NCBI RefSeq assembly: GCF_015291745.1
Contig: NZ_CP030059.1
Span: 3,933,501 to 3,997,500, forward strand
Origin: Bradyrhizobium sp. CCBAU 53351
Lineage (GTDB): Bacteria > Pseudomonadota > Alphaproteobacteria > Rhizobiales > Xanthobacteraceae
Direction: 5' to 3'
DNA: 64,000 nt
The notes under the pieces: model-generated
Seen by the model: only the letters and a program-made list of their open reading frames with translations
Databases searched by the model: none
Told to the model about the DNA's origin: nothing
Shown: in pieces, positions 1-64,000 of the stretch
Layout of the letters: the number at the start of each line of letters is the position of its first letter
How positions within the stretch are numbered: the first letter of the stretch is position 1
Program-made: the position numbers and the translations under genes

Positions 1-645
1 GCTGTAGGGAATATTGCCGTTGGGCGTGACCAGCGGCGCGCCGCCGCGGCGGTAGCGCTCGAAATCGTAATAGCGATACTCGACCTTGCCGAGCCAGTTC
101 GGAGCGAACGCGTATTCCACACCCGCACCCGCCGTCCAGCCGCTGGTGTTCGAGGAGAAGGCGTCGACGCCGACCCCGAGATTCGTGTTCACGTGGCGCT
201 GCTCGCCATAGGCCCAGCCGCCCGTTGCAAAGAGCAGCCATTTGTCGAACGCAATACCGGCACGGCCGCGAATGGTGCCGACCCAGCGCAGCGTCGTCTC
301 GTCCCGGGTGCCGCCCACGAAATTGTCGTCACCCTTGATGTCGGCCCAGGCCAGATCGCCTTCGACGCCGAGCACGAAATTCCTGATCTGCCAATTGTAT
401 CCGGCGAGGCCGCCGGCGATGGCGCCGCTCGAGCTGTAGCTGTTCGCAAAACCGGTGTCATTGAGCCGATCGTGATCGCCCCAACCATATCCGCCGAAGC
501 CGCCGATGTAGAAGCCGGTCCAGTTGTAGACCGCCACCGGCGGCGCGATCGGCGCGGCCTTGACTGCCATGTCGGCTGCCGTCGCAATGCCCGGCGCGCC
601 GACGAGAAGAGACATCATTCCTGCGAAAGCCAAAGCCTTTTTCAT
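1..645 (-). CDS. Omp25/Omp31-like outer-membrane beta-barrel protein (3' end outside window)
   Basis: The frame is open from an ATG at 643-645 to the window edge, giving the first 215 residues of a protein that continues beyond position 1. It opens with a signal peptide (MKKALAFAGMM, ending at ATAA-DM) and then shows the NWTGFYIGG motif with alternating aromatic/glycine strands (GYNWQIRNFVLGVEGD, GWTAGAGVEYAF) typical of the eight-stranded porin family of rhizobia and Brucella. These proteins sit in the outer membrane and have structural or surface roles. The missing end should hold only the last strands. A paralogue follows at 904-1677 on the same strand. Confidence 0.9.
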   Translation of the reverse strand, partial: MKKALAFAGMMSLLVGAPGIATAADMAVKAAPIAPPVAVYNWTGFYIGGFGGYGWGDHDRLNDTGFANSYSSSGAIAGGLAGYNWQIRNFVLGVEGDLAWADIKGDDNFVGGTRDETTLRWVGTIRGRAGIAFDKWLLFATGGWAYGEQRHVNTNLGVGVDAFSSNTSGWTAGAGVEYAFAPNWLGKVEYRYYDFERYRRGGAPLVTPNGNIPYS

Positions 646-821
646 CGGTATTGCTCCAGAAAAAGTTGCAACAAATCGAAATAGTCTATTGCCGAATTTA
701 TACGTCGCGTCGGTCGCGCCGCGAGGCTGAATTGGCCTCGCCCGTCGCTTCCCGTGCGCTATTCGGGAAAAAGTGACATTTGGACCACGCAAGGGTCTGC
801 GATGCTGACGTTTCTCGCCAC

Positions 822-854
822 ACAAAAAAGAGCCCCGGACGAAGCCGGGGCTCT
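822..854 (-). terminator. Rho-independent terminator of the 904-1677 gene
   Basis: A perfect 10-bp stem (AGAGCCCCGG at 829-838 with CCGGGGCTCT at 845-854) and a 6-nt loop are followed, read leftward, by a run of six T. It lies 50 bp beyond the stop codon of the porin-like gene and ends that transcript before the next same-strand gene. Confidence 0.88.
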
Positions 855-903
855 CAGAGTTGGCAGTGCTTTTTTGATCGTTGGTCGCGTTGCGTCGACG
901 TGC

Positions 904-1677
904 TCAGTAACGGGCGATGGTCGGGGCGTCGAACTTGTAGCTCGCACGCACCACGGCCCATTGGATGTCGCGCGGCTTGGTGTCGAAGGTGTAGTTACCC
1001 GAGGTGCCGCCGAGCTGATAGGTCTGGCTGCCGAAGGCAGCGTAGTTGTATTCGAGGCCCACGATCCAGTTGCGGGTGATGCCATATTCCCAGCCGGCGC
1101 CGACGGTCCAGCCGTTGTGCCAATGGGTCTGGCCGCCCGAGCCCGTGGACGGGTTCGCAACGTTGTCGACCACCGAGAGACGGTTGTTCACGCCGGCATA
1201 GCCGCCCTTGATGTAGAACAGGTTGTTCTGCACAGCGAAGCCCGCACGGCCGACGATCGTCGCGAGCACGTTGGCGCGCCAGCTGAACTGGTCGTCGAGG
1301 CCTGCGCCGAACACGGTGTTCGTGAACGAGCCCTTGTTGTCGAGGCCGGAGATCGTGCCTTCCATGCCGAACACGTAGTTGTTGGCCTGCCAGTTGTAGC
1401 CGATCTGGGCGCCGCCCATGATGCCCGATTTGCGTTGGCGGAAGCCATCGCCTACCGAAAGATCGCCGAACGGCGCGCCGGTCCCGTTGTTGATGAATTG
1501 CTCGTTGGTCCATGCGCCGCCAATGTGGCCGCCGACATAGAAGCCGGTCCAGTTGAACAGCGGCTCGGCGTAAGCGGGCGCCTTGGTGTAGCGCGCGCCG
1601 AGATCGGCGGCGGAGGCCGCGCCCGTCGAAACCAGAGCGGTCGTGCAGGCGAAGGCGGCAATCAATTTGTTACGCAT
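904..1677 (-). CDS. Outer-membrane beta-barrel protein, Omp25-like
   Basis: This 257-residue protein starts at the ATG at 1675-1677, which puts the signal peptide (MRNKLIAAFACTTALVSTGAASA) at the N-terminus; an upstream in-frame start 12 codons earlier would bury it. After the cleavage site come the NWTGFYVGGHIGGAW strand, repeated amphipathic strands and a C-terminal SYKF-type strand close to the end, as in eight-stranded porin-like proteins. It has its own terminator and a separate upstream region, so it is probably monocistronic. It is paralogous to the gene at 1-645; exact ligand or pore function cannot be told from sequence. Confidence 0.9.
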   Translation of the reverse strand: MRNKLIAAFACTTALVSTGAASAADLGARYTKAPAYAEPLFNWTGFYVGGHIGGAWTNEQFINNGTGAPFGDLSVGDGFRQRKSGIMGGAQIGYNWQANNYVFGMEGTISGLDNKGSFTNTVFGAGLDDQFSWRANVLATIVGRAGFAVQNNLFYIKGGYAGVNNRLSVVDNVANPSTGSGGQTHWHNGWTVGAGWEYGITRNWIVGLEYNYAAFGSQTYQLGGTSGNYTFDTKPRDIQWAVVRASYKFDAPTIARY

Positions 1678-1737
1678 GGTACACCCCGTGTCCTTTGATG
1701 GGTGCACGGTCACAGACGGGTGTTACTAAAATTGGAA

Positions 1738-1750
1738 TTAACAGAGTTAA
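1738..1750. promoter_or_regulatory. Short inverted repeat upstream of the porin gene
   Basis: TTAAC-AGA-GTTAA is a perfect 5-bp inverted repeat about 60 bp upstream of the start codon at 1677. It is in the right place to be an operator or to overlap a -35 region, but it is short and AT-rich, so chance is possible. Confidence 0.25.
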
Positions 1751-1856
1751 CGCGCCGCGTGGGCACGCGCGGCTCCACAAATCCGCTTGCGCTGTTGCAC
1801 ACCCGCAACGCTCTACGCGCGATTTAACGCGACATTATCCCTACCGATGTCCTGCG

Positions 1857-3104
1857 CTACGATGCCGGCGCGGCCTTCGAGTGCACGTGCTCGGGCCGCA
1901 CGCCGAGCGCAATCAGGCGCGCCGGAATGCCTTGGAGCCAGGGCAGCGCGGTGACGAGGCGCACGATCAGCGGCACCTTCAGCGGGCGGTCGCCGCCCTG
2001 CAGGGCGCCGCTGATGATGTTGTTCTGCACCACCACCTGCATGCGTTGCGTCATCTTCACCGGGAACTCGCGACGACGCCTGACCGCATCGAGCTCACTC
2101 TCGGAGGGGCAGCCGCGCTGCAGCTTGTCCGCCAAGAGATTGGCGGTCGCGACCGCGTCCTGCACGGCGAGATTGACGCCGACGCCGCCGACCGGCGACA
2201 TCGCATGCGCGGCGTCGCCGATGCAAAGCAGGCCCGGCTGTGTCCAGCGCGGCAGGCGGTTGATCGCGACGGTCAACAGCTTGACGTCGTCAAAGCTCTT
2301 CACGTCGGCAATGCCGGATTTGAGGATCGGTGCCATGCGCACGACATCGTCGAGCAGCGCCTGCAGCCCCCTCGCCTTCACCGCCTCTTGCTGTCCCTTG
2401 GCGATGACATAGGCGCATTGCCAATAGTCGCCGCGATCGAAGGTGATCATCATCTTGCCGGGCTCGACGCGCGCGAACACGTTCTCCGTCTCGTCGGCCC
2501 TGCGGCCGGCACGAAACCACAGCACGTCCATCGGCGCACCGATCTCCTCGACGGCAAGGCCCGCGCGCTCGCGCACGGTCGAATGCCGGCCGTCGCAGGC
2601 GATGGTGAGATCGGCTTCGATGTCGATGATTCCGTCAGGCGTTTTCGCCCGCACGCCGGCGATCGTCTCGCCGCGGCGGATAAGATCGACCGCCTCGGTG
2701 CTCATCATCACCTCGAGCGAGGCAAAGCGGCGGCCCGCCTCGCGCAGGAAGTTCAAAAAGTCCCATTGCGGCATGAAGGCGATGAACGGGTATTTGGTGT
2801 GAAGCCGGGAAAGATCGGCGATGCGCACCGGCGTGCCGCCGAACAGGCCATCCATCTTCTGCAGCCGCTGATGCGGCAGCTTCAGGAAGCCGTCGATCAG
2901 GCCGAGCTCGTCCATCACCTGGAGCGTCGAGGGATGCACGGTGTCGCCGCGGAAGTCGCGGAAGAAATCCGCATGTTTCTCCAGCACCACGACCTCGATG
3001 CCGGCCCTCCCCAGGAGGTAGCCGAGCATCATGCCGGCAGGTCCCCCGCCGACGACGCAGCAGCGGACCTTTTTCGTCCGGTTCGATGGCTGGTCGGATG
3101 TCAT
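1857..3104 (-). CDS. FAD-dependent monooxygenase (PHBH/UbiH-like)
   Basis: The 415-residue product has the Rossmann FAD-binding motif near its N-terminus (VVGGGPAGMMLGYLLGRAG), then the second FAD motif with GD (CIGDAAHAMSPVGGVGVNLA) around residue 290, which defines group A flavoprotein monooxygenases such as p-hydroxybenzoate hydroxylase and UbiH. The DG motif region (ACDGRHSTVRERAG) that contacts NAD(P)H is also present. The start MTSDQ at 3102-3104 was preferred over one 11 codons upstream because it leaves the usual short lead before the FAD motif. The substrate is unknown; members hydroxylate aromatic or polyketide rings. It stands alone between unrelated genes. Confidence 0.85.
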   Translation of the reverse strand: MTSDQPSNRTKKVRCCVVGGGPAGMMLGYLLGRAGIEVVVLEKHADFFRDFRGDTVHPSTLQVMDELGLIDGFLKLPHQRLQKMDGLFGGTPVRIADLSRLHTKYPFIAFMPQWDFLNFLREAGRRFASLEVMMSTEAVDLIRRGETIAGVRAKTPDGIIDIEADLTIACDGRHSTVRERAGLAVEEIGAPMDVLWFRAGRRADETENVFARVEPGKMMITFDRGDYWQCAYVIAKGQQEAVKARGLQALLDDVVRMAPILKSGIADVKSFDDVKLLTVAINRLPRWTQPGLLCIGDAAHAMSPVGGVGVNLAVQDAVATANLLADKLQRGCPSESELDAVRRRREFPVKMTQRMQVVVQNNIISGALQGGDRPLKVPLIVRLVTALPWLQGIPARLIALGVRPEHVHSKAAPAS

Positions 3105-3323
3105 TGCGGCCGGGCTCCCGCGCATAACGAACAACAAGATGTCGCAGTTAATGTAGCGCCGATTCAGGGCTTTGGCGCCTGAATCTGGATGCGGAACGCG
3201 ACCTGCAATGCCGGCCGGCAGCTTGGATCAGGCTTGCGCGTCAGCCGCCGGGAATAGATCGACCTGGCGGTTGTTGTTACAAGGGAACACGACCCAAAAG
3301 GGCATCGCGAGGAAACGTCCAAC

Positions 3324-3434
3324 GTGGCATGGTTGCTTGCAGGCGTGGCAGCCTGGCTGGCCGTCAACGTCGCGCTCGTCTATCTGCGCTCGCGGCGAGC
3401 CCGCGAGGCCGAAGAGAGCGAGCCGCGGGCCTAG
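3324..3434 (+). CDS. Small single-pass membrane protein (36 aa), candidate
   Basis: A GTG at 3324 preceded by GAGGAAA about 9 nt upstream opens a 36-codon frame: a hydrophobic stretch of about 18 residues (VAWLLAGVAAWLAVNVALVY) followed by an arginine/glutamate-rich tail (RSRRARE...). The positive charges after the helix suggest N-out, C-in insertion. Evidence is the ribosome-binding site plus a clean one-helix layout; the frame is too short for codon statistics, so this is a candidate. The rest of 3105-3541 shows no other coding signal. Confidence 0.45.
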   Translation: MAWLLAGVAAWLAVNVALVYLRSRRAREAEESEPRA

Positions 3435-3541
3435 CTTCTTGCGTGCCGCGCGGGTTTCAGACGCTCGCGTCAAAACGGCTGCCCGCCCTTGATGCGCCGT
3501 GAAAGGCCCGCGCGACGCAGGCCCACGATGGTGCAGAGAGA

Positions 3542-3982
3542 TTACTTCTGATCCTCGTTGCTAGTCCCGGTGCCCGGACTACCGATCGGCAATCCGTTGG
3601 GCGCATGACCGACACCGGCGTTCCGTTCGGCTTGCGCTGCCGTCGGTGTCTTACCGTTCGCGGTCGGCGGCTGGACGTTCGGATTGTTCAGGCTGTTGTT
3701 GCTGTTGACGTTGGCCCCGGTGGTGGTGCTGTGCGTTCCCATGCCCGAGGGAGCCGACGGTCCCGAATTGGCGCTGCTGGAGGACGTGCCCATTCCGGCG
3801 CCCGAGCTCGCCGCAGATCCCGCGCCTCCAGTCCCCGTCCCGGCAGCAGCCCCTGCACTGGCGCCGCCACCCGCACCACCGCCGCCTGCCCCTCCTCCGC
3901 CGCCACCGCCGCCTCCTTGGGCAAAGGCCGCCGTCGAAAGTGCCGCACAAGCAATCGTCACGAGGATGGATTTGCGGATCAT
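3542..3982 (-). CDS. Glycine/serine-rich exported protein, unknown function
   Basis: The 146-residue protein begins with a signal peptide (MIRKSILVTIACAALSTAAFAQ) and continues as a low-complexity mature chain: a poly-glycine/alanine block at about residues 23-60, a Ser/Gly section, then an Asn/Pro/Thr-rich end. There is no recognisable domain. The start at 3980-3982 was taken because it begins the signal peptide directly. Such proteins are common in Bradyrhizobium and probably remain disordered in the periplasm or at the surface. No function can be assigned. Confidence 0.75.
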   Translation of the reverse strand: MIRKSILVTIACAALSTAAFAQGGGGGGGGGAGGGGAGGGASAGAAAGTGTGGAGSAASSGAGMGTSSSSANSGPSAPSGMGTHSTTTGANVNSNNSLNNPNVQPPTANGKTPTAAQAERNAGVGHAPNGLPIGSPGTGTSNEDQK

Positions 3983-4075
3983 GGATGGTCTCCCTGGTTT
4001 CGCAGACAATCCAGGGACCTAAGAGTAGTTCCTGGGCCGAACGTCTTCGACCTCAGTCGTTGAGCGCCGAAGACC

Positions 4076-4183
4076 TCAGCTCTCGTGGCTCAGCCAGAAG
4101 CTCAGTGACGGTTGGACGACGACAGCAAACGCGGCAAGAGCGAGGATGGCGATGGCGACGAATGCAATTGCGGACTCTTCCAT
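4076..4183 (-). CDS. Small single-pass membrane protein (35 aa), candidate
   Basis: An ATG at 4181-4183 (read leftward) has GGGAGA spaced 4 nt before it, a good ribosome-binding site, and opens a 35-codon frame. The peptide begins MEESAIAFVAIAILALAAF, forming one transmembrane helix of about 22 residues, and ends with a short polar tail (SFWLSHES). It lies between two exported-protein genes on the same strand. Not listed by usual length cut-offs; the helix and ribosome-binding site make it credible but unproven. Confidence 0.5.
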   Translation of the reverse strand: MEESAIAFVAIAILALAAFAVVVQPSLSFWLSHES

Positions 4184-4365
4184 GAAGTCTCCCGGCGCCA
4201 CAGCCCTCTTCCGGCATGCATGCCAGACCGTTGCGGCGGCATGGTGGCTCCAAGGTGGATTTAACAGGCCTTTTGCGGAGGGGTTCCCTGTCGCTCCGTT
4301 TCGTCAAGAGCGTCCGACAGCTCCAACTCGCCGTGACCCATTCGATGAAGAGGGATCATCAATGA

Positions 4366-5874
4366 TCACTGCCGGTTCGCGCTCCGAAAGCTCTTGATCT
4401 CCGACACGCTCCCGTCGCGATAGGTCAGCTCCACCGAGACAGACTGCGTCGCTGGGGCGAGCTTCATGTAGAGCGGCATGCCGGCGGTGATGGCGCTGGG
4501 GTCGCGCATGTCGCAGGGCGGCATCTTGAGCACCTGGTTGGGCACGGCGGTGTCGATGCCGATGCGCACCTCGCGGATGGCGCAGCGGTAGGACACGAGG
4601 TGGGTGTAGTAGACCAGGAGCCCGTTGAACTCGCGGAACGACAGCCAGCTCGTCGACGTCATGTCGAGGATCTTGCGCTGGTCGCGGATCAGCGCGGCCT
4701 CGGGATCGAAGCGGATCGGGAACGGTCCCTGCATGTCGCCGGACTGGTCGACATAGCGGACCTCGATGGTGCCGGCCTGCGCATCCGGCGGCAGCTCGAT
4801 CGACGGGTTCGGCATGCGCTTGCGCGTGCGCGGATCGAGCGTGTCGATGAATCCGGTCTCGCGGAAATCGCCCTTGCCGGCCATGCGCCAGGAAATGCCG
4901 AGCGTCGGGTCGGCGAAGGAGAACACCACGCTCCAGCCGCCATTGTGCCGCGAGAAGCTCGCGATCGGCGCATTCAGCGTCTCCTCCTTCGGCAGCTGCG
5001 GCACCGACACCGGCGGCAGCGCGGCGAGCTTCTGCGGCGGCGGGTCGGCCGGACGCGCAGCGGCATCCTTCGCCATGCCGCTCAGGAAGACGTCGTCGAC
5101 CATCTGGTCGAAATAGACCGGCACCTGCCTGTGCTTGACGGTGTCGGCCATCTCGCTGACGGCGCGGCGGGTGCGCTGCGCCACCTGCACGAGGTTCTCG
5201 CCGGGCTGCAGCAGCTCCCTGGCGAAGGTGCGCGTGAACACCGAATTGGGATTGGTGTCGTCGTTGGAGAGACGATCGAGCGCGGTCTGGCGGGGACCTG
5301 CCGAGAACACCGAGAACACGCCTTCAGGCAGCTGCGTCATCGGCGCGAGGCCGCCGGCACCGGCGACCGCGCGGGTGCCCTTGCGCTCGAATGGATTGTT
5401 GCGGCAGGCGTCGAACACCAGGATCGAAGTCCGCGCCTTCTTGTTCTGCAGACGCTCGACGATGCGGTCGGCGAGGATCGAGGCGTCGCGCACCAGCTCT
5501 TCCTGGCCTTCCGTCGCCGCCGGCACGTCGGTCGGCAGCAGATAGTTCTGGCCCGCGATCTCGAAGCCGTGGCCGGCGTAGAAGAAGAACGCGGTATCGC
5601 CGGGCTCGATCGCCTTGTCGAAGGCGAGCAGCGTCTCGGAGAATTGCTGCCGGTTCTGGTTCTCGGCGACCATCACCGAGAAGCCGAGCTGCTTCAGCGT
5701 ATCGCCCATGGTGCGGGCGTCGTTGACCGCCTTGAGCAGCTTCGGCACGTTCCTGTAGTCGTTGTTGCCGACGACCAGCGCAACGCGCTTCTCGGCATGA
5801 GCGGGAAGCGCAAAGCCGCTGAGCCCCGCCGCAAGGCCAAGGGCCGCCAGAATTCGCAAAAGCCGACGCGTCAT
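4366..5874 (-). CDS. Periplasmic caspase-like (peptidase C14) protein
   Basis: The start at 5872-5874 gives 502 residues with a signal peptide (MTRRLLRILAALGLAAGLSG, cut after AHA at about residue 27). Residues 28-270 form a caspase p20-like domain: VALVVGNNDY strand, catalytic His102 in FFFYAGHG, and catalytic Cys157 in VFDACRNNPF. Both dyad residues are intact, so it should be an active cysteine protease (arginine/lysine-type metacaspase or orthocaspase). The remaining 230 residues form a separate beta-rich region without a family I recognise. It is transcribed away from an AraC-type regulator gene at 6057, with a perfect palindrome between. Its physiological target is unknown. Confidence 0.88.
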   Translation of the reverse strand: MTRRLLRILAALGLAAGLSGFALPAHAEKRVALVVGNNDYRNVPKLLKAVNDARTMGDTLKQLGFSVMVAENQNRQQFSETLLAFDKAIEPGDTAFFFYAGHGFEIAGQNYLLPTDVPAATEGQEELVRDASILADRIVERLQNKKARTSILVFDACRNNPFERKGTRAVAGAGGLAPMTQLPEGVFSVFSAGPRQTALDRLSNDDTNPNSVFTRTFARELLQPGENLVQVAQRTRRAVSEMADTVKHRQVPVYFDQMVDDVFLSGMAKDAAARPADPPPQKLAALPPVSVPQLPKEETLNAPIASFSRHNGGWSVVFSFADPTLGISWRMAGKGDFRETGFIDTLDPRTRKRMPNPSIELPPDAQAGTIEVRYVDQSGDMQGPFPIRFDPEAALIRDQRKILDMTSTSWLSFREFNGLLVYYTHLVSYRCAIREVRIGIDTAVPNQVLKMPPCDMRDPSAITAGMPLYMKLAPATQSVSVELTYRDGSVSEIKSFRSANRQ

Positions 5875-6017
5875 CGCAAGTTTCCCGTTGCAGATCGGCG
5901 CAGAGGCCGCTTCCTTCGAACAGCAGTTCATTGGACCCCCTGCCGCTGTGTGATAGTCGGCCCAGACGTAACGACGGTTCAAGGGACGCCGCGCTCCGGT
6001 TCCCCGATCTCGCTATG

Positions 6018-6038
6018 GCAGATTCCCGCGGAATCTGC
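6018..6038. promoter_or_regulatory. Perfect palindrome between caspase-like and AraC genes
   Basis: GCAGATTCC-CGC-GGAATCTGC has two perfect 9-bp arms around a 3-nt spacer and lies 18 bp upstream of the AraC-family start. It is the only strong dyad in the 182-bp divergent intergenic region, so it is a candidate operator for one or both genes. It could alternatively be a hairpin in the regulator's leader. Confidence 0.5.
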
Positions 6039-6056
6039 TCTTTCTAGGGCAATTGC

Positions 6057-7037
6057 GTGCAAGCGGGGGCTGCCGTGTATCGCTGGTGTACCGACGAGGT
6101 CGAGCCGAATGAGCGGTTCGACTATTGGCGCGAGGTTCGCTCCAAGGGATTGTTCGGCGTCACCGCCGAGCTCGCGCGCGAACAGCGCGCGGACTTCTTC
6201 GGCGAATTCTCGCTGCGCCAGCTGGGCGGCGCCGGCCTCGTCGAGCTGAAGGCCTCCCCCTACACGGTCGAACGCAGCAGCTCCGACATCGCCCACGCGC
6301 CGGGCGACGCCATCTGCGTCTACCAGCAGCTCGGCGGCGGCGGCTGGTTCGGCGGCCTGCGCGGAAGCGACTTTGCGATCGCCAACGGCCGCTTCGCGAC
6401 CAGCCATACCGACCTGCCCTACCGCACCGCGCCGCTGGGCGCCGAGGGCTTCCACCTGCGGATCCTCAAGATCCCGCTCGGCACCATCCCGGCCCAGGAC
6501 AAGCGCATGCGCGAGCTTGCACCTCGCACGTTCGACGATCCCACCCTGGCGCCCCTGCTCGGGGCCTGCTTTGCCGAACTCGGCGAAGCCTCTACGGAGC
6601 AACGCGCGGACGATGCGACCTCCCTTGTCCAGGCGTTGGCCCATCTGGCGCTGATCGAGCGCGGCATCGTCAGGCCCGGCAGCCGGCGCGGACAGGCCGC
6701 GCTGCGGACCGCCCGCCTCTCGCAGGCCCGGCGGCTGATCGCGCGCCATCTGCAAGATCCCAATCTCACGCCGATCATGGTGGCTGACCTGCTCGGCGTG
6801 TCCGTGCGCCACTTGCATATGCTGTTCGAGGCCGCGGAAAGGAGCTTCTCGCAGACCGTGACGGACGAACGGCTGAAACAAAGCCGCCGCCTGATGCGTG
6901 AGGCGCCCGAACGGCTGATCGCCGACATCGCGGCCTCCTGCGGCTTCGAGAGCCTTGCGACGTACTACCGAGTCTTCAACGCCGCCTACGGCATGGCTCC
7001 CGGAGATTTCCGGACCCACGGCTCGGATCGGCGTTAG
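6057..7037 (+). CDS. AraC-family transcriptional regulator
   Basis: This 326-residue protein starts with GTG at 6057. Residues 10-200 resemble the AraC-binding-like domain (DYWREVRSKGLFGVTAEL at the start), and residues 215-325 carry the two helix-turn-helix motifs, the first in LTPIMVADLLGVSVRHLHMLFE and the second ending with the family signature IAASCGFESLATYYRVFNAAYGMAPGDFR. That layout matches regulators of the AraC-binding-2 class that respond to small organic ligands. It is divergent from the caspase-like gene; whether it controls it is inference from the shared palindrome. Confidence 0.88.
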   Translation: MQAGAAVYRWCTDEVEPNERFDYWREVRSKGLFGVTAELAREQRADFFGEFSLRQLGGAGLVELKASPYTVERSSSDIAHAPGDAICVYQQLGGGGWFGGLRGSDFAIANGRFATSHTDLPYRTAPLGAEGFHLRILKIPLGTIPAQDKRMRELAPRTFDDPTLAPLLGACFAELGEASTEQRADDATSLVQALAHLALIERGIVRPGSRRGQAALRTARLSQARRLIARHLQDPNLTPIMVADLLGVSVRHLHMLFEAAERSFSQTVTDERLKQSRRLMREAPERLIADIAASCGFESLATYYRVFNAAYGMAPGDFRTHGSDRR

Positions 7038-7107
7038 CCGCCCGGCCCGGGAGCTCGCTCGGTCGATGCGCGGGCCGGAAAACCCCAACCGCGCCCGTGA
7101 TTTGGGC

Positions 7108-7125
7108 AAAAACCTCTGGTTTTTT
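7108..7125 (+). terminator. Weak terminator after AraC gene
   Basis: AAAAACC-TCT-GGTTTTT followed by one more T forms a short hairpin whose right arm doubles as the U-tract, 70 bp after the regulator's stop. The stem is mostly A-T, so efficiency is doubtful. Confidence 0.35.
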
Positions 7126-7148
7126 AGGGCCTTCCCGCGTCCGCTCCA

Positions 7149-7176
7149 TTGACTTTGGCCGATTCCCGCCTATGTT
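7149..7176 (+). promoter_or_regulatory. Candidate sigma-70 promoter of the RNA helicase gene
   Basis: TTGACT at 7149-7154 and TATGTT at 7171-7176 are 16 bp apart. A start near 7183 would give a leader of roughly 150 nt before the helicase start codon. Confidence 0.5.
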
Positions 7177-7335
7177 CCGGGGCGACGCGGCTCAGATCGA
7201 AGAGCGATTCCTGAGCCTTGCGCTTTGTTCGCGTGAGTCAGCACCCCCAGCTTCTTTGAGAGCGCGCCGTTTCGGGGTGGAACGCGACAGCCTTATTACC
7301 CTCGATTCCGAACGGCGGTTTCGACCAGAGGCTCA
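7177..7335 (+). other. Long 5' leader of the RNA helicase gene
   Basis: No coding frame is convincing here. The stretch between the candidate promoter and the start at 7336 would be a leader of about 150 nt. Long leaders are usual for cold-induced or autoregulated DEAD-box helicase genes, which is why it is noted; no defined hairpin was identified by eye. Confidence 0.4.
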
Positions 7336-8886
7336 ATGTCCTTTACAGATCTCGGACTGTCCGAAAAAGTCCTCGCCGCAGTGGCGGCCACCGGTTACAC
7401 CACCCCCACCCCCATCCAGGAACAGGCGATCCCCCACGTCCTCGCACGCAAGGACGTGCTCGGCATCGCCCAGACCGGCACCGGCAAGACCGCGGCCTTC
7501 GTGCTGCCGATGCTCACCATCCTGGAAAAGGGTCGCGCCCGGGCACGCATGCCGCGCACCCTGATCCTCGAGCCGACCCGCGAGCTCGCGGCCCAGGTCA
7601 AGGAAAACTTCGACCGCTACGGCGCCGGCCAGAAACTCAACGTCGCCCTCCTGATCGGCGGCGTCTCCTTCGGCGACCAGGATGCCAAGCTGACGCGCGG
7701 CGTCGACGTGCTGATCGCAACCCCCGGCCGACTGCTCGACCACACCGAGCGTGGCGGCCTCCTGCTCACCGGCGTCGAACTGCTCGTCATCGACGAAGCC
7801 GACCGTATGCTGGACATGGGCTTCATCCCCGACATCGAGCGCGTCTGCAAGCTCGTCCCGTTCACGCGGCAGACCCTGTTCTTCACCGCGACCATGCCGC
7901 CGGAAATCCGGCGCATCACCGAAGCCTTCCTGCACAATCCGCAGAAGGTGGAAGTCTCCAAGCCCGCCACCACCGCCGTCACCGTCACGCAGGTCCAGGT
8001 GCCTGCCGGGCGCGAGGCGCACGAGAAGCGCGAGCTGCTGCGCCGGCTGCTGCGCGAGGCCAAGGATCTCAAGAACGCGATCATCTTCTGCAATCGCAAG
8101 CGCGAAGTCGCGATCGTTCACAAGTCGCTCCAAAAGCATGGCTTCAGCGTCGGCGCCCTGCACGGCGACATGGACCAGTCGGCCCGCACGGCCGCACTCG
8201 AACAATTCCGCAAGGGTGAGCTGCCGCTCCTGGTCGCCTCCGACGTCGCCGCGCGCGGCCTCGACATTCCCGAGGTCAGCCACGTCTACAATTTCGACGT
8301 TCCCCATCACGCCGACGATTACGTCCACCGCATCGGCCGCACCGGCCGCGCCGGCCGCACCGGCACCGCGATCTCGATCGTCACGCCGCTCGACCAGAAG
8401 TCGATGGTGGCGATCGAAAAGCTGATCGGCCAGAGCATTCCGCGCGCCGAGGGCGATTACGAAATCCAGGCTGAATCCTCCGACGGGACCGAGCGTCCGC
8501 GCGAGTCGCGTGGCCGCGAGCGTTCACGCGGCGGACGCGGCAAGCCGCAGCGCGGCCGCGACCGTGAGCGCAGCCACGAGCCGCGCGAGACCCGCGGCGA
8601 GGCAAGGCACGCTTCTGAGACCAGGCCTTCAGCCGAAGCACGGCCCGCTGCCGATGCAAGGCCCGCACGCGAGGCAAGGCCGGCACGCGAGGCGAGGCAG
8701 CCGCGTGAAGCCAGGCCGTCATCCGAGCCGCGTCATGGCGCCCGCCCGCAGGCCAATAATTCGCATGTGCCGTCGATCGGCCGTCCCGAGCCGCGCCGCC
8801 AACGCGAGGCCGACAGCGAGCCTGGCGATCACTCGCATCTGCCGGCATTCCTGCTGCGGCCGGTCCGTTCTCCCGCGGGCGCCTGA
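7336..8886 (+). CDS. rhlE: DEAD-box ATP-dependent RNA helicase, RhlE-like
   Basis: The 516-residue product has the full helicase core in residues 1-370: Q motif (FTDLGLSEKVLAAVAATGY with PTPIQ), Walker A AQTGTGKT, PTREL, DEAD variant VIDEADRMLDMGF, SAT motif as TAT, and the C-terminal domain ending HRIGRTGRAG. It unwinds RNA duplexes in ribosome assembly or with the RNA degradosome. Residues 375-516 are an arginine/glutamate-rich, disordered tail containing a repeated EARPAR unit, typical of RNA-binding extensions. RhlE is preferred among DEAD proteins because the core is closest to that type; the exact paralogue is not certain. Confidence 0.9.
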   Translation: MSFTDLGLSEKVLAAVAATGYTTPTPIQEQAIPHVLARKDVLGIAQTGTGKTAAFVLPMLTILEKGRARARMPRTLILEPTRELAAQVKENFDRYGAGQKLNVALLIGGVSFGDQDAKLTRGVDVLIATPGRLLDHTERGGLLLTGVELLVIDEADRMLDMGFIPDIERVCKLVPFTRQTLFFTATMPPEIRRITEAFLHNPQKVEVSKPATTAVTVTQVQVPAGREAHEKRELLRRLLREAKDLKNAIIFCNRKREVAIVHKSLQKHGFSVGALHGDMDQSARTAALEQFRKGELPLLVASDVAARGLDIPEVSHVYNFDVPHHADDYVHRIGRTGRAGRTGTAISIVTPLDQKSMVAIEKLIGQSIPRAEGDYEIQAESSDGTERPRESRGRERSRGGRGKPQRGRDRERSHEPRETRGEARHASETRPSAEARPAADARPAREARPAREARQPREARPSSEPRHGARPQANNSHVPSIGRPEPRRQREADSEPGDHSHLPAFLLRPVRSPAGA

Positions 8887-8948
8887 AGCGCGCGAGCGCG
8901 CTCCAGGTTTCGGTTGCGAAAACAGGAAGTGCACGTTTTTAGACGTTT

Positions 8949-8977
8949 CGTGAACGTATATTTACGGGGTGTTCACG
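8949..8977. promoter_or_regulatory. Inverted repeat upstream of diguanylate cyclase
   Basis: CGTGAAC (8949-8955) and GTTCACG (8971-8977) are perfect 7-bp arms separated by 15 bp of AT-rich sequence, about 80 bp upstream of the GTG start at 9054. The placement fits an operator overlapping a promoter. Confidence 0.35.
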
Positions 8978-9053
8978 ATCGTCCGTTAGCCTACGAACAT
9001 AATTTAAGCATTGCTGCGGTCGTCGGCGCACCGACCGCTGTGGAGTATGTTCC

Positions 9054-10121
9054 GTGGTCAAGGTGCTCGACGAACACGAACGCACGATGGCGTTCGCCGA
9101 AGTAGCGCTCGGTCAGATCCGATCGCTTCGGCAGACGGCGATTCCCCGCAATTACGAGATCTGGTACGTCTACGCCACCGGCTACAATGCGCCGCTCAAC
9201 AAGATAGTCAACGAGACGCTGGCGCGCAGCGGCAAGCTGACCGAAGCCGATCTCGAGCAGATCTACGAGACCTATCTCTCCCACATCAAGACCACCGACC
9301 GCATCGACAAGGTCGGCGCCCGCGTCATCGGCGAGATCGACGACGTGATGAAGGTCCTGAGCGACGCGCTCGGCATGACCAGCTCCTACGATGCCAGCCT
9401 GTCGGGCGCGGCCGCGAAACTGTCGTCGGCCAAGAGCCGCGACCAGATCAAGGCGATCGTCGAAACGCTGCTGCGCTCGACCAGCGAGATGCGCGAGACC
9501 AACAAGGCGCTGGAAGACCGCCTGACGCTGTCGAAGGACGAGATCAGCAATCTCCAGCAGAGCCTGGAGGCGATCCGCGCCGAGAGCCTGACCGATCCGC
9601 TCACCGGCCTCGGCAACCGCAAATATTTCGACCGCATGATCGGCATGGCGGTGCAGAGCGCGCTAGCCTCGGGCGAGCCGCTGTCGCTGCTGCTGTTCGA
9701 CATCGATCACTTCAAGTCGTTCAACGATTCCTACGGTCATCTCACCGGCGACCAGGTGCTGCGGCTCGTCGGCCTGTCGCTGAAGCAGACCATCAAGGGC
9801 CAGGACATCACCGCGCGCTATGGCGGCGAGGAATTCGCGGTCGTGCTGCCCAACACTGCGCTGCGGCAGGCCCTCACGGTCGCCGACCACATCCGCCGCG
9901 CGGTGATGGCGAAGGAATTGAAGAAGAAGTCCACCGGCGAGATCCTCGGCCGCGTCACGATTTCGGTCGGCGTCTCCATGCTCAAGCCGGGCGACGACAC
10001 CGACGCGCTGATCGAGCGCGCGGACGCCTGCCTCTACGCCGCCAAGCGCAACGGCCGCAACCGCGTGATCTGCGAAGCCGATCCGGAATACGCGGTCGAG
10101 AGCCATAGCCGGGTGGCGTGA
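9054..10121 (+). CDS. GGDEF-domain diguanylate cyclase
   Basis: Translation starts at GTG 9054, with GGAG 8 nt upstream. The 355-residue soluble protein has an all-helical N-terminal region (1-165), a coiled-coil linker (about 140-185, TLSKDEISNLQQSLEAIRAE) and a GGDEF domain (DPLTGLGNRKYFDRMI to the end) with the active motif RYGGEEF. It should make cyclic di-GMP from two GTP. The residues where the inhibitory RxxD site normally lies read KGQD, so product inhibition may be weak or absent. No membrane segment or known sensor domain is present; the helical N-terminus resembles that of several rhizobial cyclases. Confidence 0.9.
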   Translation: MVKVLDEHERTMAFAEVALGQIRSLRQTAIPRNYEIWYVYATGYNAPLNKIVNETLARSGKLTEADLEQIYETYLSHIKTTDRIDKVGARVIGEIDDVMKVLSDALGMTSSYDASLSGAAAKLSSAKSRDQIKAIVETLLRSTSEMRETNKALEDRLTLSKDEISNLQQSLEAIRAESLTDPLTGLGNRKYFDRMIGMAVQSALASGEPLSLLLFDIDHFKSFNDSYGHLTGDQVLRLVGLSLKQTIKGQDITARYGGEEFAVVLPNTALRQALTVADHIRRAVMAKELKKKSTGEILGRVTISVGVSMLKPGDDTDALIERADACLYAAKRNGRNRVICEADPEYAVESHSRVA

Positions 10122-10187
10122 GTTTCCGTCGACTGCCTTAGGATGGACAAAGCGGAGCATGCCCACGGACTTTCGGCGGGCACGGCG

Positions 10188-10628
10188 CTATGCGCCTTTG
10201 CCCCGTCTACGCGCTGTCTTCTTGACCGTCTTCTTCGTCGTCTTCTTGGCCGCAGGCTTCTTTGGCTCGGTCTTCTTGCTGGCCCCCGTCTTCCCCTTCG
10301 GCCGCTTTTTCACCTTGGCGCGCTGGGCGGCGGCGAGTGCCGCCCTCGCCCATTGTGCCAACTCTGCGGAATCATCGAACAGGCGCGCCGGCAACTCCCA
10401 ATAGGAGTTGACCACCACGGTCTTGGCGCGGGTCGAATATTGGAACGGCTTCGAGCCCTCGGCCTCGAAGTCCGGAATGGTCACCTCGTCGGCGCGGAAG
10501 AACAGGCCCGCGCGCAAAGCGAGCGCAAAGTTGACGCCGTCGACGGAGATGCCGTGGCCGGAGAACATTTTGCGGATGGCGACGGGGCCGAAATCGGAAA
10601 ACAGGTCGATCAGGAATTCGCGGTCCAT
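10188..10628 (-). CDS. TfoX N-terminal-domain protein with lysine-rich tail
   Basis: From MDREFLIDLF (start at 10626-10628) the 146-residue product has a TfoX/Sxy N-terminal domain in residues 1-100 (DFGPVAIRKMFSGHGISVDG is the family signature). The last 45 residues are almost entirely Lys, Ala, Pro, Thr and Arg (KKTEPKKPAAKKTTKKTVKK), like the tail of eukaryotic H1 or bacterial histone-like proteins. In enteric bacteria Sxy/TfoX drives competence with CRP; in alphaproteobacteria the role is unknown. The tail suggests nucleic-acid binding. It lies 166 bp downstream of sufA but probably outside the suf operon. Confidence 0.82.
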   Translation of the reverse strand: MDREFLIDLFSDFGPVAIRKMFSGHGISVDGVNFALALRAGLFFRADEVTIPDFEAEGSKPFQYSTRAKTVVVNSYWELPARLFDDSAELAQWARAALAAAQRAKVKKRPKGKTGASKKTEPKKPAAKKTTKKTVKKTARRRGKGA

Positions 10629-10794
10629 GCTCACGCTCTCTCGCGCCGCGGACGCAGCGCGCCGTGCAACGGTGCGCTGCTGAGCCGGGGCCCATGCCCT
10701 TTGCGACAGGAAGTATAGCGTGGGTCCCGGCTCTGCGCAGCAGCGCAAGAGCGCTGCAGCGCGTCCGGGACACGAGAGCGATGCGTTGGGCTGA

Positions 10795-11193
10795 TTACCC
10801 GTCGATCTTGGCCGGCCGCAGCTCGACCGACTCGCCGCAGCCGCAGGCGGAGATCTGGTTGGGGTTGTTGAAGACGAACTGGGCCTGCATCTTGTCGGCC
10901 TTGTAGTCCATCTCGGTGCCGAGCAGGAACAGCACGGCCTTGGGGTCGACCAGGATCTTAACGCCCTTGTCCTCGACGACTTCGTCGGTCGGCCGGACGT
11001 CGTGGGCGTATTCGACCGTGTAGGACTGGCCGGCGCAGCCGCCGTTCTTCACACCGACGCGCAGGCCCACGATCTCGGAATCGGCGCGCTGGGTCAGCTC
11101 GGTGATCCGCTGGGCGGCAGCGTCCGTCAGCCGCATCACCTGCGGGCGCGGCCGCCGGGGCTTTGGAGTGGATGCTGGTGTTGCCTGGGTCAT
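10795..11193 (-). CDS. sufA: A-type Fe-S carrier/scaffold protein SufA (ErpA/IscA family)
   Basis: The 132-residue protein has a short Pro/Arg-rich lead of about 20 residues and then the HesB/IscA domain with its three conserved cysteines: one in GGCAG and two in ACGCGES near the C-terminus. These bind or carry a cluster between the SufBCD scaffold and apo-targets. It is the last gene of the suf cluster, 49 bp after sufT and on the same strand. The name SufA rests on this position; by sequence it could equally be called IscA-like or ErpA. Confidence 0.9.
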   Translation of the reverse strand: MTQATPASTPKPRRPRPQVMRLTDAAAQRITELTQRADSEIVGLRVGVKNGGCAGQSYTVEYAHDVRPTDEVVEDKGVKILVDPKAVLFLLGTEMDYKADKMQAQFVFNNPNQISACGCGESVELRPAKIDG

Positions 11194-11242
11194 GTTATCT
11201 ATGTGGTCCGTTGCGGAGCGAATTCAATGCGAGCTGTGACCG

Positions 11243-11614
11243 TCACCACATGTTGAGGACGAGGCGCGCCTCGTCGCTCATGCGCTCGGGCGACCACGGT
11301 GGCTCCCAGACCACCTTGACGTCGACCACGCCGACCCCGGGAACGCTGGCGACCGCGTTCTCGACCATGGTCGGCAGCTCGCCGGCGGCCGGGCAGTTCG
11401 GCGTCGTCAGCGTCATCTGGACGTCGACGGAGCGATCGTCCTTGATCTCGACCTTGTAGATCAGGCCGAGCTCGTAAATGTCGGCCGGAATTTCCGGATC
11501 GAACACGGTCTTGAGGCCCGCGATGATCTCGGTGGTCAGACGCTCGGTTTCCTCCGGCGGCAGCGCCGAATGGGTCTCCATTGGACTAGCTTTGATTTCG
11601 GCAGTGTCACTCAT
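11243..11614 (-). CDS. sufT: SUF-associated MIP18/DUF59 protein SufT
   Basis: The 123-residue protein is a DUF59 (MIP18) domain with the motif DPEIPADIYELGLIYKV and the conserved cysteine in TTPNCPAAGELP. Members help maturation of Fe-S proteins, especially under high iron demand. Its ATG overlaps the sufS stop by 4 bp (ATGA), so it is translationally coupled to the desulfurase. A 30-residue polar N-terminal lead precedes the domain. Confidence 0.9.
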   Translation of the reverse strand: MSDTAEIKASPMETHSALPPEETERLTTEIIAGLKTVFDPEIPADIYELGLIYKVEIKDDRSVDVQMTLTTPNCPAAGELPTMVENAVASVPGVGVVDVKVVWEPPWSPERMSDEARLVLNMW

Positions 11615-12858
11615 GCGAACAAATCCCGCGCCTTCAACAGCGCCTGTGCCAGATGATCGACTTCTTCCCGCGTATTATACATGCCGAACGAGGCCCGGCA
11701 GGTGGCCGTCACGTTGAACCGCTCTAAAAGCGGCATCACGCAATGGGTGCCGGCGCGCACGGCGATGCCCTGGCGATCGATCACGGTCGCGACATCGTGG
11801 GCATGTGCGCCCTTCAGCTCGAACGAGATCACCGGGCCCTTGCCCCGCGCCGTGCCGATCAGCCGCAGCGAGTTGATCTCGCGCAGGCGATCCTGAGCGT
11901 AAGTCGTGAGGTCGGCCTCGTGCGCGGCAATGCGCTCTTTGCCGATCGAATTGACGTAGTCGATGGCCGCGCCAAGGCCGACGGCCTCGACGATCGCCGG
12001 CGTGCCCGCTTCGAATTTGTGCGGGGGATCGCCATAGGTCACGACATCGCGCGAGACCTCGCGGATCATCTCGCCGCCGCCGTTAAAGGGGCGCATCGCA
12101 ACGAGGTGGTCATATTTGGCCCAGAGCACGCCGATTCCGGTCGGACCGTACACCTTGTGACCTGTGAACACGTAGAAGTCGCAGCCGAGGTCCTGGACGT
12201 CGACCGGCAGATGCACCGCGCCCTGGCTGCCGTCGACCAGCACGGGAATGCCGCGGGCGTGCGCGATCTTCACCACGTCCTTGACCGGCACGATGGTGCC
12301 GAGCGCGTTCGACATCTGCGTGATCGCGACCAGCTTGGTCTTCGATGTCAGCAGCTTCTCGAACTCGTCGATAAGGAAATTGCCCTCGTCGTCGACCGGC
12401 GCCCATTTGATCACGGCACCTTGGCGTTCCCTCAGGAAATGCCAAGGCACGATGTTGGAGTGGTGCTCCATGATCGAGATGACGATCTCGTCGCCCTCAC
12501 CGATGTTCGGCGCGCCCCAGGACGACGCGACCAGGTTGATCGCCTCGGTCGCGTTGCGGGTGAAGATCACTTCCTCGGTTCGGGCAGCGTTGATGAACTG
12601 CGCGACCTTGGTGCGACCGCCCTCATAGGCTTCGGTCGCCGCGTTGGCGAGGTAATGCAGGCCGCGATGCACGTTGGCGTATTCGCTGGTGTAGGCCTGC
12701 GTCATGCGATCGAGCGCGGCGCTCGGCTTCTGCGCCGAGGCGGCGTTGTCGAGATAGACGAGGTTCTTGCCGTAGACCTGCATGGCGAGCGCCGGAAAGT
12801 CCTGGCGCACGCGTGCGACGTCATAAGTTCCGTTCTTGACCGCGGGATGCGTGCTCAT
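11611..12858 (-). CDS. sufS: Cysteine desulfurase SufS (group II)
   Basis: The 415-residue PLP enzyme removes sulfur from cysteine for the SufBCD scaffold. The PLP lysine lies in FTGHKVYGPTG and the persulfide cysteine in RAGTHCVMPL, the short-loop arrangement of group II desulfurases. The N-terminal FPALAMQVYGKNLVYLDNAAS matches SufS. Start and stop each overlap a neighbour by 4 bp (sufD upstream, sufT downstream). No SufE is seen in the window, so its sulfur acceptor must be encoded elsewhere or replaced. Confidence 0.95.
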   Translation of the reverse strand: MSTHPAVKNGTYDVARVRQDFPALAMQVYGKNLVYLDNAASAQKPSAALDRMTQAYTSEYANVHRGLHYLANAATEAYEGGRTKVAQFINAARTEEVIFTRNATEAINLVASSWGAPNIGEGDEIVISIMEHHSNIVPWHFLRERQGAVIKWAPVDDEGNFLIDEFEKLLTSKTKLVAITQMSNALGTIVPVKDVVKIAHARGIPVLVDGSQGAVHLPVDVQDLGCDFYVFTGHKVYGPTGIGVLWAKYDHLVAMRPFNGGGEMIREVSRDVVTYGDPPHKFEAGTPAIVEAVGLGAAIDYVNSIGKERIAAHEADLTTYAQDRLREINSLRLIGTARGKGPVISFELKGAHAHDVATVIDRQGIAVRAGTHCVMPLLERFNVTATCRASFGMYNTREEVDHLAQALLKARDLFA

Positions 12859-14159
12859 TGGCGGCGCTCCAGCCAGCGCTCGGCAACGCCGATCACGTGC
12901 TCGCGCAGATCGTCGGCGGCGATCTGCTCGATCGCCTCACCGACGAAAGCCTGGATCAGCAGGGCCTGGGCCTGCTTCTCCGGCAGGCCGCGCGCCTTCA
13001 GGTAGAACAAGAGGCTGTCGTCGAGCGCGCCGGCGGTGGCACCGTGGCCGCAGGAGACGTCGTCGGCGAAGATTTCCAGCTCGGGCTTGTTGTCCGCCTC
13101 GGCTTCGTCCGAGAGCAGCAGCGCGCGAGTCATCATCTTGCCGTCGGTCTTCTGCGCGTCGGGACGAACGATGATGCGGCCCTGGAACACCGAATGGCCG
13201 CGGTCGTCGATCACGGCGCGGAAGACCTCACGGCTGACGCAATTCGGCACGGCGTGGTCGACCACCAGCGTGGTATCGCCATGCTCGGTCTTCTTCAGCA
13301 GGTTGACGCCGTTGGCCGAGAGCTCGCTGCCTTCGCCCGCCAGCGTGATGAAGCCCTGCAGACGGCTCACCGCGGCGCCGGTGGTCATGTTGAAGAAATT
13401 GAATTTTACGTTGGCACCGATGGTGACGAAGTGCGAGGTCACGTTCACCGCGTCAGGCGCATCGTCCATCAGGCGGATGTGCGCGACGTCGGAATCGTCA
13501 CCGACCGAGACGAGGACGGCGTCGTTGACCTGGTAAGCCTTGGCATCCGCCGCAACAAAGGTCTCGACGATCGTGGCGCGAGCGCCCTTCCCGACCGCGA
13601 CCTGCGAGCGGGTGAACGCCGAGGCCGACGAAGCGGTCGCGATGTGAATGATCTGAATCGGCGCGGACAGTCTTGCGCCGTCGGCGATCTCCAACACGAC
13701 GCCGTCGGTCGCCATCGCCGCGTTCAGCGCGATCATGGCGTCGGTGGACGCGGTCTTCAGCAGACCCGCGTCCTTCTCCAGCGCCTCACGCAGGGTCCTG
13801 AAGCCGGCCTCGGCGACGAGCGCCTTCACGTCGGACAGATCGGCCGCGAACACGCCGTCGACCAGCACCAGCTTGCGGGCGCCGGCGATCGCATGCGCCT
13901 TCACCGCGTCCGCAGCGCGCTTGAACGCGGCCGCATCGGGCGCGGCTGCCAGCGGCAGCACCTCGCCGACCAAGGCGCGCAAATCGGTGTATTTCCATTC
14001 CTCGATCCGGCGGTGCGGCAGGCCGAGACGCTCATAGGTCTCGAATGCCTCGCGGCGCACGGCAGTGATCGCGGGCGCCCCCGGCAGTCGGCCTTCGGCG
14101 CTGGTGAAGAGATCGCTCACCGCGCGGCCCTTTCCGGTCTTTGCCACAGCAACGTTCAT
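12855..14159 (-). CDS. sufD: Fe-S cluster assembly protein SufD
   Basis: Starting at 14157-14159, the product is 434 residues with the SufBD beta-helix core in its C-terminal two thirds. The conserved end HGATAGALDDSLLFYLKARG, which carries the histidine shared by SufD proteins, is present near residue 375. It partners with SufB and SufC in the scaffold complex. The gene begins 11 bp after sufC ends and its stop overlaps the sufS start. A longer upstream reading exists but runs into sufC and is not used. Confidence 0.95.
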   Translation of the reverse strand: MNVAVAKTGKGRAVSDLFTSAEGRLPGAPAITAVRREAFETYERLGLPHRRIEEWKYTDLRALVGEVLPLAAAPDAAAFKRAADAVKAHAIAGARKLVLVDGVFAADLSDVKALVAEAGFRTLREALEKDAGLLKTASTDAMIALNAAMATDGVVLEIADGARLSAPIQIIHIATASSASAFTRSQVAVGKGARATIVETFVAADAKAYQVNDAVLVSVGDDSDVAHIRLMDDAPDAVNVTSHFVTIGANVKFNFFNMTTGAAVSRLQGFITLAGEGSELSANGVNLLKKTEHGDTTLVVDHAVPNCVSREVFRAVIDDRGHSVFQGRIIVRPDAQKTDGKMMTRALLLSDEAEADNKPELEIFADDVSCGHGATAGALDDSLLFYLKARGLPEKQAQALLIQAFVGEAIEQIAADDLREHVIGVAERWLERRQ

Positions 14160-14170
14160 CGCAAAATTCC

Positions 14171-14923
14171 TTACGCGGCATCCTCGAACTGGGCGTAGCC
14201 GGACGCTTCCAGCTCCAGCGCCAGTTCCTTGCCGCCGCTCTTCACGACACGGCCCTTCGACATCACGTGCACGACGTCGGGCACGATGTAGTTGAGCAGC
14301 CGCTGATAGTGGGTGATGACGACCATCGACCGCTTGGGCGAACGCAGCGCGTTGACGCCGTCGGCGGCGATGCGCAGCGCGTCGATGTCGAGACCGGAAT
14401 CCATCTCGTCGAGGATGCACAGGCTCGGCTCGAACAGCGCCATCTGCAGCACCTCGTTGCGCTTCTTCTCGCCGCCGGAGAAGCCGACATTGACGCCGCG
14501 CTTGAGCATGTCCTGCGGGATGTTCAGCGACTTCGAGACCTCGCGGACCTTCTTGAGGAAGTCCGGGGTCGAGTATTCATCCTCGCCACGCGCCTTGCGC
14601 TGGGCGTTCAGCGCCGTGCGCAGGAAGTTCATGGTGGCGACGCCGGGAATCTCGACCGGGTACTGAAACGCCAGGAACACGCCCTTGGCGGCGCGCTCGT
14701 CCGGCGACATCTCCAGGAGGTCCTCGCCCTTGAACAGGATCTGGCCGTCGGTGACCTCATAGCCGGGCTTGCCGGCGATGACATGGGAGAGCGTCGACTT
14801 GCCGGAGCCGTTCGGCCCCATGATGGCGTGGATCTCGCCTTCGTTCACGGTCAGCGTCAGCCCGTGGAGGATCTCTCGTTCCTCGACACGAACCTTGAGG
14901 TCTTTCACTTCAAGCAAAGCCAT
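14171..14923 (-). CDS. sufC: Fe-S assembly ATPase SufC
   Basis: This 250-residue ABC-type ATPase has Walker A (GPNGSGKST), the signature FSGGEKKRNE with the SufC-specific lysine pair, and Walker B (LCILDEMDSGLD). It powers conformational changes in SufBCD and has no membrane partner. The start MALLEVKDLKV at 14921-14923 is the family N-terminus; further upstream codons are only read-through of the 61-bp gap after sufB. Confidence 0.96.
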   Translation of the reverse strand: MALLEVKDLKVRVEEREILHGLTLTVNEGEIHAIMGPNGSGKSTLSHVIAGKPGYEVTDGQILFKGEDLLEMSPDERAAKGVFLAFQYPVEIPGVATMNFLRTALNAQRKARGEDEYSTPDFLKKVREVSKSLNIPQDMLKRGVNVGFSGGEKKRNEVLQMALFEPSLCILDEMDSGLDIDALRIAADGVNALRSPKRSMVVITHYQRLLNYIVPDVVHVMSKGRVVKSGGKELALELEASGYAQFEDAA

Positions 14924-14984
14924 CTTGGTATCCAGTCTATTCAATTGATGTTGGAGCGCCGAAGCGCGCCGCGAGGGTCGGTGC

Positions 14985-16481
14985 TTAGCCGACCGACCCT
15001 TCAAGCGAGATCGAGATCAGCTTCTGCGCTTCCACCGCGAATTCCATCGGCAGTTGCTGCAGCACGTCCTTGACGAAGCCGTTGACGACGAGGCCGACCG
15101 CCTCTTCCTGCGAGAGACCGCGCTGGATGCAGTAGAACAGCACGTCCTCGGAGATCTTCGAGGTCGTCGCTTCGTGCTCGAAGGTCGCCGAGGAGTTCTT
15201 GGCCTCGATATACGGCACGGTGTGCGCGCCGCATTTGTCGCCGATCAGCAGCGAATCGCAGGCGGTGAAGTTGCGCGCGCCGGTGGCTTTCCGATGAGCC
15301 GTCACAAGACCACGATACGTGTTCTGCGACTTGCCCGCGGCGATACCCTTGGAGATGATCCGGCTCGACGTGTTCTTGCCGAGATGGATCATCTTGGTGC
15401 CCGAGTCGACCTGCTGGAAGCCGTTCGAGATCGCGATCGAGTAGAACTCGCCGCGCGAATTGTCGCCGCGGAGAATGCAGCTCGGATATTTCCAGGTGAT
15501 CGCCGAACCCGTCTCGACCTGGGTCCAGGAGATCTTGGAATTGTTGCCGCGGCAGTCGCCACGCTTGGTGACGAAGTTGTAGATGCCGCCCTTGCCTTCC
15601 GAATTGCCGGGATACCAGTTCTGCACCGTCGAATATTTGATCTCGGCATCGTCATGCGCGACGAGCTCGACCACGGCGGCGTGCAGCTGGTTCTCGTCGC
15701 GCTGCGGCGCGGTGCAGCCTTCGAGATAGGAGACGTAGGAGCCCTTGTCGGCGATGATCAGCGTGCGCTCGAACTGGCCGGTGTTGCGCTCGTTGATGCG
15801 GAAATAGGTCGACAGCTCCATCGGGCAACGCACGCCCGGCGGCACGTAGACGAACGAGCCGTCGGAGAACACCGCCGAGTTCAGCGTGGCATAGAAATTG
15901 TCCGAGGTCGGAACCACCGATCCCAGATATTTCTGCACCAGCTCGGGATGCTCGCGGATCGCTTCCGAGATCGGCATGAAGATCACGCCGGCCTTCTTCA
16001 GCTCCGCCTTGAACGTGGTCGCAACCGAGACCGAATCGAAGACCGCATCGACCGCGATCTTGCGGCGCGCCGGATCTTCCTCGCCGGGCTTGGGCTCGAC
16101 GCCCTCGAGCATGGCGACTTCCCGCAAGGGGATGCCGAGCTTCTCGTAGGTCTTCAGGATCTCCGGATCGATCTCGTCGAGCGAGGTGACTGTCTTCTTC
16201 GGCTTCGGCGCGGCGTAATAATACAGGTCCTGGAAGTCGATCTTGGGATAGTCGACGCGCGCCCAGGTCGGCTCCTGCATGGTCAGCCAGCGCCGATAGG
16301 CCTCCAGCCGCCACTGAAGCATCCAGGCGGGCTCGTTCTTCTTCTCGGAGATGAACTTGACGGTCTCTTCCGACAGCCCCTTGGGGGCCTTGTCGGACTC
16401 GATCAGGGTTTCAAACCCATAACGATACTGGTCGACGTCGATGCGCTTCACGCGCTCGACCGTCTCTTGCACGGCTGGCAT
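14985..16481 (-). CDS. sufB: Fe-S cluster assembly scaffold SufB
   Basis: The 498-residue SufB starts at 16479-16481 ([11 protein letters not shown]). It carries the conserved blocks [19 protein letters not shown], the SYLEGCTAP motif with the cysteine thought to receive sulfur, and the C-terminal [20 protein letters not shown]. De novo clusters form at the SufB-SufD interface. It is the first of the compact sufBCDST-A set. Upstream lies a 112-bp gap containing an 8-bp inverted repeat (16559-16584), then a second cysteine desulfurase gene on the same strand. Confidence 0.96.
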
Positions 16482-16558
16482 TCTATCCTCCGCTCGCGGT
16501 TTCAAGGACCGCGGTGGATCAAACTCGAACGAGTATTACGATGTTTCTGTGCGGAAAG

Positions 16559-16584
16559 CACGGCTTAGAACCGTTCAAGCCGTG
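16559..16584. promoter_or_regulatory. Inverted repeat between desulfurase gene and sufB
   Basis: CACGGCTT and AAGCCGTG are perfect 8-bp arms with a 10-bp spacer, located 9 bp after the desulfurase stop and about 80 bp before sufB. There is no T-run in either direction, so a simple terminator is unlikely. It may be an operator for an Fe-S or iron regulator, or a hairpin that lowers or stabilises sufB mRNA. Confidence 0.45.
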
Positions 16585-16593
16585 TTTCATCGC

Positions 16594-17733
16594 TTAACTC
16601 TTAAGTAGGCTATTACCGAGCTTTCGCCAAGCCTCTAACGCCCTGTTGATGTCTTCTGGTTCCGTGGACCAGCCCAGACTGAGACGCACCGCTCCCTGGG
16701 CCACCGCCGGGTCACATCCCATGGCCGAAAGAACGTGCGACGGCTGGACCTTACCCGAGGAACAGGCCGAACCGGAGGAAACGGCGACGCCTTCGAGGTC
16801 AAAGCCAATCACAGCAGTCTCAGCCTTGAGACCCGGCGCCGTGAACAGAGCGGTATTTGGTAACCGTCCGACGTCCCCAGAGAAGATGGTTGCGCCCGCA
16901 ACGCTCCGGATGCCATTTTCCAAGCGATTTCTGAGGGTTGCTATGCGCTCCGCATCCTCCGGCAGAGCCTGAAGCGCGACCTTCGCCGCCGCGCCGAAGC
17001 CGGCGATGCCTGCGACGTTCTCGGTGCCCGCGCGACGGTTCAGTTCCTGTCCCCCGCCCCGCAGCACCGGCTCCAGTCCGGCGATCCCCTCGGCCACGAC
17101 CAGCGCGCCGACCCCCTTGGGACCGCCGATCTTGTGTGCAGAAAGGGTCGCAAGGTCGGCGCCTATAGCCTTGATATTGAACGGGATCTTGCCGAGCGCC
17201 TGGATCGCGTCGACGTGCAGCAGGCTCCCCGCCTCGTGGACGATGCCCGCAGCTTCGGCGACCGGCTGGAGCGCGCCCGTCTCGTTGTTTGCGGCCATGA
17301 TCGACACCAGCGCCGGCGGGCCGTCGTTTAGCTGCGCCCTGAGATGGTCGAGGTCGACGACGCCGGAACGCGTGACGCCGATCAGGCCGATGGCGGCCCC
17401 CGGGAACCGGCCACCTGCCAGCACCGAGGCGTGCTCGACCGCCGAGACCAGCAGCCGTTCGACGGGTCCACCGGACGGCCCCCGCAACCCCGGCGAGAGG
17501 GCCAGCGCATTGGCCTCGGTTCCAGACGAGGTGAAGACGACGTTCCGTGGCAACGCGCCGACTGCCGCGGCAAGCGCAGCACGGGCGTCCTCGATCAACC
17601 GTCGCGCTTCCCGCCCCTCGGCATGGACCGACGACGGATTGCCGACGAGGTCATAGGCCGCAACCATCGCCGCCCGCGCCTCGGGGCGCAGCGGGGTGGT
17701 CGCGTTCCAGTCGAGATAGACACGGGTCGGCAT
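16594..17733 (-). CDS. Cysteine desulfurase, NifS/IscS-like (group I)
   Basis: The 379-residue protein is a second PLP cysteine desulfurase next to suf genes. It begins YLDWNATTPLRPEA, has the PLP lysine in LSAHKIGGPKG and the catalytic cysteine in SSGSACSSGKVQPSHVL, the longer flexible loop of group I (NifS/IscS). It belongs to a different class from SufS at 11611-12858, so this cluster has two sulfur donors. In related genomes an Rrf2-type regulator often sits between this gene and sufB; none is present in the 112-bp gap here. Nitrogen-fixation NifS is possible in name only, since no nif genes are in the window. Confidence 0.92.
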   Translation of the reverse strand: MPTRVYLDWNATTPLRPEARAAMVAAYDLVGNPSSVHAEGREARRLIEDARAALAAAVGALPRNVVFTSSGTEANALALSPGLRGPSGGPVERLLVSAVEHASVLAGGRFPGAAIGLIGVTRSGVVDLDHLRAQLNDGPPALVSIMAANNETGALQPVAEAAGIVHEAGSLLHVDAIQALGKIPFNIKAIGADLATLSAHKIGGPKGVGALVVAEGIAGLEPVLRGGGQELNRRAGTENVAGIAGFGAAAKVALQALPEDAERIATLRNRLENGIRSVAGATIFSGDVGRLPNTALFTAPGLKAETAVIGFDLEGVAVSSGSACSSGKVQPSHVLSAMGCDPAVAQGAVRLSLGWSTEPEDINRALEAWRKLGNSLLKS

Positions 17734-17784
17734 CTCGCCCTCTTAGCACCTTTTGCCATCCGTCCAATCGGAGGGCGGCATGCA

Positions 17785-18978
17785 TCAGGCCGGCTGGTGT
17801 TGCTCCATTCGGGCAACCATCCGCGGCGCCGCCCGCAGCCCGAACAGAGGCCGCAGCCAAGCGATGCGCCGGACCACTTCATAGGTCACCACGCAGGTGA
17901 GCGCGGTGCCGATGATGACAATGGAGGCCTCAATCCCGACCGGCAGGCCGCTGTCGCGCAATGCGTGCGCGATCACGATGATCGCGGTCTGATGCACGAT
18001 GTAGTACGGGAAGATCGCGTCGGTCAGATAGCGCCGCACGGGGCTGTCGGCCGTGAGGTGGCGCCGCGCAAAGCCCAGTACGGCGGCGATCGCGAGCCAT
18101 TGGTAGCAGCCATAGGCCGAGGCGGCGGTCCATTTCAGCGCGGGCGACGGCGCAAACAGACCGGCGCGAAGCAGGATGAAGGCCAGGAAGCAGACGGCTG
18201 CAGCTGCCAGAGCCACCCAGCGCTGGCGCTCGACATTGCGCCAGATCCCCTCCTGCTTCGCCAGCAGGAAACCGGTCAGGAAGGCCGTCGCGTGGTCCGC
18301 ATGGTTGTACCAGTCGCCGAACAGCGCATGCGTCGACGGGAAGGCCGGGAACAACACCAGGCGCCAGGCCGCGTACAGCAGGCAGGGCACGATCAGGAGC
18401 CATGGCCCGGCGAGCATGACGGCCAGCTTCCGGCCCAGCCAGTCAGCGCCGGCGGGCCACAATGCGAGCACGCCGATCAAGGCCATCGTGTAGACCCACA
18501 GATAGACCACGAACCAGAGATGGTTCCAGGTCGGCAGCACGATGCAGGGATTCGGACAGAACTGCGCACCGAAGGCAAAGTAGTGCCTGGTGTAGAAATC
18601 GAAAAAGCCCGCGGGATAGCCGAGGCTTTCGACGACCTGGAGATAGGATTGCGGCGGCACGATCGCGAGCATGCCGAAGATCAGGGGGATCAAGAGCCGC
18701 ACAGACCGCGCCCCGGCGAGCGAGGCGAGAGTGGACTTGCCGAGCATGAAGCGGGTGGCAACCCCTGACACCAGGAACAACAGCGACAGCCGCCAGGGGT
18801 TGAGGAACAGCATCACCGGTTCCAGCCAGGTCAGCCGGTGCACGCTCTTGATGTGAAATCCCCAGGACACGTAGAGCATTCCGACGTGGTAGAAGATCAA
18901 GAGCCCGAAGGCTAAAATCCGCACCCAGTCCAGATCGATACGCCTGTCCGTGCTCGGGAATTGCTGTGGTGTTGTCAT
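17785..18978 (-). CDS. Integral membrane acyltransferase (acyltransferase-3 family)
   Basis: The start at 18976-18978, with AAGGAG 9 nt upstream, gives 397 residues beginning MTTPQQFPSTDRRIDLDWVR. About ten hydrophobic segments follow, with the family's early motif (RILAFGLLIFYHVGMLYV with the conserved His). These enzymes transfer acyl or succinyl groups to carbohydrates at the inner membrane (OpgC, OafA types). It is divergent, over 59 bp, from a membrane-bound LytTR regulator, a pairing that suggests the regulator controls it. Substrate unknown; osmoregulated glucan or surface glycan is possible. Confidence 0.85.
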   Translation of the reverse strand: MTTPQQFPSTDRRIDLDWVRILAFGLLIFYHVGMLYVSWGFHIKSVHRLTWLEPVMLFLNPWRLSLLFLVSGVATRFMLGKSTLASLAGARSVRLLIPLIFGMLAIVPPQSYLQVVESLGYPAGFFDFYTRHYFAFGAQFCPNPCIVLPTWNHLWFVVYLWVYTMALIGVLALWPAGADWLGRKLAVMLAGPWLLIVPCLLYAAWRLVLFPAFPSTHALFGDWYNHADHATAFLTGFLLAKQEGIWRNVERQRWVALAAAAVCFLAFILLRAGLFAPSPALKWTAASAYGCYQWLAIAAVLGFARRHLTADSPVRRYLTDAIFPYYIVHQTAIIVIAHALRDSGLPVGIEASIVIIGTALTCVVTYEVVRRIAWLRPLFGLRAAPRMVARMEQHQPA

Positions 18979-19037
18979 GGTTTTCTGCTCCTTGAGGGGA
19001 CGACGAACGCGGTTTTCGGGCCAGGTTGAAACTGAAA

Positions 19038-20030
19038 ATGGCTGACACCGAAAATGCCCCACTGACGGAGCGCGTCGAGCCGGTTTGGGATCAGAATCGG
19101 ACGCGAGGGGATGAGCCGCCGGTGGCTGGGACGAGCGGCGGGCCGTTTGGGATCAGGGGCGGCGACCGGACGATGTTCGCTGCGATCGCTGCCGTCGCGC
19201 TCGCGACCGGAATCGTCAATGCGTTTTCGGGCGCTCAGGACGCTGCCTGGCGCGGCGACAGCTACGACATCGGCCGGCGGCTGTTTTGGGAGATGTCGAG
19301 CATCGCAATCATCCTGCTGCTGCTGCCGCTCCTGGTGCTGGCGGTTCGCCGCATGCGCCGGAGCGCCGGCCTCGCCACGCGGGCCGGAATCGGGGCGATC
19401 GCCCTGCTCGGCTTCTCAGCGCTCCACATCACCGGCATGGTCTGGCTGCGGAAGCTCGCGCTCTGGCTCGCGGGAGGCACCTACGATTTCCGCTTCTCGC
19501 TTGCGACGGTCCTTTACGAATTCCGCAAGGACGCCGTGGCCGTCGTCCTGATCGCCGGCACGATCTGGCTGCTCGAAAGCCGGCGCGAACTGAAGAGCGC
19601 CGCCCTCGCTCCGTCGGCAGCCCCCGCCCCGCAGCAGCCGTCGTCCGCGAATCTGATCTGGCTGCGCGACGGGACGAGCCGCGTTCGCGTGGTGCCGCAC
19701 GACATCCTCTGGGTCGCTTCCGCCGGCAATTACATCGAATACAGCCTCGCCGACGGCACGCAGCACCTGATCCGGGGCACGCTAGCCGCGGCTGAAAGCG
19801 AGCTGGCGCGCTTTTCCATCGTTCGCGTTCATCGCACCAAGCTTGCCAATCTCGACCGGGTGAGCGGCGTGGACCTCAAGGCCTCCGGCGATTTCGAGCT
19901 CGTCTTCGACAACGGGCAGACACTTGGAGGCAGCCGGCGTTACCGGCCGGCAGTCGTCTCCCTCGGCAGCCGGACCGCCCCGGCCGGAATCGCCGCTACC
20001 GATCAACCGACGATCCATAAACAGCCGTGA
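19038..20030 (+). CDS. Membrane-anchored LytTR-domain transcriptional regulator
   Basis: The ATG at 19038 is used rather than a TTG four codons before. The 330-residue protein has a polar N-terminus, then about four transmembrane helices between residues 40 and 180 (for example FWEMSSIAIILLLLPLLVLAV), and a C-terminal LytTR DNA-binding domain from about residue 205 (VVPHDILWVASAGNYIEYSL ... RVHRTKLANLDRV). There is no receiver domain, so it is likely a one-component sensor at the membrane. It is divergent from the acyltransferase gene and probably regulates it. Confidence 0.88.
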   Translation: MADTENAPLTERVEPVWDQNRTRGDEPPVAGTSGGPFGIRGGDRTMFAAIAAVALATGIVNAFSGAQDAAWRGDSYDIGRRLFWEMSSIAIILLLLPLLVLAVRRMRRSAGLATRAGIGAIALLGFSALHITGMVWLRKLALWLAGGTYDFRFSLATVLYEFRKDAVAVVLIAGTIWLLESRRELKSAALAPSAAPAPQQPSSANLIWLRDGTSRVRVVPHDILWVASAGNYIEYSLADGTQHLIRGTLAAAESELARFSIVRVHRTKLANLDRVSGVDLKASGDFELVFDNGQTLGGSRRYRPAVVSLGSRTAPAGIAATDQPTIHKQP

Positions 20031-20366
20031 TTCCAATCGGTTGAGCGGCACCCTCCGGCACCGCGGTCCGCCACCGTCGTAGCCCGGTTGATCCATGCGG
20101 CGACACATCACCGGCGGCCGGCCGGCGATGACGCTGCCATGACGGGCTAAGCTCTTGAGTCGATTGAGAGATGTCGAAGAAGCTTGCTTTTTGACCCTTG
20201 CCTCGTGTTAGAAGCGCGCATCAGTTCACCTGCGCGCCACTCGCGCATCATCCGAGGGCGCGCCTCTCCACCTTTCATCCGTGCTCCCGTCGGCGGCAAC
20301 GCCGGAAGAGCCACAATCGGACGATTGCGCAGGGATCACCTCCAAGGGACTCAATCAGAGACATCC
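20031..20366 (+). other. 336-bp intergenic region upstream of hydrolase
   Basis: No coding frame is supported. The left half contains a GC-rich dyad (ACCGGC/GCCGGC near 20110-20130) without a T-run; the right half holds a candidate promoter at 20184-20213 and a leader of about 150 nt. Confidence 0.5.
20184..20213 (+). promoter_or_regulatory. Candidate promoter of the hydrolase gene
   Basis: TTGCTT at 20184-20189 and TTAGAA at 20208-20213 are separated by 18 bp. The match is moderate. Confidence 0.3.
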
Positions 20367-21014
20367 ATGCCTGAAGTCATTTTCACCGGCCCTGCCGGCC
20401 GCCTCGAGGGTCGCTATCATCCGGCAAAGCAGAAGAACGCGCCGATCGCGATGATCCTGCATCCGCATCCGCAGTTTCACGGCACGATGAACCATCAGAT
20501 CGTGTACCAGTGCTACTACGCCTTCGCGCATCGCGGCTTCTCGGTGCTGCGCTTCAACTTCCGCGGCGTCGGCCGCAGCCAGGGCTCGTTCGACCACGGC
20601 ACCGGCGAATTGTCCGATGCCGCCGCAGCTCTCGACTGGGCGCAGACCATCAATCCCGAAGCGCGCGCCTGCTGGGTCGCCGGCTTCTCGTTCGGCGCCT
20701 GGATCGGGATGCAGCTCCTGATGCGCCGCCCCGAGGTCGAAGGCTTCATCTCGATCGCGCCGCCCGCCAACCTCTACGACTTCTCGTTCCTCGCGCCCTG
20801 CCCGTCCTCGGGCCTGATCGTGCACGGCGAGAAGGACGCGGTGGTGCCGCCCAAGGACGTCAACACGCTGGTCGAGAAGCTGAAGACGCAGAAGGGCATC
20901 GTGATCGACCAGCAGGTCATCCCCGGCGCCAACCATTTCTTCGACACCAAGCTCGAGCCGCTGATGGAGACCATCACGGCGTATCTGGATATGCGCCTGG
21001 CAAACGTTCGCTAA
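20367..21014 (+). CDS. Alpha/beta hydrolase
   Basis: Starting at MPEVIFTGPAGRLEG, the 215-residue protein has the hydrolase core: HPHPQFHGTMNHQIV oxyanion region, nucleophile elbow GFSFGAW (Ser about residue 109), catalytic Asp in HGEKDAVVP and His in PGANHFF. The family acts on esters or thioesters, and the natural substrate is unknown. It converges with the SMR exporter gene, and the two stop codons overlap by 4 bp. Confidence 0.88.
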   Translation: MPEVIFTGPAGRLEGRYHPAKQKNAPIAMILHPHPQFHGTMNHQIVYQCYYAFAHRGFSVLRFNFRGVGRSQGSFDHGTGELSDAAAALDWAQTINPEARACWVAGFSFGAWIGMQLLMRRPEVEGFISIAPPANLYDFSFLAPCPSSGLIVHGEKDAVVPPKDVNTLVEKLKTQKGIVIDQQVIPGANHFFDTKLEPLMETITAYLDMRLANVR

Positions 21015-21334
21015 GCCAACTTCAACGCCACGATCCCCGTCAAGACGAGCGCGATGCCCGCAAGCTTCATCGCGCTTAGGGTCTCGCCGAACAGCACGAC
21101 GCCCATCAAGAACGTGCCGGCAGCGCCTATGCCGGTCCACACCGAATAGGCGACGCCGACTTCGAGCACCTTCAAGGCGCGTCCGAGCAGGACGACGAAG
21201 GCGGCGAGCAGCACGACCGAAACGATGCTCCAGCCCAAGCGCGTGTAGCCTTCGGCATATTTCATCGAGATCGCCCAGCCGACATCGAGCGCGCCGGCGA
21301 CCACCAGCATCAGCCAGGCCATGGATTGCGACAT
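21011..21334 (-). CDS. sugE: SMR-family exporter, SugE/Gdx-like
   Basis: The 107-residue protein has four transmembrane helices and the Gdx/SugE signature WTGIGAAG in helix 3. This subfamily exports guanidinium with proton exchange, while sister groups export quaternary ammonium compounds. The key acidic residue in helix 1, normally Glu, is Asp17 here (AGALDVGWAISMKYA). The gene lies 11 bp after a glutathione transferase gene, so it is in that operon; no guanidine riboswitch could fit between them. Confidence 0.88.
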   Translation of the reverse strand: MSQSMAWLMLVVAGALDVGWAISMKYAEGYTRLGWSIVSVVLLAAFVVLLGRALKVLEVGVAYSVWTGIGAAGTFLMGVVLFGETLSAMKLAGIALVLTGIVALKLA

Positions 21335-21345
21335 CGGCGTTGCGC

Positions 21346-22023
21346 TCAGGCCGCGAGCTTGAGCAGATGCGCGTCGTGCCGAACGAGGAAGGCGCGCAGC
21401 AATTGCAGATAGTCGGCGCCGACGGCCGTGCGCACGCTCGGACGTTTCGCAAGCTCAGCGCGCCAGGCGCGGACCTTCGGCACATCGCGGAAGATGCCGT
21501 GCTCGGTTAGCTCGTCGAACAGGTCGAAATAGCGGAAGATGGGCGCGAACACCGCATCGACGAGGCTGAACGCGGTGCCTGCGAAGAACGAACCCGCACC
21601 AAGTGTCGCCTCGACACGCGCGAATTTTGCGACGAGCGCCTGCCGCTTGCTTTCGAACGTCGCAGGATCGGCCGTCGTCTCCAGCCCCCAGAGATCGCCG
21701 AGGATCGCCGAACCGAACTCCATCCAGGCGCGGTGCTCGGCGCGTTTCAGAGGATCGGCCGGATGCAGCCTGGCGCCGCCTTGCGTCTCCTCGATGTACT
21801 CGCAGATCACATTGCTCTCGAACAGCGCGACCTCGCCTTTGTCAGTCGTCACCACCAGCACCGGCACCTTGCCGAGCGGCGACAGCTTCAAGAACCATTC
21901 GGGCTTGTTGGCGAGATCGATATCGACCCGCTCGAACGGAACGCCCTTCTCCTTCAACGCGATCACGGCGCGCTGCACGTAGGGGCAAAGCTTGTGGCTG
22001 ATGAGTTTTAATGAAGCAGGCAT
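21346..22023 (-). CDS. Glutathione S-transferase family protein
   Basis: The start at 22021-22023 gives 225 residues. Residues 1-80 are the thioredoxin-like domain (ISHKLCPYVQRAVIALKEKG, then LSPLGKVPVLV with the cis-proline), and the rest is the all-helical C-terminal domain. The CPYVQR site suggests an omega-like or dichloromethane/maleylacetoacetate-like enzyme with Cys as active residue. It precedes the SMR exporter in one operon, which hints at a shared detoxification role. Upstream there is a repeated palindromic element (22044-22104). Confidence 0.85.
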   Translation of the reverse strand: MPASLKLISHKLCPYVQRAVIALKEKGVPFERVDIDLANKPEWFLKLSPLGKVPVLVVTTDKGEVALFESNVICEYIEETQGGARLHPADPLKRAEHRAWMEFGSAILGDLWGLETTADPATFESKRQALVAKFARVEATLGAGSFFAGTAFSLVDAVFAPIFRYFDLFDELTEHGIFRDVPKVRAWRAELAKRPSVRTAVGADYLQLLRAFLVRHDAHLLKLAA

Positions 22024-22043
22024 GGCGCGATCCCGGCGGTTCG

Positions 22044-22104
22044 ATGCAGCTGCATTCAATGTAGATGCAGTTGCATGCATCCGTCAAGATCCATGCGGAT
22101 GCAT
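22044..22104. promoter_or_regulatory. Repeated ATGCAG-YTGCAT elements upstream of GST gene
   Basis: ATGCAGCTGCAT (22044-22055) is a perfect 12-bp palindrome. ATGCAGTTGCAT (22065-22076) repeats it with one change exactly 21 bp later, i.e. two helical turns. A related ATGCGGATGCAT lies at 22093-22104. All are within 81 bp of the GST start codon. This looks like a tandem operator for a dimeric regulator, but the regulator is not evident in the window. Confidence 0.55.
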
Positions 22105-22116
22105 TAATCGGTCGCC

Positions 22117-23220
22117 TCAGGGCCGCGCGATCACCCCGCCGGTCATCGGCATCGGCACGCCCGTGGTCGCGGGATAGGACAGCGGCAAGCCCTTCAGGCC
22201 GCGGGCGGCGAGGAAGCCGAAGGCCTGGGCCTCGATGGCGTCGGAGGCCCAGCCGAGCGTCTCGGCGGCCTCGACGGTGGCCGAACCCACCCGATCCCGC
22301 AGCACCCTGAGCATGGTGAGGTTGCGGGCGCCGCCGCCGCAGACGATCCAGCTCCGCGGCCGCCGTGGCAGCAGCGGAATGATTCGGGTGATCGCCGCTG
22401 CGGTGAAGGCGGTCAGCGTCGCGGCGCCGTCGGCCGGCGCGACGTCGCCGAGCCGGAGCGCAGCGAAGTCGTTGCGGTCCAGCGATTTCGGCGGCGGCAA
22501 CGCAAAGAAAGGCAGCTCCAGCGCGCGGGCGATCCAGGCCTCGTCGGCCTTGCCGAGAGCTGCGAACTTTCCTTCCGCATCGAACGCCTGGTTCATGGTG
22601 CGGTACATGAAATCGTCCAGCAGCGCGTTGCCGGGGCCGGTATCGCAGGCGATCAGCGTATCGTTGCCGTCGATATAGGTGATGTTGGAGACGCCGCCGA
22701 TATTGACCACGACGATCGGCCCCTCGCGGTTCAGCGAGTTGGCGAGCGCCCGGTGGTAGACGGGTACGAACGGCGCGCCCTGCCCGCCGGCCTCGACATC
22801 GGCGGCGCGGAAATCGTGCATCACGGGGATATGGATCGCCCTGGCCAGTGCCGGCGCGTCGCCGATCTGCACCGTCAGCCGCCGCTCGGGGCGGTGCAGC
22901 ACGGTCTGGCCGTGGAAGCCGACGATGTCGATATCCTCGGGCTTCATCCGGTTCTGGGCGACGAAGGCGGCAACCGCCTCGGCGTGAGCCTGGGTCACCG
23001 CGCGCTCGGCCTCGGCCAGGATGCCCGGCCGGGCGTCTCTTTGCGGCAGGTGCACGGCCTCGGCGAGCGCCTGCCGCAGAAGATTGCGCTCCGCCGGGCT
23101 ATAGGCCCGGTAGCCGGACGGCCCGAATGCCTTCACCTGTTTTCCATCGGTTTCGATCAGCGCGACATCCACCCCGTCCAGCGAGGTGCCGCTCATCAAA
23201 CCGAGTGCCGTCAACATCAT
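22117..23220 (-). CDS. anmK: Anhydro-N-acetylmuramic acid kinase
   Basis: The 367-residue protein matches AnmK: phosphate-binding GLMSGTSLDGVDVALIE at the start, GFHGQTVLHRPE in the middle and CGGGARNLTMLRVL late. It hydrolyses and phosphorylates 1,6-anhydroMurNAc to MurNAc-6-phosphate in peptidoglycan recycling in the cytoplasm. It starts with two Met codons (23215-23220); the first is given. It is divergent from tyrS, a common alphaproteobacterial neighbour order. Confidence 0.95.
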   Translation of the reverse strand: MMLTALGLMSGTSLDGVDVALIETDGKQVKAFGPSGYRAYSPAERNLLRQALAEAVHLPQRDARPGILAEAERAVTQAHAEAVAAFVAQNRMKPEDIDIVGFHGQTVLHRPERRLTVQIGDAPALARAIHIPVMHDFRAADVEAGGQGAPFVPVYHRALANSLNREGPIVVVNIGGVSNITYIDGNDTLIACDTGPGNALLDDFMYRTMNQAFDAEGKFAALGKADEAWIARALELPFFALPPPKSLDRNDFAALRLGDVAPADGAATLTAFTAAAITRIIPLLPRRPRSWIVCGGGARNLTMLRVLRDRVGSATVEAAETLGWASDAIEAQAFGFLAARGLKGLPLSYPATTGVPMPMTGGVIARP

Positions 23221-23383
23221 GGATCAGCGTCCTCGAGACCCTCTCCGGCATGCCGATCTTGTGCCAGAGGGACACATCTTATAATGCCACAGCGCCAAGT
23301 GGCGGGTGGCCGTCGGGTTCCAACGCAAGACCCTTAAATTGCCCCCAAAACAGTAAACCAAGAATTGTTGGGCATGCCGACAG

Positions 23384-24637
23384 ATGACTGCATTTAAATC
23401 GGATTTCCTCAATACCCTGCAGGAACGTGGCTTCATCCACCAGTGCTCCGATTTCGAGGGGCTGGACGCGCTCGCCGCCAAGGGCGAGGCGACCGCCTAT
23501 GTCGGCTACGATTGCACCGCCCGCTCGCTGCACATCGGCAACTATCTGACCATGATGATGCTGCACTGGCTGCAGCAGTCCGGCAACAAGCCGATCACGC
23601 TGATGGGCGGCGGCACCACCATGGTGGGCGATCCCTCCGGCAAGGACGAGACGCGCGCGATGCGCACGGTCGCCGAGATCGAGGACAACAAGGCCTCGAT
23701 CCGCGGCGTGTTCGCCAAGGTGCTGCGCTATGGCGATGGCAAGAGCGACGCCATCATGCTCGACAATGCGGAATGGCTGACCAAGCTGAACTGGATCGAG
23801 ATGCTGCGCGACGTCGGCCGGCATTTCTCTGTCAACCGCATGCTGACGATGGACTCCGTGCGCCTACGCCTCGAGCGCGAGCAGGAGATGAGCTTCATCG
23901 AGTTCAACTACATGGTCTGCCAGGCCTACGACTTCGTCGAGCTCGCCAAGCGCACCGGCTGCAAACTGCAGATGGGCGGGTCCGACCAGTGGGGCAACAT
24001 CATCATGGGCGTCGATCTCGGCCGCCGCATGGGCACGCACCAGCTGTTCGCGCTGACGACGCCGCTGCTCACCACCGCGTCCGGCGCCAAGATGGGCAAG
24101 ACCGCGCAAGGCGCGGTGTGGCTCAACGCCGACGCGTTCTCGCCTTATGATTTCTGGCAATACTGGCGCAACACCGAGGATGCCGACGTCGGCAAATTCC
24201 TGAAACTGTTCACGACGCTGCCGATCGCCGAGATCAGGAAGCTCGAAGCGCTCGGCGGCTCGGAGATCAACGAGGCCAAGAAGGTGCTCGCCACCGAAGC
24301 AACGGCGCTGCTGCACGGCCGCGATGCCGCGAACGAAGCGGCGGAGACCGCGCGCCGCACCTTCGAGGAAGGTGCGCTCGCCGAGAGCCTGCCTACGGTG
24401 GAAATTCGGCGCGGCGAACTGGACGCCGGCCTCGGCGTGCTCAGCGCCTTCGTCAAGGCAGGCCTCGTTGCCTCCAACGGCGAGGCGCGGCGGCAGATCA
24501 AGGGCGGCGGCCTGCGTGTCAACGACGAGCCCGTCACCGACGAGAAGATGACGCTTTCTGCAGCCAATCTGACGCCGGAAGGCGTGATCAAGCTGTCCTT
24601 CGGCAAGAAGAAGCACATCCTGATCAAGCCTGCATAG
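23384..24637 (+). CDS. tyrS: Tyrosyl-tRNA synthetase
   Basis: The 417-residue class Ic synthetase has HIGN (HIGH motif) about residue 49, the tyrosine/tRNA-binding [10 protein letters not shown] around 200, and KMGKT as its KMSKS motif near 232. The C-terminal 65 residues form an S4-like RNA-binding domain ([20 protein letters not shown]). It charges tRNA-Tyr. It is single copy in the window and divergent from anmK. Confidence 0.97.
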
Positions 24638-24659
24638 GCGTATGAGCTTTTCGCTGCTT

Positions 24660-24689
24660 GTCAGGGTGCGCGGATGCGCGCTCCCTGAC
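24660..24689 (+). terminator. GC-rich hairpin between tyrS and MFS gene (no T-run)
   Basis: GTCAGGG and CCCTGAC enclose an inner GCGC/GCGC stem, giving a strong hairpin 22 bp after the tyrS stop and 5 bp before the next ATG. It lacks a T-run, so it may end tyrS poorly or instead mask the start of the transporter gene. Confidence 0.4.
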
Positions 24690-24694
24690 CGGCA

Positions 24695-25957
24695 ATGGAT
24701 CAGAACACGCCCGGCAGGGAAACGAGCAAGGACGGCGTCGCGGCGGCGCCGCAAGCTGCCGTGCGTATCGCGCTCACCGTGCTCGCGCTCTGCTTTACGC
24801 TGGCCGTGCTCGGCCGCGGGCTCGGCGACAGTTTTACGGTGTTCCTGAAGCCGATTTCGGAAAGTTTTGGCTGGGACCGTGCGCAGATCGTCTCGGTCTA
24901 TTCCCTCACCTGGCTTGCGAGCGGTCTCACCGCGCCCTTCGTCGGACGGCTGTTCGACCATTCCGGACCGCGCATCGTCTATGCCCTCGGACTGGCGCTG
25001 CTCGGCGCGGCGTTCCTGACCGCGGCCCACGCGCAACATCTCTGGCAATTCCAGCTTACGATCGGCCTCTGCGTCGGCATCGGCGTCGCCTTCATCGGCA
25101 TCGTGCCGAACTCGATCCTGCTCGGCCGCTGGTTCGGGCCTCGCCTGCCGACCGCGATGTCGGTGGTGTATTCGGCAATGGGCGGCGGCGTGCTGGCGCT
25201 GCTCCCGGCGTCGCAGCTCCTGATCGACCGCATCGGTTGGCGCGGGACCTACCAGCTGTTCGGCATCGCGGCCCTGGGCCTTCTGGTGCCGCTGATGCTG
25301 CTGCCGTGGCGGCTGTTTGCCGCGGGCTCGCCGCACGTCGTGAAGAAGACCGATCCGGATTTCGTCGACAATGGCTGGACGCTTCTCGGCGCGATGCGCC
25401 ACCACGCTTTCTGGGCGCTGTTCTCGACCTTCTTCTTCACCGCCGTCGGCATGTACGCGATCGCCGCGCAGATCGTGGCCTATCTGATCGATGCCGGCTT
25501 CCCACCGCTGCAGGCCGCGACGGCCTGGGGCTTTTCCGGTGTCGTGCTGGTGTTCGGAATGCTCGGCGTGTCCGCGCTCGACGGGCTGATCGGACGGCGG
25601 CCGTCGGTGCTGCTCAGCTACGCGATCTCGATCCTCGGCATCGTGCTGCTATGGCTGCTGCAATATTCGCCGAACATCCTCCTGCTCGCCGGTTTCGTCA
25701 TCTGCTTCGGCAGCATGATGGGCTCGCGCGGCCCGCTGATCAGCGCCACCGCGATGCGGATCTTCCAGGGCAAGCGCGTGGGAACCATCTACGGCACGAT
25801 CTCGATCGGCAGTGGCCTCGGCTCGGCGTTCGGCTCCTGGAGCGGCGGCCTGATCCATGATGCGACCCACGGCTACAACGCGCTGCTTGCCTTCGCACTT
25901 GCGAGCGTCGTGCTCGGCATGATCCCATTTCTGGTTGTGCCCGCCCTGCGACGGTAG
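24695..25957 (+). CDS. MFS transporter (OFA/monocarboxylate-like)
   Basis: The 420-residue protein has twelve predicted helices with the MFS motif after helix 2 (GRLFDHSGPRIVYALG). The N-terminal layout (FTVFLKPISESFGWDRAQIV) resembles oxalate/formate and monocarboxylate-like transporters. There is no visible ribosome-binding site, because the start lies 5 bp beyond a strong hairpin. The substrate is unknown and there are no catabolic neighbours. Confidence 0.85.
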   Translation: MDQNTPGRETSKDGVAAAPQAAVRIALTVLALCFTLAVLGRGLGDSFTVFLKPISESFGWDRAQIVSVYSLTWLASGLTAPFVGRLFDHSGPRIVYALGLALLGAAFLTAAHAQHLWQFQLTIGLCVGIGVAFIGIVPNSILLGRWFGPRLPTAMSVVYSAMGGGVLALLPASQLLIDRIGWRGTYQLFGIAALGLLVPLMLLPWRLFAAGSPHVVKKTDPDFVDNGWTLLGAMRHHAFWALFSTFFFTAVGMYAIAAQIVAYLIDAGFPPLQAATAWGFSGVVLVFGMLGVSALDGLIGRRPSVLLSYAISILGIVLLWLLQYSPNILLLAGFVICFGSMMGSRGPLISATAMRIFQGKRVGTIYGTISIGSGLGSAFGSWSGGLIHDATHGYNALLAFALASVVLGMIPFLVVPALRR

Positions 25958-26043
25958 GTGTCCCAGAGGTAACCTGCACGCATGCACGTCACCGGACAAT
26001 TACGGATCGGCACGGCGCGAATACGCACAAAAATCGAGACATC

Positions 26044-26062
26044 GCGCGGCTGAACGCCGCGC
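26044..26062 (+). terminator. Weak hairpin after MFS gene
   Basis: GCGCGGC-TGAAC-GCCGCGC is a perfect 7-bp stem, followed after ten bases by TTTT. It is a possible terminator for the transporter gene ending at 25957. Confidence 0.35.
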
Positions 26063-26070
26063 GCGCGGTG

Positions 26071-26096
26071 TTTTGTCCGTCATGACAAAAATGTCA
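26071..26096. promoter_or_regulatory. Overlapping dyads upstream of doxX
   Basis: TTTTGTC-CGTCAT-GACAAAA (26071-26090) is a perfect 7-bp dyad, and TGACA-AAAA-TGTCA (26083-26096) overlaps it. They lie about 80 bp before the DoxX start and look like a two-register operator. Confidence 0.45.
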
Positions 26097-26174
26097 GCGC
26101 AAATTGACGCGGACCCGCTTGCGAGACAGAACTGAATACGGTCCAAGTCGCAGCATTGGATGGAGGGCAAACCA

Positions 26175-26579
26175 ATGAACTTTCCTTATCTCACGCGCTT
26201 TCAACCGGTTCTCTTGAGCCTGTTTCGCTTCATCACCGGCCTCTTGCTGTTTCAGTACGGCATCGCCAAGATCTTCAAGTTTCCGGTGCTTCCCTACTTC
26301 GCCAACATCCCGCCGTTGATCTGGACGGCCGGTGCGCTCGAGCTCGTGCTCGGCGCGCTGCTGATGCTCGGCCTGTTCACCCGCCTCGCCGCTTTCATCC
26401 TCGCCGGTGAAATGGCCTTCGCCTACTTCATGGGCCACATGTTCAAGGGCGAGACGCCGGTGTTCCTGCCGCTGCTCAACGGCGGCACCGCGGCGATCCT
26501 GTTCTGCTTCGCCTGCCTCTATTTGTCGGCAGCCGGTGGCGGCTCGGTCAGCGCCGACGCCGCGATGGGCAAGGACTAG
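26175..26579 (+). CDS. DoxX-family membrane protein
   Basis: The ATG at 26175 was chosen over one at 26160 because GGAGG sits 8 nt before it. The 134-residue protein has four transmembrane helices with the DoxX pattern (RFITGLLLFQYGIAKIFKFP ... LELVLGALLMLGLFTRLAAF). Family members are small quinol- or thiosulfate-related membrane proteins whose exact role is mostly unknown; some act with oxidoreductases against oxidative stress. Confidence 0.88.
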   Translation: MNFPYLTRFQPVLLSLFRFITGLLLFQYGIAKIFKFPVLPYFANIPPLIWTAGALELVLGALLMLGLFTRLAAFILAGEMAFAYFMGHMFKGETPVFLPLLNGGTAAILFCFACLYLSAAGGGSVSADAAMGKD

Positions 26580-26656
26580 CGCGTCCGCGCGCGGGCGCTA
26601 CCGCGTCCGTCTTCGACCCCGCAAACGGACGGTCCGGCAGATCCGCCGGCGCCGTC

Positions 26657-26743
26657 TCAGCGCGACCCCAGCACGTTCCAGATCAGAACAAGGGCCGCGA
26701 CGAGCAGCACGGACATGATGATGCGGTGAGCGAATCGGTTCAC
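26657..26743 (-). CDS. Small single-pass membrane protein (28 aa), candidate
   Basis: A leftward frame from GTG at 26741-26743 encodes 28 residues: basic MNRFAHR, one hydrophobic helix (IIMSVLLVAALVLIWNVL) and a GSR end. The arrangement is typical of bacterial small membrane proteins. No clear ribosome-binding site is visible, so confidence is limited. The rest of 26580-26959 shows no gene. Confidence 0.38.
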   Translation of the reverse strand: MNRFAHRIIMSVLLVAALVLIWNVLGSR

Positions 26744-26959
26744 TGCAGTTTCAGCCGGGCTCGATCACCAGCAAAATCTGACAACGATACACTCCGCAAG
26801 AATACGGGTGAGCGTCGATGCATGCGTTTTTGCCTGCACGCTTGCGCATATGTCTCCCGAGCGTCTTCAGCACGGTGGGCGCCCATAGCCTATGTTCATG
26901 ATTGGTAAGAACTTCATGCTACCGGTGCGAGCAATAACAACCATTCCCTAGGGGCTGTG

Positions 26960-28654
26960 ATGAAGCTGCTGAGTCATCTGACGATCCGCACCAAGCTTGC
27001 CAGCATGGTCTGCCTTGCAGCTCTCACAGTCACGGCCATTATCGGCGTGTCGTCCGTCCTCAGCAAGAGCCGCATGATGGAGGACCGCGTCCAGCAGATG
27101 CGGACCGCCGTCGAGCTGCTCTACAACTACGCGCAATCGCTTCAGGACGAAGTCACCGCCGGCAAGCTGACACTGGCCGATGCCAAGGCCCAGTTCCACC
27201 AGCGCGGCCGCCGCATGAATTTCAACGGCAACCAGGGCTACCCCGTCGTCTACAACTCCGACACGTCGATCCTGGTGAACGGCGCCAATCAGCAGCTCGA
27301 AGGCAAGATCACCGGCGCCAAGGACTCCAACGGCGTCCTGATCGCCGACGCCATCCTCAAAGCGGGTGACCAGACCGCACAGGGCGGCGTTACCTCCTAT
27401 CTCTACCCCCGCCCCGGTCAGACCGAACCCGTCCGCAAGACCGTCTTTGCGCGCAAATTCGCGCCCTGGAACGCGACCATCAGCTACGGCCTCTATGTCG
27501 ACGACATCGATGCCGACGTGCGCGCGTTGACGCTGGAGCTCGCTGCGATCGGTATCGGCCTGATGCTGCTGATGGCGGCGCTGTCCTGGCTGATCGCCCG
27601 CGACGTGCTCAGCGCGCTCGACCGCCAGAAGAACCGCATGCAGGAGATTTCCGAAGGCGCCATCGACAAGCCGGTCGAGGAGACCGACCGCGGTGACGAG
27701 ATCGGCCGCATGGCCGAGACCCTCGAAGTGCTCAGGCAGACCGCTTTGACGGCGCGCTCGCTGGAAGCCGAACAGGCCGCCACCAAGACGCGGACCGAGC
27801 AGGAGAAGCGCGACGCCCTGATCGCGCTTGCCGACCGCTTCGATGCCTCGGTCGGCCAGCTCGTCGGCCTGATGGCCTCCGGCTCCGGCGAGCTCGAGCA
27901 TACCGCCAAGTCGATGTCCTCGACCGCCGAAGGCACCAATCGCCGCGCCGCCGTCGTCGGCTCGGCCGCCACCGAAGCCAGTCAGCGCGTCCAGACCGTC
28001 GCTGCGGCCGCCGAGGAGCTCTCCTCCTCCATCACCGAGATCAGCCGCCAGGTGGCCCAATCGGCGGAAGTCACCGGACGCGCGGTCGACAGCGCGCGCC
28101 GCACCGACACCATCGTGCGCGCGCTCTCGGACGGCGCCCAGCAGATCGAGCACGTCGCCGAGCTGATCTCCAGCATCGCCGCCCAGACCAATCTGCTCGC
28201 GCTCAACGCCACCATCGAGGCCGCGCGCGCCGGTGAAGCGGGCCGCGGTTTTGCCGTGGTCGCTTCCGAAGTGAAGTCGCTCGCAAGCCAGACCGCGGAA
28301 GCCACCCGCGAGATCGGCGACAAGATCGCCCAGATCCAGGGCGCGACCAAGGAGGCCGTGGACGCCATCGGCGGCATCACCGCCACCATCGAGGAGGTCA
28401 GCCGCATCGCCACCTCGATCGGGGCCGCGATCGAGGAGCAAGGCGCCGCCACCGCCGAGATCGCCCGCAGCGTCTCGCAGACCGCGGAGGCGACCAAGGA
28501 AGTCACCACCAATATTAGCGGCGTCTCGACCGCGGCGAACGAGACCGGCAACGCCGCCGGCATGGTGCTCGCCGCAGCCAGCAGCCTCTCCAAGCAGGCC
28601 GAACAGCTTTCGGGCGAAGTCGGAACGTTCCTGGCCGGCGTGCGCGCGGCGTAG
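26960..28654 (+). CDS. Methyl-accepting chemotaxis protein with sCache domain
   Basis: The ATG at 26960 directly follows a GTG and fits the N-terminus [13 protein letters not shown]. The 564-residue protein has a first helix (14-34), a periplasmic single-Cache-like domain (about 45-190, with [21 protein letters not shown]), a second helix (about 195-215), HAMP (215-270) and a signalling domain with the hairpin tip [20 protein letters not shown]. It senses a small ligand in the periplasm and controls CheA. There is no C-terminal CheR-docking pentapeptide. No che genes are nearby, so it is an orphan receptor. Confidence 0.93.
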
Positions 28655-28679
28655 GCGGTGCAGAAGATATAATGCAATC

Positions 28680-28768
28680 GTCGTCATGCCCGGGCTTGTC
28701 CCGGGCATTCACGTTCTCCGCCCCGCGTGGCAAGGCGTGGATGGCCGGGACAAGCCCGGCATGACGAC
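28680..28768. repeat. Intergenic palindromic repeat (Bradyrhizobium type)
   Basis: Two arms of about 27 nt are nearly perfect reverse complements: the left starts GTCGTCATGCCCGGGCTTGT and the right ends with the matching CAAGCCCGGCATGACGAC. They are separated by about 32 nt. Repeats of this type (often seen in translated form as DKPGHDD) are dispersed in Bradyrhizobium intergenic regions. It lies between two converging genes, where it may help end transcription. One copy in this window. Confidence 0.75.
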
Positions 28769-28788
28769 AGAGACAGTCCGTCCCGCGA

Positions 28789-31700
28789 CTACCGCCGCGT
28801 CAGGCTGCAGCCGCTCGAGAGCTGACGCGTCGTGCCGGTCGACCCGTCGTTCGACTGCGACGGGAATTCCTCGAACGGCGAGTTCTGCTTGCCGGTGTTG
28901 AATTCGAAGATCTTGCGGAAAAGTCCGGGCGCCATCGCCGAGATCGGATTGACGCGCATCACGGGCGCCGCCGGCGTACCGACCACCTCGTAGGTCACGC
29001 CGATCAGCCCTTCATTGTTGCCGCCGCCGAGGAAGATGCCGAACAGCGGGATCTGGCCGAAGATGTTGTTGACGCCATACATCGGCACGAAGGTCCCGCT
29101 CATGCAGACCTGATTGCCGGGATAGTCGATCGAGCCCTCGATGGTGGCGCCGATCATGGGACCCTTGACGACGCCGTCGCGGATCGTCAGCGCACCGTTC
29201 TGCCGCGTGAACTCGGCGCGCAGCGCGCTGAAGGAGACGCCGTTGCCGGTGCCATTGGGAGCGCCGGCAGCAACGCGCTCGAGCTGCGCCTCGCCCTTCA
29301 CAGTGAAGTCGCGGACGTTGATGAGACCCTCGCGCGAGGTGTTCGGCTCCGATGTCGGCGGCTCCATCGCCACCACCATCTGGCCGCCGACCGCCTTGGT
29401 GTAGGTGTCGGTGAAGCGCAGCAGCGCGCCGGCATCGTTGGTCTGGAGGTAGATGACCTCGCGGCTGCCCTGCGCGCGCCCGCCGCGCAAGTCCGCCGCC
29501 ACCGGCGTGTCTTTGCCGACCTTGCCGCTCAGCGTGAACGCCTTGATGGCGCCGTTGCGCTTCGACATCTTGGCATCGACGCTGCGCATCGCCTCGCCGT
29601 TGAAACCCGCGACGGCACCGAGCTTCACGTCGATGTCGAAATCGACGTTCTTCATCTTGCTCTTGTCGTCCTTTGAATTGCCTGAGATCGCCGACTTCAG
29701 GAAGCCGCGCCCGTCGAACACGTCGCCGCGCATCGTGCCCTTGACCACGCCGTCCTGGCTGCGCTCCACCTTAAGTGAAGCCTTGTCGCCGTCGGACGGT
29801 GAGTAGACCGGGAAGTTCGCGTTCATGAGGTCGCCGTTCGCGTCGACCTCGAGCGAGCCCTTGATCGAGGCGCCGCCGCCTTCGATGACGATGTCCTCGA
29901 AGCGCGTCGATTGTGCCGTCGGCACGACCTTGAAGCTGGCCTTGCCTGATTTGCCCGGCAGCTTGACCCAACCCGGCAGGATATTGTCGAGCTTGACCGA
30001 TGTCAGGTCGGCCTCGACACCGAGCTTCGTCGTCTGGTCGGGGCCGCCGGCGATCTTGCCCGACAGCTTGATCGGCAGCGATCCGCTGACGGCGGGGCTC
30101 AGATCGAATCCGAGGCGCGCGCGGCTGGCATCGTCCAGCGTCGCCTGCAGCCTGACATCCGCATCGCCTTCGTTGGGCTTGCGATAGTCGAGCGAGGCCG
30201 CCTGCCCGTTGATCTTGACGTCGCCCTTGACCTGATAGCCCTGGTTGTTGGCGACGATCTTGAGGTTGTTGGCTTCCAGCTTCTGGTTCATCACCAGCTT
30301 GTCGGCCGAGAAGCCGTTGAGGTCGGCAGTGACGGCGTAGGTCGTGTCGGCCTTCGTCAGCTCGCCCTTGACCGGCAGGCCGAGCTGGATATTGGCCGCG
30401 AACGTCCCCTTGCTGGTGTTGGGATCGATGACGGTCGACGACAGATCGCTCAGGCGATCGTTGGCGAGCATTTCGGCTGCGGCCGGCACCGGCCCCTCCA
30501 CCCGAAACCTGGTTCGCGACGGCGACGGCTTGGGCGCCATGTCAGGCACCTCGAAGACGAAGTCGGAAATCGTGACCTTGCGGCCGGCGGGCGTATCGGC
30601 AATGCCCTGCCCGATATTCACGGTCGCGGTGCGCCCGGTCACGCGCGCCTTCAGATCGGCATCGTGCACGACGGGCATGCCGTCCACGGGACGGACCGCG
30701 ACGCCGCTTGCGACGATGTTGACCGACAGGCCGTCGTCGGGAATGGGCGGACCCTTGCGCGGCAGGTTCTTCGTGGGCGAATTGATGCCGATCTCGATGC
30801 GCTGGAGCGTGCCGCGCTCGATCCGCTCGATCACCCATTCGCGCAACTCGGGAACGACGAGCGTCGGCCACATCCGCTTCAGCGCGGAGGCCGACATCGG
30901 CGTTCCCGCAAAGCCCAGCGTCAGCCGCGGCTCGCCCGAATAGTCGATCGCACCCGTGCCGGCCACGCCGATCTCGCCATTGCTGATGTCCGCCTGCGTC
31001 AGCAGGAAGCGCTTGTGGTCGGTGTCGAAGCGGAAGCCGATCGCGATGCGGTTGAAGACGAGCGGCGGCTCGTTGTCGATGCCGCCGAGCAGGATCGACC
31101 CGCCGCTGAAGCCAAGCTGCCAGTCGTTGACGGTGCCGTTAGGCGGCTCGAGATGGGCCAGAAGCGTCAGCCGGTTCGCGCCCGACAGGACCTTGAACGG
31201 CGCGACCAGCACCCGCCGATTCGCATCCCACTCGACATTGATCTCGGCCTGGTCGATCGCCATCGGATAGTCGGGCGTGTCCGTGTCGATGATACTGCCT
31301 GCGCCGACCGCGATCTTGCCGCGGAAGAAGGTCGGCACGCCGTCGCGGCCGAGCTCGCCCTTGAGCTCGCCGGTCAGCGGCAAATCGGCGGTATAGGTGA
31401 GATCCTTGACCCGCAACGCCAGGAGGATGTTGGAGGTCGAGACCTTGTCGGCCTTGATGTCGATCGAGCGCACGCCGTTCTCGGCCGGACCGATCGTGGC
31501 CCGCAGCATCCAGGGGCGCGCGCCCTCCTCGCCGAGGCTGAGCGTGACGCCACCACGGCTCGGCCGGCGCAGGCTGAGCGTGATATTCTCAAACGACCAT
31601 TTGCTGCCGCGCTGCTGGTCGTCGACGATCAGATTGCCGTTCTTCAGACCAATCTCGTTGAGGTTCTGGCCGTCGAGACCCGTCATGCTCAGGCTGTCGA

Positions 31701-32508
31701 GCCAGTCGAGGCCCTGAAGAATGCCACTCTGTGCGGTCGCCTGAGGGGCAGCCTGTGAGCCGGCCTGAGGATCTTGGCCGGCGGGCGCCGTGGCGAATGG
31801 CGGCGGCGGGACCCCGTTGCGCGGGAATGTCGGCGGCAGGCCCGCATCCTTCTTCGAGGCGACGCCGGTTGCCAGGGGCTTTGCGGTATCGCCGGCCGAC
31901 ACGGTGACCGTGCCGTCGGGCGCGATGCGGATCGCGAGCTCGGCGTCGACGAGATTGAGGCTTTCGGCGCGCAAATGCCCCATCAGGAGGCCCGCCCCCG
32001 ACAGCTTCACCTCGGCCTTCGGCGCGCTGGCGACGATGGCGTGATCGCGATCGCGGACGACGATGTCACGGATACGGACGGCGATGCGGATCCGCCCGGC
32101 CCGCTCGATCTGGGTGCCTCCGATCTCGACCGTGTTGCCGTGACCGATATTGTCCTCGATCGCGGCGGCCAGCCACGGCGTTGCGATGTCGAGATTGATG
32201 GGACCGGCACCGAGCCGCCACCACAGCGCCGCGAAACAGCCGACGAAGATGACGGCGAGGGTCCCGACGACGAGGACGAGGCGCTTCAGCCAGCGATCGG
32301 CGGCCAGCCAGCGGCGCAGCGCGCCAAACCCGTCACCGAAGCGATGAAGGCCCGAGTTGGAACGCGACAACAGCCGGCGCGCGCGATGGCCCGCGGCCGC
32401 CTCCTGATCCGGATCCCAATCGGCGTCGTCCCATTCCTGCGGCTGCTCTTGACCGCCGCGCCGATCGAAGTCCCGATTGTAATCCTGGGGCGACTTATTC
32501 CTTGCCAT
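28789..32508 (-). CDS. AsmA/YhdP-like envelope protein (DUF3971)
   Basis: Translation from 32506-32508 (MARNKSPQDYN; GAGAGG just upstream) gives 1239 residues. Residues 1-65 are cytoplasmic and charged, one transmembrane helix follows (about 72-95, RLVLVVGTLAVIFVGCFAAL), and the rest is periplasmic beta-rich repeat sequence of the DUF3971/AsmA-C type, ending with a conserved block (TYEVVGTPAAPVMRVNPISAM). YhdP, TamB and other AsmA-like proteins form bridge-like lipid transporters between inner and outer membranes; size and layout here suggest the same role. The adjacent divergent gene is a peroxiredoxin. Confidence 0.88.
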   Translation of the reverse strand: MARNKSPQDYNRDFDRRGGQEQPQEWDDADWDPDQEAAAGHRARRLLSRSNSGLHRFGDGFGALRRWLAADRWLKRLVLVVGTLAVIFVGCFAALWWRLGAGPINLDIATPWLAAAIEDNIGHGNTVEIGGTQIERAGRIRIAVRIRDIVVRDRDHAIVASAPKAEVKLSGAGLLMGHLRAESLNLVDAELAIRIAPDGTVTVSAGDTAKPLATGVASKKDAGLPPTFPRNGVPPPPFATAPAGQDPQAGSQAAPQATAQSGILQGLDWLDSLSMTGLDGQNLNEIGLKNGNLIVDDQQRGSKWSFENITLSLRRPSRGGVTLSLGEEGARPWMLRATIGPAENGVRSIDIKADKVSTSNILLALRVKDLTYTADLPLTGELKGELGRDGVPTFFRGKIAVGAGSIIDTDTPDYPMAIDQAEINVEWDANRRVLVAPFKVLSGANRLTLLAHLEPPNGTVNDWQLGFSGGSILLGGIDNEPPLVFNRIAIGFRFDTDHKRFLLTQADISNGEIGVAGTGAIDYSGEPRLTLGFAGTPMSASALKRMWPTLVVPELREWVIERIERGTLQRIEIGINSPTKNLPRKGPPIPDDGLSVNIVASGVAVRPVDGMPVVHDADLKARVTGRTATVNIGQGIADTPAGRKVTISDFVFEVPDMAPKPSPSRTRFRVEGPVPAAAEMLANDRLSDLSSTVIDPNTSKGTFAANIQLGLPVKGELTKADTTYAVTADLNGFSADKLVMNQKLEANNLKIVANNQGYQVKGDVKINGQAASLDYRKPNEGDADVRLQATLDDASRARLGFDLSPAVSGSLPIKLSGKIAGGPDQTTKLGVEADLTSVKLDNILPGWVKLPGKSGKASFKVVPTAQSTRFEDIVIEGGGASIKGSLEVDANGDLMNANFPVYSPSDGDKASLKVERSQDGVVKGTMRGDVFDGRGFLKSAISGNSKDDKSKMKNVDFDIDVKLGAVAGFNGEAMRSVDAKMSKRNGAIKAFTLSGKVGKDTPVAADLRGGRAQGSREVIYLQTNDAGALLRFTDTYTKAVGGQMVVAMEPPTSEPNTSREGLINVRDFTVKGEAQLERVAAGAPNGTGNGVSFSALRAEFTRQNGALTIRDGVVKGPMIGATIEGSIDYPGNQVCMSGTFVPMYGVNNIFGQIPLFGIFLGGGNNEGLIGVTYEVVGTPAAPVMRVNPISAMAPGLFRKIFEFNTGKQNSPFEEFPSQSNDGSTGTTRQLSSGCSLTRR

Positions 32509-32799
32509 TGCCTCTCGATACAGGCGCCCGTCACGAGATTGAGCGCCGCCGGGACCGCAGCCGCCCTCGGGAAGCGGAGCTCCCTGCGCCGGCACTGCAG
32601 CCATACCTCGAATATTCCTGCTGTTCGTCATTTCGCCCCGGGAGCGCGTTCAACGAGCAGTGGGGTGGTGCGTGGAATTCCTTGTAACCATACTCCGGCG
32701 TCGTCAGACTTGCCCAGCCGAGGGCACGATTCCGGCACGCCGGACGAGGACTGCAATAGCGTTTCGGTTGACCCGCCGAAAGCGTCGAAAGGAAGGCGT

Positions 32800-33489
32800 A
32801 TGTCCAAGAAATCCCGAAAGAAATCGTCCAAAGCGCCCTCCGGCAGTCCGACGGCTAAAAAGAAGACCCTGAAAACGCGGGCATCGACTCAAGCAAAATC
32901 CGCGAAGACGCAGCGGGCACCGGCGAGCAAATCAGCCCGGACTTTAGCAAAAGCAGGATCACATAGGGCCGCATCGAAACAGTTAAATTCCTCCGAATCG
33001 GCATCGGCGCCCGTGACGGCGAAGTCCGGCCTGGCCGAAGGCCAAAAGGCGCCCGCCTTCCGCCTGCCCCGCGACGGCGGCGACGTGGTCACATTGGCGG
33101 ACTATACCGGCCAAAAGCTCGTCCTGTTCTTCTACCCCCGCGCCGACACGCCCGGCTGCACCCGGGAAGCCATCGACTTCACCCGCCTCGCCGGCGCCTT
33201 CGCGGCCGCCGGCACCGCCGTGCTGGGGATCTCCGCCGATTCGTTAAAGGCTCAGGAGAAGTTCCGCGACAAGCATAGTCTCAAGGTCCCCCTGATCTCG
33301 GACGAGCAGCACAAGATGCTGGAAGCCTATGGCGCCTGGGGCGAAAAGTCCATGTATGGCAAGAGCTTCCTCGGAATTCTTCGCACTACGGTGCTGGTCG
33401 GGGCCGACGGTAAAGTCGCCAGGGTCTGGCGCAACGTCCGGGTCGACGGGCATGCCGACGCGGTGCTCGAAGCGGCAAGAGGCCTTTAA
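32800..33489 (+). CDS. Peroxiredoxin (Bcp/PrxQ-like) with lysine-rich N-terminal extension
   Basis: GGAAGG 4 nt before the ATG at 32800 sets the start of a 229-residue protein. Residues 1-75 are Lys/Ser/Ala/Thr-rich and disordered (MSKKSRKKSSKAPSG...), unlike ordinary Bcp. Residues 78-229 are a thioredoxin-fold peroxiredoxin with the peroxidatic cysteine in DTPGCTREAIDF. The second cysteine that most Bcp proteins carry five residues later is Ile here, so it would work as a 1-Cys type and need an outside thiol. The basic tail suggests binding to DNA or acidic partners. It is divergent from the AsmA-like gene. Confidence 0.88.
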   Translation: MSKKSRKKSSKAPSGSPTAKKKTLKTRASTQAKSAKTQRAPASKSARTLAKAGSHRAASKQLNSSESASAPVTAKSGLAEGQKAPAFRLPRDGGDVVTLADYTGQKLVLFFYPRADTPGCTREAIDFTRLAGAFAAAGTAVLGISADSLKAQEKFRDKHSLKVPLISDEQHKMLEAYGAWGEKSMYGKSFLGILRTTVLVGADGKVARVWRNVRVDGHADAVLEAARGL

Positions 33490-33600
33490 CCAATCCCTGG
33501 AATTCGCCTGTTCCTGTTTCCGGAAAATTAACCATGACCAGCCCAGATTGCTGCGGCAATTAGGGCCGTACGGACTCATCCGACCGGCGCGGGAGTGCCG

Positions 33601-34953
33601 ATGTCGAAAAGTTCTGCCCAATATTCGCAGTACCCCCAACATCATCCTCACGACCACGGACGGGCCTTCCAACGCCGTGCTGCCGTCGCGGCAGCCGCAG
33701 CGATCCCCCTTCCCGCGACTGACGACGCCTACACCATCGTCCATGCCGGCAAGCAGGTCCGCTTCGGGCCCGTGATGTTCTGGATCGTGGTCGGAACGGT
33801 GGTGCTGCTCGGTCTCTGGTCGGCGGCGACCGCCACCTATTTCGCTTTCCGTGACGACGTCCTGACCCGGCTGATCGCCCGCCAGGCCGAGATGCAATAC
33901 GCCTATGAGGACCGCATCGCCGAGCTGCGCGCCAAGGTCGACCGCACCACCAGCCGGCAGTTGCTCGACCAGGAGCAGTTCGACCAGAAGCTCGACCAGA
34001 TCATGAAGCGCCAGACGGCGCTGGAGTCCCGGGCCACGGCACTCGGGGCCATGCCCGACGTAACAGGTTCGATTCCCCGCGCAGCCCCGCAGCGCGGCGA
34101 GGCGAGCCAGAGCACTCCGAAGCCCTCGCCGATCAGCGACACCGTGATCTTCGTGGCGCCGCCGGACCGTGAGGCACGGCTCGAATCGCGCGCGCCGACT
34201 GTGGCGGCACCTCCGACCCACCAATTCGCCAAGAACCATGGTTTCGACAACGTCCTGGTCCGGCTCACGACCTCGCTCGACCAGGTCGAGCGTCGCCAGA
34301 TGGCGGCGCTCAGCGCCGTCGAGGAAGGCATGGATTCACGCATGCGCCGGATGCGCGGCGTGGTCAGTGATCTCGGCTTGAATCTCGCCAGTCTCGAAGC
34401 CGCCGTGCCGCGCACCGCGATGGGCGGGCCTTTCGTGCCCGTCAAGCTGACCGCCAATGCCGGGCCGTTCGAGAAGCAGCTCTCTCGCATCAACACCACG
34501 CGCGCCGAGATGGACCGCCTCAATCGCACGCTGGCGCTGGTGCCCTACCGCAAGCCCGTCATCGGCGAGGTCGAGTTCACGTCCGGCTTCGGCGTCCGCA
34601 GCGATCCCTTCCTCGGCCGGCCCGCGATGCATACCGGGCTCGACTTCCGCGCCGCCACCGGCGATCCGGTTCGCGTCACCGCCAATGGCAAGGTGGTTTC
34701 CGCCGGCTGGTCCGGCGGTTACGGCCGCATGGTCGAGGTCGATCACGGCAACGGGCTTTCGACCCGCTACGGCCATCTCTCCGAGATCAACGTCAAGGTC
34801 GGCGAGACCGTGAAGATCGGCCAGGTCGTCGGCCTGGTCGGCTCGACCGGTCGCTCCACCGGTCCGCATCTGCATTACGAGACCCGCATCGAGGGTGAAG
34901 CGGTCGATCCGCAGAAATTCCTGCGTGCTGGCGTGCGCCTCAGCGCGGGCTAG
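33601..34953 (+). CDS. M23-family (LytM) murein hydrolase, membrane anchored
   Basis: The ATG at 33601 has GGGAG 5 nt upstream. The 450-residue protein has a cytoplasmic lead, one transmembrane helix (about 57-80, VMFWIVVGTVVLLGLWSAATA), coiled-coil segments (95-145 and around 280-310) and a C-terminal LytM domain (about 325-445). The Zn ligands are in HTGLDFRA and HLHYE, with the HGNGLSTRYGHL block between, so it should be an active endopeptidase on peptidoglycan cross-links rather than an EnvC-like activator. A CtrA-like half-site (TTAACCAT at 33528-33535) lies upstream but is weak evidence. Confidence 0.9.
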   Translation: MSKSSAQYSQYPQHHPHDHGRAFQRRAAVAAAAAIPLPATDDAYTIVHAGKQVRFGPVMFWIVVGTVVLLGLWSAATATYFAFRDDVLTRLIARQAEMQYAYEDRIAELRAKVDRTTSRQLLDQEQFDQKLDQIMKRQTALESRATALGAMPDVTGSIPRAAPQRGEASQSTPKPSPISDTVIFVAPPDREARLESRAPTVAAPPTHQFAKNHGFDNVLVRLTTSLDQVERRQMAALSAVEEGMDSRMRRMRGVVSDLGLNLASLEAAVPRTAMGGPFVPVKLTANAGPFEKQLSRINTTRAEMDRLNRTLALVPYRKPVIGEVEFTSGFGVRSDPFLGRPAMHTGLDFRAATGDPVRVTANGKVVSAGWSGGYGRMVEVDHGNGLSTRYGHLSEINVKVGETVKIGQVVGLVGSTGRSTGPHLHYETRIEGEAVDPQKFLRAGVRLSAG

Positions 34954-34986
34954 GCCCAGCTCCTCTGTTTCGGCCGCGCAGCTGCT

Positions 34987-36168
34987 CTACCGCCGGCCGC
35001 CGCCCATCCCTCCTCCGGGACCGCCGAATCCGCCGCCACCCATTCCACCCCCGGGACCCATCGGCCCGCCGGGTGCGCCCGGGCCCGACGGCCCGCCAGG
35101 TCCCGCCGGTGCGGAGCCGGGGTTGGGACCGGGGCTCGATCCAGGTGGAGATGTCCCCGGTGCGCCGGGCCGACTGCCGCCCGGATGGGGCGTGCTGCGA
35201 TCCGGGTGCATGATCGAGCCACCGGGCGACCGGTTCGGATTGCTGCCCCCGGGTGCAGCTGCCCCGGGTCCCTGACCGATGGCCTGCGCCGAATCTACCT
35301 GGAAGCCGCGGGAACGGTCGAATGCACCATTGACCACCATGCGCGCTTCACCGGCTGCCGGCCCGAAACGCGAGCCGTCGCGGGCCACGAGGCCGGAGCC
35401 AAGCTGGAGGTTCGCGCCGGCGCGCTGCACATAGGCCTCGACCGACAGACGGCTTGCGCCGACGAGATCCGAGAAATCGTCGATCCGCGTGCGCGTCGCC
35501 TGCATCGCGCCCTGGCTCGCGCTGCCTTCGACCTGGACGCGCTGGCCGACCAGCAGCGGATCGACACCGTTCAGTTTCAGCCCGCCAATTCGCAGGCCGT
35601 CGGGTCCGCGTTCGACCAGGCCGGTCACGCGCTCGGTCGCCGCACGCCGCGGCTCGACCAGGCTTGCGACGACCACGCCGTCGGTCCGGCGCAGACCATA
35701 GACGGCCACTTGCGTGCCCGGGCGGAGCTTGCCCTCCTTGTCGCCCGCGACGATTTTCTGGCCGAGCACCGTCAGCTCGTTGCCCTTCACCCGCTCGACC
35801 GGACCTGCAACCTCGCTCGCGATCGTGATGTTGCGCGTGACGAGCGTGCCGTCGGCCTGGCGGACCGCGACCACGCGCGCGAGCTGGCCGATGCGGAGCG
35901 CCTTGGCGCTTGCCGCCTCGCCGTCGATCCGGACCGGCACATCGCTGGCATAAGTGATCCGCTCGCCGTTGACGTAGATGCTGCCGAAGCGCTGGATGAC
36001 GCCCACGATGCCGGTACCGCCGATGCCGTGGTCATCCCCGCGGGTGATCCCGGTGCCGCCGATGCCCTGATCGGTGCCGCGCTTGACCTGCGCATGGGCC
36101 ATCGCGGTGCCGGCGAGCCAAAATCCTGTCAGCAGCAGACGGCGGGAGATCAGCGGCGGCCGGCTCAT
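34987..36168 (-). CDS. DUF5666-domain exported protein with Gly/Pro-rich tail
   Basis: The 393-residue protein opens with a signal peptide that has a twin-arginine flavour (SRRLLLTGFWLAG, cut after AHA), followed by a short repeat of GIGGTGI. Residues about 55-300 hold several small beta-barrel repeats of the DUF5666 type (GERITYASDVPVRIDGE, KLNGVDPLLVGQRVQVEG). The last 90 residues are Gly/Pro/Ser-rich, ending in GGMGGG repeats. The start overlaps the stop of the DUF6502 gene by 4 bp, so both are made together. Function unknown; periplasmic or surface location likely. Confidence 0.85.
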   Translation of the reverse strand: MSRPPLISRRLLLTGFWLAGTAMAHAQVKRGTDQGIGGTGITRGDDHGIGGTGIVGVIQRFGSIYVNGERITYASDVPVRIDGEAASAKALRIGQLARVVAVRQADGTLVTRNITIASEVAGPVERVKGNELTVLGQKIVAGDKEGKLRPGTQVAVYGLRRTDGVVVASLVEPRRAATERVTGLVERGPDGLRIGGLKLNGVDPLLVGQRVQVEGSASQGAMQATRTRIDDFSDLVGASRLSVEAYVQRAGANLQLGSGLVARDGSRFGPAAGEARMVVNGAFDRSRGFQVDSAQAIGQGPGAAAPGGSNPNRSPGGSIMHPDRSTPHPGGSRPGAPGTSPPGSSPGPNPGSAPAGPGGPSGPGAPGGPMGPGGGMGGGGFGGPGGGMGGGRR

Positions 36169-37064
36169 GCATAACCGCCTTCCTTGCCGCTTTCCTTACT
36201 ATTTTCCTTACTGTTTTCCTTGGCCCCGCTCTGCTCGTCGGCGTCCTCACTGTAAATGTAGATGCCGAAATTCCAGCGGGCGTCACCGCCCTTGTCCTTG
36301 GCGAGCGCGCGGTTGGCCTCGCGGTTGGCGGTCTTCAGCGCGTCCATGGCGAGCTCGCGCGAGCGCGCCTCGAGCTTTCGCGCCAGCTTCGGCGAGATGT
36401 TGTTGTAGTGCACCGCGCGTTCGAGGAAGCGCGGCCCATCGGAGACGTTCTGCGCGGCGGCCGCGATGTGGTCGTGCAGATTGCGACCGAGATAGTGCCA
36501 CTTGCTGTCGTCCTCGCCGCTCGGAACAAAGGCCGCCTCGACCAGCTCGATCTCGTCCTCCGCGTTGATGATGACGAGCTTTCGGTCGATCCATTCGTCG
36601 AGCACAGCGCGCGGGCGCACGTCCTTGGTGACGGACGCAACCAGCTGCTCGAACGACGGCGCATCCGCCTCTGCCGTGCGCGGCAACGGCAGCGGCTCGC
36701 CCTTGGCATCGGTGAATTCGGGCGCGGCCAGCCAGCGCGCGATCACCGCGCTGGTCAGCGACACCGCCGCCGGCGCCTCGTGCACGGGCGCACCCGCGCC
36801 GCGCAGCCGCGCCACCTCCTTGCGATGGATGCCGGTGAGCAGGCTGACGCGGCTGTCGGTCTGCTCCTTGCCCTCCAGCGCGAAATCGTGCTCGGCGACG
36901 TTGACGAAAAGCTCGCGAAGCAATTGCGCCAGCGCCGGAAAAGTCATCCCGCTACGGATGCAGAGCCGCACGAGCGGGCGCAGCAGCCGCGCCAATGGCG
37001 CGTGCAGCTTCGCGGCGGCATTCGGCTGCGGAGCCGCTGCTTTGGACCCGGGCTTGGCGTTCAT
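36165..37064 (-). CDS. DUF6502-family protein, candidate DNA-binding regulator
   Basis: The 299-residue cytoplasmic protein begins MNAKPGSKAAAPQPN and is of the DUF6502 type, commonly paired with DUF5666 genes. Residues 35-95 contain FPALAQLLRELFVNVAE and then SRVSLLTGIHRKEVARLRG, which reads as a helix-turn-helix recognition segment. The end repeats KENSKENSKESGKE. Its promoter at 37071-37098 overlaps a perfect palindrome, and the predicted transcript starts at or very near the ATG. I infer an autorepressor; this is a hypothesis, as the family has no described function that I know. Confidence 0.8.
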   Translation of the reverse strand: MNAKPGSKAAAPQPNAAAKLHAPLARLLRPLVRLCIRSGMTFPALAQLLRELFVNVAEHDFALEGKEQTDSRVSLLTGIHRKEVARLRGAGAPVHEAPAAVSLTSAVIARWLAAPEFTDAKGEPLPLPRTAEADAPSFEQLVASVTKDVRPRAVLDEWIDRKLVIINAEDEIELVEAAFVPSGEDDSKWHYLGRNLHDHIAAAAQNVSDGPRFLERAVHYNNISPKLARKLEARSRELAMDALKTANREANRALAKDKGGDARWNFGIYIYSEDADEQSGAKENSKENSKESGKEGGYA

Positions 37065-37070
37065 TTCTGA

Positions 37071-37098
37071 ATTGTATCACGCCTCATGTGGGACACAA
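37071..37098 (-). promoter_or_regulatory. Promoter of the DUF6502-DUF5666 operon
   Basis: Read leftward, TTGTGT (37093-37098) and TACAAT (37071-37076) are 16 bp apart. The -10 ends 6 bp before the ATG (37062-37064), so the mRNA would be leaderless. Operator O1 (37086-37106) covers the -35. Confidence 0.55.
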
Positions 37099-37106
37099 TC
37101 CCACAT
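37086..37106. promoter_or_regulatory. Operator O1, perfect palindrome
   Basis: ATGTGGGA-CACAA-TCCCACAT has perfect 8-bp arms around 5 bp and overlaps the -35 of the leftward promoter, a position expected for repression. Confidence 0.65.
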
Positions 37107-37121
37107 TTTTCGCCTCGGCGA

Positions 37122-37150
37122 TTGACGTGGTAAATTTTCCCACATATACG
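37122..37150 (+). promoter_or_regulatory. Promoter of the glycan operon
   Basis: TTGACG (37122-37127) and TATACG (37145-37150) are separated by the ideal 17 bp and lead to the small gene at 37190 with a leader of about 33 nt. Operator O2 lies across the spacer. Confidence 0.6.
37125..37145. promoter_or_regulatory. Operator O2, imperfect copy of O1
   Basis: ACGTGGTA-AATTT-TCCCACAT matches O1 with the same 5-bp spacer: the right arm is identical and the left arm matches at 6 of 8 positions. Its centre is 39 bp from that of O1, and it spans the rightward promoter spacer up to the -10. Confidence 0.55.
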
Positions 37151-37189
37151 AGACGCCACTGAGGGGCGCGACGTAAAGGGACAACACCC

Positions 37190-37351
37190 ATGGCTGACCG
37201 CTTGGTCCGCATTTCCAGTTCACCGCGTTCCGTGCCGGCTTCCGGCCGGGAGCGCGGCACGATCGACCCGATGCTGCCGGGGCTGCTGCGCGGCGTGATC
37301 TTCATCTCGGTGCTGGCCGCACCGTTCGTCGCAGCCATTCTGGCAGGCTGA
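37190..37351 (+). CDS. Small membrane protein (53 aa) leading the glycan operon
   Basis: An ATG at 37190 with AAAGGG 9 nt upstream opens a 53-codon frame, MADRLVRISSSPRSVP..., with a basic cytoplasmic lead of about 30 residues and one helix (LLRGVIFISVLAAPFVAAIL) ending at the C-terminus. It stops 8 bp before the glycosyltransferase-permease ATG, so the two are translationally coupled. It may anchor or assist the export complex; no family recognised. Confidence 0.65.
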   Translation: MADRLVRISSSPRSVPASGRERGTIDPMLPGLLRGVIFISVLAAPFVAAILAG

Positions 37352-37359
37352 CCGCCATC

Positions 37360-39294
37360 ATGCATCACACTCAAGGAACCTTGCACGACACTCCGCGCCG
37401 CCCGTCGGTGCTGCACATCTTCAAGATCTATTATCCCGACCTGTTCGGCGGCACGCTCACGGTGATCCGCGACATCTGCGCGAACCTGAAGGACGCCTTC
37501 GCCTCCGCCGTGCTGGTCTGCTCGCAAGCGCCCGAAAAACGCCAGATCGTCGTCGACGACGTGCCGGTCGAGCGCGTTCGCTCGTTCGGCAATCTGTTGT
37601 CGCTGCCCGCCGCCCCGACCTATCCCTGGCGTCTCTGGCGGAAGATCGCCGAGCACGATTTGCTCGCGCTCCACGCACCCTTCCCGCTCGCCGATCTGGT
37701 TTTCGCGTTCGGTTTCGGCCGGAAGCGGCCGCTCGTGGTGCACTGGCACGCCGACATCGTCACCCATGCCGGCCTGCGCTGGTTCATCGAACCCCTGATG
37801 CGGCGGACCTTGCGGCGCGCCAAGGCGATCATCGTCTCCGACCACGTGCTGGTCGACAACACGCCGCTGCTCCGCGAATACGAGGACAAATGCCACGTCG
37901 TGCCATTTGGCATCGACATCTCGGGTTACGACTGGCCGAAGATCGAGCCGCATCACGTCAATGATCGCGGCCGGCTGGTGCTCGCGTGCGGCCGGCTCGT
38001 GCCTTACAAGGGCTTCGACGTGCTGATCCGCGCCGCGGCCGCATACAATTTCGAAGTCTGGATCGTTGGCGAAGGCACCGAGCGACCGCGGCTGGTGCAG
38101 CTGATCGAGGAGCTTGGGCTCTCAGAGCGCGTCCGCCTGCTCGGCTCGGTCAAAGATTGCGAGCGCATCAAGCTGATGTGCCTCGCCGACGTCTTCGTGA
38201 TGCCCTCCGTCACCACCGCCGAGACATTCGGCCTTGTCCAGCTGGAGGCCATGGCCGCAGGACGCCCGGTCGTGAACACGGCGCTCGACACCGCGGTGCC
38301 GCGGGTCGCCCGCCACGGCATGGAGGCGATCACCGTGCCGCCCGGCGACGCCGAAAAGCTTGGCGAAGCCATCGACACGCTGATCCGCGACCCCGAACGC
38401 CGCCGGCGCATGGGACTTGCGGCGCGCAACCGCGCCCTCACCCGATACTCGGCCTCGGCTTTCAAGCAGGGCATGGAAACAATCTACCGCGACGCAATTG
38501 CCGCGCCATGCCAGCAGCGTTCGGCGAGCGCCGAGCCGGCCACCGGTTGGCTCGACAGCATCCGGATCGCGGCGACGCTGGCCTGGTCGGACATGCGCCA
38601 TCGCTACGTGCGTTCGCTGCTCGGCCCGTTCTGGATGTCGCTCCAGATGGCGATCGTGGTCGCGGTGCTCGGTTCGGTGATCGGGCAGATGTCGAACGCC
38701 GACGTGCTGTCGCGTCTACCCATGCTCGCGCTCTCGATGACGGCCTGGACCTTTCTCAACAGCGTGGTGCTCGATGCGACCACGGCGCTGCAGAACTCCG
38801 CGAGCCTGATCCGCGACCGCGCGCTGCCACCGGTCATCTTCCTCCTGCAATGCACGTTCCGCCAGGGACTGTTCGCGCTTCATAACGCCTGCGTGCCGCT
38901 GCTGCTGTGGCTCATCCTGTCGCGCCACGACCTCTCCCACGCGCCGGCGGCGCTCCCCGGCCTGCTGCTGTTCGTGGTCTGCACCTTCGCCTTGAGCCTC
39001 GTTCTCGGCGCGATGGCAACGCGCTATCGCGATCTCAAGCCGATCGTCGAATCGACGCTGATGCTGGCATTTCTTGCCTCACCCGTGATCTGGTCGTCGG
39101 ACATGATCAACCATCGCTCGACGGTGATGCGGCTCAATCCGTTGACCCATCTGTTCGCGGTGTGGCGCGAGCCGCTCGTGGGCGGCCACGTCGATCCCGT
39201 CAGCATCGTCTATGTTCTGGTCGCGCTGGCACTGCTGGTCTTTGCGAGCATGCTGACGCTGATCCACCTGCGCAAAGCCGCATTCTGGATCTGA
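37360..39294 (+). CDS. Glycosyltransferase family 4 fused to ABC-2 polysaccharide permease
   Basis: One uninterrupted 644-residue frame holds two proteins. Residues 15-390 are a GT-B glycosyltransferase of family 4, with the nucleotide-sugar-binding GRLVPYKGFDVLI and the EX7E motif in ETFGLVQLEAMAAGRP. Residues 400-644 form a six-helix ABC-2 permease like Wzm/KpsM, with its amphipathic start (DMRHRYVRSLLGPFWMSLQM) and the usual end (NPLTHLFAVWREPLVGG). In most systems these are separate genes. The ATPase follows 3 bp later. The fusion would hold sugar addition at the mouth of the exporter. No frameshift or internal stop was seen. Confidence 0.9.
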   Translation: MHHTQGTLHDTPRRPSVLHIFKIYYPDLFGGTLTVIRDICANLKDAFASAVLVCSQAPEKRQIVVDDVPVERVRSFGNLLSLPAAPTYPWRLWRKIAEHDLLALHAPFPLADLVFAFGFGRKRPLVVHWHADIVTHAGLRWFIEPLMRRTLRRAKAIIVSDHVLVDNTPLLREYEDKCHVVPFGIDISGYDWPKIEPHHVNDRGRLVLACGRLVPYKGFDVLIRAAAAYNFEVWIVGEGTERPRLVQLIEELGLSERVRLLGSVKDCERIKLMCLADVFVMPSVTTAETFGLVQLEAMAAGRPVVNTALDTAVPRVARHGMEAITVPPGDAEKLGEAIDTLIRDPERRRRMGLAARNRALTRYSASAFKQGMETIYRDAIAAPCQQRSASAEPATGWLDSIRIAATLAWSDMRHRYVRSLLGPFWMSLQMAIVVAVLGSVIGQMSNADVLSRLPMLALSMTAWTFLNSVVLDATTALQNSASLIRDRALPPVIFLLQCTFRQGLFALHNACVPLLLWLILSRHDLSHAPAALPGLLLFVVCTFALSLVLGAMATRYRDLKPIVESTLMLAFLASPVIWSSDMINHRSTVMRLNPLTHLFAVWREPLVGGHVDPVSIVYVLVALALLVFASMLTLIHLRKAAFWI

Positions 39295-39297
39295 CGC

Positions 39298-40038
39298 ATG
39301 GTCTCGATCAGCCTGCGCAACGTCTGTCTCGATTATCCGCTCTACGGCGCCTACGACTATTCGCTGAAGCGGCGGCTGCTCGGCCATCTCATCCGCGAGC
39401 CGGGGGAGACGCGGATCATCCGCGCCGTGGATAACGTCTCGATCGAGGCCGAAACCGGCGCCCGCATCGGGCTTGCCGGCCCCAACGGTTCCGGCAAATC
39501 GACACTGTTGCGATTGATCGCCGGCGTTTATCCGCCGAGCAGCGGCAGCATGACGGTTCGGGGCAATGTCGTGCCCCTGCTCGGCCTCAACGCCGGCGTC
39601 AATCTCGACTTCGTCGCCGAGGACAACATCGCCCTGCTGCTGCGGATCAGCGGCCGCAAGCCGACCCGCGCGATGATCGACGAGATCTGGGCCTTCACCG
39701 AGCTCGAGACGCGCATGCAGCGACTGCCGCTGCGGATGTTCTCCTCGGGCATGCTGATGCGGGTGCTGTTTGCGACCGCCACCGCGTTTCCGGCCGACAT
39801 CCTCCTGCTCGACGAATGGCTCAGCGTGGTCGACGAGCATTTTGCGGAGAAGGCCCAGGAGCGGCTCCTGAACCTCGTGTCGCAGGCGGCGATCGTGATC
39901 ATCGCCTCCCACGATCAGCCGCTGCTGCGTCGGACCTGCACCCGCATCGTCAACCTCGATCACGGCCACGTCGCCTCGACCGTCACGGTCGCCCCGCCGG
40001 CCACCCACGCCCTCGATCTCCACGAGAAACGCGCATGA
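39298..40038 (+). CDS. ABC transporter ATPase for polysaccharide export (Wzt/KpsT-like)
   Basis: The 246-residue ATPase has Walker A (GPNGSGKST), an SSGM-type signature typical of polysaccharide exporters (RMFSSGMLMRVLFATA) and Walker B (ILLLDEWLSVVDEHF). It is short, so it lacks the C-terminal carbohydrate-binding domain of Wzt proteins and resembles KpsT or the O-antigen RfbE type. It pairs with the permease half of the preceding gene. Its stop overlaps the next start by 4 bp. Confidence 0.93.
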   Translation: MVSISLRNVCLDYPLYGAYDYSLKRRLLGHLIREPGETRIIRAVDNVSIEAETGARIGLAGPNGSGKSTLLRLIAGVYPPSSGSMTVRGNVVPLLGLNAGVNLDFVAEDNIALLLRISGRKPTRAMIDEIWAFTELETRMQRLPLRMFSSGMLMRVLFATATAFPADILLLDEWLSVVDEHFAEKAQERLLNLVSQAAIVIIASHDQPLLRRTCTRIVNLDHGHVASTVTVAPPATHALDLHEKRA

Positions 40039-41429
40039 AGCAGAACATCCTCGTCATATCCGAAGCGCTGGGCGAGCCCAACCACAAGCGCGGCATCTTC
40101 CACTTCACCCGCGAGCTGATGCGCTCGCTCGCGGCAGAGGGGCACGAGCTGACGCTGCTGGTGGAGACCACGCGGCGCTATCGCAAGCTGCAGCGGCGCG
40201 AGCGGCGCACCAAGCTGTTTCCGGCACAGGCGCGCAACATCGAGCTGCTGGCCCTCTATCGCTTCCTCGACGAGGTCAACATGGCCGAGCCGGTCGTGCG
40301 TGGCGGCCTGCGCCGCACGCTCGACTGGGTCCGCCACAAGGCCACCATGTCCGTGTCGTGGGACTACATCGTCTGTTTCCTGCGCGCGATCGGCCTGCGG
40401 GCCTTGCGCGCCCGGCTGATCGAGAACAGGACCGCGGCGCTCGAATACGTCCCGCCCGACCTGCGCCATCTCGAGCTGTTCCGCGAGTTTCAGCTCGAGC
40501 CCGGCTTCTACAGCTACCAGGACTCCTCGGCCTTCTTCCTGCTGCCGCCGCCGCGGGTTGATGCCCGCGGCTACGACGTCATCGTCGTGGATACCCCGAC
40601 CCGGGTCGCGATCACGCGCAGGTCCGGCGCCAAGGTGATCTGCGTCGTGCATGATCTGTTGCCGCTCACCGACCTCAAGCTCAGCGATATCGCAACGCGG
40701 CTGTTCCTGTCGCGGCTCCTGACGAGCCTGCGCCAGGCCGACGAGCTCGCCTTCGTTTCAAACTACAGCATGATGCGGTTCAGGGAGCTGCTGCCGCAAT
40801 TTGCGCACCTGCCGGCGCGGGTCGTGTATCCCCGCACCCGGTTCGACGCCCCGGATGTCCTGCACCTTCCAGCCCCGTCGGGCCGTCCGGGGCGGCCGAG
40901 CTTCGTCGTCATCGTCTCGAACGAGCCGCGCAAGAACGTCGCCACCGTCGTTCGCGCCTTCCGTGGCGTGCCCCAGGCCGATCTCGTCGTGATCGGCTAT
41001 GCTGGCGAGATCGGCCGGATGCGCAATCCGCCGCAAAATGTCCGCTTCGCCGGCTATGTCGACGAGCACGAAAAGGCCGCCCTGATCGCCGAGGCACACG
41101 GTCTGATCATGCCGAGTTTCGCCGAGGGGTTCGGCGTGCCGATCATCGAGGCGCTGGCCGCGAACACGCCGGTGCTGTGCTCCGACATCGCCGTGTTTCG
41201 CGAGGTCGCGGGCGAGCTCGCCGACTATTTCGACCCGTTCTCGACCGACTCGATCGCCGCCTCCGTCACCCGCGTGCTGACCCGGCAGGAGGAGTGCCGC
41301 GGCAGGATCCGAGCGCGACGGCACGAGCTCGCCGAGCGCTTCGGCTACGAGACCCAGGCCCGCGATTTCCTCGGGCATCATGCGCCCGCGGCAAGCCTTG
41401 TCGGCGCGCAACTCGCTTCATACGGATGA
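40035..41429 (+). CDS. Glycosyltransferase, GT-B family 4
   Basis: The 464-residue product is in the same operon. The N-terminal half begins MKQNILVISEALGEPNHKRG, and the C-terminal half has the donor-binding NEPRKNVATVVRAF and the EX7E motif in AEGFGVPIIEALAANTPVL. It is a second sugar transferase for the exported glycan. Sugar specificity cannot be told. Its start and stop each overlap a neighbouring gene by 4 bp. Confidence 0.9.
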   Translation: MKQNILVISEALGEPNHKRGIFHFTRELMRSLAAEGHELTLLVETTRRYRKLQRRERRTKLFPAQARNIELLALYRFLDEVNMAEPVVRGGLRRTLDWVRHKATMSVSWDYIVCFLRAIGLRALRARLIENRTAALEYVPPDLRHLELFREFQLEPGFYSYQDSSAFFLLPPPRVDARGYDVIVVDTPTRVAITRRSGAKVICVVHDLLPLTDLKLSDIATRLFLSRLLTSLRQADELAFVSNYSMMRFRELLPQFAHLPARVVYPRTRFDAPDVLHLPAPSGRPGRPSFVVIVSNEPRKNVATVVRAFRGVPQADLVVIGYAGEIGRMRNPPQNVRFAGYVDEHEKAALIAEAHGLIMPSFAEGFGVPIIEALAANTPVLCSDIAVFREVAGELADYFDPFSTDSIAASVTRVLTRQEECRGRIRARRHELAERFGYETQARDFLGHHAPAASLVGAQLASYG

Positions 41430-42706
41430 CCGCCGAATCCGCGTTGTGGTCCGGTCCTGCCGATCGGCAAGGCAGGACTGGCCGATGGCAGAGTTGGCGC
41501 AGCTCGGCCGCGCTGATCCGGGCCGCAGACGTCCTTGCCGCCCTGATCGCGGCGTCCCTGCCCTGGTCCACGACAGTGCCGTCGATCTTCGTCGGACTCT
41601 GGCTCCTGGTGGTGACGCCAACCATCGATTGGCGCGACTATGGACACGAGGTCGCGCGACCGGCGTTTGCCCTGCCCTTCGCAATCCTGCTGCTCGCACT
41701 GCTCGGCCTGCTGTGGTCGGACGGCGCGTGGGCGGATCGGTTGCATGCGATCAAGCCGGTCGCAAAGCTCGTGCTGATTCCGCCGCTGCTCTACCATTTC
41801 AGCCGGTCGGAGCGCGGTCTTTGGGTTGGCCTCGCCTTTGTCGTGTCCTGCGCCTTGCTCGCCGTCTTCTCCTGGATCGTGTTGCTCGATCCCGCCTGGA
41901 AGATCACGGCGACGGCGTCATCAGGCGTGCCCGTCAAGAACTACATCGACCAGAGCCAGGAGTTCACGCTGTGCGCCTTCGCGCTTGCCCTGCCCGCGCT
42001 GACCTTCTGGCGTCGCGGAAACGTGGTCGCGACGGCGGCCTGTCTGGCGCTGATCCTGCTGTTCGCGGCCAACATGGTGTTCGTCGCCTCCGCGCGCACG
42101 GCGCTGCTCTGCATTGCGGTCCTGCTGGCTCTGTTCGCCTGGAAGCATCTCAACCGGCGCGCAACGCTGGTCCTGCTCGCGGGCACGGTCGCCGTAACCG
42201 CGCTGGCCTGGGCGACGTCGCCCTATCTGCGCCAGCGCATCACGGACATTGGGGTCGAATATCGCCATGGCCATGAGGACATCAGCCGTGCCTCGACCGC
42301 GCAGCGGCTGACCTATTGGCGCAAGGCGATCCACAGCTTTGCCGAGGCGCCCTTGATCGGGCACGGCACCGGCTCGATCAAGCGGCAGTTCGAACGCGCC
42401 GCCACGGGCGGAAGCAGCCTCGATGCGGAGGTCGTCAACAATCCGCACAACCAGACCCTCAACGTCGCCATGCAATGGGGCCTCTTGGGCGTCGTTTTGC
42501 TCCACGCCATGTGGATCGCCCATCTCCGCCTGTTCCTCGGCGGAGGGCTCGCAGCCTGGATCGGGCTGGTGGTCGTCGTGCAGAACGTCACGAGTTCGCT
42601 GTTGAACTCGCACCTGTTCGATTTTCACGAGGGCTGGATGTATGTGCTCGGTGTCGGGGTCGCCGGCGGCACGGTGTTGAAGGCCAAAACCCGCAGCCAA
42701 CCGTGA
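41426..42706 (+). CDS. O-antigen ligase / polymerase family membrane protein
   Basis: The 426-residue protein has about eleven transmembrane segments and the large periplasmic loop of the Wzy_C/WaaL family, with the conserved arginine- and histidine-bearing sections (ASARTALL and VVNNPHNQTLNVAMQWG). It joins lipid-linked glycan to an acceptor such as lipid A-core, or polymerises repeat units. With an ABC exporter in the same operon, ligation is the more likely role. It ends the operon; its stop codon directly abuts that of the convergent gene. Confidence 0.88.
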   Translation: MTAESALWSGPADRQGRTGRWQSWRSSAALIRAADVLAALIAASLPWSTTVPSIFVGLWLLVVTPTIDWRDYGHEVARPAFALPFAILLLALLGLLWSDGAWADRLHAIKPVAKLVLIPPLLYHFSRSERGLWVGLAFVVSCALLAVFSWIVLLDPAWKITATASSGVPVKNYIDQSQEFTLCAFALALPALTFWRRGNVVATAACLALILLFAANMVFVASARTALLCIAVLLALFAWKHLNRRATLVLLAGTVAVTALAWATSPYLRQRITDIGVEYRHGHEDISRASTAQRLTYWRKAIHSFAEAPLIGHGTGSIKRQFERAATGGSSLDAEVVNNPHNQTLNVAMQWGLLGVVLLHAMWIAHLRLFLGGGLAAWIGLVVVVQNVTSSLLNSHLFDFHEGWMYVLGVGVAGGTVLKAKTRSQP

Positions 42707-43939
42707 TTACTGGCTGCGCTCGTGGCCGACCTCGCCGGTAATGACGTCGCCGAACAGCTCCCAGGCCTGCCCGTTGAAACGCATCAGCTGCATCTGCTCG
42801 ATCGGAAAGTAGTCATCTGGCGACGTGTTGACCATGATGCCCGGCAGCATCAGGTCGGTGTGGAAGTCCTTCAGGCTGGACGCCTGCTTCATGACGTTCT
42901 CGCGCGTGAGATTGTCGCCGCACTGCTTGAGCACCTGCGCCATCGCCTCGGCCTGCACATAGCCGTAGATGTTGTTGGAGTTGGTCTTGTCACCATCGGG
43001 GTAATATTTGTCCATGAACTCCCGCCATTTTACCACGGCCGGATCCTTGTCCCAGGTCGGGTCGGTCGGGTCCTTCAGGTAGACGGTCGAGATGATGTCC
43101 TTGGCGTAGTCGAGCCCGGCGGGCTTGAGCACCGAGGCGACCGAGGTCGCGGTGTTGGCCAGGAAGAACTTCGGCTTCCAGCCGAGCTCGCCCACTTTCC
43201 GGATCGCCTGCGCCGATCCCTTCGGGGCGGCCCATGAGAAGAAGATATCGGCACCTGAATCGTGAAGGGCGACGATCTGCGAGTCGATCGAGGGATCGCT
43301 GACCTCGTAGGATTTGTCGGCGATGATCATGTTCGCCTTGTCGCCGAGCCCGTCTTTCAGGCCCTTGAACTGGTCCTTGCCGGCATCGTCATTCTGCCAG
43401 AACACCGCGATCTTGCTGTTGGGAAAATGATCGCGAATGTATTTCGCGTAGATCCGCCCCTCGCTCTGGTAGTTCGGCTGAAAGCCCATGGTCCACGGGA
43501 AGTTCTTGGGGTCGCCGAACTTGGTGCCGCCGGAGGCGACGAAGAGTTGCGGCACCTTCTTGGCGTTCATGTATTTCATGATCGCGGAGTTCGAGGGCGT
43601 GCCGAGCGCCTGGAAGATCAAGAGCACCTCGTCGCTCTCGACCAGCTTGCGCGCCTGCTCGATCGCCTTCGGCGGCGAATAGGCATCGTCATAGCTGATG
43701 AAGTTGATCTTGCGTCCGTTGATGCCGCCCTGGTCGTTGACCATCTTGAAATAGGCAGCCTCGGTCTTGCCGATCACCCCATAGGACGACGCCGGCCCGC
43801 TATAGGGCATGATGTTGCCGATCTTGATGTCGGTGTCGCTGGCGCCGGGGTCGTATTTCTTCTGCGCCAAGGCCGGTGTCGTGACGAGCACGCCGGCAAC
43901 AAGCATGGCGAGGGCAAGGTTTTTGCGACGACCCGGCAT
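42707..43939 (-). CDS. ABC transporter substrate-binding protein (branched-chain amino acid type)
   Basis: The start at 43937-43939 gives 410 residues with a signal peptide (MPGRRKNLALAMLVAGVLVTTPALAQ). The mature part is a type I periplasmic binding protein of the LivJ/LivK class (IKIGNIMPYSGPASSYGVIGK, and YDDAYSPPKAIEQARKLVE). No permease or ATPase genes are adjacent, so it is an orphan and its substrate could be an amino acid, aromatic acid or amide. It converges with the O-antigen ligase gene with zero bases between stops. Confidence 0.9.
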   Translation of the reverse strand: MPGRRKNLALAMLVAGVLVTTPALAQKKYDPGASDTDIKIGNIMPYSGPASSYGVIGKTEAAYFKMVNDQGGINGRKINFISYDDAYSPPKAIEQARKLVESDEVLLIFQALGTPSNSAIMKYMNAKKVPQLFVASGGTKFGDPKNFPWTMGFQPNYQSEGRIYAKYIRDHFPNSKIAVFWQNDDAGKDQFKGLKDGLGDKANMIIADKSYEVSDPSIDSQIVALHDSGADIFFSWAAPKGSAQAIRKVGELGWKPKFFLANTATSVASVLKPAGLDYAKDIISTVYLKDPTDPTWDKDPAVVKWREFMDKYYPDGDKTNSNNIYGYVQAEAMAQVLKQCGDNLTRENVMKQASSLKDFHTDLMLPGIMVNTSPDDYFPIEQMQLMRFNGQAWELFGDVITGEVGHERSQ

Positions 43940-44047
43940 TGGTCTCTCCCCTGTGTTTTGTAGTCTTGTTTTGCCGGGAGTGTCGCAAGGCGGATTGCGC
44001 CTGGCAAGCGCCGCGATTTTCCGCAAGGTGAAACAGCGGATGTGGAA

Positions 44048-44959
44048 CTACGCGCTCCGCCGCAGCAGGCGCGAAGCGCGCCCGTCAATGACCAGCAACG
44101 CGCTGCCGATGACGATGGCGCCCGCGATCTCACGCGCGGAGATCGGCTCACCCAACACCAGCCATCCCAGCAGAATGGCGGTGACGGGAATGAGCAGCGT
44201 CACCAGCATGACATTGCTCGCGCCCGAGCGCCGCACGATCTGAAAGAACACGATATAGGCGAGCGCCGTCGACAGCGCGGCAAGGCCGAGCACCGCGGAC
44301 CACGTCGCGACGCCCGGTACTGCGAGGCGCCATGGCTGCTCGACGACGCCGGCGACAATCGCCATCATCACCGTCGACACCATCAGCTGAAACGTGGCCG
44401 TGCCCAGCGGCGGGGAGTCCCTGAGCAATCGCCGCGCTGCCAGTGCGGCGAATCCATAACTGAGCGCCCCGCCGAGGCAGAGCAGAATGCCGAACCCCTG
44501 CCCTGGCCTCGTCTCGAGGCCCCATCCGCGCAGGATGACGACGCCGACGAGGCCCAGCGCCACGCCTGCGACACGGCGGATATGCAAGGTCTCTTCGCCT
44601 GCGGCAGCCATCACCAGCACCGTGAACAGCGGCGTCGTCGCGTTCAGGATCGATGCCAGACCGCTCGGGATGAAAGTCTGGCCGATCACGATCAGCGAGA
44701 ACGGGATGACGTTGTTGAGCAGCCCCATCGCAACGAACGGCGTCCACCCCGTCATGCCCTTGGGCCAGCCGATCCCCTGCATGCGCAGCAGCGGCAGCAG
44801 AATGGCCGCACCGAGCGCGACGCGCAGAAACACCAGCGTCAACGGCGGCAATTCCCGCAACGCCGCGCCGTTGAAGAAGAACGAGCCTCCCCAGAGCACC
44901 GAGAGCACAGCAAGCAGCGACCAGTCTCGCGCGTCGATCCGGCTATCGGTTGGGGACAT
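44048..44959 (-). CDS. EamA/DMT-superfamily transporter
   Basis: The 303-residue protein has ten transmembrane helices in two EamA repeats (first repeat VLSVLWGGSFFFNGAALREL; second repeat GGALSYGFAALAARRLL). Members export amino acids or metabolites such as cysteine or threonine. It starts at ATG 44957-44959, 142 bp from the next gene upstream on the same strand. Substrate unknown. Confidence 0.9.
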   Translation of the reverse strand: MSPTDSRIDARDWSLLAVLSVLWGGSFFFNGAALRELPPLTLVFLRVALGAAILLPLLRMQGIGWPKGMTGWTPFVAMGLLNNVIPFSLIVIGQTFIPSGLASILNATTPLFTVLVMAAAGEETLHIRRVAGVALGLVGVVILRGWGLETRPGQGFGILLCLGGALSYGFAALAARRLLRDSPPLGTATFQLMVSTVMMAIVAGVVEQPWRLAVPGVATWSAVLGLAALSTALAYIVFFQIVRRSGASNVMLVTLLIPVTAILLGWLVLGEPISAREIAGAIVIGSALLVIDGRASRLLRRSA

Positions 44960-45101
44960 GGGCTTTCACGTCGGCAGTCGGCCCATGGGCTTAGGACGAC
45001 ACGGCGAACACAGCCACCCGATTTCCGATGAAAGGCCGATCCAAGAAGCGAATGCCGAGAACGAGTGGAACGATCGAAATTGCCGGTGACGATACAGCCG
45101 C

Positions 45102-45983
45102 CTAGGACGGCTTCTTCGGCCGCGACACCAGCTCGATCATCTTGCCTTCGTCGTCATCGGGCATTGCGGCCTTGGCCTGCGCGTACGCCTCGACCGCGGC
45201 ACGTGAGACCAGCGGCTTATCTGCCAGCAGGCTCTCGGCGAGCTTCACGGCGTAGGCTGCATCCTTGTGCCGCAGCGCGGCCGTAAAGGTTGCACCGGAA
45301 AAATCGCGGGCGACCATGCGCTTGGAATGACGCTGGACCTGCGGACTGGCGGCGACGCCTGCCTGGATCGACTCCAGCACGAGGTTCATGTCGAGCCCGG
45401 CCTGCTCGGCGATCGCAAGCCCCTCGGCGAGGCCGGCGATCTGGATCGCGCCCATGAGATTGTTCATGAGCTTGTAGACGGTGCCGGAGCCGACCGCGCC
45501 GAAATGGCGGATGGTCGAACCGATTGGCTCGAGGAACGGGCGTGCGCGTTCGAGATCGGCGGCATCGGCACCGACCAGCAGCGTCAGTTTTCCGGCCGCC
45601 GCCGCGTCCGGCAAGCCAGTCACGGGGCAATCGATATAGATCAGCCCGCGCGCATTCAGCTCGCGGCCCATCTCGCGGGCGTGGTCATAGGAGACGGTCG
45701 AGCATTCGATTGCGATGGTGCCGGCCTTGGCGGTCTTGGCCGCGCCCTTCGGCCCGAGCCAGACCGCGCGCGAGGCCTCGTCGTCGGCGACCATGGTCAC
45801 GACGGCGTCGGCATCGATCGCCGCATCCTCCGGCGAGGTCGCCCAATGCGCGCCGCGCGCGATCAGGTCCTCTGCCTTGGCCTTGCTGCGATTCCACAAG
45901 CTGACCGTGTAGCCGGCATCGAGATAGCGGCCGGCCATGCCGTGCCCCATCCGCCCCAATCCGATGAAGGCGACGCGGGGCAT
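45102..45983 (-). CDS. NAD(P)-dependent beta-hydroxyacid dehydrogenase (HIBADH-like)
   Basis: The 293-residue enzyme has the Rossmann motif GLGRMGHGMAGRYLDAGY at its N-terminus and the family substrate motif DCPVTGLPDAAAAGKLTLLVGG-like around residue 118, with the catalytic lysine in KLMNNLMGAIQ near residue 167. These enzymes oxidise 3-hydroxyisobutyrate or reduce tartronate semialdehyde or glyoxylate. It is 2 bp after prfB and on the same strand, so probably cotranscribed. Confidence 0.88.
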   Translation of the reverse strand: MPRVAFIGLGRMGHGMAGRYLDAGYTVSLWNRSKAKAEDLIARGAHWATSPEDAAIDADAVVTMVADDEASRAVWLGPKGAAKTAKAGTIAIECSTVSYDHAREMGRELNARGLIYIDCPVTGLPDAAAAGKLTLLVGADAADLERARPFLEPIGSTIRHFGAVGSGTVYKLMNNLMGAIQIAGLAEGLAIAEQAGLDMNLVLESIQAGVAASPQVQRHSKRMVARDFSGATFTAALRHKDAAYAVKLAESLLADKPLVSRAAVEAYAQAKAAMPDDDEGKMIELVSRPKKPS

Positions 45984-45985
45984 GA

Positions 45986-47117
45986 TCAGTCCACGTCCTC
46001 GACGTCGCCCGCGGTGGTCCCGAAGGCGCGCTGCGCCAGGGTCGCGGCCATGAAGTCGTCGAGCTCGCCGTTGAGCACGCCCGATGTGTCGGAGGTCTGC
46101 ACGCCCGTGCGCAAATCCTTCACCATCTGATAGGGCTGCAGCACGTAGGAGCGGATCTGGTGGCCCCAGCCGATATCGGTCTTGGCGGCCTGGTCGGCGG
46201 CGGCCTTCTCCTCGCGCTTCTTCAGCTCGATTTCATAAAGGCGCGCGCGCAGCATGTCCCAGGCTTGGGCCCGGTTCTTGTGCTGGGAGCGGCCGGCCTG
46301 GCAGACCACGGCGACGCCGGTCGGAATATGCGTGAGGCGCACCGCGGATTCGGTCTTGTTGACGTGCTGGCCGCCGGCGCCGCCCGACCGCATCGTGTCG
46401 ACGCGGACGTCGGATTCCTTGATGTCGATCTTGATACTGTCGTCGATGACGGGAAACACCTGTACGCTCGAGAACGAGGTGTGCCGCCGCGCGTTGGAAT
46501 CGAACGGCGAGATGCGCACGAGGCGGTGCACGCCGGCTTCCGTCTTCAGCCAGCCATAGGCATTGTGGCCGGAGACCTGGATCGTCGCCGACTTGATGCC
46601 GGCTTCTTCGCCCTCGGACTCTTCGAGATATTCGACCTTGAAGCCGTGCGTCTCGGCCCAGCGCGTGTACATGCGCAGCAGCATCTGCGCCCAGTCCTGG
46701 CTCTCGGTGCCGCCGGCGCCGGCATGGACTTCGAGATAGGAATCGAAGCGGTCGGCTTCGCCCGACAGCAGCGCCTCGAGCTCGCGCCGCGCCACTTCCT
46801 TTTTCAGGTTCTTCAGGGCAGCTTCGGCCTCGGCGACGACGCCGTCATCGCCCTCGGCTTCGCCGAGCTCGATCATGCCGATATCGTCTTCGAGCTCCTG
46901 CTCGACCTTGCCGATGCCCGAGAGCGAATCCTCCAGCGAGGTCCGCTCCTGCATCAGCTTCTGGGCCTTCTGGGGATCGTTCCAGAGATTGGGATCTTCA
47001 GCGAGCTTGTTCAGCTCAGCGAGGCGCGCCGTCGATTTCTCGACGTCAAAGATGCCTCCTCAGCAGCCCGACTGACTGCTTGATCTCTTCTACCAACCGT
47101 TCGATTTCGGCGCGCAT
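45986..47117 (-). CDS. prfB: Peptide chain release factor 2, with programmed +1 frameshift
   Basis: The gene is two frames joined: 47117-47049 (23 codons, from ATG at 47115-47117) and 47047-45986 (353 codons plus stop), skipping base 47048. The slip site reads AGG AGG CAT CTT TGA C: a Shine-Dalgarno-like AGGAGG, then CTT and an in-frame TGA, the classic RF2 autoregulation site. When RF2 is scarce, the ribosome shifts at CTT and makes the full 376 residues. The product has the TGA-reading SPF tripeptide (RISPFDSN) and the GGQ peptidyl-release motif ([11 protein letters not shown]). It releases at TGA and TAA. Not a pseudogene. Confidence 0.96.
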
Positions 47118-47225
47118 GTCGTTCTCTGGTCTCGCGGAATCCCGCGTGCAATTCGAGATGGGGATGTAGCGGCGGCGGCTGCAAAGCGCAACCGCCGGAA
47201 CCGCGATCGTCCGTGTTATCCGGCC

Positions 47226-49739
47226 TTAGTAGAGCCCGCCGGTGCCGGGCCGCATGAAGAAGCCGGAATCCGGCTGTTGCTGCTGCGAGGCCGGCATGCC
47301 GCCGCCGCGCCCGTCTGCGTCGGCCACGCCGATGACGGAGTAATTATCCGGCGGCGCCGTGCCCGGCTTGAACGCTTCGAGGATGGTTCCGCCGGTCTCG
47401 CCGGGACCGGCGCGCATGCCGGTCTTCGAGACGACGCGCACGAGCTTGATGCCGGCCGGCACCTTGAACGGAACCGCGGGCTTGTCGGCGAGCGCGAGCT
47501 TGAGGAAATCGCGCGCGATGGGTGCCGCCAGATGGCCGCCGGTCGCAGCATTGCCCTTACCCAGCGGCCGCGGCTTGTCGTAGCCCATATAGATGGCGAC
47601 GGCGACGTCGGGCGAGAAGCCGACGAACCAGGCGTCCTTGGCCTCGTTGGTGGTACCGGTTTTGCCGGCGACCGGCTTGCCCACTTCCTTGACCACGGTC
47701 GCGGTACCGGCCTGGACCACGCCTTCCATCAGCTCGGTGATCTGATAGGCGGTCATGGAATCCAGCACCTGCTCGCGGCGGTCGATCAGCTGCGGCTCGG
47801 CCTGGTTCTTCCAGCCGCCCGGCGCGTCACAGCCGCGGCATTCGCGCTGGTCGTGCTTGAAGATGGTGCGGCCGTAACGGTCCTGGATACGATCGATCAG
47901 CGTCGGCTTCACGCGGCGGCCGCCATTGGCCAGCATCGAGTACGCCGTGACCATGCGCATCGCCGTGGTTTCGCCGGCGCCGAGCGCGTAGGACAGGTAG
48001 TTCGGCAGCTCGTCATAGACACCGAAGCGGCGGGCATATTCGCCGATCAGCGGCATGCCGATGTCCTGCGCGAGGCGCACCGTCACCGTGTTGAGCGATT
48101 GCCGCAACGCGTTGCGCAGCGTCACCGGTCCCTGGAATTTGCCAGAAGAGAAGTTTTCCGGCCGCCACACGCCGGCGCCCTGTCCCTGATCGATTTCGAT
48201 GGGAGCATCGAGCACGACGGTCGAGGGCGTATAGCCGTTGTCGAGCGCAGCCGAATACACGATCGGCTTGAAGGACGAGCCCGGCTGCCGATAGGCCTGC
48301 GTGGCGCGGTTGAACTGGCTCTGGTCGAACGAGAAGCCGCCGACCATCGCAAGCACGCGGCCGGTCCAGGGATCCATCGCCACCATCGCGCCCGACACTT
48401 CGGGGATTTGCCGCAGCCGGTACTGGCCTTCGACCGGATGTCCCTCTTTGCTATAGAGCGGATCGGCATAGATCACGTCGCCGGGGGCAAGCACCTGCGC
48501 CACGGACGTCGGCGTCTTGCCCTTGGCATTGCCCTGAACCGCGCGTGCCCAGCGCACGCCATCGAGCGTGACAATGCCGGTCTCGCGCTGCTTGCTGACG
48601 GCGCCGCCGAGTTCGCGGGTCGGCTGGAAGCCGATGCGCGCCGACTGGTCGCTGGTCTCCAGCACCACCGCCATACGCCACGGCGAGATGTCGGAGAGCG
48701 ATTTGATCTCGGCGAGCTTGACGCCCCAGTCGCCCGAAATATCGAGCTTGCTCATGGCGCCGCGATAGCCCTGCTGCTCGTCATAATTCACGAGGCCGGT
48801 GACCATCGCCTTGCGCGCCATGACCTGGATCTTCGGATCCAGCGTGGTGCGGACGGACAGACCACCTTCGTACAACTTCTTCTCGCCGTAGCGCTCGAAG
48901 ATGTCGCGGCGAACTTCCTCGGCGAAATATTCGCCGGCGAAGGTGTGGGCCCCGTTGGAGCGGCTGGTGACGGCCAGCGGCTCCTTGCGCGCCTTGTCGG
49001 CGTCGGCCTGCTTGATCCAGCCGTTCTCCAGCAAGCGATCGACGACATAGTTGCGACGCTCGATGGCGCGGTCACGGTTGCGCACCGGATGCAGGGTCGC
49101 CGGCATCTTCGGCAGCGCCGCCAGATAGGACGCTTCCGCCACCGTCAGCTCGTTCACCGACTTGTCGAAATAGACCAGCGAGGCCGCCGCGATGCCGTAG
49201 GCGCCGAGGCCGAGATAGATCTCGTTGAGATACAGTTCGAGGATCTTGTCCTTCGAATAGGTCTTCTCGATGCGCATCGCCAGCAAGGCTTCCTTGATCT
49301 TGCGCGCGAAGGAGACCTCGTTGGTGAGAAGGAAGTTCTTGGCGACCTGCTGGGTGATGGTGGAGGCACCCTGCGGACGGCGGTTCGAGCCGTAGTTCTG
49401 GATATAGACCAGACCCGCGCGCGCCATGCCGGTGTAGTCGATGCCGCCATGCTCGTAGAAGTTCTTGTCCTCGGCCGCGAGAAACGCGTTGATCACGAGC
49501 TTGGGCACCGCCTGGATCGGCAGGTACAGCCGCCGCTCCTTGGCGTATTCACCGACCAGCGAACCATCGACCGCGTGCACGCGGGTCATCACCGGCGGCT
49601 CGTAATCCTGAAGCTGAGAGTAGTCCGGCAAGTCCTTGGAGAAATGCCAGATCAAGCCTGCCACGGCCCCGACACCAACAAGGAACACCACTGTTCCCGC
49701 GGCGAACAGGAAGCCCATGAACCGCACCAGCAAGCGCAT
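47226..49739 (-). CDS. mrcA: Penicillin-binding protein 1A (bifunctional)
   Basis: The 837-residue inner-membrane protein has one N-terminal helix (about 8-30), a GT51 glycosyltransferase domain (EDKNFYEHGGIDYTGMARA with the catalytic Glu), an OB-like insert, and a transpeptidase domain with SxxK (GSSFKP), SxN (SLNTVTV) and KTG (AGKTGTTNEAK). It polymerises and cross-links peptidoglycan. The C-terminal 60 residues are Gly/Gln/Pro-rich. The start at 49737-49739 gives the standard MRLLVRF N-terminus. An amidase is upstream on the same strand. Confidence 0.95.
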   Translation of the reverse strand: MRLLVRFMGFLFAAGTVVFLVGVGAVAGLIWHFSKDLPDYSQLQDYEPPVMTRVHAVDGSLVGEYAKERRLYLPIQAVPKLVINAFLAAEDKNFYEHGGIDYTGMARAGLVYIQNYGSNRRPQGASTITQQVAKNFLLTNEVSFARKIKEALLAMRIEKTYSKDKILELYLNEIYLGLGAYGIAAASLVYFDKSVNELTVAEASYLAALPKMPATLHPVRNRDRAIERRNYVVDRLLENGWIKQADADKARKEPLAVTSRSNGAHTFAGEYFAEEVRRDIFERYGEKKLYEGGLSVRTTLDPKIQVMARKAMVTGLVNYDEQQGYRGAMSKLDISGDWGVKLAEIKSLSDISPWRMAVVLETSDQSARIGFQPTRELGGAVSKQRETGIVTLDGVRWARAVQGNAKGKTPTSVAQVLAPGDVIYADPLYSKEGHPVEGQYRLRQIPEVSGAMVAMDPWTGRVLAMVGGFSFDQSQFNRATQAYRQPGSSFKPIVYSAALDNGYTPSTVVLDAPIEIDQGQGAGVWRPENFSSGKFQGPVTLRNALRQSLNTVTVRLAQDIGMPLIGEYARRFGVYDELPNYLSYALGAGETTAMRMVTAYSMLANGGRRVKPTLIDRIQDRYGRTIFKHDQRECRGCDAPGGWKNQAEPQLIDRREQVLDSMTAYQITELMEGVVQAGTATVVKEVGKPVAGKTGTTNEAKDAWFVGFSPDVAVAIYMGYDKPRPLGKGNAATGGHLAAPIARDFLKLALADKPAVPFKVPAGIKLVRVVSKTGMRAGPGETGGTILEAFKPGTAPPDNYSVIGVADADGRGGGMPASQQQQPDSGFFMRPGTGGLY

Positions 49740-50051
49740 TATCTGTTTATCCGTTCAAACTCTGGATCAATCCAGTATCAGCCCAGTATCGGTGCCTTGG
49801 CACCCCAAACTGGCGCCAACCTCACGTCGCGAATTCGCCGGCTTACACAATACCATCTGTGCCGGACTTAAGACGCTTGCCGAACGGGATTCTCGCCGAT
49901 TCCGGAACCCCCTGCGGCGTTTTTATAAAGCGCCCGCTGTGGCCAAACTAGGGCTTTTGCGGCGGGACGCAAAAACCCTTTCAGTTTGAAGGCCTTTTGG
50001 GGCCGTCAATTGCGCGATCCCCGGGTCGTCAGTTTGACGATCCCCGGGTCG
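49740..50051 (-). other. Intergenic region between amidase and PBP1A genes
   Basis: This 312-bp stretch has no convincing coding frame. It contains one hairpin (49950-49979: AGGGCTTTTGCG and CGCAAAAACCCT, one mismatch) that could weakly end the amidase transcript, and a 23-bp tandem repeat at its right edge. Confidence 0.5.
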
Positions 50052-50066
50052 TCAGTTTGACGATCC
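50015..50066. repeat. 23-bp tandem repeat over the amidase stop codon
   Basis: The unit CGATCCCCGGGTCGTCAGTT plus TGA occurs at 50015-50037 and 50038-50060, and its first six bases recur at 50061. The amidase stop codon (50052-50054) is in the second copy. Recent slippage or duplication is the likely origin. Confidence 0.85.
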
Positions 50067-51347
50067 CGCCGTGGCCATCCGTTTGGTCAAAAACCCGTCG
50101 ATCGCCTGCGCCATCGAGCCCACGGCCTTGGACCGCCAGCCCTCGGAGACCAGGTGCTCCAGGTCGCCCTTGTTGGAGACATAACCGATCTCGACCAGCA
50201 CCGAGGGTACATCGGGCGCCTTCAGGACGCGGAAACCGGCCGACTTCAGGGGATGCTTGTGCATCCGCACCGTCGACTTCATTTCCCCCATCAAGAGGCG
50301 GGCGAAACGATTTGAAAAGGTGCGGGTTTCTCGCTGCGTGAGGTCAATCAGGATGTCGGCGACATCGGTCGGCTCCTCCGCGAGGTTGAAGCCGGCAATC
50401 GCATCTGCCCGGTTTTCCGCATCGGCCAGCCGCTGGGCCTCGGCGTCGGACGCCTTGTCGGACAGCGTGTAGATGGTCGCGCCCTGCGCATCACCCTCGG
50501 CACGCGGCAGCGCATCGGCATGGATCGAGACGAACAACGCGGCCTTGAGATTGCGGGCGATCTTGGTCCGGTCATTGAGCGGAATGAAGGTGTCGTCGTC
50601 CCGCGTCATCACCACACGGTACTTGCCGGCCTTCTCCAATCTGTCGCGGAGCGCGAGCCCAAAGGCCAGCACCAGGTTCTTTTCGCTCTCGCCGCTCGAC
50701 TGCGTGCCATTGTCGATGCCGCCATGGCCGGGATCGATCACCACCACCGGGCGGCCATCGGCCTTCTGCTGCGCCGTGTCGGGGGCCGCGGTCGCGGGAG
50801 TCGCTGCGGGCGGCGCCTCGGCGATCGTGGGCCGCAGCTCAGGCCGATTTTCGGGCGCGAGCGCCTGCACGAACGCGGCGCGATCGACCTCCTCGAGCTC
50901 CAGCACGAGCCGGGCGGGCTGGCCGTTGGCCGCCTCCACCACGTAGGACTTGGCGATCTTGGCCGGTCCGGTCAGGTCGAACACGATTCGCGAGCCGCCG
51001 GGCATGACCAGCCCGTAGCGGAAAGCCTTGACCAATCCGCGCCCCCCGGCCCCCGTCCCCGCCGGCAGCTGAAAATTGACCTGCGGCACGTCGACGACGA
51101 CCCGGTACGGGTCGGCTAGCGTGACGGCACGGAAGGTGACGGCCTTGTCGATGTCGAGAATGAAGCGGGTCTGCTTGCCGTCGCCGGCCAGCCGGGCGGC
51201 CGAGGCGATCGGAAAATTTGCCGCTGCAACAGCGGGTTGCGGCTGGCTCTCCGCGGCCCTCAGGCGTGAGGAATCGGCATACGGCAACGCTGCAGCGCAC
51301 AGCAATGCGCATCCCAGCAAAACCCGTTGATTTGTGCGGCTCGCCAC
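50052..51347 (-). CDS. N-acetylmuramoyl-L-alanine amidase with AMIN domain (AmiC-like)
   Basis: A GTG start at 51345-51347 gives 431 residues: signal peptide (about 1-30), AMIN domain (about 45-150, TRFILDIDKAVTFRAVTLADPY), a Pro/Ala linker, and a zinc Amidase_3 domain (about 200-425) with ligands in IDPGHGGIDNG, SGESEKN and SIHADA and the catalytic Glu in LVEIGYVSN. It splits daughter-cell peptidoglycan in the periplasm, targeted by AMIN. A TTAA-N7-TTAA box 50 bp upstream suggests cell-cycle control by CtrA. Confidence 0.94.
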   Translation of the reverse strand: MASRTNQRVLLGCALLCAAALPYADSSRLRAAESQPQPAVAAANFPIASAARLAGDGKQTRFILDIDKAVTFRAVTLADPYRVVVDVPQVNFQLPAGTGAGGRGLVKAFRYGLVMPGGSRIVFDLTGPAKIAKSYVVEAANGQPARLVLELEEVDRAAFVQALAPENRPELRPTIAEAPPAATPATAAPDTAQQKADGRPVVVIDPGHGGIDNGTQSSGESEKNLVLAFGLALRDRLEKAGKYRVVMTRDDDTFIPLNDRTKIARNLKAALFVSIHADALPRAEGDAQGATIYTLSDKASDAEAQRLADAENRADAIAGFNLAEEPTDVADILIDLTQRETRTFSNRFARLLMGEMKSTVRMHKHPLKSAGFRVLKAPDVPSVLVEIGYVSNKGDLEHLVSEGWRSKAVGSMAQAIDGFLTKRMATAGSSN

Positions 51348-51396
51348 CGATTCCGTGCCTCCGAGCAGCCCTCTTTAACGCAATAGAACCACAGGG

Positions 51397-51411
51397 TTAA
51401 TCGATCCTTAA
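51397..51411. promoter_or_regulatory. CtrA-like binding site upstream of amidase
   Basis: TTAA-TCGATCC-TTAA is an exact TTAA-N7-TTAA full site, 50 bp upstream of the amidase GTG. CtrA, the alphaproteobacterial cell-cycle regulator, uses this consensus. Confidence 0.5.
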
Positions 51412-52053
51412 TGACAGAAACGCGAAACTCGGCGACTGTGACCGCCGTGCGACGCTCCCTTGCACGGATGGCTCATTCCTCGTATGTACGGAATGCTGAC
51501 GGCCGATATTTCAGGTTGTGTCGCATTCAGCCTCCCGGTGCACCGCGGGAACTCTCAAGGTTTGGGAATTCCAGCGTTTTCCGTTTCCCTCTAAGACCAG
51601 CGCGGTGCGCGGCAGCGAGTGGAACGGGTCAAGCGCCGGCGGCGGAACGGTCCCGGGTTACCACTTTCGTTGCCGGGGCGGTTCTGACAGCGATGTAACC
51701 CATTACCCGATCCCTTGATCCCAAGGGAGCGGTTCGTGATCCCCAAGGCGAGCGCGCTCGCGCCATGCCTGGCCAGCAGCAACTGATTGAAGGGCGGCCT
51801 CGCCGCCCAATGTTTCATACGGGCCGACGCTTGATGCGCCAGACTGTGCCGACGAATTCTGAAGGACCATTCGCGACGCTGCGGAGTGACAATCCCGCGC
51901 GCCGCCTTGGTCCTGAAGCTTCCGGTCCGGCAAGGCGCGAGAGACGGCGTTTCGGCCTTCCCCTCACCCCCGAATCAGGTGGACCGTCGCGTCACCCGGC
52001 GGCGCGATACGCGCCCACGGTGAATCGCGCCCGCCGCCGCCAAGAGTTAAGAC
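51412..52053 (+). other. Long non-coding leader region of rne
   Basis: About 640 bp upstream of RNase E show no gene with a credible start, signal or domain. It includes a 6-bp hairpin (CCCTTG-ATCC-CAAGGG at 51713-51728). RNase E genes often have long leaders through which the enzyme cuts its own mRNA, so this may be an autoregulatory leader. Confidence 0.45.
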
Positions 52054-55000
52054 ATGCCCAACAAGATGTTGATCGATGCCACCCACCCGGAAGAGACCCG
52101 GGTCGTCGTGGTCCGCGGCAATCGCGTCGAAGAGTTTGATTTCGAGACCGCGCAACGCAAGCAACTGCGCGGGAATATCTACCTCGCCAAGGTCACAAGG
52201 GTCGAACCCTCGCTCCAAGCCGCCTTCGTCGAATATGGCGGCAACCGCCACGGCTTCCTCGCCTTCAGTGAAATCCATCCCGACTACTATCAGATCCCGG
52301 TCGCCGACCGGCAGGCGCTGATCGAGGCCGAGGAACAGGCCCATCGTGAGGCCGAAGAGGAGAGCGAGAACCGCTCCCACGGACGCCGCCGTTCGCGCCA
52401 CCGCAACGCCCGCCGCCGTGGTCATGGCGAGCGCGTGCGCAGCGACATCGTCGAAGGCCTCGACGCCGGCGCTGATCCCGCCGCCCAGCCGATCGAGGGC
52501 GCGGCGCAGCCGGAGCATGCCGAGGGCGCCTTGCACGACGGCGAGCATTCGCACGCCGATGCAGAGCACCGTGGCGAGCACGAAGGCCACGATCACCACG
52601 ACGACGATCAGGGCGAACCTGCTCATGGCGAGCATGATCACGACGATCATCATGCCCATGATGACCAGCACGCCCACGACCACGACCATGACCATGGCCA
52701 CGACCACGACCGTGGTCACGATCACCAGCACGATCATCACGACCATGATCATGCCGGCGAGACGCCCGCGCCTGTCGCGGCCGTCGGCGCCGAGCCCGTG
52801 GTCGCGACCGAGATTGTTGCCGAGCCGCAGGAGGCCCAAACCTTCGAATCTCACGCGCCCGAGGCGCATGCGGAAGCTCTGGCCGAGGCCGTGACGTCGG
52901 TCGATGAGCCCGCTGATGCGGTGTACGGCGGCGGAGAGAATGCCGAGACGTCGCTTGCCGAGGCTGCGGAAGCAACTGGCGAAGAAGACGACGAAGATGA
53001 GGACGACGAGGAAGCCGAAGAGGAAGTCGTCGAATCCGTCGGCGGCGACGACGTGCTGGAGGAAGTGCCGGAGCGTACGTTCCGTCCGCGCCGCCAGTAC
53101 AAGATCCAGGAAGTCATCAAGCGCCGCCAGGTGATGCTGGTGCAGGTCGTCAAGGAAGAGCGTGGCAACAAGGGCGCCGCGCTGACGACCTATCTGTCGC
53201 TGGCCGGCCGCTATGCCGTCTTGATGCCGAACACGGCGCGCGGCGGCGGCATCAGCCGCAAGATCACCAGCGCCCAGGACCGTTCCCGCCTGAAGGAAGT
53301 GGTGCAGGATCTCGACGTGCCGGAAGGCATGGGCATCATCCTGCGCACCGCCGGCGCCGCCCGGACCAAGCCCGAGATCAAGCGCGACTTCGAATATCTG
53401 ATCCGGATGTGGGAGACGGTGCGCGACCTCACGCTGAAGTCGCAGGCCCCGACCCTCGTCTACGAGGAAGGCTCGCTGATCAAGCGCTCGCTGCGCGACC
53501 TCTACAACAAGGAGATCGACGAAATCTCGGTTGCCGGTGAATCCGGCTACCGCGAAGCGCGCGACTTCATGAAGATGCTGATGCCCGCCAATGTCAGCGC
53601 GGTGAAGCAGTATCGCGACGGCCAGCCATTGTTCTCGCGCATGGGCGTCGAGAGCCAGCTCGATGCGATGTTCTCGCCGACCGTGCAGCTGCGCTCCGGC
53701 GGCTACATCGTGATCAACCAGACCGAGGCGCTGGTCTCGATCGACGTCAACTCCGGACGATCGACGCGCGAGCACCATATCGAGGACACCGCGCTCAAGA
53801 CCAATCTGGAGGCGGCCGAAGAGGTCGCCCGCCAGCTCCGCTTGCGCGACCTCGCCGGCCTGATCGTCATCGACTTCATCGACATGGACGAGAAGCGCAA
53901 CAACCGTGCGGTCGAGCGCAAGCTGTCCGATTGCCTGAGGCAGGACCGCGCGCGCATCCAGGTCGGACGCATCTCGCATTTCGGCCTGCTCGAAATGTCG
54001 CGCCAGCGCATCCGCGCCAGCGTGCTCGAGAGCTCGACCGATCCCTGCCCGCATTGCGGCGGCACCGGCCACGTCCGCTCGGTGTCCTCGGTGGCGCTGC
54101 AGCTGCTGCGCGGCCTCGAAGAAATCCTGATGAAGGGCGCGACCCACAATCTCGTGGTACGCACCCGCACCGACGTTGCGCTCTATGTGCTCAACCACAA
54201 GCGTGGCCACCTGCGCGATCTCGAGAACGGCTTCAAGGTCACCCTCTCGGTGATCGCGGATCCCAGCGTCAGCGGGCCGCAGGCCTACCTCATCGACCGC
54301 GGCGAACAGGTGCATACGCTGGAAGCCGCCAAGGCGCTGCTGGCGGCGCAGGCGGCCGCAAGCCCGCCGCCGCTGGTCGAAGAAGCTTATGACGACGAGG
54401 AGTTCGATCCGGAGACCGAATCCGAGGTCGAGACCGAGGAGACCGAAGGTCTCGCCGAGGAGCAGTCCGCAGGCGACGCCGGGTCCGAGCAGGACGGCCA
54501 ACGCCGCAAGCGCCGCCGTCGCCGGCGCGGCCGCGGTGGCCCGCGCGAGGGCGAATTGCGCGAGGATGGCGCCCCCACCCTTCCCGAGGCGGCCGTGGCG
54601 GCCGGCGAAGGCGAGGACGATGCCGAACCCGAGCAGGACGGCGAGGAAGGCGAGGAACAGGCAGCCCGTGGCGAACAGCAGGGCAGCGGTGATCGCCGGC
54701 GCCGGCGTGGTCGCCGCGGCGGACGCCGTCGTCGCGGTGGCGGCGAGGAAGGTCTCGCCGGCTCCATCGGTGACGAACTCGGCACCAATCATCCATCGGA
54801 AGCAGCCGAGGCGGTTGCCGATTTCGACGGCCTCGGCAGTGAGGCTGCGCCCTCGATTGCGCAAGCCGAGCACAGCGCCGCCGAGCCGCAAGTCTCGCAG
54901 CCTGAGCCGCACGCCGAAGTGCAGACCGAGGCTCCGGCCCAGCCCGAGCCCGTCGCCGCGGAGGAAGAGCCCGCCGACGACAAGGCCGCGCGGCGCCGCT

Positions 55001-55191
55001 CCACGGTGCGCGAAAAGGTGAGCTTCATGTCGAGCAGCCCGAGCGAGCCGGCAGCCCCGGTTGCCCAGGCAGTCGAGCCGGTCACCCCGCCCGCACCGGC
55101 AGCTGAACCTGCGGCGGAAGCGACGAGCGAAACGCCCGCCGCCCCGCGCCGCGCCGGCTGGTGGTCCCGCCGCTTTGGCGGCGGCGAATAA
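52054..55191 (+). CDS. rne: Ribonuclease E/G with His/Asp-rich insertion
   Basis: The 1045-residue endonuclease begins MPNKMLIDATHPEETRV. The S1 domain starts at about residue 38 (GNIYLAKVTRVEPSLQAAFVEYG) and is split: its second half resumes near residue 348 (IKRRQVMLVQVVKEERGNKG). The roughly 255 residues between are charged, and residues 160-235 are a run of His-Asp repeats. The catalytic core is complete, with the Mg-binding aspartates in SIDVNSGRST and VIDFIDMD and the zinc link CPHCGG. The C-terminal 300 residues are Arg- and Glu-rich, like a degradosome scaffold. It processes rRNA, tRNA and mRNA. Confidence 0.95.
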   Translation: MPNKMLIDATHPEETRVVVVRGNRVEEFDFETAQRKQLRGNIYLAKVTRVEPSLQAAFVEYGGNRHGFLAFSEIHPDYYQIPVADRQALIEAEEQAHREAEEESENRSHGRRRSRHRNARRRGHGERVRSDIVEGLDAGADPAAQPIEGAAQPEHAEGALHDGEHSHADAEHRGEHEGHDHHDDDQGEPAHGEHDHDDHHAHDDQHAHDHDHDHGHDHDRGHDHQHDHHDHDHAGETPAPVAAVGAEPVVATEIVAEPQEAQTFESHAPEAHAEALAEAVTSVDEPADAVYGGGENAETSLAEAAEATGEEDDEDEDDEEAEEEVVESVGGDDVLEEVPERTFRPRRQYKIQEVIKRRQVMLVQVVKEERGNKGAALTTYLSLAGRYAVLMPNTARGGGISRKITSAQDRSRLKEVVQDLDVPEGMGIILRTAGAARTKPEIKRDFEYLIRMWETVRDLTLKSQAPTLVYEEGSLIKRSLRDLYNKEIDEISVAGESGYREARDFMKMLMPANVSAVKQYRDGQPLFSRMGVESQLDAMFSPTVQLRSGGYIVINQTEALVSIDVNSGRSTREHHIEDTALKTNLEAAEEVARQLRLRDLAGLIVIDFIDMDEKRNNRAVERKLSDCLRQDRARIQVGRISHFGLLEMSRQRIRASVLESSTDPCPHCGGTGHVRSVSSVALQLLRGLEEILMKGATHNLVVRTRTDVALYVLNHKRGHLRDLENGFKVTLSVIADPSVSGPQAYLIDRGEQVHTLEAAKALLAAQAAASPPPLVEEAYDDEEFDPETESEVETEETEGLAEEQSAGDAGSEQDGQRRKRRRRRRGRGGPREGELREDGAPTLPEAAVAAGEGEDDAEPEQDGEEGEEQAARGEQQGSGDRRRRRGRRGGRRRRGGGEEGLAGSIGDELGTNHPSEAAEAVADFDGLGSEAAPSIAQAEHSAAEPQVSQPEPHAEVQTEAPAQPEPVAAEEEPADDKAARRRSTVREKVSFMSSSPSEPAAPVAQAVEPVTPPAPAAEPAAEATSETPAAPRRAGWWSRRFGGGE

Positions 55192-55217
55192 GGCCTGACA
55201 ACCTATGCAAGACACGA

Positions 55218-55245
55218 CGCCCGGCACTGCCGGGCGTTTTTGTTT
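55218..55245 (+). terminator. Rho-independent terminator of rne
   Basis: CGCCCGGCA-C-TGCCGGGCG forms a strong stem, followed by TTTTTGTTT, 27 bp after the rne stop. Confidence 0.9.
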
Positions 55246-55298
55246 CGCCGATGTCCCGATGTGCTAAGCCGTTTGCGCAATCTGAGAGGGGACCGGCA

Positions 55299-56795
55299 TT
55301 GTCAGAGCTTTGCGATTCCAGCGCCGTCGAGTTGCGCCGCCTGTTGGCCGCCCGGGCGATCTCACCTGTCGAGTTGCTCGACGCCTGCCTGTCCCGCATC
55401 GCCGCCATCAATCCCGCCGTCAACGCCGTCGTGACGCTGGACGAGCCGGGCGCGCGTGCCGCTGCCAAGGCGGCCGAAGCCGCCATCCTGCGCGGCGAGG
55501 ATCGCGGTGCCCTGCACGGGCTTCCCGTTCTCATCAAGGATACCCAGGACACCGCGGGGATGCGCTCCACCTATGGCAGCCCGCTGCTGAAGGATAACGT
55601 CCCGGCGGCCGACCAGGGCTCGGTCGCGCGCCTGCGCGCCGCCGGCGCCATCATCTTCGGCAAGACCAACACGCCGGAATGGGCGGCGGGCGGCAACACC
55701 CGCAATCCCGTGTTCGGCGCGACCGGCAATCCCTTCGATCCCATGCGCTCGGCGGCGGGCTCCTCCGGCGGCTCGGCGGTGGCGCTCGCCTGCGGCATGG
55801 CTCCGCTCGCCTCGGGCTCCGACACTGGCGGGTCCCTGCGCAATCCGGCAGGCTTCGCCGGCATCGTCGGCATGCGTCCGTCCTACGGCCTCGTGGCCAG
55901 CGAAAAGCGGGCGTTCGGCTGGTCCAATCTGTCGACCGACGGGCCGATGGCGCGCAACGTCGCCGACACCGCCTTGATGCTGTCGGTGATGGCGAGCGAT
56001 GATGCCCGCGATCCGCTCGCCTATACGCTGCCCGGCGAGGCCGTGCGCGCGCGCGCCGAGCGCTGGGCCGTCCCGCGCCCCGCAGAGCTCGGCAAGCTCC
56101 GCCTCGCCTTCACAGAGGATTTCGGCTTCGCTCCGACCGAGCAGGCGATCCGGCGCGTGTTCCGCGCACGCGTGAAGCGGCTCGCACCGCTGTTCGCAGA
56201 ATCCCGCGAAGCAACGCCGGATTGCGCCGGCGCCGACGACGCTTTTGCCGTGCTCCGCGCAGGCATGTTCCTGGCGACCCACGGCAAGAACTACAAGGAA
56301 CGTCCCGAGATGCTCGGCCCCAATGTCCGCGCCAATGTCGAGGAAGGGCTCGGCTACACGCTCGAAGACCATGCGCGGGCCTCGACGACGCAGACCAGGA
56401 TTTATCGCGCCTATCAAAGCTTCTTCGAAACCTGCGACGTACTGATCAGCCCGACGATCACGCTGAGCCCGCGGCCATGGTCGGAGCCTCACCCGGCGGA
56501 GATCGATGGCGCTCCGACCAGATCCTACTTCCATTGGCTCGCGCTCGCCTACGCCGTCACGCTTGCAGGCCATCCCGCCATCAGCATTCCGCTCGGCCTC
56601 GACGAAGCCGGACTGCCGTTCGGCCTCCAGGTCGTCGGTCCGCGCGGCGGCGACGCCATCGTGCTCTCGGTTGCCGCAGGCATTGAGGCCGCCTTTGCGA
56701 GCGACGCGCAATTGTGCCGGCCGGTCCCCGACCTTGCGAGGCTTGCCGCGACGCCGCCGCTGTCCGCCGCCCCCGGCTTTCTCACTTGGGAATAA
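55299..56795 (+). CDS. Amidase (amidase signature family)
   Basis: No ATG fits; the TTG at 55299 follows AGAGGGG 7 nt earlier and gives 498 residues beginning MSELCDSSAVEL. The Ser-Ser-Lys triad is visible: Lys in LPVLIKDTQDTAG, the cis-Ser in RSAAGSSGGSAVA and the nucleophile in SDTGGSLRNPAG. The enzyme hydrolyses amides. It is followed 26 bp later by an FAD amine oxidase-like gene, so the two may act on one amino-acid-derived substrate. GatA is unlikely because the C-terminal part differs and no gatB or gatC is near. Confidence 0.88.
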   Translation: MSELCDSSAVELRRLLAARAISPVELLDACLSRIAAINPAVNAVVTLDEPGARAAAKAAEAAILRGEDRGALHGLPVLIKDTQDTAGMRSTYGSPLLKDNVPAADQGSVARLRAAGAIIFGKTNTPEWAAGGNTRNPVFGATGNPFDPMRSAAGSSGGSAVALACGMAPLASGSDTGGSLRNPAGFAGIVGMRPSYGLVASEKRAFGWSNLSTDGPMARNVADTALMLSVMASDDARDPLAYTLPGEAVRARAERWAVPRPAELGKLRLAFTEDFGFAPTEQAIRRVFRARVKRLAPLFAESREATPDCAGADDAFAVLRAGMFLATHGKNYKERPEMLGPNVRANVEEGLGYTLEDHARASTTQTRIYRAYQSFFETCDVLISPTITLSPRPWSEPHPAEIDGAPTRSYFHWLALAYAVTLAGHPAISIPLGLDEAGLPFGLQVVGPRGGDAIVLSVAAGIEAAFASDAQLCRPVPDLARLAATPPLSAAPGFLTWE

Positions 56796-56821
56796 CGCGG
56801 TCCGACAGGAGAAGTCTTCCG

Positions 56822-58054
56822 ATGCAAAGCGCAATGGTTCTCGGCGGCGGCATGATCGGCGTGAGCGCCGCGCTGCACCTGCAGCAGCGCGGCTGGGCCG
56901 TGACGCTCGTCGATCGCAGGGAGCCGGGCCGTGAGACCAGCTACGGCAATGCCGGCATGATCCAGGCCGAAGCGGTCCGCCCCTATCCGATGCCGCGCGA
57001 TCTCGCGACGCTGCTCAAGATCGCGACCGGCCGCACCAACGACGTGCGCTACAGCCTGTCGTCGCTTCACCTCCATGTCGAGCCCCTGCTCCGCTACTGG
57101 TGGCACTCGGCGCCGAAACGGCATCGCGAGGCGATCGAGGCTTGGGCGCGGCTGATCGCCTACGCGACCCCGGAGCACGACATCCTCATTCGGGAAGCCC
57201 ATGCCGACAATCTGATCCGCCGCGCCGGCTATCGCGCGCTGTACCGCGACGCCGCGGACCTCGATCTTTCGATCAAGGCCGCAGAACAAGACCAGCGCGA
57301 ATTCGGCGTGAAGTTCCGGGTGCTGTCCGGCAGCGAGCTTGCCAAAGCCGAGCCGACCCTGCGCGACGATCTTCCCGGCGCGATCCACTGGCTCGATACC
57401 TGGACGGTGTCCGATCCCGGCGCCCTCGTCACGGCCTATGCCGAGCTGTTCGAGCGTCGCGGCGGCACCATCGTGCTGGGCGATGCGCAGTCGCTGCAGC
57501 AGACCGCGACCGGATGGTCGGTCAACACGGACCAGGGCCGCCTCGACGCCGCCCACGCCGTCGTGACGCTGGGGCCGTGGTCGCCCGACCTCCTCCACAA
57601 ATTCGGCTATCGCATTCCGCTGGTGCGCAAGCGCGGCTACCACATGCATTACAGCGGCGGCGCTTCGCTCGACCTGCCGCTCGTCGACAAGGGCGGCGGC
57701 TACGCCATGGGCCCGATGGCAAAGGGAATCCGCATCACCACCGGCGCGGAATTGACCGGCATGGACGCGCTCGCCACGCCCGTCCAGCTCGCCAGCGCGG
57801 AAGGCTCCGCGCGGGAGCTGATCGACCTCGGCAAGCGCGTCGAGCCGGATCCGTGGTTCGGCACCCGCCCCTGCACGCCCGACATGCTGCCGGTGCTCGG
57901 GCAAGCTCCGCGGCATCCCGGCCTCTGGATGAATTTCGGTCACGGCCACCAGGGCTTTACCCTGGGACCCGCGAGCGGACGCCTGCTTGCCGAGATCATG
58001 AGCGGCGAGACGCCGGCGATTGATCCGCTGCCATATCGGCCCGAGCGGTTCTAG
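56822..58054 (+). CDS. FAD-dependent oxidoreductase, D-amino-acid dehydrogenase-like
   Basis: The 410-residue protein starts MQSAMVLGGGMIGVSAALHLQQRG, the FAD-binding Rossmann motif, followed by ETSYGNAGMIQ, typical of DadA-type dehydrogenases. The C-terminal FAD loop is NFGHGHQGFTLGPASGRLLAE. It would oxidise a D-amino acid or similar amine and pass electrons to quinone. It is cotranscribed with the upstream amidase. Confidence 0.88.
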   Translation: MQSAMVLGGGMIGVSAALHLQQRGWAVTLVDRREPGRETSYGNAGMIQAEAVRPYPMPRDLATLLKIATGRTNDVRYSLSSLHLHVEPLLRYWWHSAPKRHREAIEAWARLIAYATPEHDILIREAHADNLIRRAGYRALYRDAADLDLSIKAAEQDQREFGVKFRVLSGSELAKAEPTLRDDLPGAIHWLDTWTVSDPGALVTAYAELFERRGGTIVLGDAQSLQQTATGWSVNTDQGRLDAAHAVVTLGPWSPDLLHKFGYRIPLVRKRGYHMHYSGGASLDLPLVDKGGGYAMGPMAKGIRITTGAELTGMDALATPVQLASAEGSARELIDLGKRVEPDPWFGTRPCTPDMLPVLGQAPRHPGLWMNFGHGHQGFTLGPASGRLLAEIMSGETPAIDPLPYRPERF

Positions 58055-58063
58055 GCCCAAACA

Positions 58064-58095
58064 AAAGGGCTGATCGAGGATATCGACCAGCCCTT
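58064..58095 (-). terminator. Terminator of dctA (possibly bidirectional)
   Basis: AAGGGCTGATCGA (58065-58077) and TCGACCAGCCCTT (58083-58095) pair with one mismatch. Read leftward the stem is followed by TTTTGTTT, so it mainly serves dctA; the convergent gene ends 10 bp before it. Confidence 0.75.
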
Positions 58096-58120
58096 CCCAA
58101 TTCGAAGCCCGAGGGCGCGA

Positions 58121-59455
58121 TCAGTCCGTGGTGATCGCCGTCTCCATGTCGGTCGGGTCGATCCGCTTGGCGAGGTTGGCGTTGAGCTTGTCGCGGTCGA
58201 GCTCACCTTCCCACCAGGCGACGATCACGCAGGCGACGCCGTTGCCGCACAGATTGGTCAGCGCGCGGCACTCGCTCATGAACTTGTCGATGCCGAGCAC
58301 GATCGCCATGCCCGGCACGAGGCGCGGATCGACCACGGCAAGCGTCGCTGCCAGCGTGATGAAGCCCGCGCCGGTGATGCCGGAAGCGCCCTTCGAGGTC
58401 AGCATCGCCACGACCAGGATGGTCAGCTGCTGGCTGAAGCTGAGATCGTAGCCGAGCGCCTGCGCGATGAAGAGCGTCGCCAGCGTCATGTAGATGTTGG
58501 TGCCGTCGAGATTGAACGAGTAACCCGTGGGCACCACGAGGCCGACCACCGACTTGGAGCAGCCGAGCCGCTCCAGCTTCTCCATCAGGGACGGCAGCGC
58601 GCTTTCCGAGGACGAGGTACCGAGCACGATCAGCAGCTCGTCCTTGATGTAGGCCAGGAACTTGAAGATCGAGAACCCGGCAAGGCGCGCGATGATGCCG
58701 AGCACGACGAAGACGAACAGCGCCGCGGTGACGTAGAACGTGGCGATCAGCCCGACCAGATTGAGGATCGCGCCGGTGCCGAACTTGCCGATCGTATAGG
58801 CCATGGCGCCGAACGCGCCGATCGGCGCTGCGCGCATCACGATGGAGATGACGCCGAACACGGCATGGGCGGCGTCGTCGATGAAGCTGCGGATGGTGTG
58901 GCCGCGCTCACCCAGGCTCATAATTGCGAAGCCGAACAGCACCGAGAACAGCAGCACCTGGAGGATTTCGCCTTGCGCGAAGGCCCCGACCACCGTGTCG
59001 GGAATGATGTGCAGCACGAAGTCGACGGACTTCTGGCCGGCAGCCTGCTTGGCGTAATTGGCAACGGCCGCCTCGTTGGCCGCCCCACTGCCGAAGCCCG
59101 CGCCCGGCTTCACGAGATTGCCGATGATCAGTCCGATCACCAGGGCGAAGGTCGAGACGACCTCGAAATAGACCAGCGCCTTGATGCCGATGCGGCCGAC
59201 CTTCTTGGCATCCTGGATGTGGGCGATTCCGGAGACGACGGTGCAAAAGATGATCGGGGCGATCACCATCTTGATCAGCTTGATGAAGCCGTCGCCGAGC
59301 GCCTTGATCCATTCGTTGGTGGCAACCGTCGGCCACAGCCAGCCGACGATGGCGCCGAGCACGATGGCGATCAGCACCTGGACGTAGAGAACCTTGTACC
59401 ACGGCTTTGCTGCGGGCGGCGCGATCGGCGCCCCCGCCATCGTTGTCGTCGTCAT
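58121..59455 (-). CDS. dctA: C4-dicarboxylate:cation symporter DctA
   Basis: The 444-residue protein (start 59453-59455, [14 protein letters not shown]) belongs to the glutamate/dicarboxylate symporter family. It has eight transmembrane helices plus two hairpins: the serine-rich tip ([21 protein letters not shown]), helix 7 motif ([12 protein letters not shown]) and hairpin 2 ([16 protein letters not shown]). It takes up succinate, malate and fumarate, the main carbon source of nitrogen-fixing rhizobia in nodules. No dctBD genes are adjacent in the window. Confidence 0.94.
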
Positions 59456-59537
59456 CGTTTCACTCCCCCTCAAACGCTGGGCCAGCCAAGATCAACTTGG
59501 CCGGCCCTGTCAATTGGAACCGCGAATTTTGCGCGCT

Positions 59538-60155
59538 TTACCGGCGACGCTCGATCAGTCTTCGCGCTGCCGGCATCAACGTCGCGCCAAGCGCGTTCTT
59601 GACCAGCGAAGCCGCAACGAACGGCATGATGCCGACCTGCCAGGCCTTCGCAGCGCCGAGCCCGAGGCCGAACGCCAGCCAGCCGAAGCCGGCGGCCAGA
59701 ATGACGATATGGCCTATCGCCATCGCTGCAAACAGCAGCGCCACGCTGCGGTCCCAGCCGCGCTCGGCGAGCCAGCCGGTCACGAAAGCGGCCGCAATGA
59801 AACCGAACAGATAGCCCGCGGTCGGGCCAACCAGCGGCGCAATTCCACCCACCGGTCCGGCAAATACCGGCGCGCCAAGCGCACCCTCGGCGAGGTAGGC
59901 GATCATGGTTGCGCTGCCAAGACGCCAGCCATAGGCCGCGCCGATCATCAGCACCACCAGCGTCTGCAGCGTCATGGGGACATAGGGCAGCGGCAGGCTG
60001 ACCTTGGCTGATAGCGCCATCAATGCGGTGCCGAGCACAACCAGCACGACGGCACGCACCGCACCGACCGTTTCACCCGGCCGGGTCGGCCACATCAATG
60101 CAGCGAGAGAAAAATGTGGCGCAGCAGCGGTCGGGACAGATCGGTGGTCAGACAA
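59538..60155 (-). CDS. bioY: Biotin transporter BioY
   Basis: The 205-residue integral membrane protein has six helices with the BioY block (VSLPLPYVPMTLQTLVVLMI) and GPTAGYLFGFIAAAFVTGWL. It is the substrate-binding component for biotin uptake. No BioM or BioN gene is adjacent, so it may work alone or share ECF subunits. It starts 32 bp after the aminotransferase gene on the same strand, so they are likely cotranscribed. Confidence 0.92.
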   Translation of the reverse strand: MSDHRSVPTAAAPHFSLAALMWPTRPGETVGAVRAVVLVVLGTALMALSAKVSLPLPYVPMTLQTLVVLMIGAAYGWRLGSATMIAYLAEGALGAPVFAGPVGGIAPLVGPTAGYLFGFIAAAFVTGWLAERGWDRSVALLFAAMAIGHIVILAAGFGWLAFGLGLGAAKAWQVGIMPFVAASLVKNALGATLMPAARRLIERRR

Positions 60156-60187
60156 GATGAGCTCCGGATGTGGTCGAAAACTGGCGG

Positions 60188-61375
60188 CTATTTAAGCCAG
60201 TGAGCGATCCGGTCAACTGCCTCGCGCATCTCCCCGGACGAGCGTGCATAAGAAAACCGAATGAACGATCGGCCATGAACGGGATCGAAATCGAGGCCCG
60301 GCGTCGCCGCAACGCGTGCCTGTTCCAGCATTTGCTTGGCAAATTCGAAACTGTCCGAGGTGAAGTCCGAGACGTCGGCATAGAGATAAAATGCACCATC
60401 GGCCGGCAGGAATTTGGCGAGGCCAGCTTTCGGCAATCCCTCGATCAAAATCCGCCGGTTTTCCTGATAGCCATGCTTGATCGCCTCCATCTCGGCCGCG
60501 CCGTCGAAGGCAGCCTCTGCCGCGATCTGCGACAGCGACGGCACCGAGATCGACAGGTTCTGCTGCAGCCGCTCGATCGGCCGCACCAGGATTTCGGGCA
60601 CGACCATCCAGCCGACGCGCCAGCCCGTCATGCAAAAATATTTCGAGAACGAGTTGATCACGAGGGCGTGCTCGGAGAGCGCGGCCGCGGTGACGGCCGG
60701 AAACGCATAATCGAGCCCGTGATAGATCTCGTCCGAGATGAAACGGATGCCGGCGTCTTCCGCCGCCGCGATCAGGCTGGCGAGCGCCTCGCGCGACATC
60801 ATCGTCCCCGTCGGATTGGCGGGGCTGCCAACCAGCACGCCCTTCAGCGGCGCCTTGCGATGGGCGGCGAGCAACGCCTCGCCGGTGAGAGCATGGCGCG
60901 TCTCGTTCGTGGTCTCGATCAGCACCGGCTCGCAGCCGAGCGCGGTGAGGATATGACGGTAGGGCGGATAGCCCGGCACCGTCACGGCGACGCGGTCGCC
61001 CGGCTCGAACATCGACAGGAAGGCCAGGATGAACCCGCCGGAAGAGCCGGTCGTCACCACGATCCTGTCAGGGCTGACGTCGCAGCCATAGGCATCGCGG
61101 TAATGGCGCGCGATGCGCTCGCGCAAGGAGGGGATGCCGAGCGCGGAGGTATAATCGATCCGCCCGGTCTCGAGCGCGGTGTGGGCGGCCGCAATGGCGG
61201 TCCTGGGCGCCGCGGCCGCCGGCTGGCCGACCTCCATATGGATGACATGGCCCCCGGCGGCCTCAATTCGAGCCGCCGCGGCCATGACGTCCATCACCAT
61301 GAACGGGGGAACATCGCTGCGGCGGGAGGGCTCGAGCCACTGCCCCAACCGGTTCCTTAAAGTCGCATCGTGCAT
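60188..61375 (-). CDS. PLP-dependent aminotransferase (class I/II)
   Basis: The 395-residue enzyme has the fold-type I pattern: PLP lysine in NSFSKYFCMTGWRVGW, the aspartate in ISDEIYHGLDY, and the arginine that grips the carboxylate in RSFIRFSYARS near the C-terminus. It resembles aspartate/aromatic aminotransferases of the AspC-like Igamma group. Substrate unknown. It lies just upstream of bioY and is divergent from the M48 protease gene, across 192 bp. Confidence 0.9.
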   Translation of the reverse strand: MHDATLRNRLGQWLEPSRRSDVPPFMVMDVMAAAARIEAAGGHVIHMEVGQPAAAAPRTAIAAAHTALETGRIDYTSALGIPSLRERIARHYRDAYGCDVSPDRIVVTTGSSGGFILAFLSMFEPGDRVAVTVPGYPPYRHILTALGCEPVLIETTNETRHALTGEALLAAHRKAPLKGVLVGSPANPTGTMMSREALASLIAAAEDAGIRFISDEIYHGLDYAFPAVTAAALSEHALVINSFSKYFCMTGWRVGWMVVPEILVRPIERLQQNLSISVPSLSQIAAEAAFDGAAEMEAIKHGYQENRRILIEGLPKAGLAKFLPADGAFYLYADVSDFTSDSFEFAKQMLEQARVAATPGLDFDPVHGRSFIRFSYARSSGEMREAVDRIAHWLK

Positions 61376-61567
61376 TGATTTCTGCTATTTCGCTGGCGGG
61401 CCGGTGCGGCCGGTCCGGAAAAACGGGGCGCTTGCGCCCCAGACTGGCCGCATTGTACGGCTCATAAGGGGAACGGCTGATAAGGGCATATCGCGTATCC
61501 GGCCCGCCGCCAATCGCCAAAACCAATCACGAAACTGCTGTCCAGACCGTTTGACCAAGACCGTTTG

Positions 61568-62968
61568 ATGTCGCTCCAGATCGCATTGCGCAAGAAGGCT
61601 TCCGCCCTCACCGCCCTCGTCACGGCTGCGGCGATCGCGCTGACGCCGTTCTCCGCGGCGCACGCGCAAGCCAAAGGGCCGCCGGTCCTGCGCGACACCG
61701 AGACCGAGCAGCTGCTGCGCGAATATACGCGCCCGATCCTGCGTGCCGCGGGTCTGGAGAAGCAGAACATCCAGATGGTGATCCTCAACGACAACTCGTT
61801 CAACGCGTTCGTCGCCGATGGCCGCCGCATCTTCGTCAATTACGGCGCGATTCTTCAATCGGAGACGCCGAACCAGATCATCGGCGTGCTCGCGCACGAG
61901 ACCGGGCATCTGGCCGGCGGCCATCTGTCCAAGCTGCGTGAGCAGCTCGCCGCGGCCCAGACCCAGATGATCATCGCGATGCTGCTCGGCGCCGGCGCGA
62001 TCGCCGCCGGCAGCACGCGCAACAGCAGCGGCGGCAACAACGGGCTCGCCAATGCCGGCGCCGCTGCGATCTCGGCGCCGCAGGAGGTGATCCGCCGGTC
62101 GCTGCTGTCCTACCAGCGCCAGCAGGAGGAGAACGCCGACCGCGCCGGCGTGAAATTCCTGACCGCGACCCAGCAATCGCCGAAGGGCATGTACGAGACC
62201 TTCAAGCGCTTCACCAGCGAGAGCCTGTTCGCTGCGCGCGGCGCCGACCCCTATCTCCAGTCGCATCCGATGCCCGCCGAGCGCGTTGCCGCGCTGCAGG
62301 AGTTCGCGAGCTCCAGCCCCTACTGGAACAAGAAGGACGATGCAGCGCTCCAGCTCCGCCACGACATGGTGCGCGCCAAGATCTCCGCCTTCATGGAGCG
62401 GCCCGAGACGGTGTACCGCCGCTATCCCCAGACCAATGACAGCATGCCGGCGCGCTATGCCCGCGCCATCAGCACCTATCTGCACGGCGATTTGCGCAGC
62501 GCGCTCACCCAGATCGACGCGCTGATCCAGGTTCAGCCGAACAACCCGTATTTCTACGAGGTGCGCGGCCAGGCCCTCTTGGAAAGCGGCAAGCCGGCCG
62601 ACGCCATCCCTGCCCTGCGCAAGGCTGTCGCACTCTCGAACAATTCACCCCTCATCGAGATGTTACTTGGGCAGGCTCTGGTTGGAACCGATAATAAGGC
62701 CTACACCGACGACGCCGTTCGGATTCTCCGCGCCGCGGTGGCGCGGGAGCCCGAGGCCATCCTCGGTTATAGCCAGCTCGCGATGGCCTATGGCCGGAAG
62801 GGAGATTATGCCGAGGCGGATCTCGCATCGGCCCAGGCCGCTTACTTGCGCGGCGACAACAAGACCGCCCGCGAGCTCGCCACGCGCGCGAAAACCCGTT
62901 TTGCCGTCGGCACGCCCGGATGGGTCAAGGCCGACGACATCGTGGCGGCCAAGCCGCCGCGCAACTGA
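61568..62968 (+). CDS. M48 metalloprotease with TPR-like tail (BepA-like)
   Basis: The ATG at 61568 begins a signal peptide (about 1-34, ending AHAQ). The 466-residue protein has zinc motif HETGH (His110, Glu111, His114) and the third-ligand Glu in QEENADRAGVKF, then TPR-like repeats at about 290-460 (YFYEVRGQALLESGKPADAI). BepA-type proteases check outer-membrane protein and LPS-transport assembly in the periplasm. A DsbA-family gene follows on the same strand. Confidence 0.92.
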   Translation: MSLQIALRKKASALTALVTAAAIALTPFSAAHAQAKGPPVLRDTETEQLLREYTRPILRAAGLEKQNIQMVILNDNSFNAFVADGRRIFVNYGAILQSETPNQIIGVLAHETGHLAGGHLSKLREQLAAAQTQMIIAMLLGAGAIAAGSTRNSSGGNNGLANAGAAAISAPQEVIRRSLLSYQRQQEENADRAGVKFLTATQQSPKGMYETFKRFTSESLFAARGADPYLQSHPMPAERVAALQEFASSSPYWNKKDDAALQLRHDMVRAKISAFMERPETVYRRYPQTNDSMPARYARAISTYLHGDLRSALTQIDALIQVQPNNPYFYEVRGQALLESGKPADAIPALRKAVALSNNSPLIEMLLGQALVGTDNKAYTDDAVRILRAAVAREPEAILGYSQLAMAYGRKGDYAEADLASAQAAYLRGDNKTARELATRAKTRFAVGTPGWVKADDIVAAKPPRN

Positions 62969-62993
62969 CACCACGACGCCTGACACCACGACG
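62966..62993. repeat. 15-bp tandem duplication at the M48 stop codon
   Basis: TGACACCACGACG occurs at 62966-62978 and again at 62981-62993. The first copy starts with the gene's own TGA stop; the second repeats it just after. Confidence 0.7.
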
Positions 62994-63060
62994 TCACGAC
63001 CTTAGCTTTGAGTCCGCCGGGACGTATTCCGAAACCTGCTTTGGATAAGAGGATTTGCCT

Positions 63061-63828
63061 ATGCCTTCGCTGCGCCTGCTTGCTCCCGCGTTGTTTGCGC
63101 TCGCCATGTTCGGCGCAGCCGTGCCTGCATCGGCCGACAGCTTCTCCGATACCCAGCGCACCGACATCGAGAAGATCATCAAGAACTATCTCGTCAGCCA
63201 TCCCGAGGTGCTCGAAGAGGCCATGGCCGAGCTCAGCAAGCGCCAAGCCGCGGCCGAGACGCAGAAGCACGAGGCCAGCATCGCGCAGAACGCCGACGCG
63301 ATCTTCAACTCGCCGCGCCAGGTCGTGCTCGGCAACAAGGACGGCGACGTCACCTTCGTCGAGTTCTTCGATTACAATTGCGGCTACTGCAAGCGCGCGA
63401 TGGACGACATGCTCACCATCATGAAAGGCGATTCGAAGCTGAAGGTCGTGCTGAAGGAGTTTCCGGTGCTCAGCCAGGGCTCTGTCGAAGCGGCACAGGT
63501 CGCGGTCGCCGTGCGCATGCAGGATCCCACCGGCAAGAAATATCTCGACTTCCACCAGAAACTGCTCGGTGGCCGCGGCGCCGCCGACAAGGCACGCGCG
63601 CTTCAAGCGGCCAAGGAAGCCGGCCTCGACACCGCGAGGATCGAGAAGGACATCGCGAGCCCCGAGGTGCGCGCCACCATCGAGGAGAATTTCAAGCTCG
63701 CTGAAGCGATGGGCATGAACGGCACGCCGAGCTACGTCATCGGCAAGCAGATCGTGATCGGCGCCGTCGGCGTCGAAGGCCTCAAGGAAAAGATCGGCAT
63801 CGCCCGCTGCGGCAAGGCGACTTGTTGA
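63061..63828 (+). CDS. DsbA-family thiol oxidoreductase (ScsC/Com1-like)
   Basis: The start at 63061 (MPSLRLLAPALFALAMF) begins a signal peptide, with cleavage near residue 25. The 255-residue protein has an N-terminal helical stalk (about 30-85), as in trimeric ScsC proteins, and a thioredoxin fold with active site Cys107-Gly-Tyr-Cys110 (NCGYCKRAM) and a helical insert. The cis-proline loop is GTPSYVIG. It isomerises or oxidises disulfides in the periplasm. It lies 92 bp after the M48 protease gene, a related quality-control role. Confidence 0.9.
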   Translation: MPSLRLLAPALFALAMFGAAVPASADSFSDTQRTDIEKIIKNYLVSHPEVLEEAMAELSKRQAAAETQKHEASIAQNADAIFNSPRQVVLGNKDGDVTFVEFFDYNCGYCKRAMDDMLTIMKGDSKLKVVLKEFPVLSQGSVEAAQVAVAVRMQDPTGKKYLDFHQKLLGGRGAADKARALQAAKEAGLDTARIEKDIASPEVRATIEENFKLAEAMGMNGTPSYVIGKQIVIGAVGVEGLKEKIGIARCGKATC

Positions 63829-63859
63829 TCGCACGTATTGCGATAGTGAAACACGAAGG

Positions 63860-63885
63860 GGCCGGCTGGAAAGCCGGCCTTTTTT
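63860..63885 (+). terminator. Rho-independent terminator of the DsbA-family gene
   Basis: GGCCGGCT-GGAA-AGCCGGCC followed by six T lies 31 bp after the stop codon. Confidence 0.93.
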
Positions 63886-64000
63886 CTTGCGCGAAGCTTG
63901 GCGTCTTCGTGCAAGTTCATTCATCTGGCGTTCAACAAACAAATGCCGCGGAACAGCCGAAGTTCCGGAACAACTGAAACCTCCTTTCGTTGTTGGCGCG
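63886..64000. other. Window end, no gene recognised
   Basis: These 115 bp after the terminator show no start codon with a ribosome-binding site and no recognisable motif. They are probably the region upstream of a gene beyond the window. Confidence 0.4.

Follow-up and report, generated by a model that had tools for sequence, protein, structure and literature searches.

What reads the two palindromes that lie between a DUF6502 gene and a divergent glycan-export operon in Bradyrhizobium sp. CCBAU 53351, and to what effect? We addressed this question in a 64,000-nucleotide stretch of the genome (the window), for which an earlier note had proposed DUF6502 as a candidate autorepressor. Our analysis makes it likely that DUF6502 constitutes a family of local one-component autoregulators, the member here probably repressing itself, its DUF5666 partner and the glycan-export operon through two operators, op1 and op2.

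Two palindromic operators overlap divergent promoters

The DUF6502 gene (PF20112; 36165..37064, minus strand), our proposed autoregulator, encodes 299 aa, and both palindromes lie to its right. The first, op1 (ATGTGGGA-CACAA-TCCCACAT, 37086..37106), has the conserved core GTGGGA-N5-TCCCAC at 37088-37104; the second, op2 (37125..37145), has the core GTGGTA-AATTT-TCCCAC at 37127-37143, and neither is assigned to a strand. We recovered the twin copies of ATGTGGGA-N5-TCCCACAT reported earlier, exact at 37086-37106 and with two left-arm mismatches at 37125-37145. The arms proposed there held in part, as the conserved core comprises 6+6 letters (GTGGGA-N5-TCCCAC) whereas the A/T letters outside it differ among relatives. 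At up to three mismatches, op1 and op2 were the sole matches to the full pattern in the window (0.14 expected), and at least two matches arose in 1 of 100 shuffles of the window; the twin palindromes are not due to chance. Across the whole 8.3-Mb genome op1 was the single exact match to TGTGGGA-N5-TCCCACA, and sites with up to two mismatches, op1 and op2 included, numbered 8, versus 12 for the reversed control pattern (forward strand).

Both promoters read from the sequence in the earlier note, TTGTGT-16-TACAAT leftward and TTGACG-17-TATACG rightward, are present as described. The leftward -35 box (TTGTGT, 37093..37098, minus strand) lies inside op1, the spacer of which itself belongs to this box, and reads TTGTGT in 45, TTGTAT in 8 and TTGTCT in 1 of the 54 loci of the genus. 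The leftward -10 box (TACAAT, 37071..37076, minus strand) follows after 16 bp here, but this spacing is a peculiarity of the strain: in 53 of 54 genus loci the TA-type -10 lies 17 bp from the -35 box. On the other side, the rightward -35 box (TTGACG, 37122..37127, plus strand) abuts op2, as TTGAC does directly before op2 in 52/54 genus loci, and the -10 box (TATACG, 37145..37150, plus strand) stands 17 bp further on, op2 filling the spacer between the two.

The DUF6502 ATG at 37064 falls 6 nt past the leftward -10 box, and a scripted search placed an ATG 5-7 nt after the -10 in 52/54 genus loci; in the two others (L008, L014) the script picked an earlier in-frame ATG, and an ATG at 6 nt is also there. 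The earlier suggestion that the leftward DUF6502-DUF5666 mRNA is leaderless is plausible from this layout. Leaderless mRNAs do exist in the genus: a dRNA-seq study of B. japonicum USDA 110 reports 320 gene starts at a distance of 0 to 10 nt ahead of the start codon, 192 of them exactly at it (PMC4842269).

The operators are conserved with DUF6502 within the genus

DUF6502 was present in 54 of 146 genomes of the genus, and a palindromic operator over the gene's own promoter is conserved with it. All 54 loci carry op1, one (G031) with a single changed spacer base, and op2 is recognisable in all 54. In 52 of these op2 has exactly one core mismatch, in the left arm, which reads GTGGTA (34 loci), GTGTGA (17) or GTGGGT (1). 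Mean column identity across the 54 loci reached 0.99 for op1, 0.94 for TTGAC plus op2 and 0.88 for the leftward -10, with 0.63 between the leftward -10 and op1 and 0.57 between the operators.

The first open reading frame spans at least 282 aa in all 54 genus loci except those of G042 and G049 and one cut by a contig end (L058). In G042 and G049 DUF6502 is split over two frames, op2 has decayed, the glycosyltransferase-Wzm fusion described below is absent, and no DUF5666 match was found within the fetched stretch; decay of op2 is confined to these two frame-broken loci, although the break in G049 may be a sequencing error because its assembly is fragmented. Exact op1 occurred in 52 of 142 genus genomes, once each and always among the 53 with DUF6502, and was absent from all 89 genomes without the gene. 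Because gene and op1 form one DNA block, this co-occurrence speaks for confinement to the locus and not for binding.

The operator recurs in the divergent promoters of distant homologues

A conserved palindrome upstream of homologues had been fixed in advance as the test of the proposal, and it was found. GTGGGA-N5-TCCCAC, at up to two mismatches, occurred within 300 bp upstream of DUF6502 at 73 of 80 named loci, versus 33 of 2,701 control windows taken from these loci (Fisher p ~4e-109), and at least twice at 53/80 versus 9/2,701. These loci are the best 80 of at least 563 relatives of one query and therefore lean to the GxHRK type. PF20112 itself is scattered, being found in 3/198 genomes of a family sample, 13/289 of a class sample and 21/398 of a phylum sample, and in 31/200, 26/145 and 20/148 genomes of three orders.

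We then compared 25 DUF6502-positive with 25 DUF6502-negative genomes, hand-picked from those listed. The positive genomes held 28 exact sites, 21 of them just upstream of DUF6502 and 7 elsewhere; the negative genomes held 6, and the reversed control pattern gave 22 and 12. Exact sites away from DUF6502 are thus at background level, which argues for a one-locus regulator. That DUF6502 itself binds the operators we infer from sequence, and genes for local regulators can also be under outside control, so another, global regulator might bind the palindromes with DUF6502 merely a frequent target. We regard this as highly improbable: off-locus sites are at background in these genomes (7 versus 6) and in the strain's own genome, exact op1 occurs in 0 of the 89 genus genomes that lack DUF6502, and the type of operator differs from one DUF6502 clade to another and, in some cases, among paralogues within a single genome.

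The promoter geometry also recurs. Among 140 loci outside the genus whose DUF6502 protein carries H79, the operator is abutted by TTGAC facing away from DUF6502 (GTCA, gene side) in 59, and by TTGAC facing DUF6502 in 1; the scan accepted two offsets on the side of the gene and a single one on the far side, and a strict single offset returned the same 59. A TA-type hexamer follows 17 bp on from TTGAC in 52 of the 59, with TA at 13-16 bp in none and at 18 bp in one, whereas the occurrences at 19 bp (14/59) and 20 bp (17/59) fall within the same hexamer. In these distant loci, as in the window, the operator takes up the -35/-10 spacer of a divergent promoter.

MerR-type activators also bind within promoter spacers, and the location of op2 between -35 and -10 is shared with them; DUF6502 could accordingly bind op2 and activate. 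MerR-target promoters have spacers of 19-20 bp, however, whereas 17 bp, the spacer found in the window and in the 52 distant loci, is optimal for RNA polymerase unaided. The other sites fit occlusion: a -35 box lies under op1, and the -10 region under most TTGGGA-type operators. An activating role is therefore improbable, and we rejected membership of the MerR family on the 17-bp spacer, no sequence match to it having been seen. Repression is probably the sign of DUF6502 regulation, as operators placed over the -35, in the spacer or over the -10, with hardly any leader, suit repression by occlusion.

Operator types follow DUF6502 clades

For a broader view we assembled a mixed set of 194 gene matches with 189 distinct upstream regions, of which 182 were kept and 7 without a recognised helix pattern dropped. 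At up to two mismatches, the 145 H79 proteins comprised 122 with a GTGGGA-type operator, 3 with a TTGGGA type and 20 with none. Other residues at position 79 cover 37 proteins, and the shuffled expectation is ~0.01 per gene and operator type. S/T79-K81 proteins go with TTGGGA-N6-TCCCAA in 11 of 12 cases (1 none) and Q79-R81 proteins with ATGTGC-N5-GCACAT in 9 of 9. Smaller groups were N79-K81 (3 TTGGGA, 1 GTGGGA, 3 none), N79-R81 (2 ATGTGC, one of them weak, 1 GTGGGA, 1 none), T79-R81 (1 ATGTGC), Y79 (2 GTGGGA), D79 (1 GTGGGA) and P79 (1 none). For most TTGGGA-N6-TCCCAA operators the position relative to the ATG is -20, which places them over the -10 region and the probable start point and leaves hardly any leader.

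Operator types follow DUF6502 clades, with at least six changes on the tree, and the palindromes of the other clades are built along similar lines to the GTGGGA type. We considered residue 79 as the specificity determinant; the raw association is strong, but a tree-based test with 4-5 independent changes gave no significance, and the residue is not singled out because operator-type changes on the tree are too few. Paralogues can differ within one genome: GTGGGA and a doubled GCGGGA-N5-TCCCGC in G1034, TTGGGA-N6 and TTGGGT-N5 types in G576, and GTGGGA and GTGTAA-N5-TTACAC in G991, where a third copy lacks a clear palindrome. G1281 and several other genomes likewise showed no clear palindrome at some DUF6502 copies, and one locus in this comparison (L092) was read in the wrong frame.

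DUF6502 carries a predicted helix-turn-helix

PF20112 matches residues 20-273 of the window protein at 100.5 bits, above the curated cut-off of 27. The earlier note had seen a helix-turn-helix (HTH)-like stretch in it, and the structure model agrees with this placement: a predicted HTH at residues 69-86 (36807..36860, minus strand), with helices at 69-76 and 80-86, precedes a winged-helix-like region and a helical C-terminal part, and the modelled N-terminal domain alone resembles mostly HTH DNA-binding domains. S70, G77 and R80 are invariant in an alignment of 93 DUF6502 relatives, all of which match PF20112. The model thus gives DUF6502 the predicted HTH fold of a one-component local autoregulator.

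Classical one-component HTH autorepressors of the TetR, MarR or LacI style act on divergent targets, and DUF6502 resembles them in its palindromic operators over promoter elements, its local and divergent targets and its predicted HTH. It differs from them in the predicted combination of HTH, winged-helix-like region and helical C-terminal part, in its exported-type DUF5666 partner, and in family assignment: we rejected TetR, MarR, LacI and the other named Pfam regulator families, since the window protein matched none of their models. A Pfam search with it returned no family besides PF20112 at E ≤0.1 and an NCBIfam search no match, and among the 93 relatives two HTH models appeared in 1-2 members only (E 0.02-0.06). 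Foldseek against the PDB returned no match at E ≤0.001 for the full model or its N-terminal domain, and a PDB sequence search gave one weak row (E 0.012). Named close relatives among the 120 matches listed are from Bradyrhizobium. Likeness to HetR of cyanobacteria (4j00, 4hri) is a lead only, the model superposing poorly (rmsd 11) and the HetR family being absent from the Pfam matches of the 93 relatives.

An exported-type partner and variable divergent genes

The DUF5666 gene (PF18914; 34987..36168, minus strand) shares 4 bp with the end of DUF6502, and the two are probably cotranscribed. Elsewhere a DUF5666 match was found in 47 of 67 genes tested downstream of DUF6502, so the sequences suggest that the two are usually paired. 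The window protein has an exported-type N-terminus, and among 51 downstream partners of at least 200 aa, 42 contain GIGGTG and 50 carry a crude export signal. Because DUF5666 looks exported (50/51, by this crude rule), it is not likely to be the operator binder in place of DUF6502.

To the right of op2, the first gene is a 53-aa open reading frame with one hydrophobic stretch (37190..37351, plus strand), which has no Pfam match and a similar counterpart in 40/54 genus loci. On the same strand follow, by Pfam, a 644-aa fusion of a GT4 glycosyltransferase to an ABC-2 (Wzm-like) permease (37360..39294), a Wzt-like ABC ATPase (39298..40038; also by NCBIfam), a GT4 glycosyltransferase (40035..41429, its start taken from the open reading frame and searched as 40098-41429) and an O-antigen ligase/polymerase-like protein (Wzy_C; 41177..42706, start uncertain). 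In several genus loci, among them L041, L044, L045 and L047, op2 and the glycosyltransferase gene are separated by a gene of ~144 aa (FDLAIAEACR...); its L047 copy has no Pfam match.

The glycan operon that the earlier note named as a target is the usual neighbour of DUF6502 in the genus. The GT-Wzm fusion has a close orthologue in 47 of 53 DUF6502-bearing genus genomes (46 at E 0, with a shorter match in G013), whereas the 89 genomes without DUF6502 have none, only more distant glycosyltransferase or permease matches (the best at E 8e-92, 44% identity over the glycosyltransferase half). The fusion is missing from G023, G038, G042, G049, G065 and G103. G065 has an O-antigen-ligase-like gene right of op2 with 40% identity to the window Wzy protein; G023, G038 and G103 have lost the fusion, with DUF6502 intact and op2 kept. 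Short Wzy-like remnants adjoin op2 in L040, L042 and L059, which would fit loss of the operon through an internal deletion.

A good op2 beside an intact DUF6502 persists in L039, L040 and L042 despite loss of the glycan operon, as would be expected if op1 alone autoregulated and op2 served the DUF6502 promoter as an auxiliary site, through cooperativity or looping, exerting no control of the glycan operon. Operator spacing could be read the same way: op1-op2 offsets in the genus fall into two groups, at 27-29 bp and at 38-42 bp, separated by roughly one turn of the helix, and outside the genus there is a weak 10.5-bp phase (Rayleigh p ~0.006; 101 spacings, the rows not independent). We do not claim helical phasing, which is clear only as the two groups of genus offsets and weak elsewhere. 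Against an auxiliary role, op2 sits inside a textbook promoter facing the operon, and this geometry recurs far outside the genus; we consider a purely auxiliary op2 unlikely and retain repression of both promoters by DUF6502 as the preferred reading.

In another genus of the same family (L072) the divergent gene is a homologue of the operon's first glycosyltransferase. Elsewhere divergent genes vary, including alpha/beta hydrolases, beta-propeller-like proteins and small exported-type proteins, and a Pfam search covering 57 of 66 listed candidates, with crude, longest-frame ORF calls behind these neighbour-gene comparisons, revealed no common family (the commonest, alpha/beta hydrolase, in 7/57). 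Because the divergent gene differs outside the genus, surface-glycan export is not a family-wide target. A crude export signal marks 33 of 56 divergent genes versus 102 of 267 control ORFs (p 0.005); the rule is lax and the excess only a hint, so we did not adopt the envelope as a general target. At L193, with which L200 clusters, the divergent neighbour is a DUF535 gene (Pfam E 2e-70). The divergent gene of L120, L124 and L127 encodes a lipoprotein-like protein with GIGGTG, otherwise the signature of the DUF5666 partner; its L120 copy has no Pfam match.

Discussion

From the sites, their conservation, the promoter geometry and the restriction to the locus we propose the following mechanism. 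The N-terminal HTH of DUF6502 would read GTGGGA half-sites, the protein most likely binding GTGGGA-N5-TCCCAC as a dimer. Occupancy of op1 would cover the -35 box of the probably leaderless DUF6502-DUF5666 promoter, and occupancy of op2 would fill the -35/-10 spacer of the promoter for the 53-aa reading frame, the GT-Wzm fusion, Wzt, GT and Wzy, so that bound DUF6502 would keep RNA polymerase off both, repressing itself and the divergent unit. The divergent promoter would be released first, because op1 is perfect and op2 one base off. A signal, if there is one, may be conveyed by exported DUF5666 or by a ligand of the C-terminal half of DUF6502.

A wider reading is tentative, and we hold it to be possible though doubtful: DUF6502-DUF5666 would be a widespread, self-contained envelope-sensing switch of Pseudomonadota. 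The exported DUF5666 protein would report the state of the envelope to the cotranscribed DUF6502 repressor, and one insulated, clade-specific operator code would control a swappable divergent gene, often for an exported protein and here for surface glycan. Several copies might coexist per genome, each with its own palindrome.

The mode of action is ordinary, whereas no description of the DUF6502 family, its operator or the operator-in-spacer layout turned up in the literature searched, which covered few subscription journals and yielded nothing on DUF6502 or PF20112; searches for GTGGGA/TCCCAC and motif strings gave none relevant by title among the matches listed. For the Pfam entry PF20112, of which the window protein is a member and which has no function on record, our analysis offers a probable function together with an operator and a promoter layout. 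A family whose function was so far blank can now be tested as a family of regulators whose operator is defined, and hypothetical genes beside DUF6502 gain regulatory context. Three operator types with matching clades, together with paralogues differing in palindrome, suit the study of how operator specificity diverges. For the bacterium itself, the window holds a proposed control point for surface polysaccharide export.
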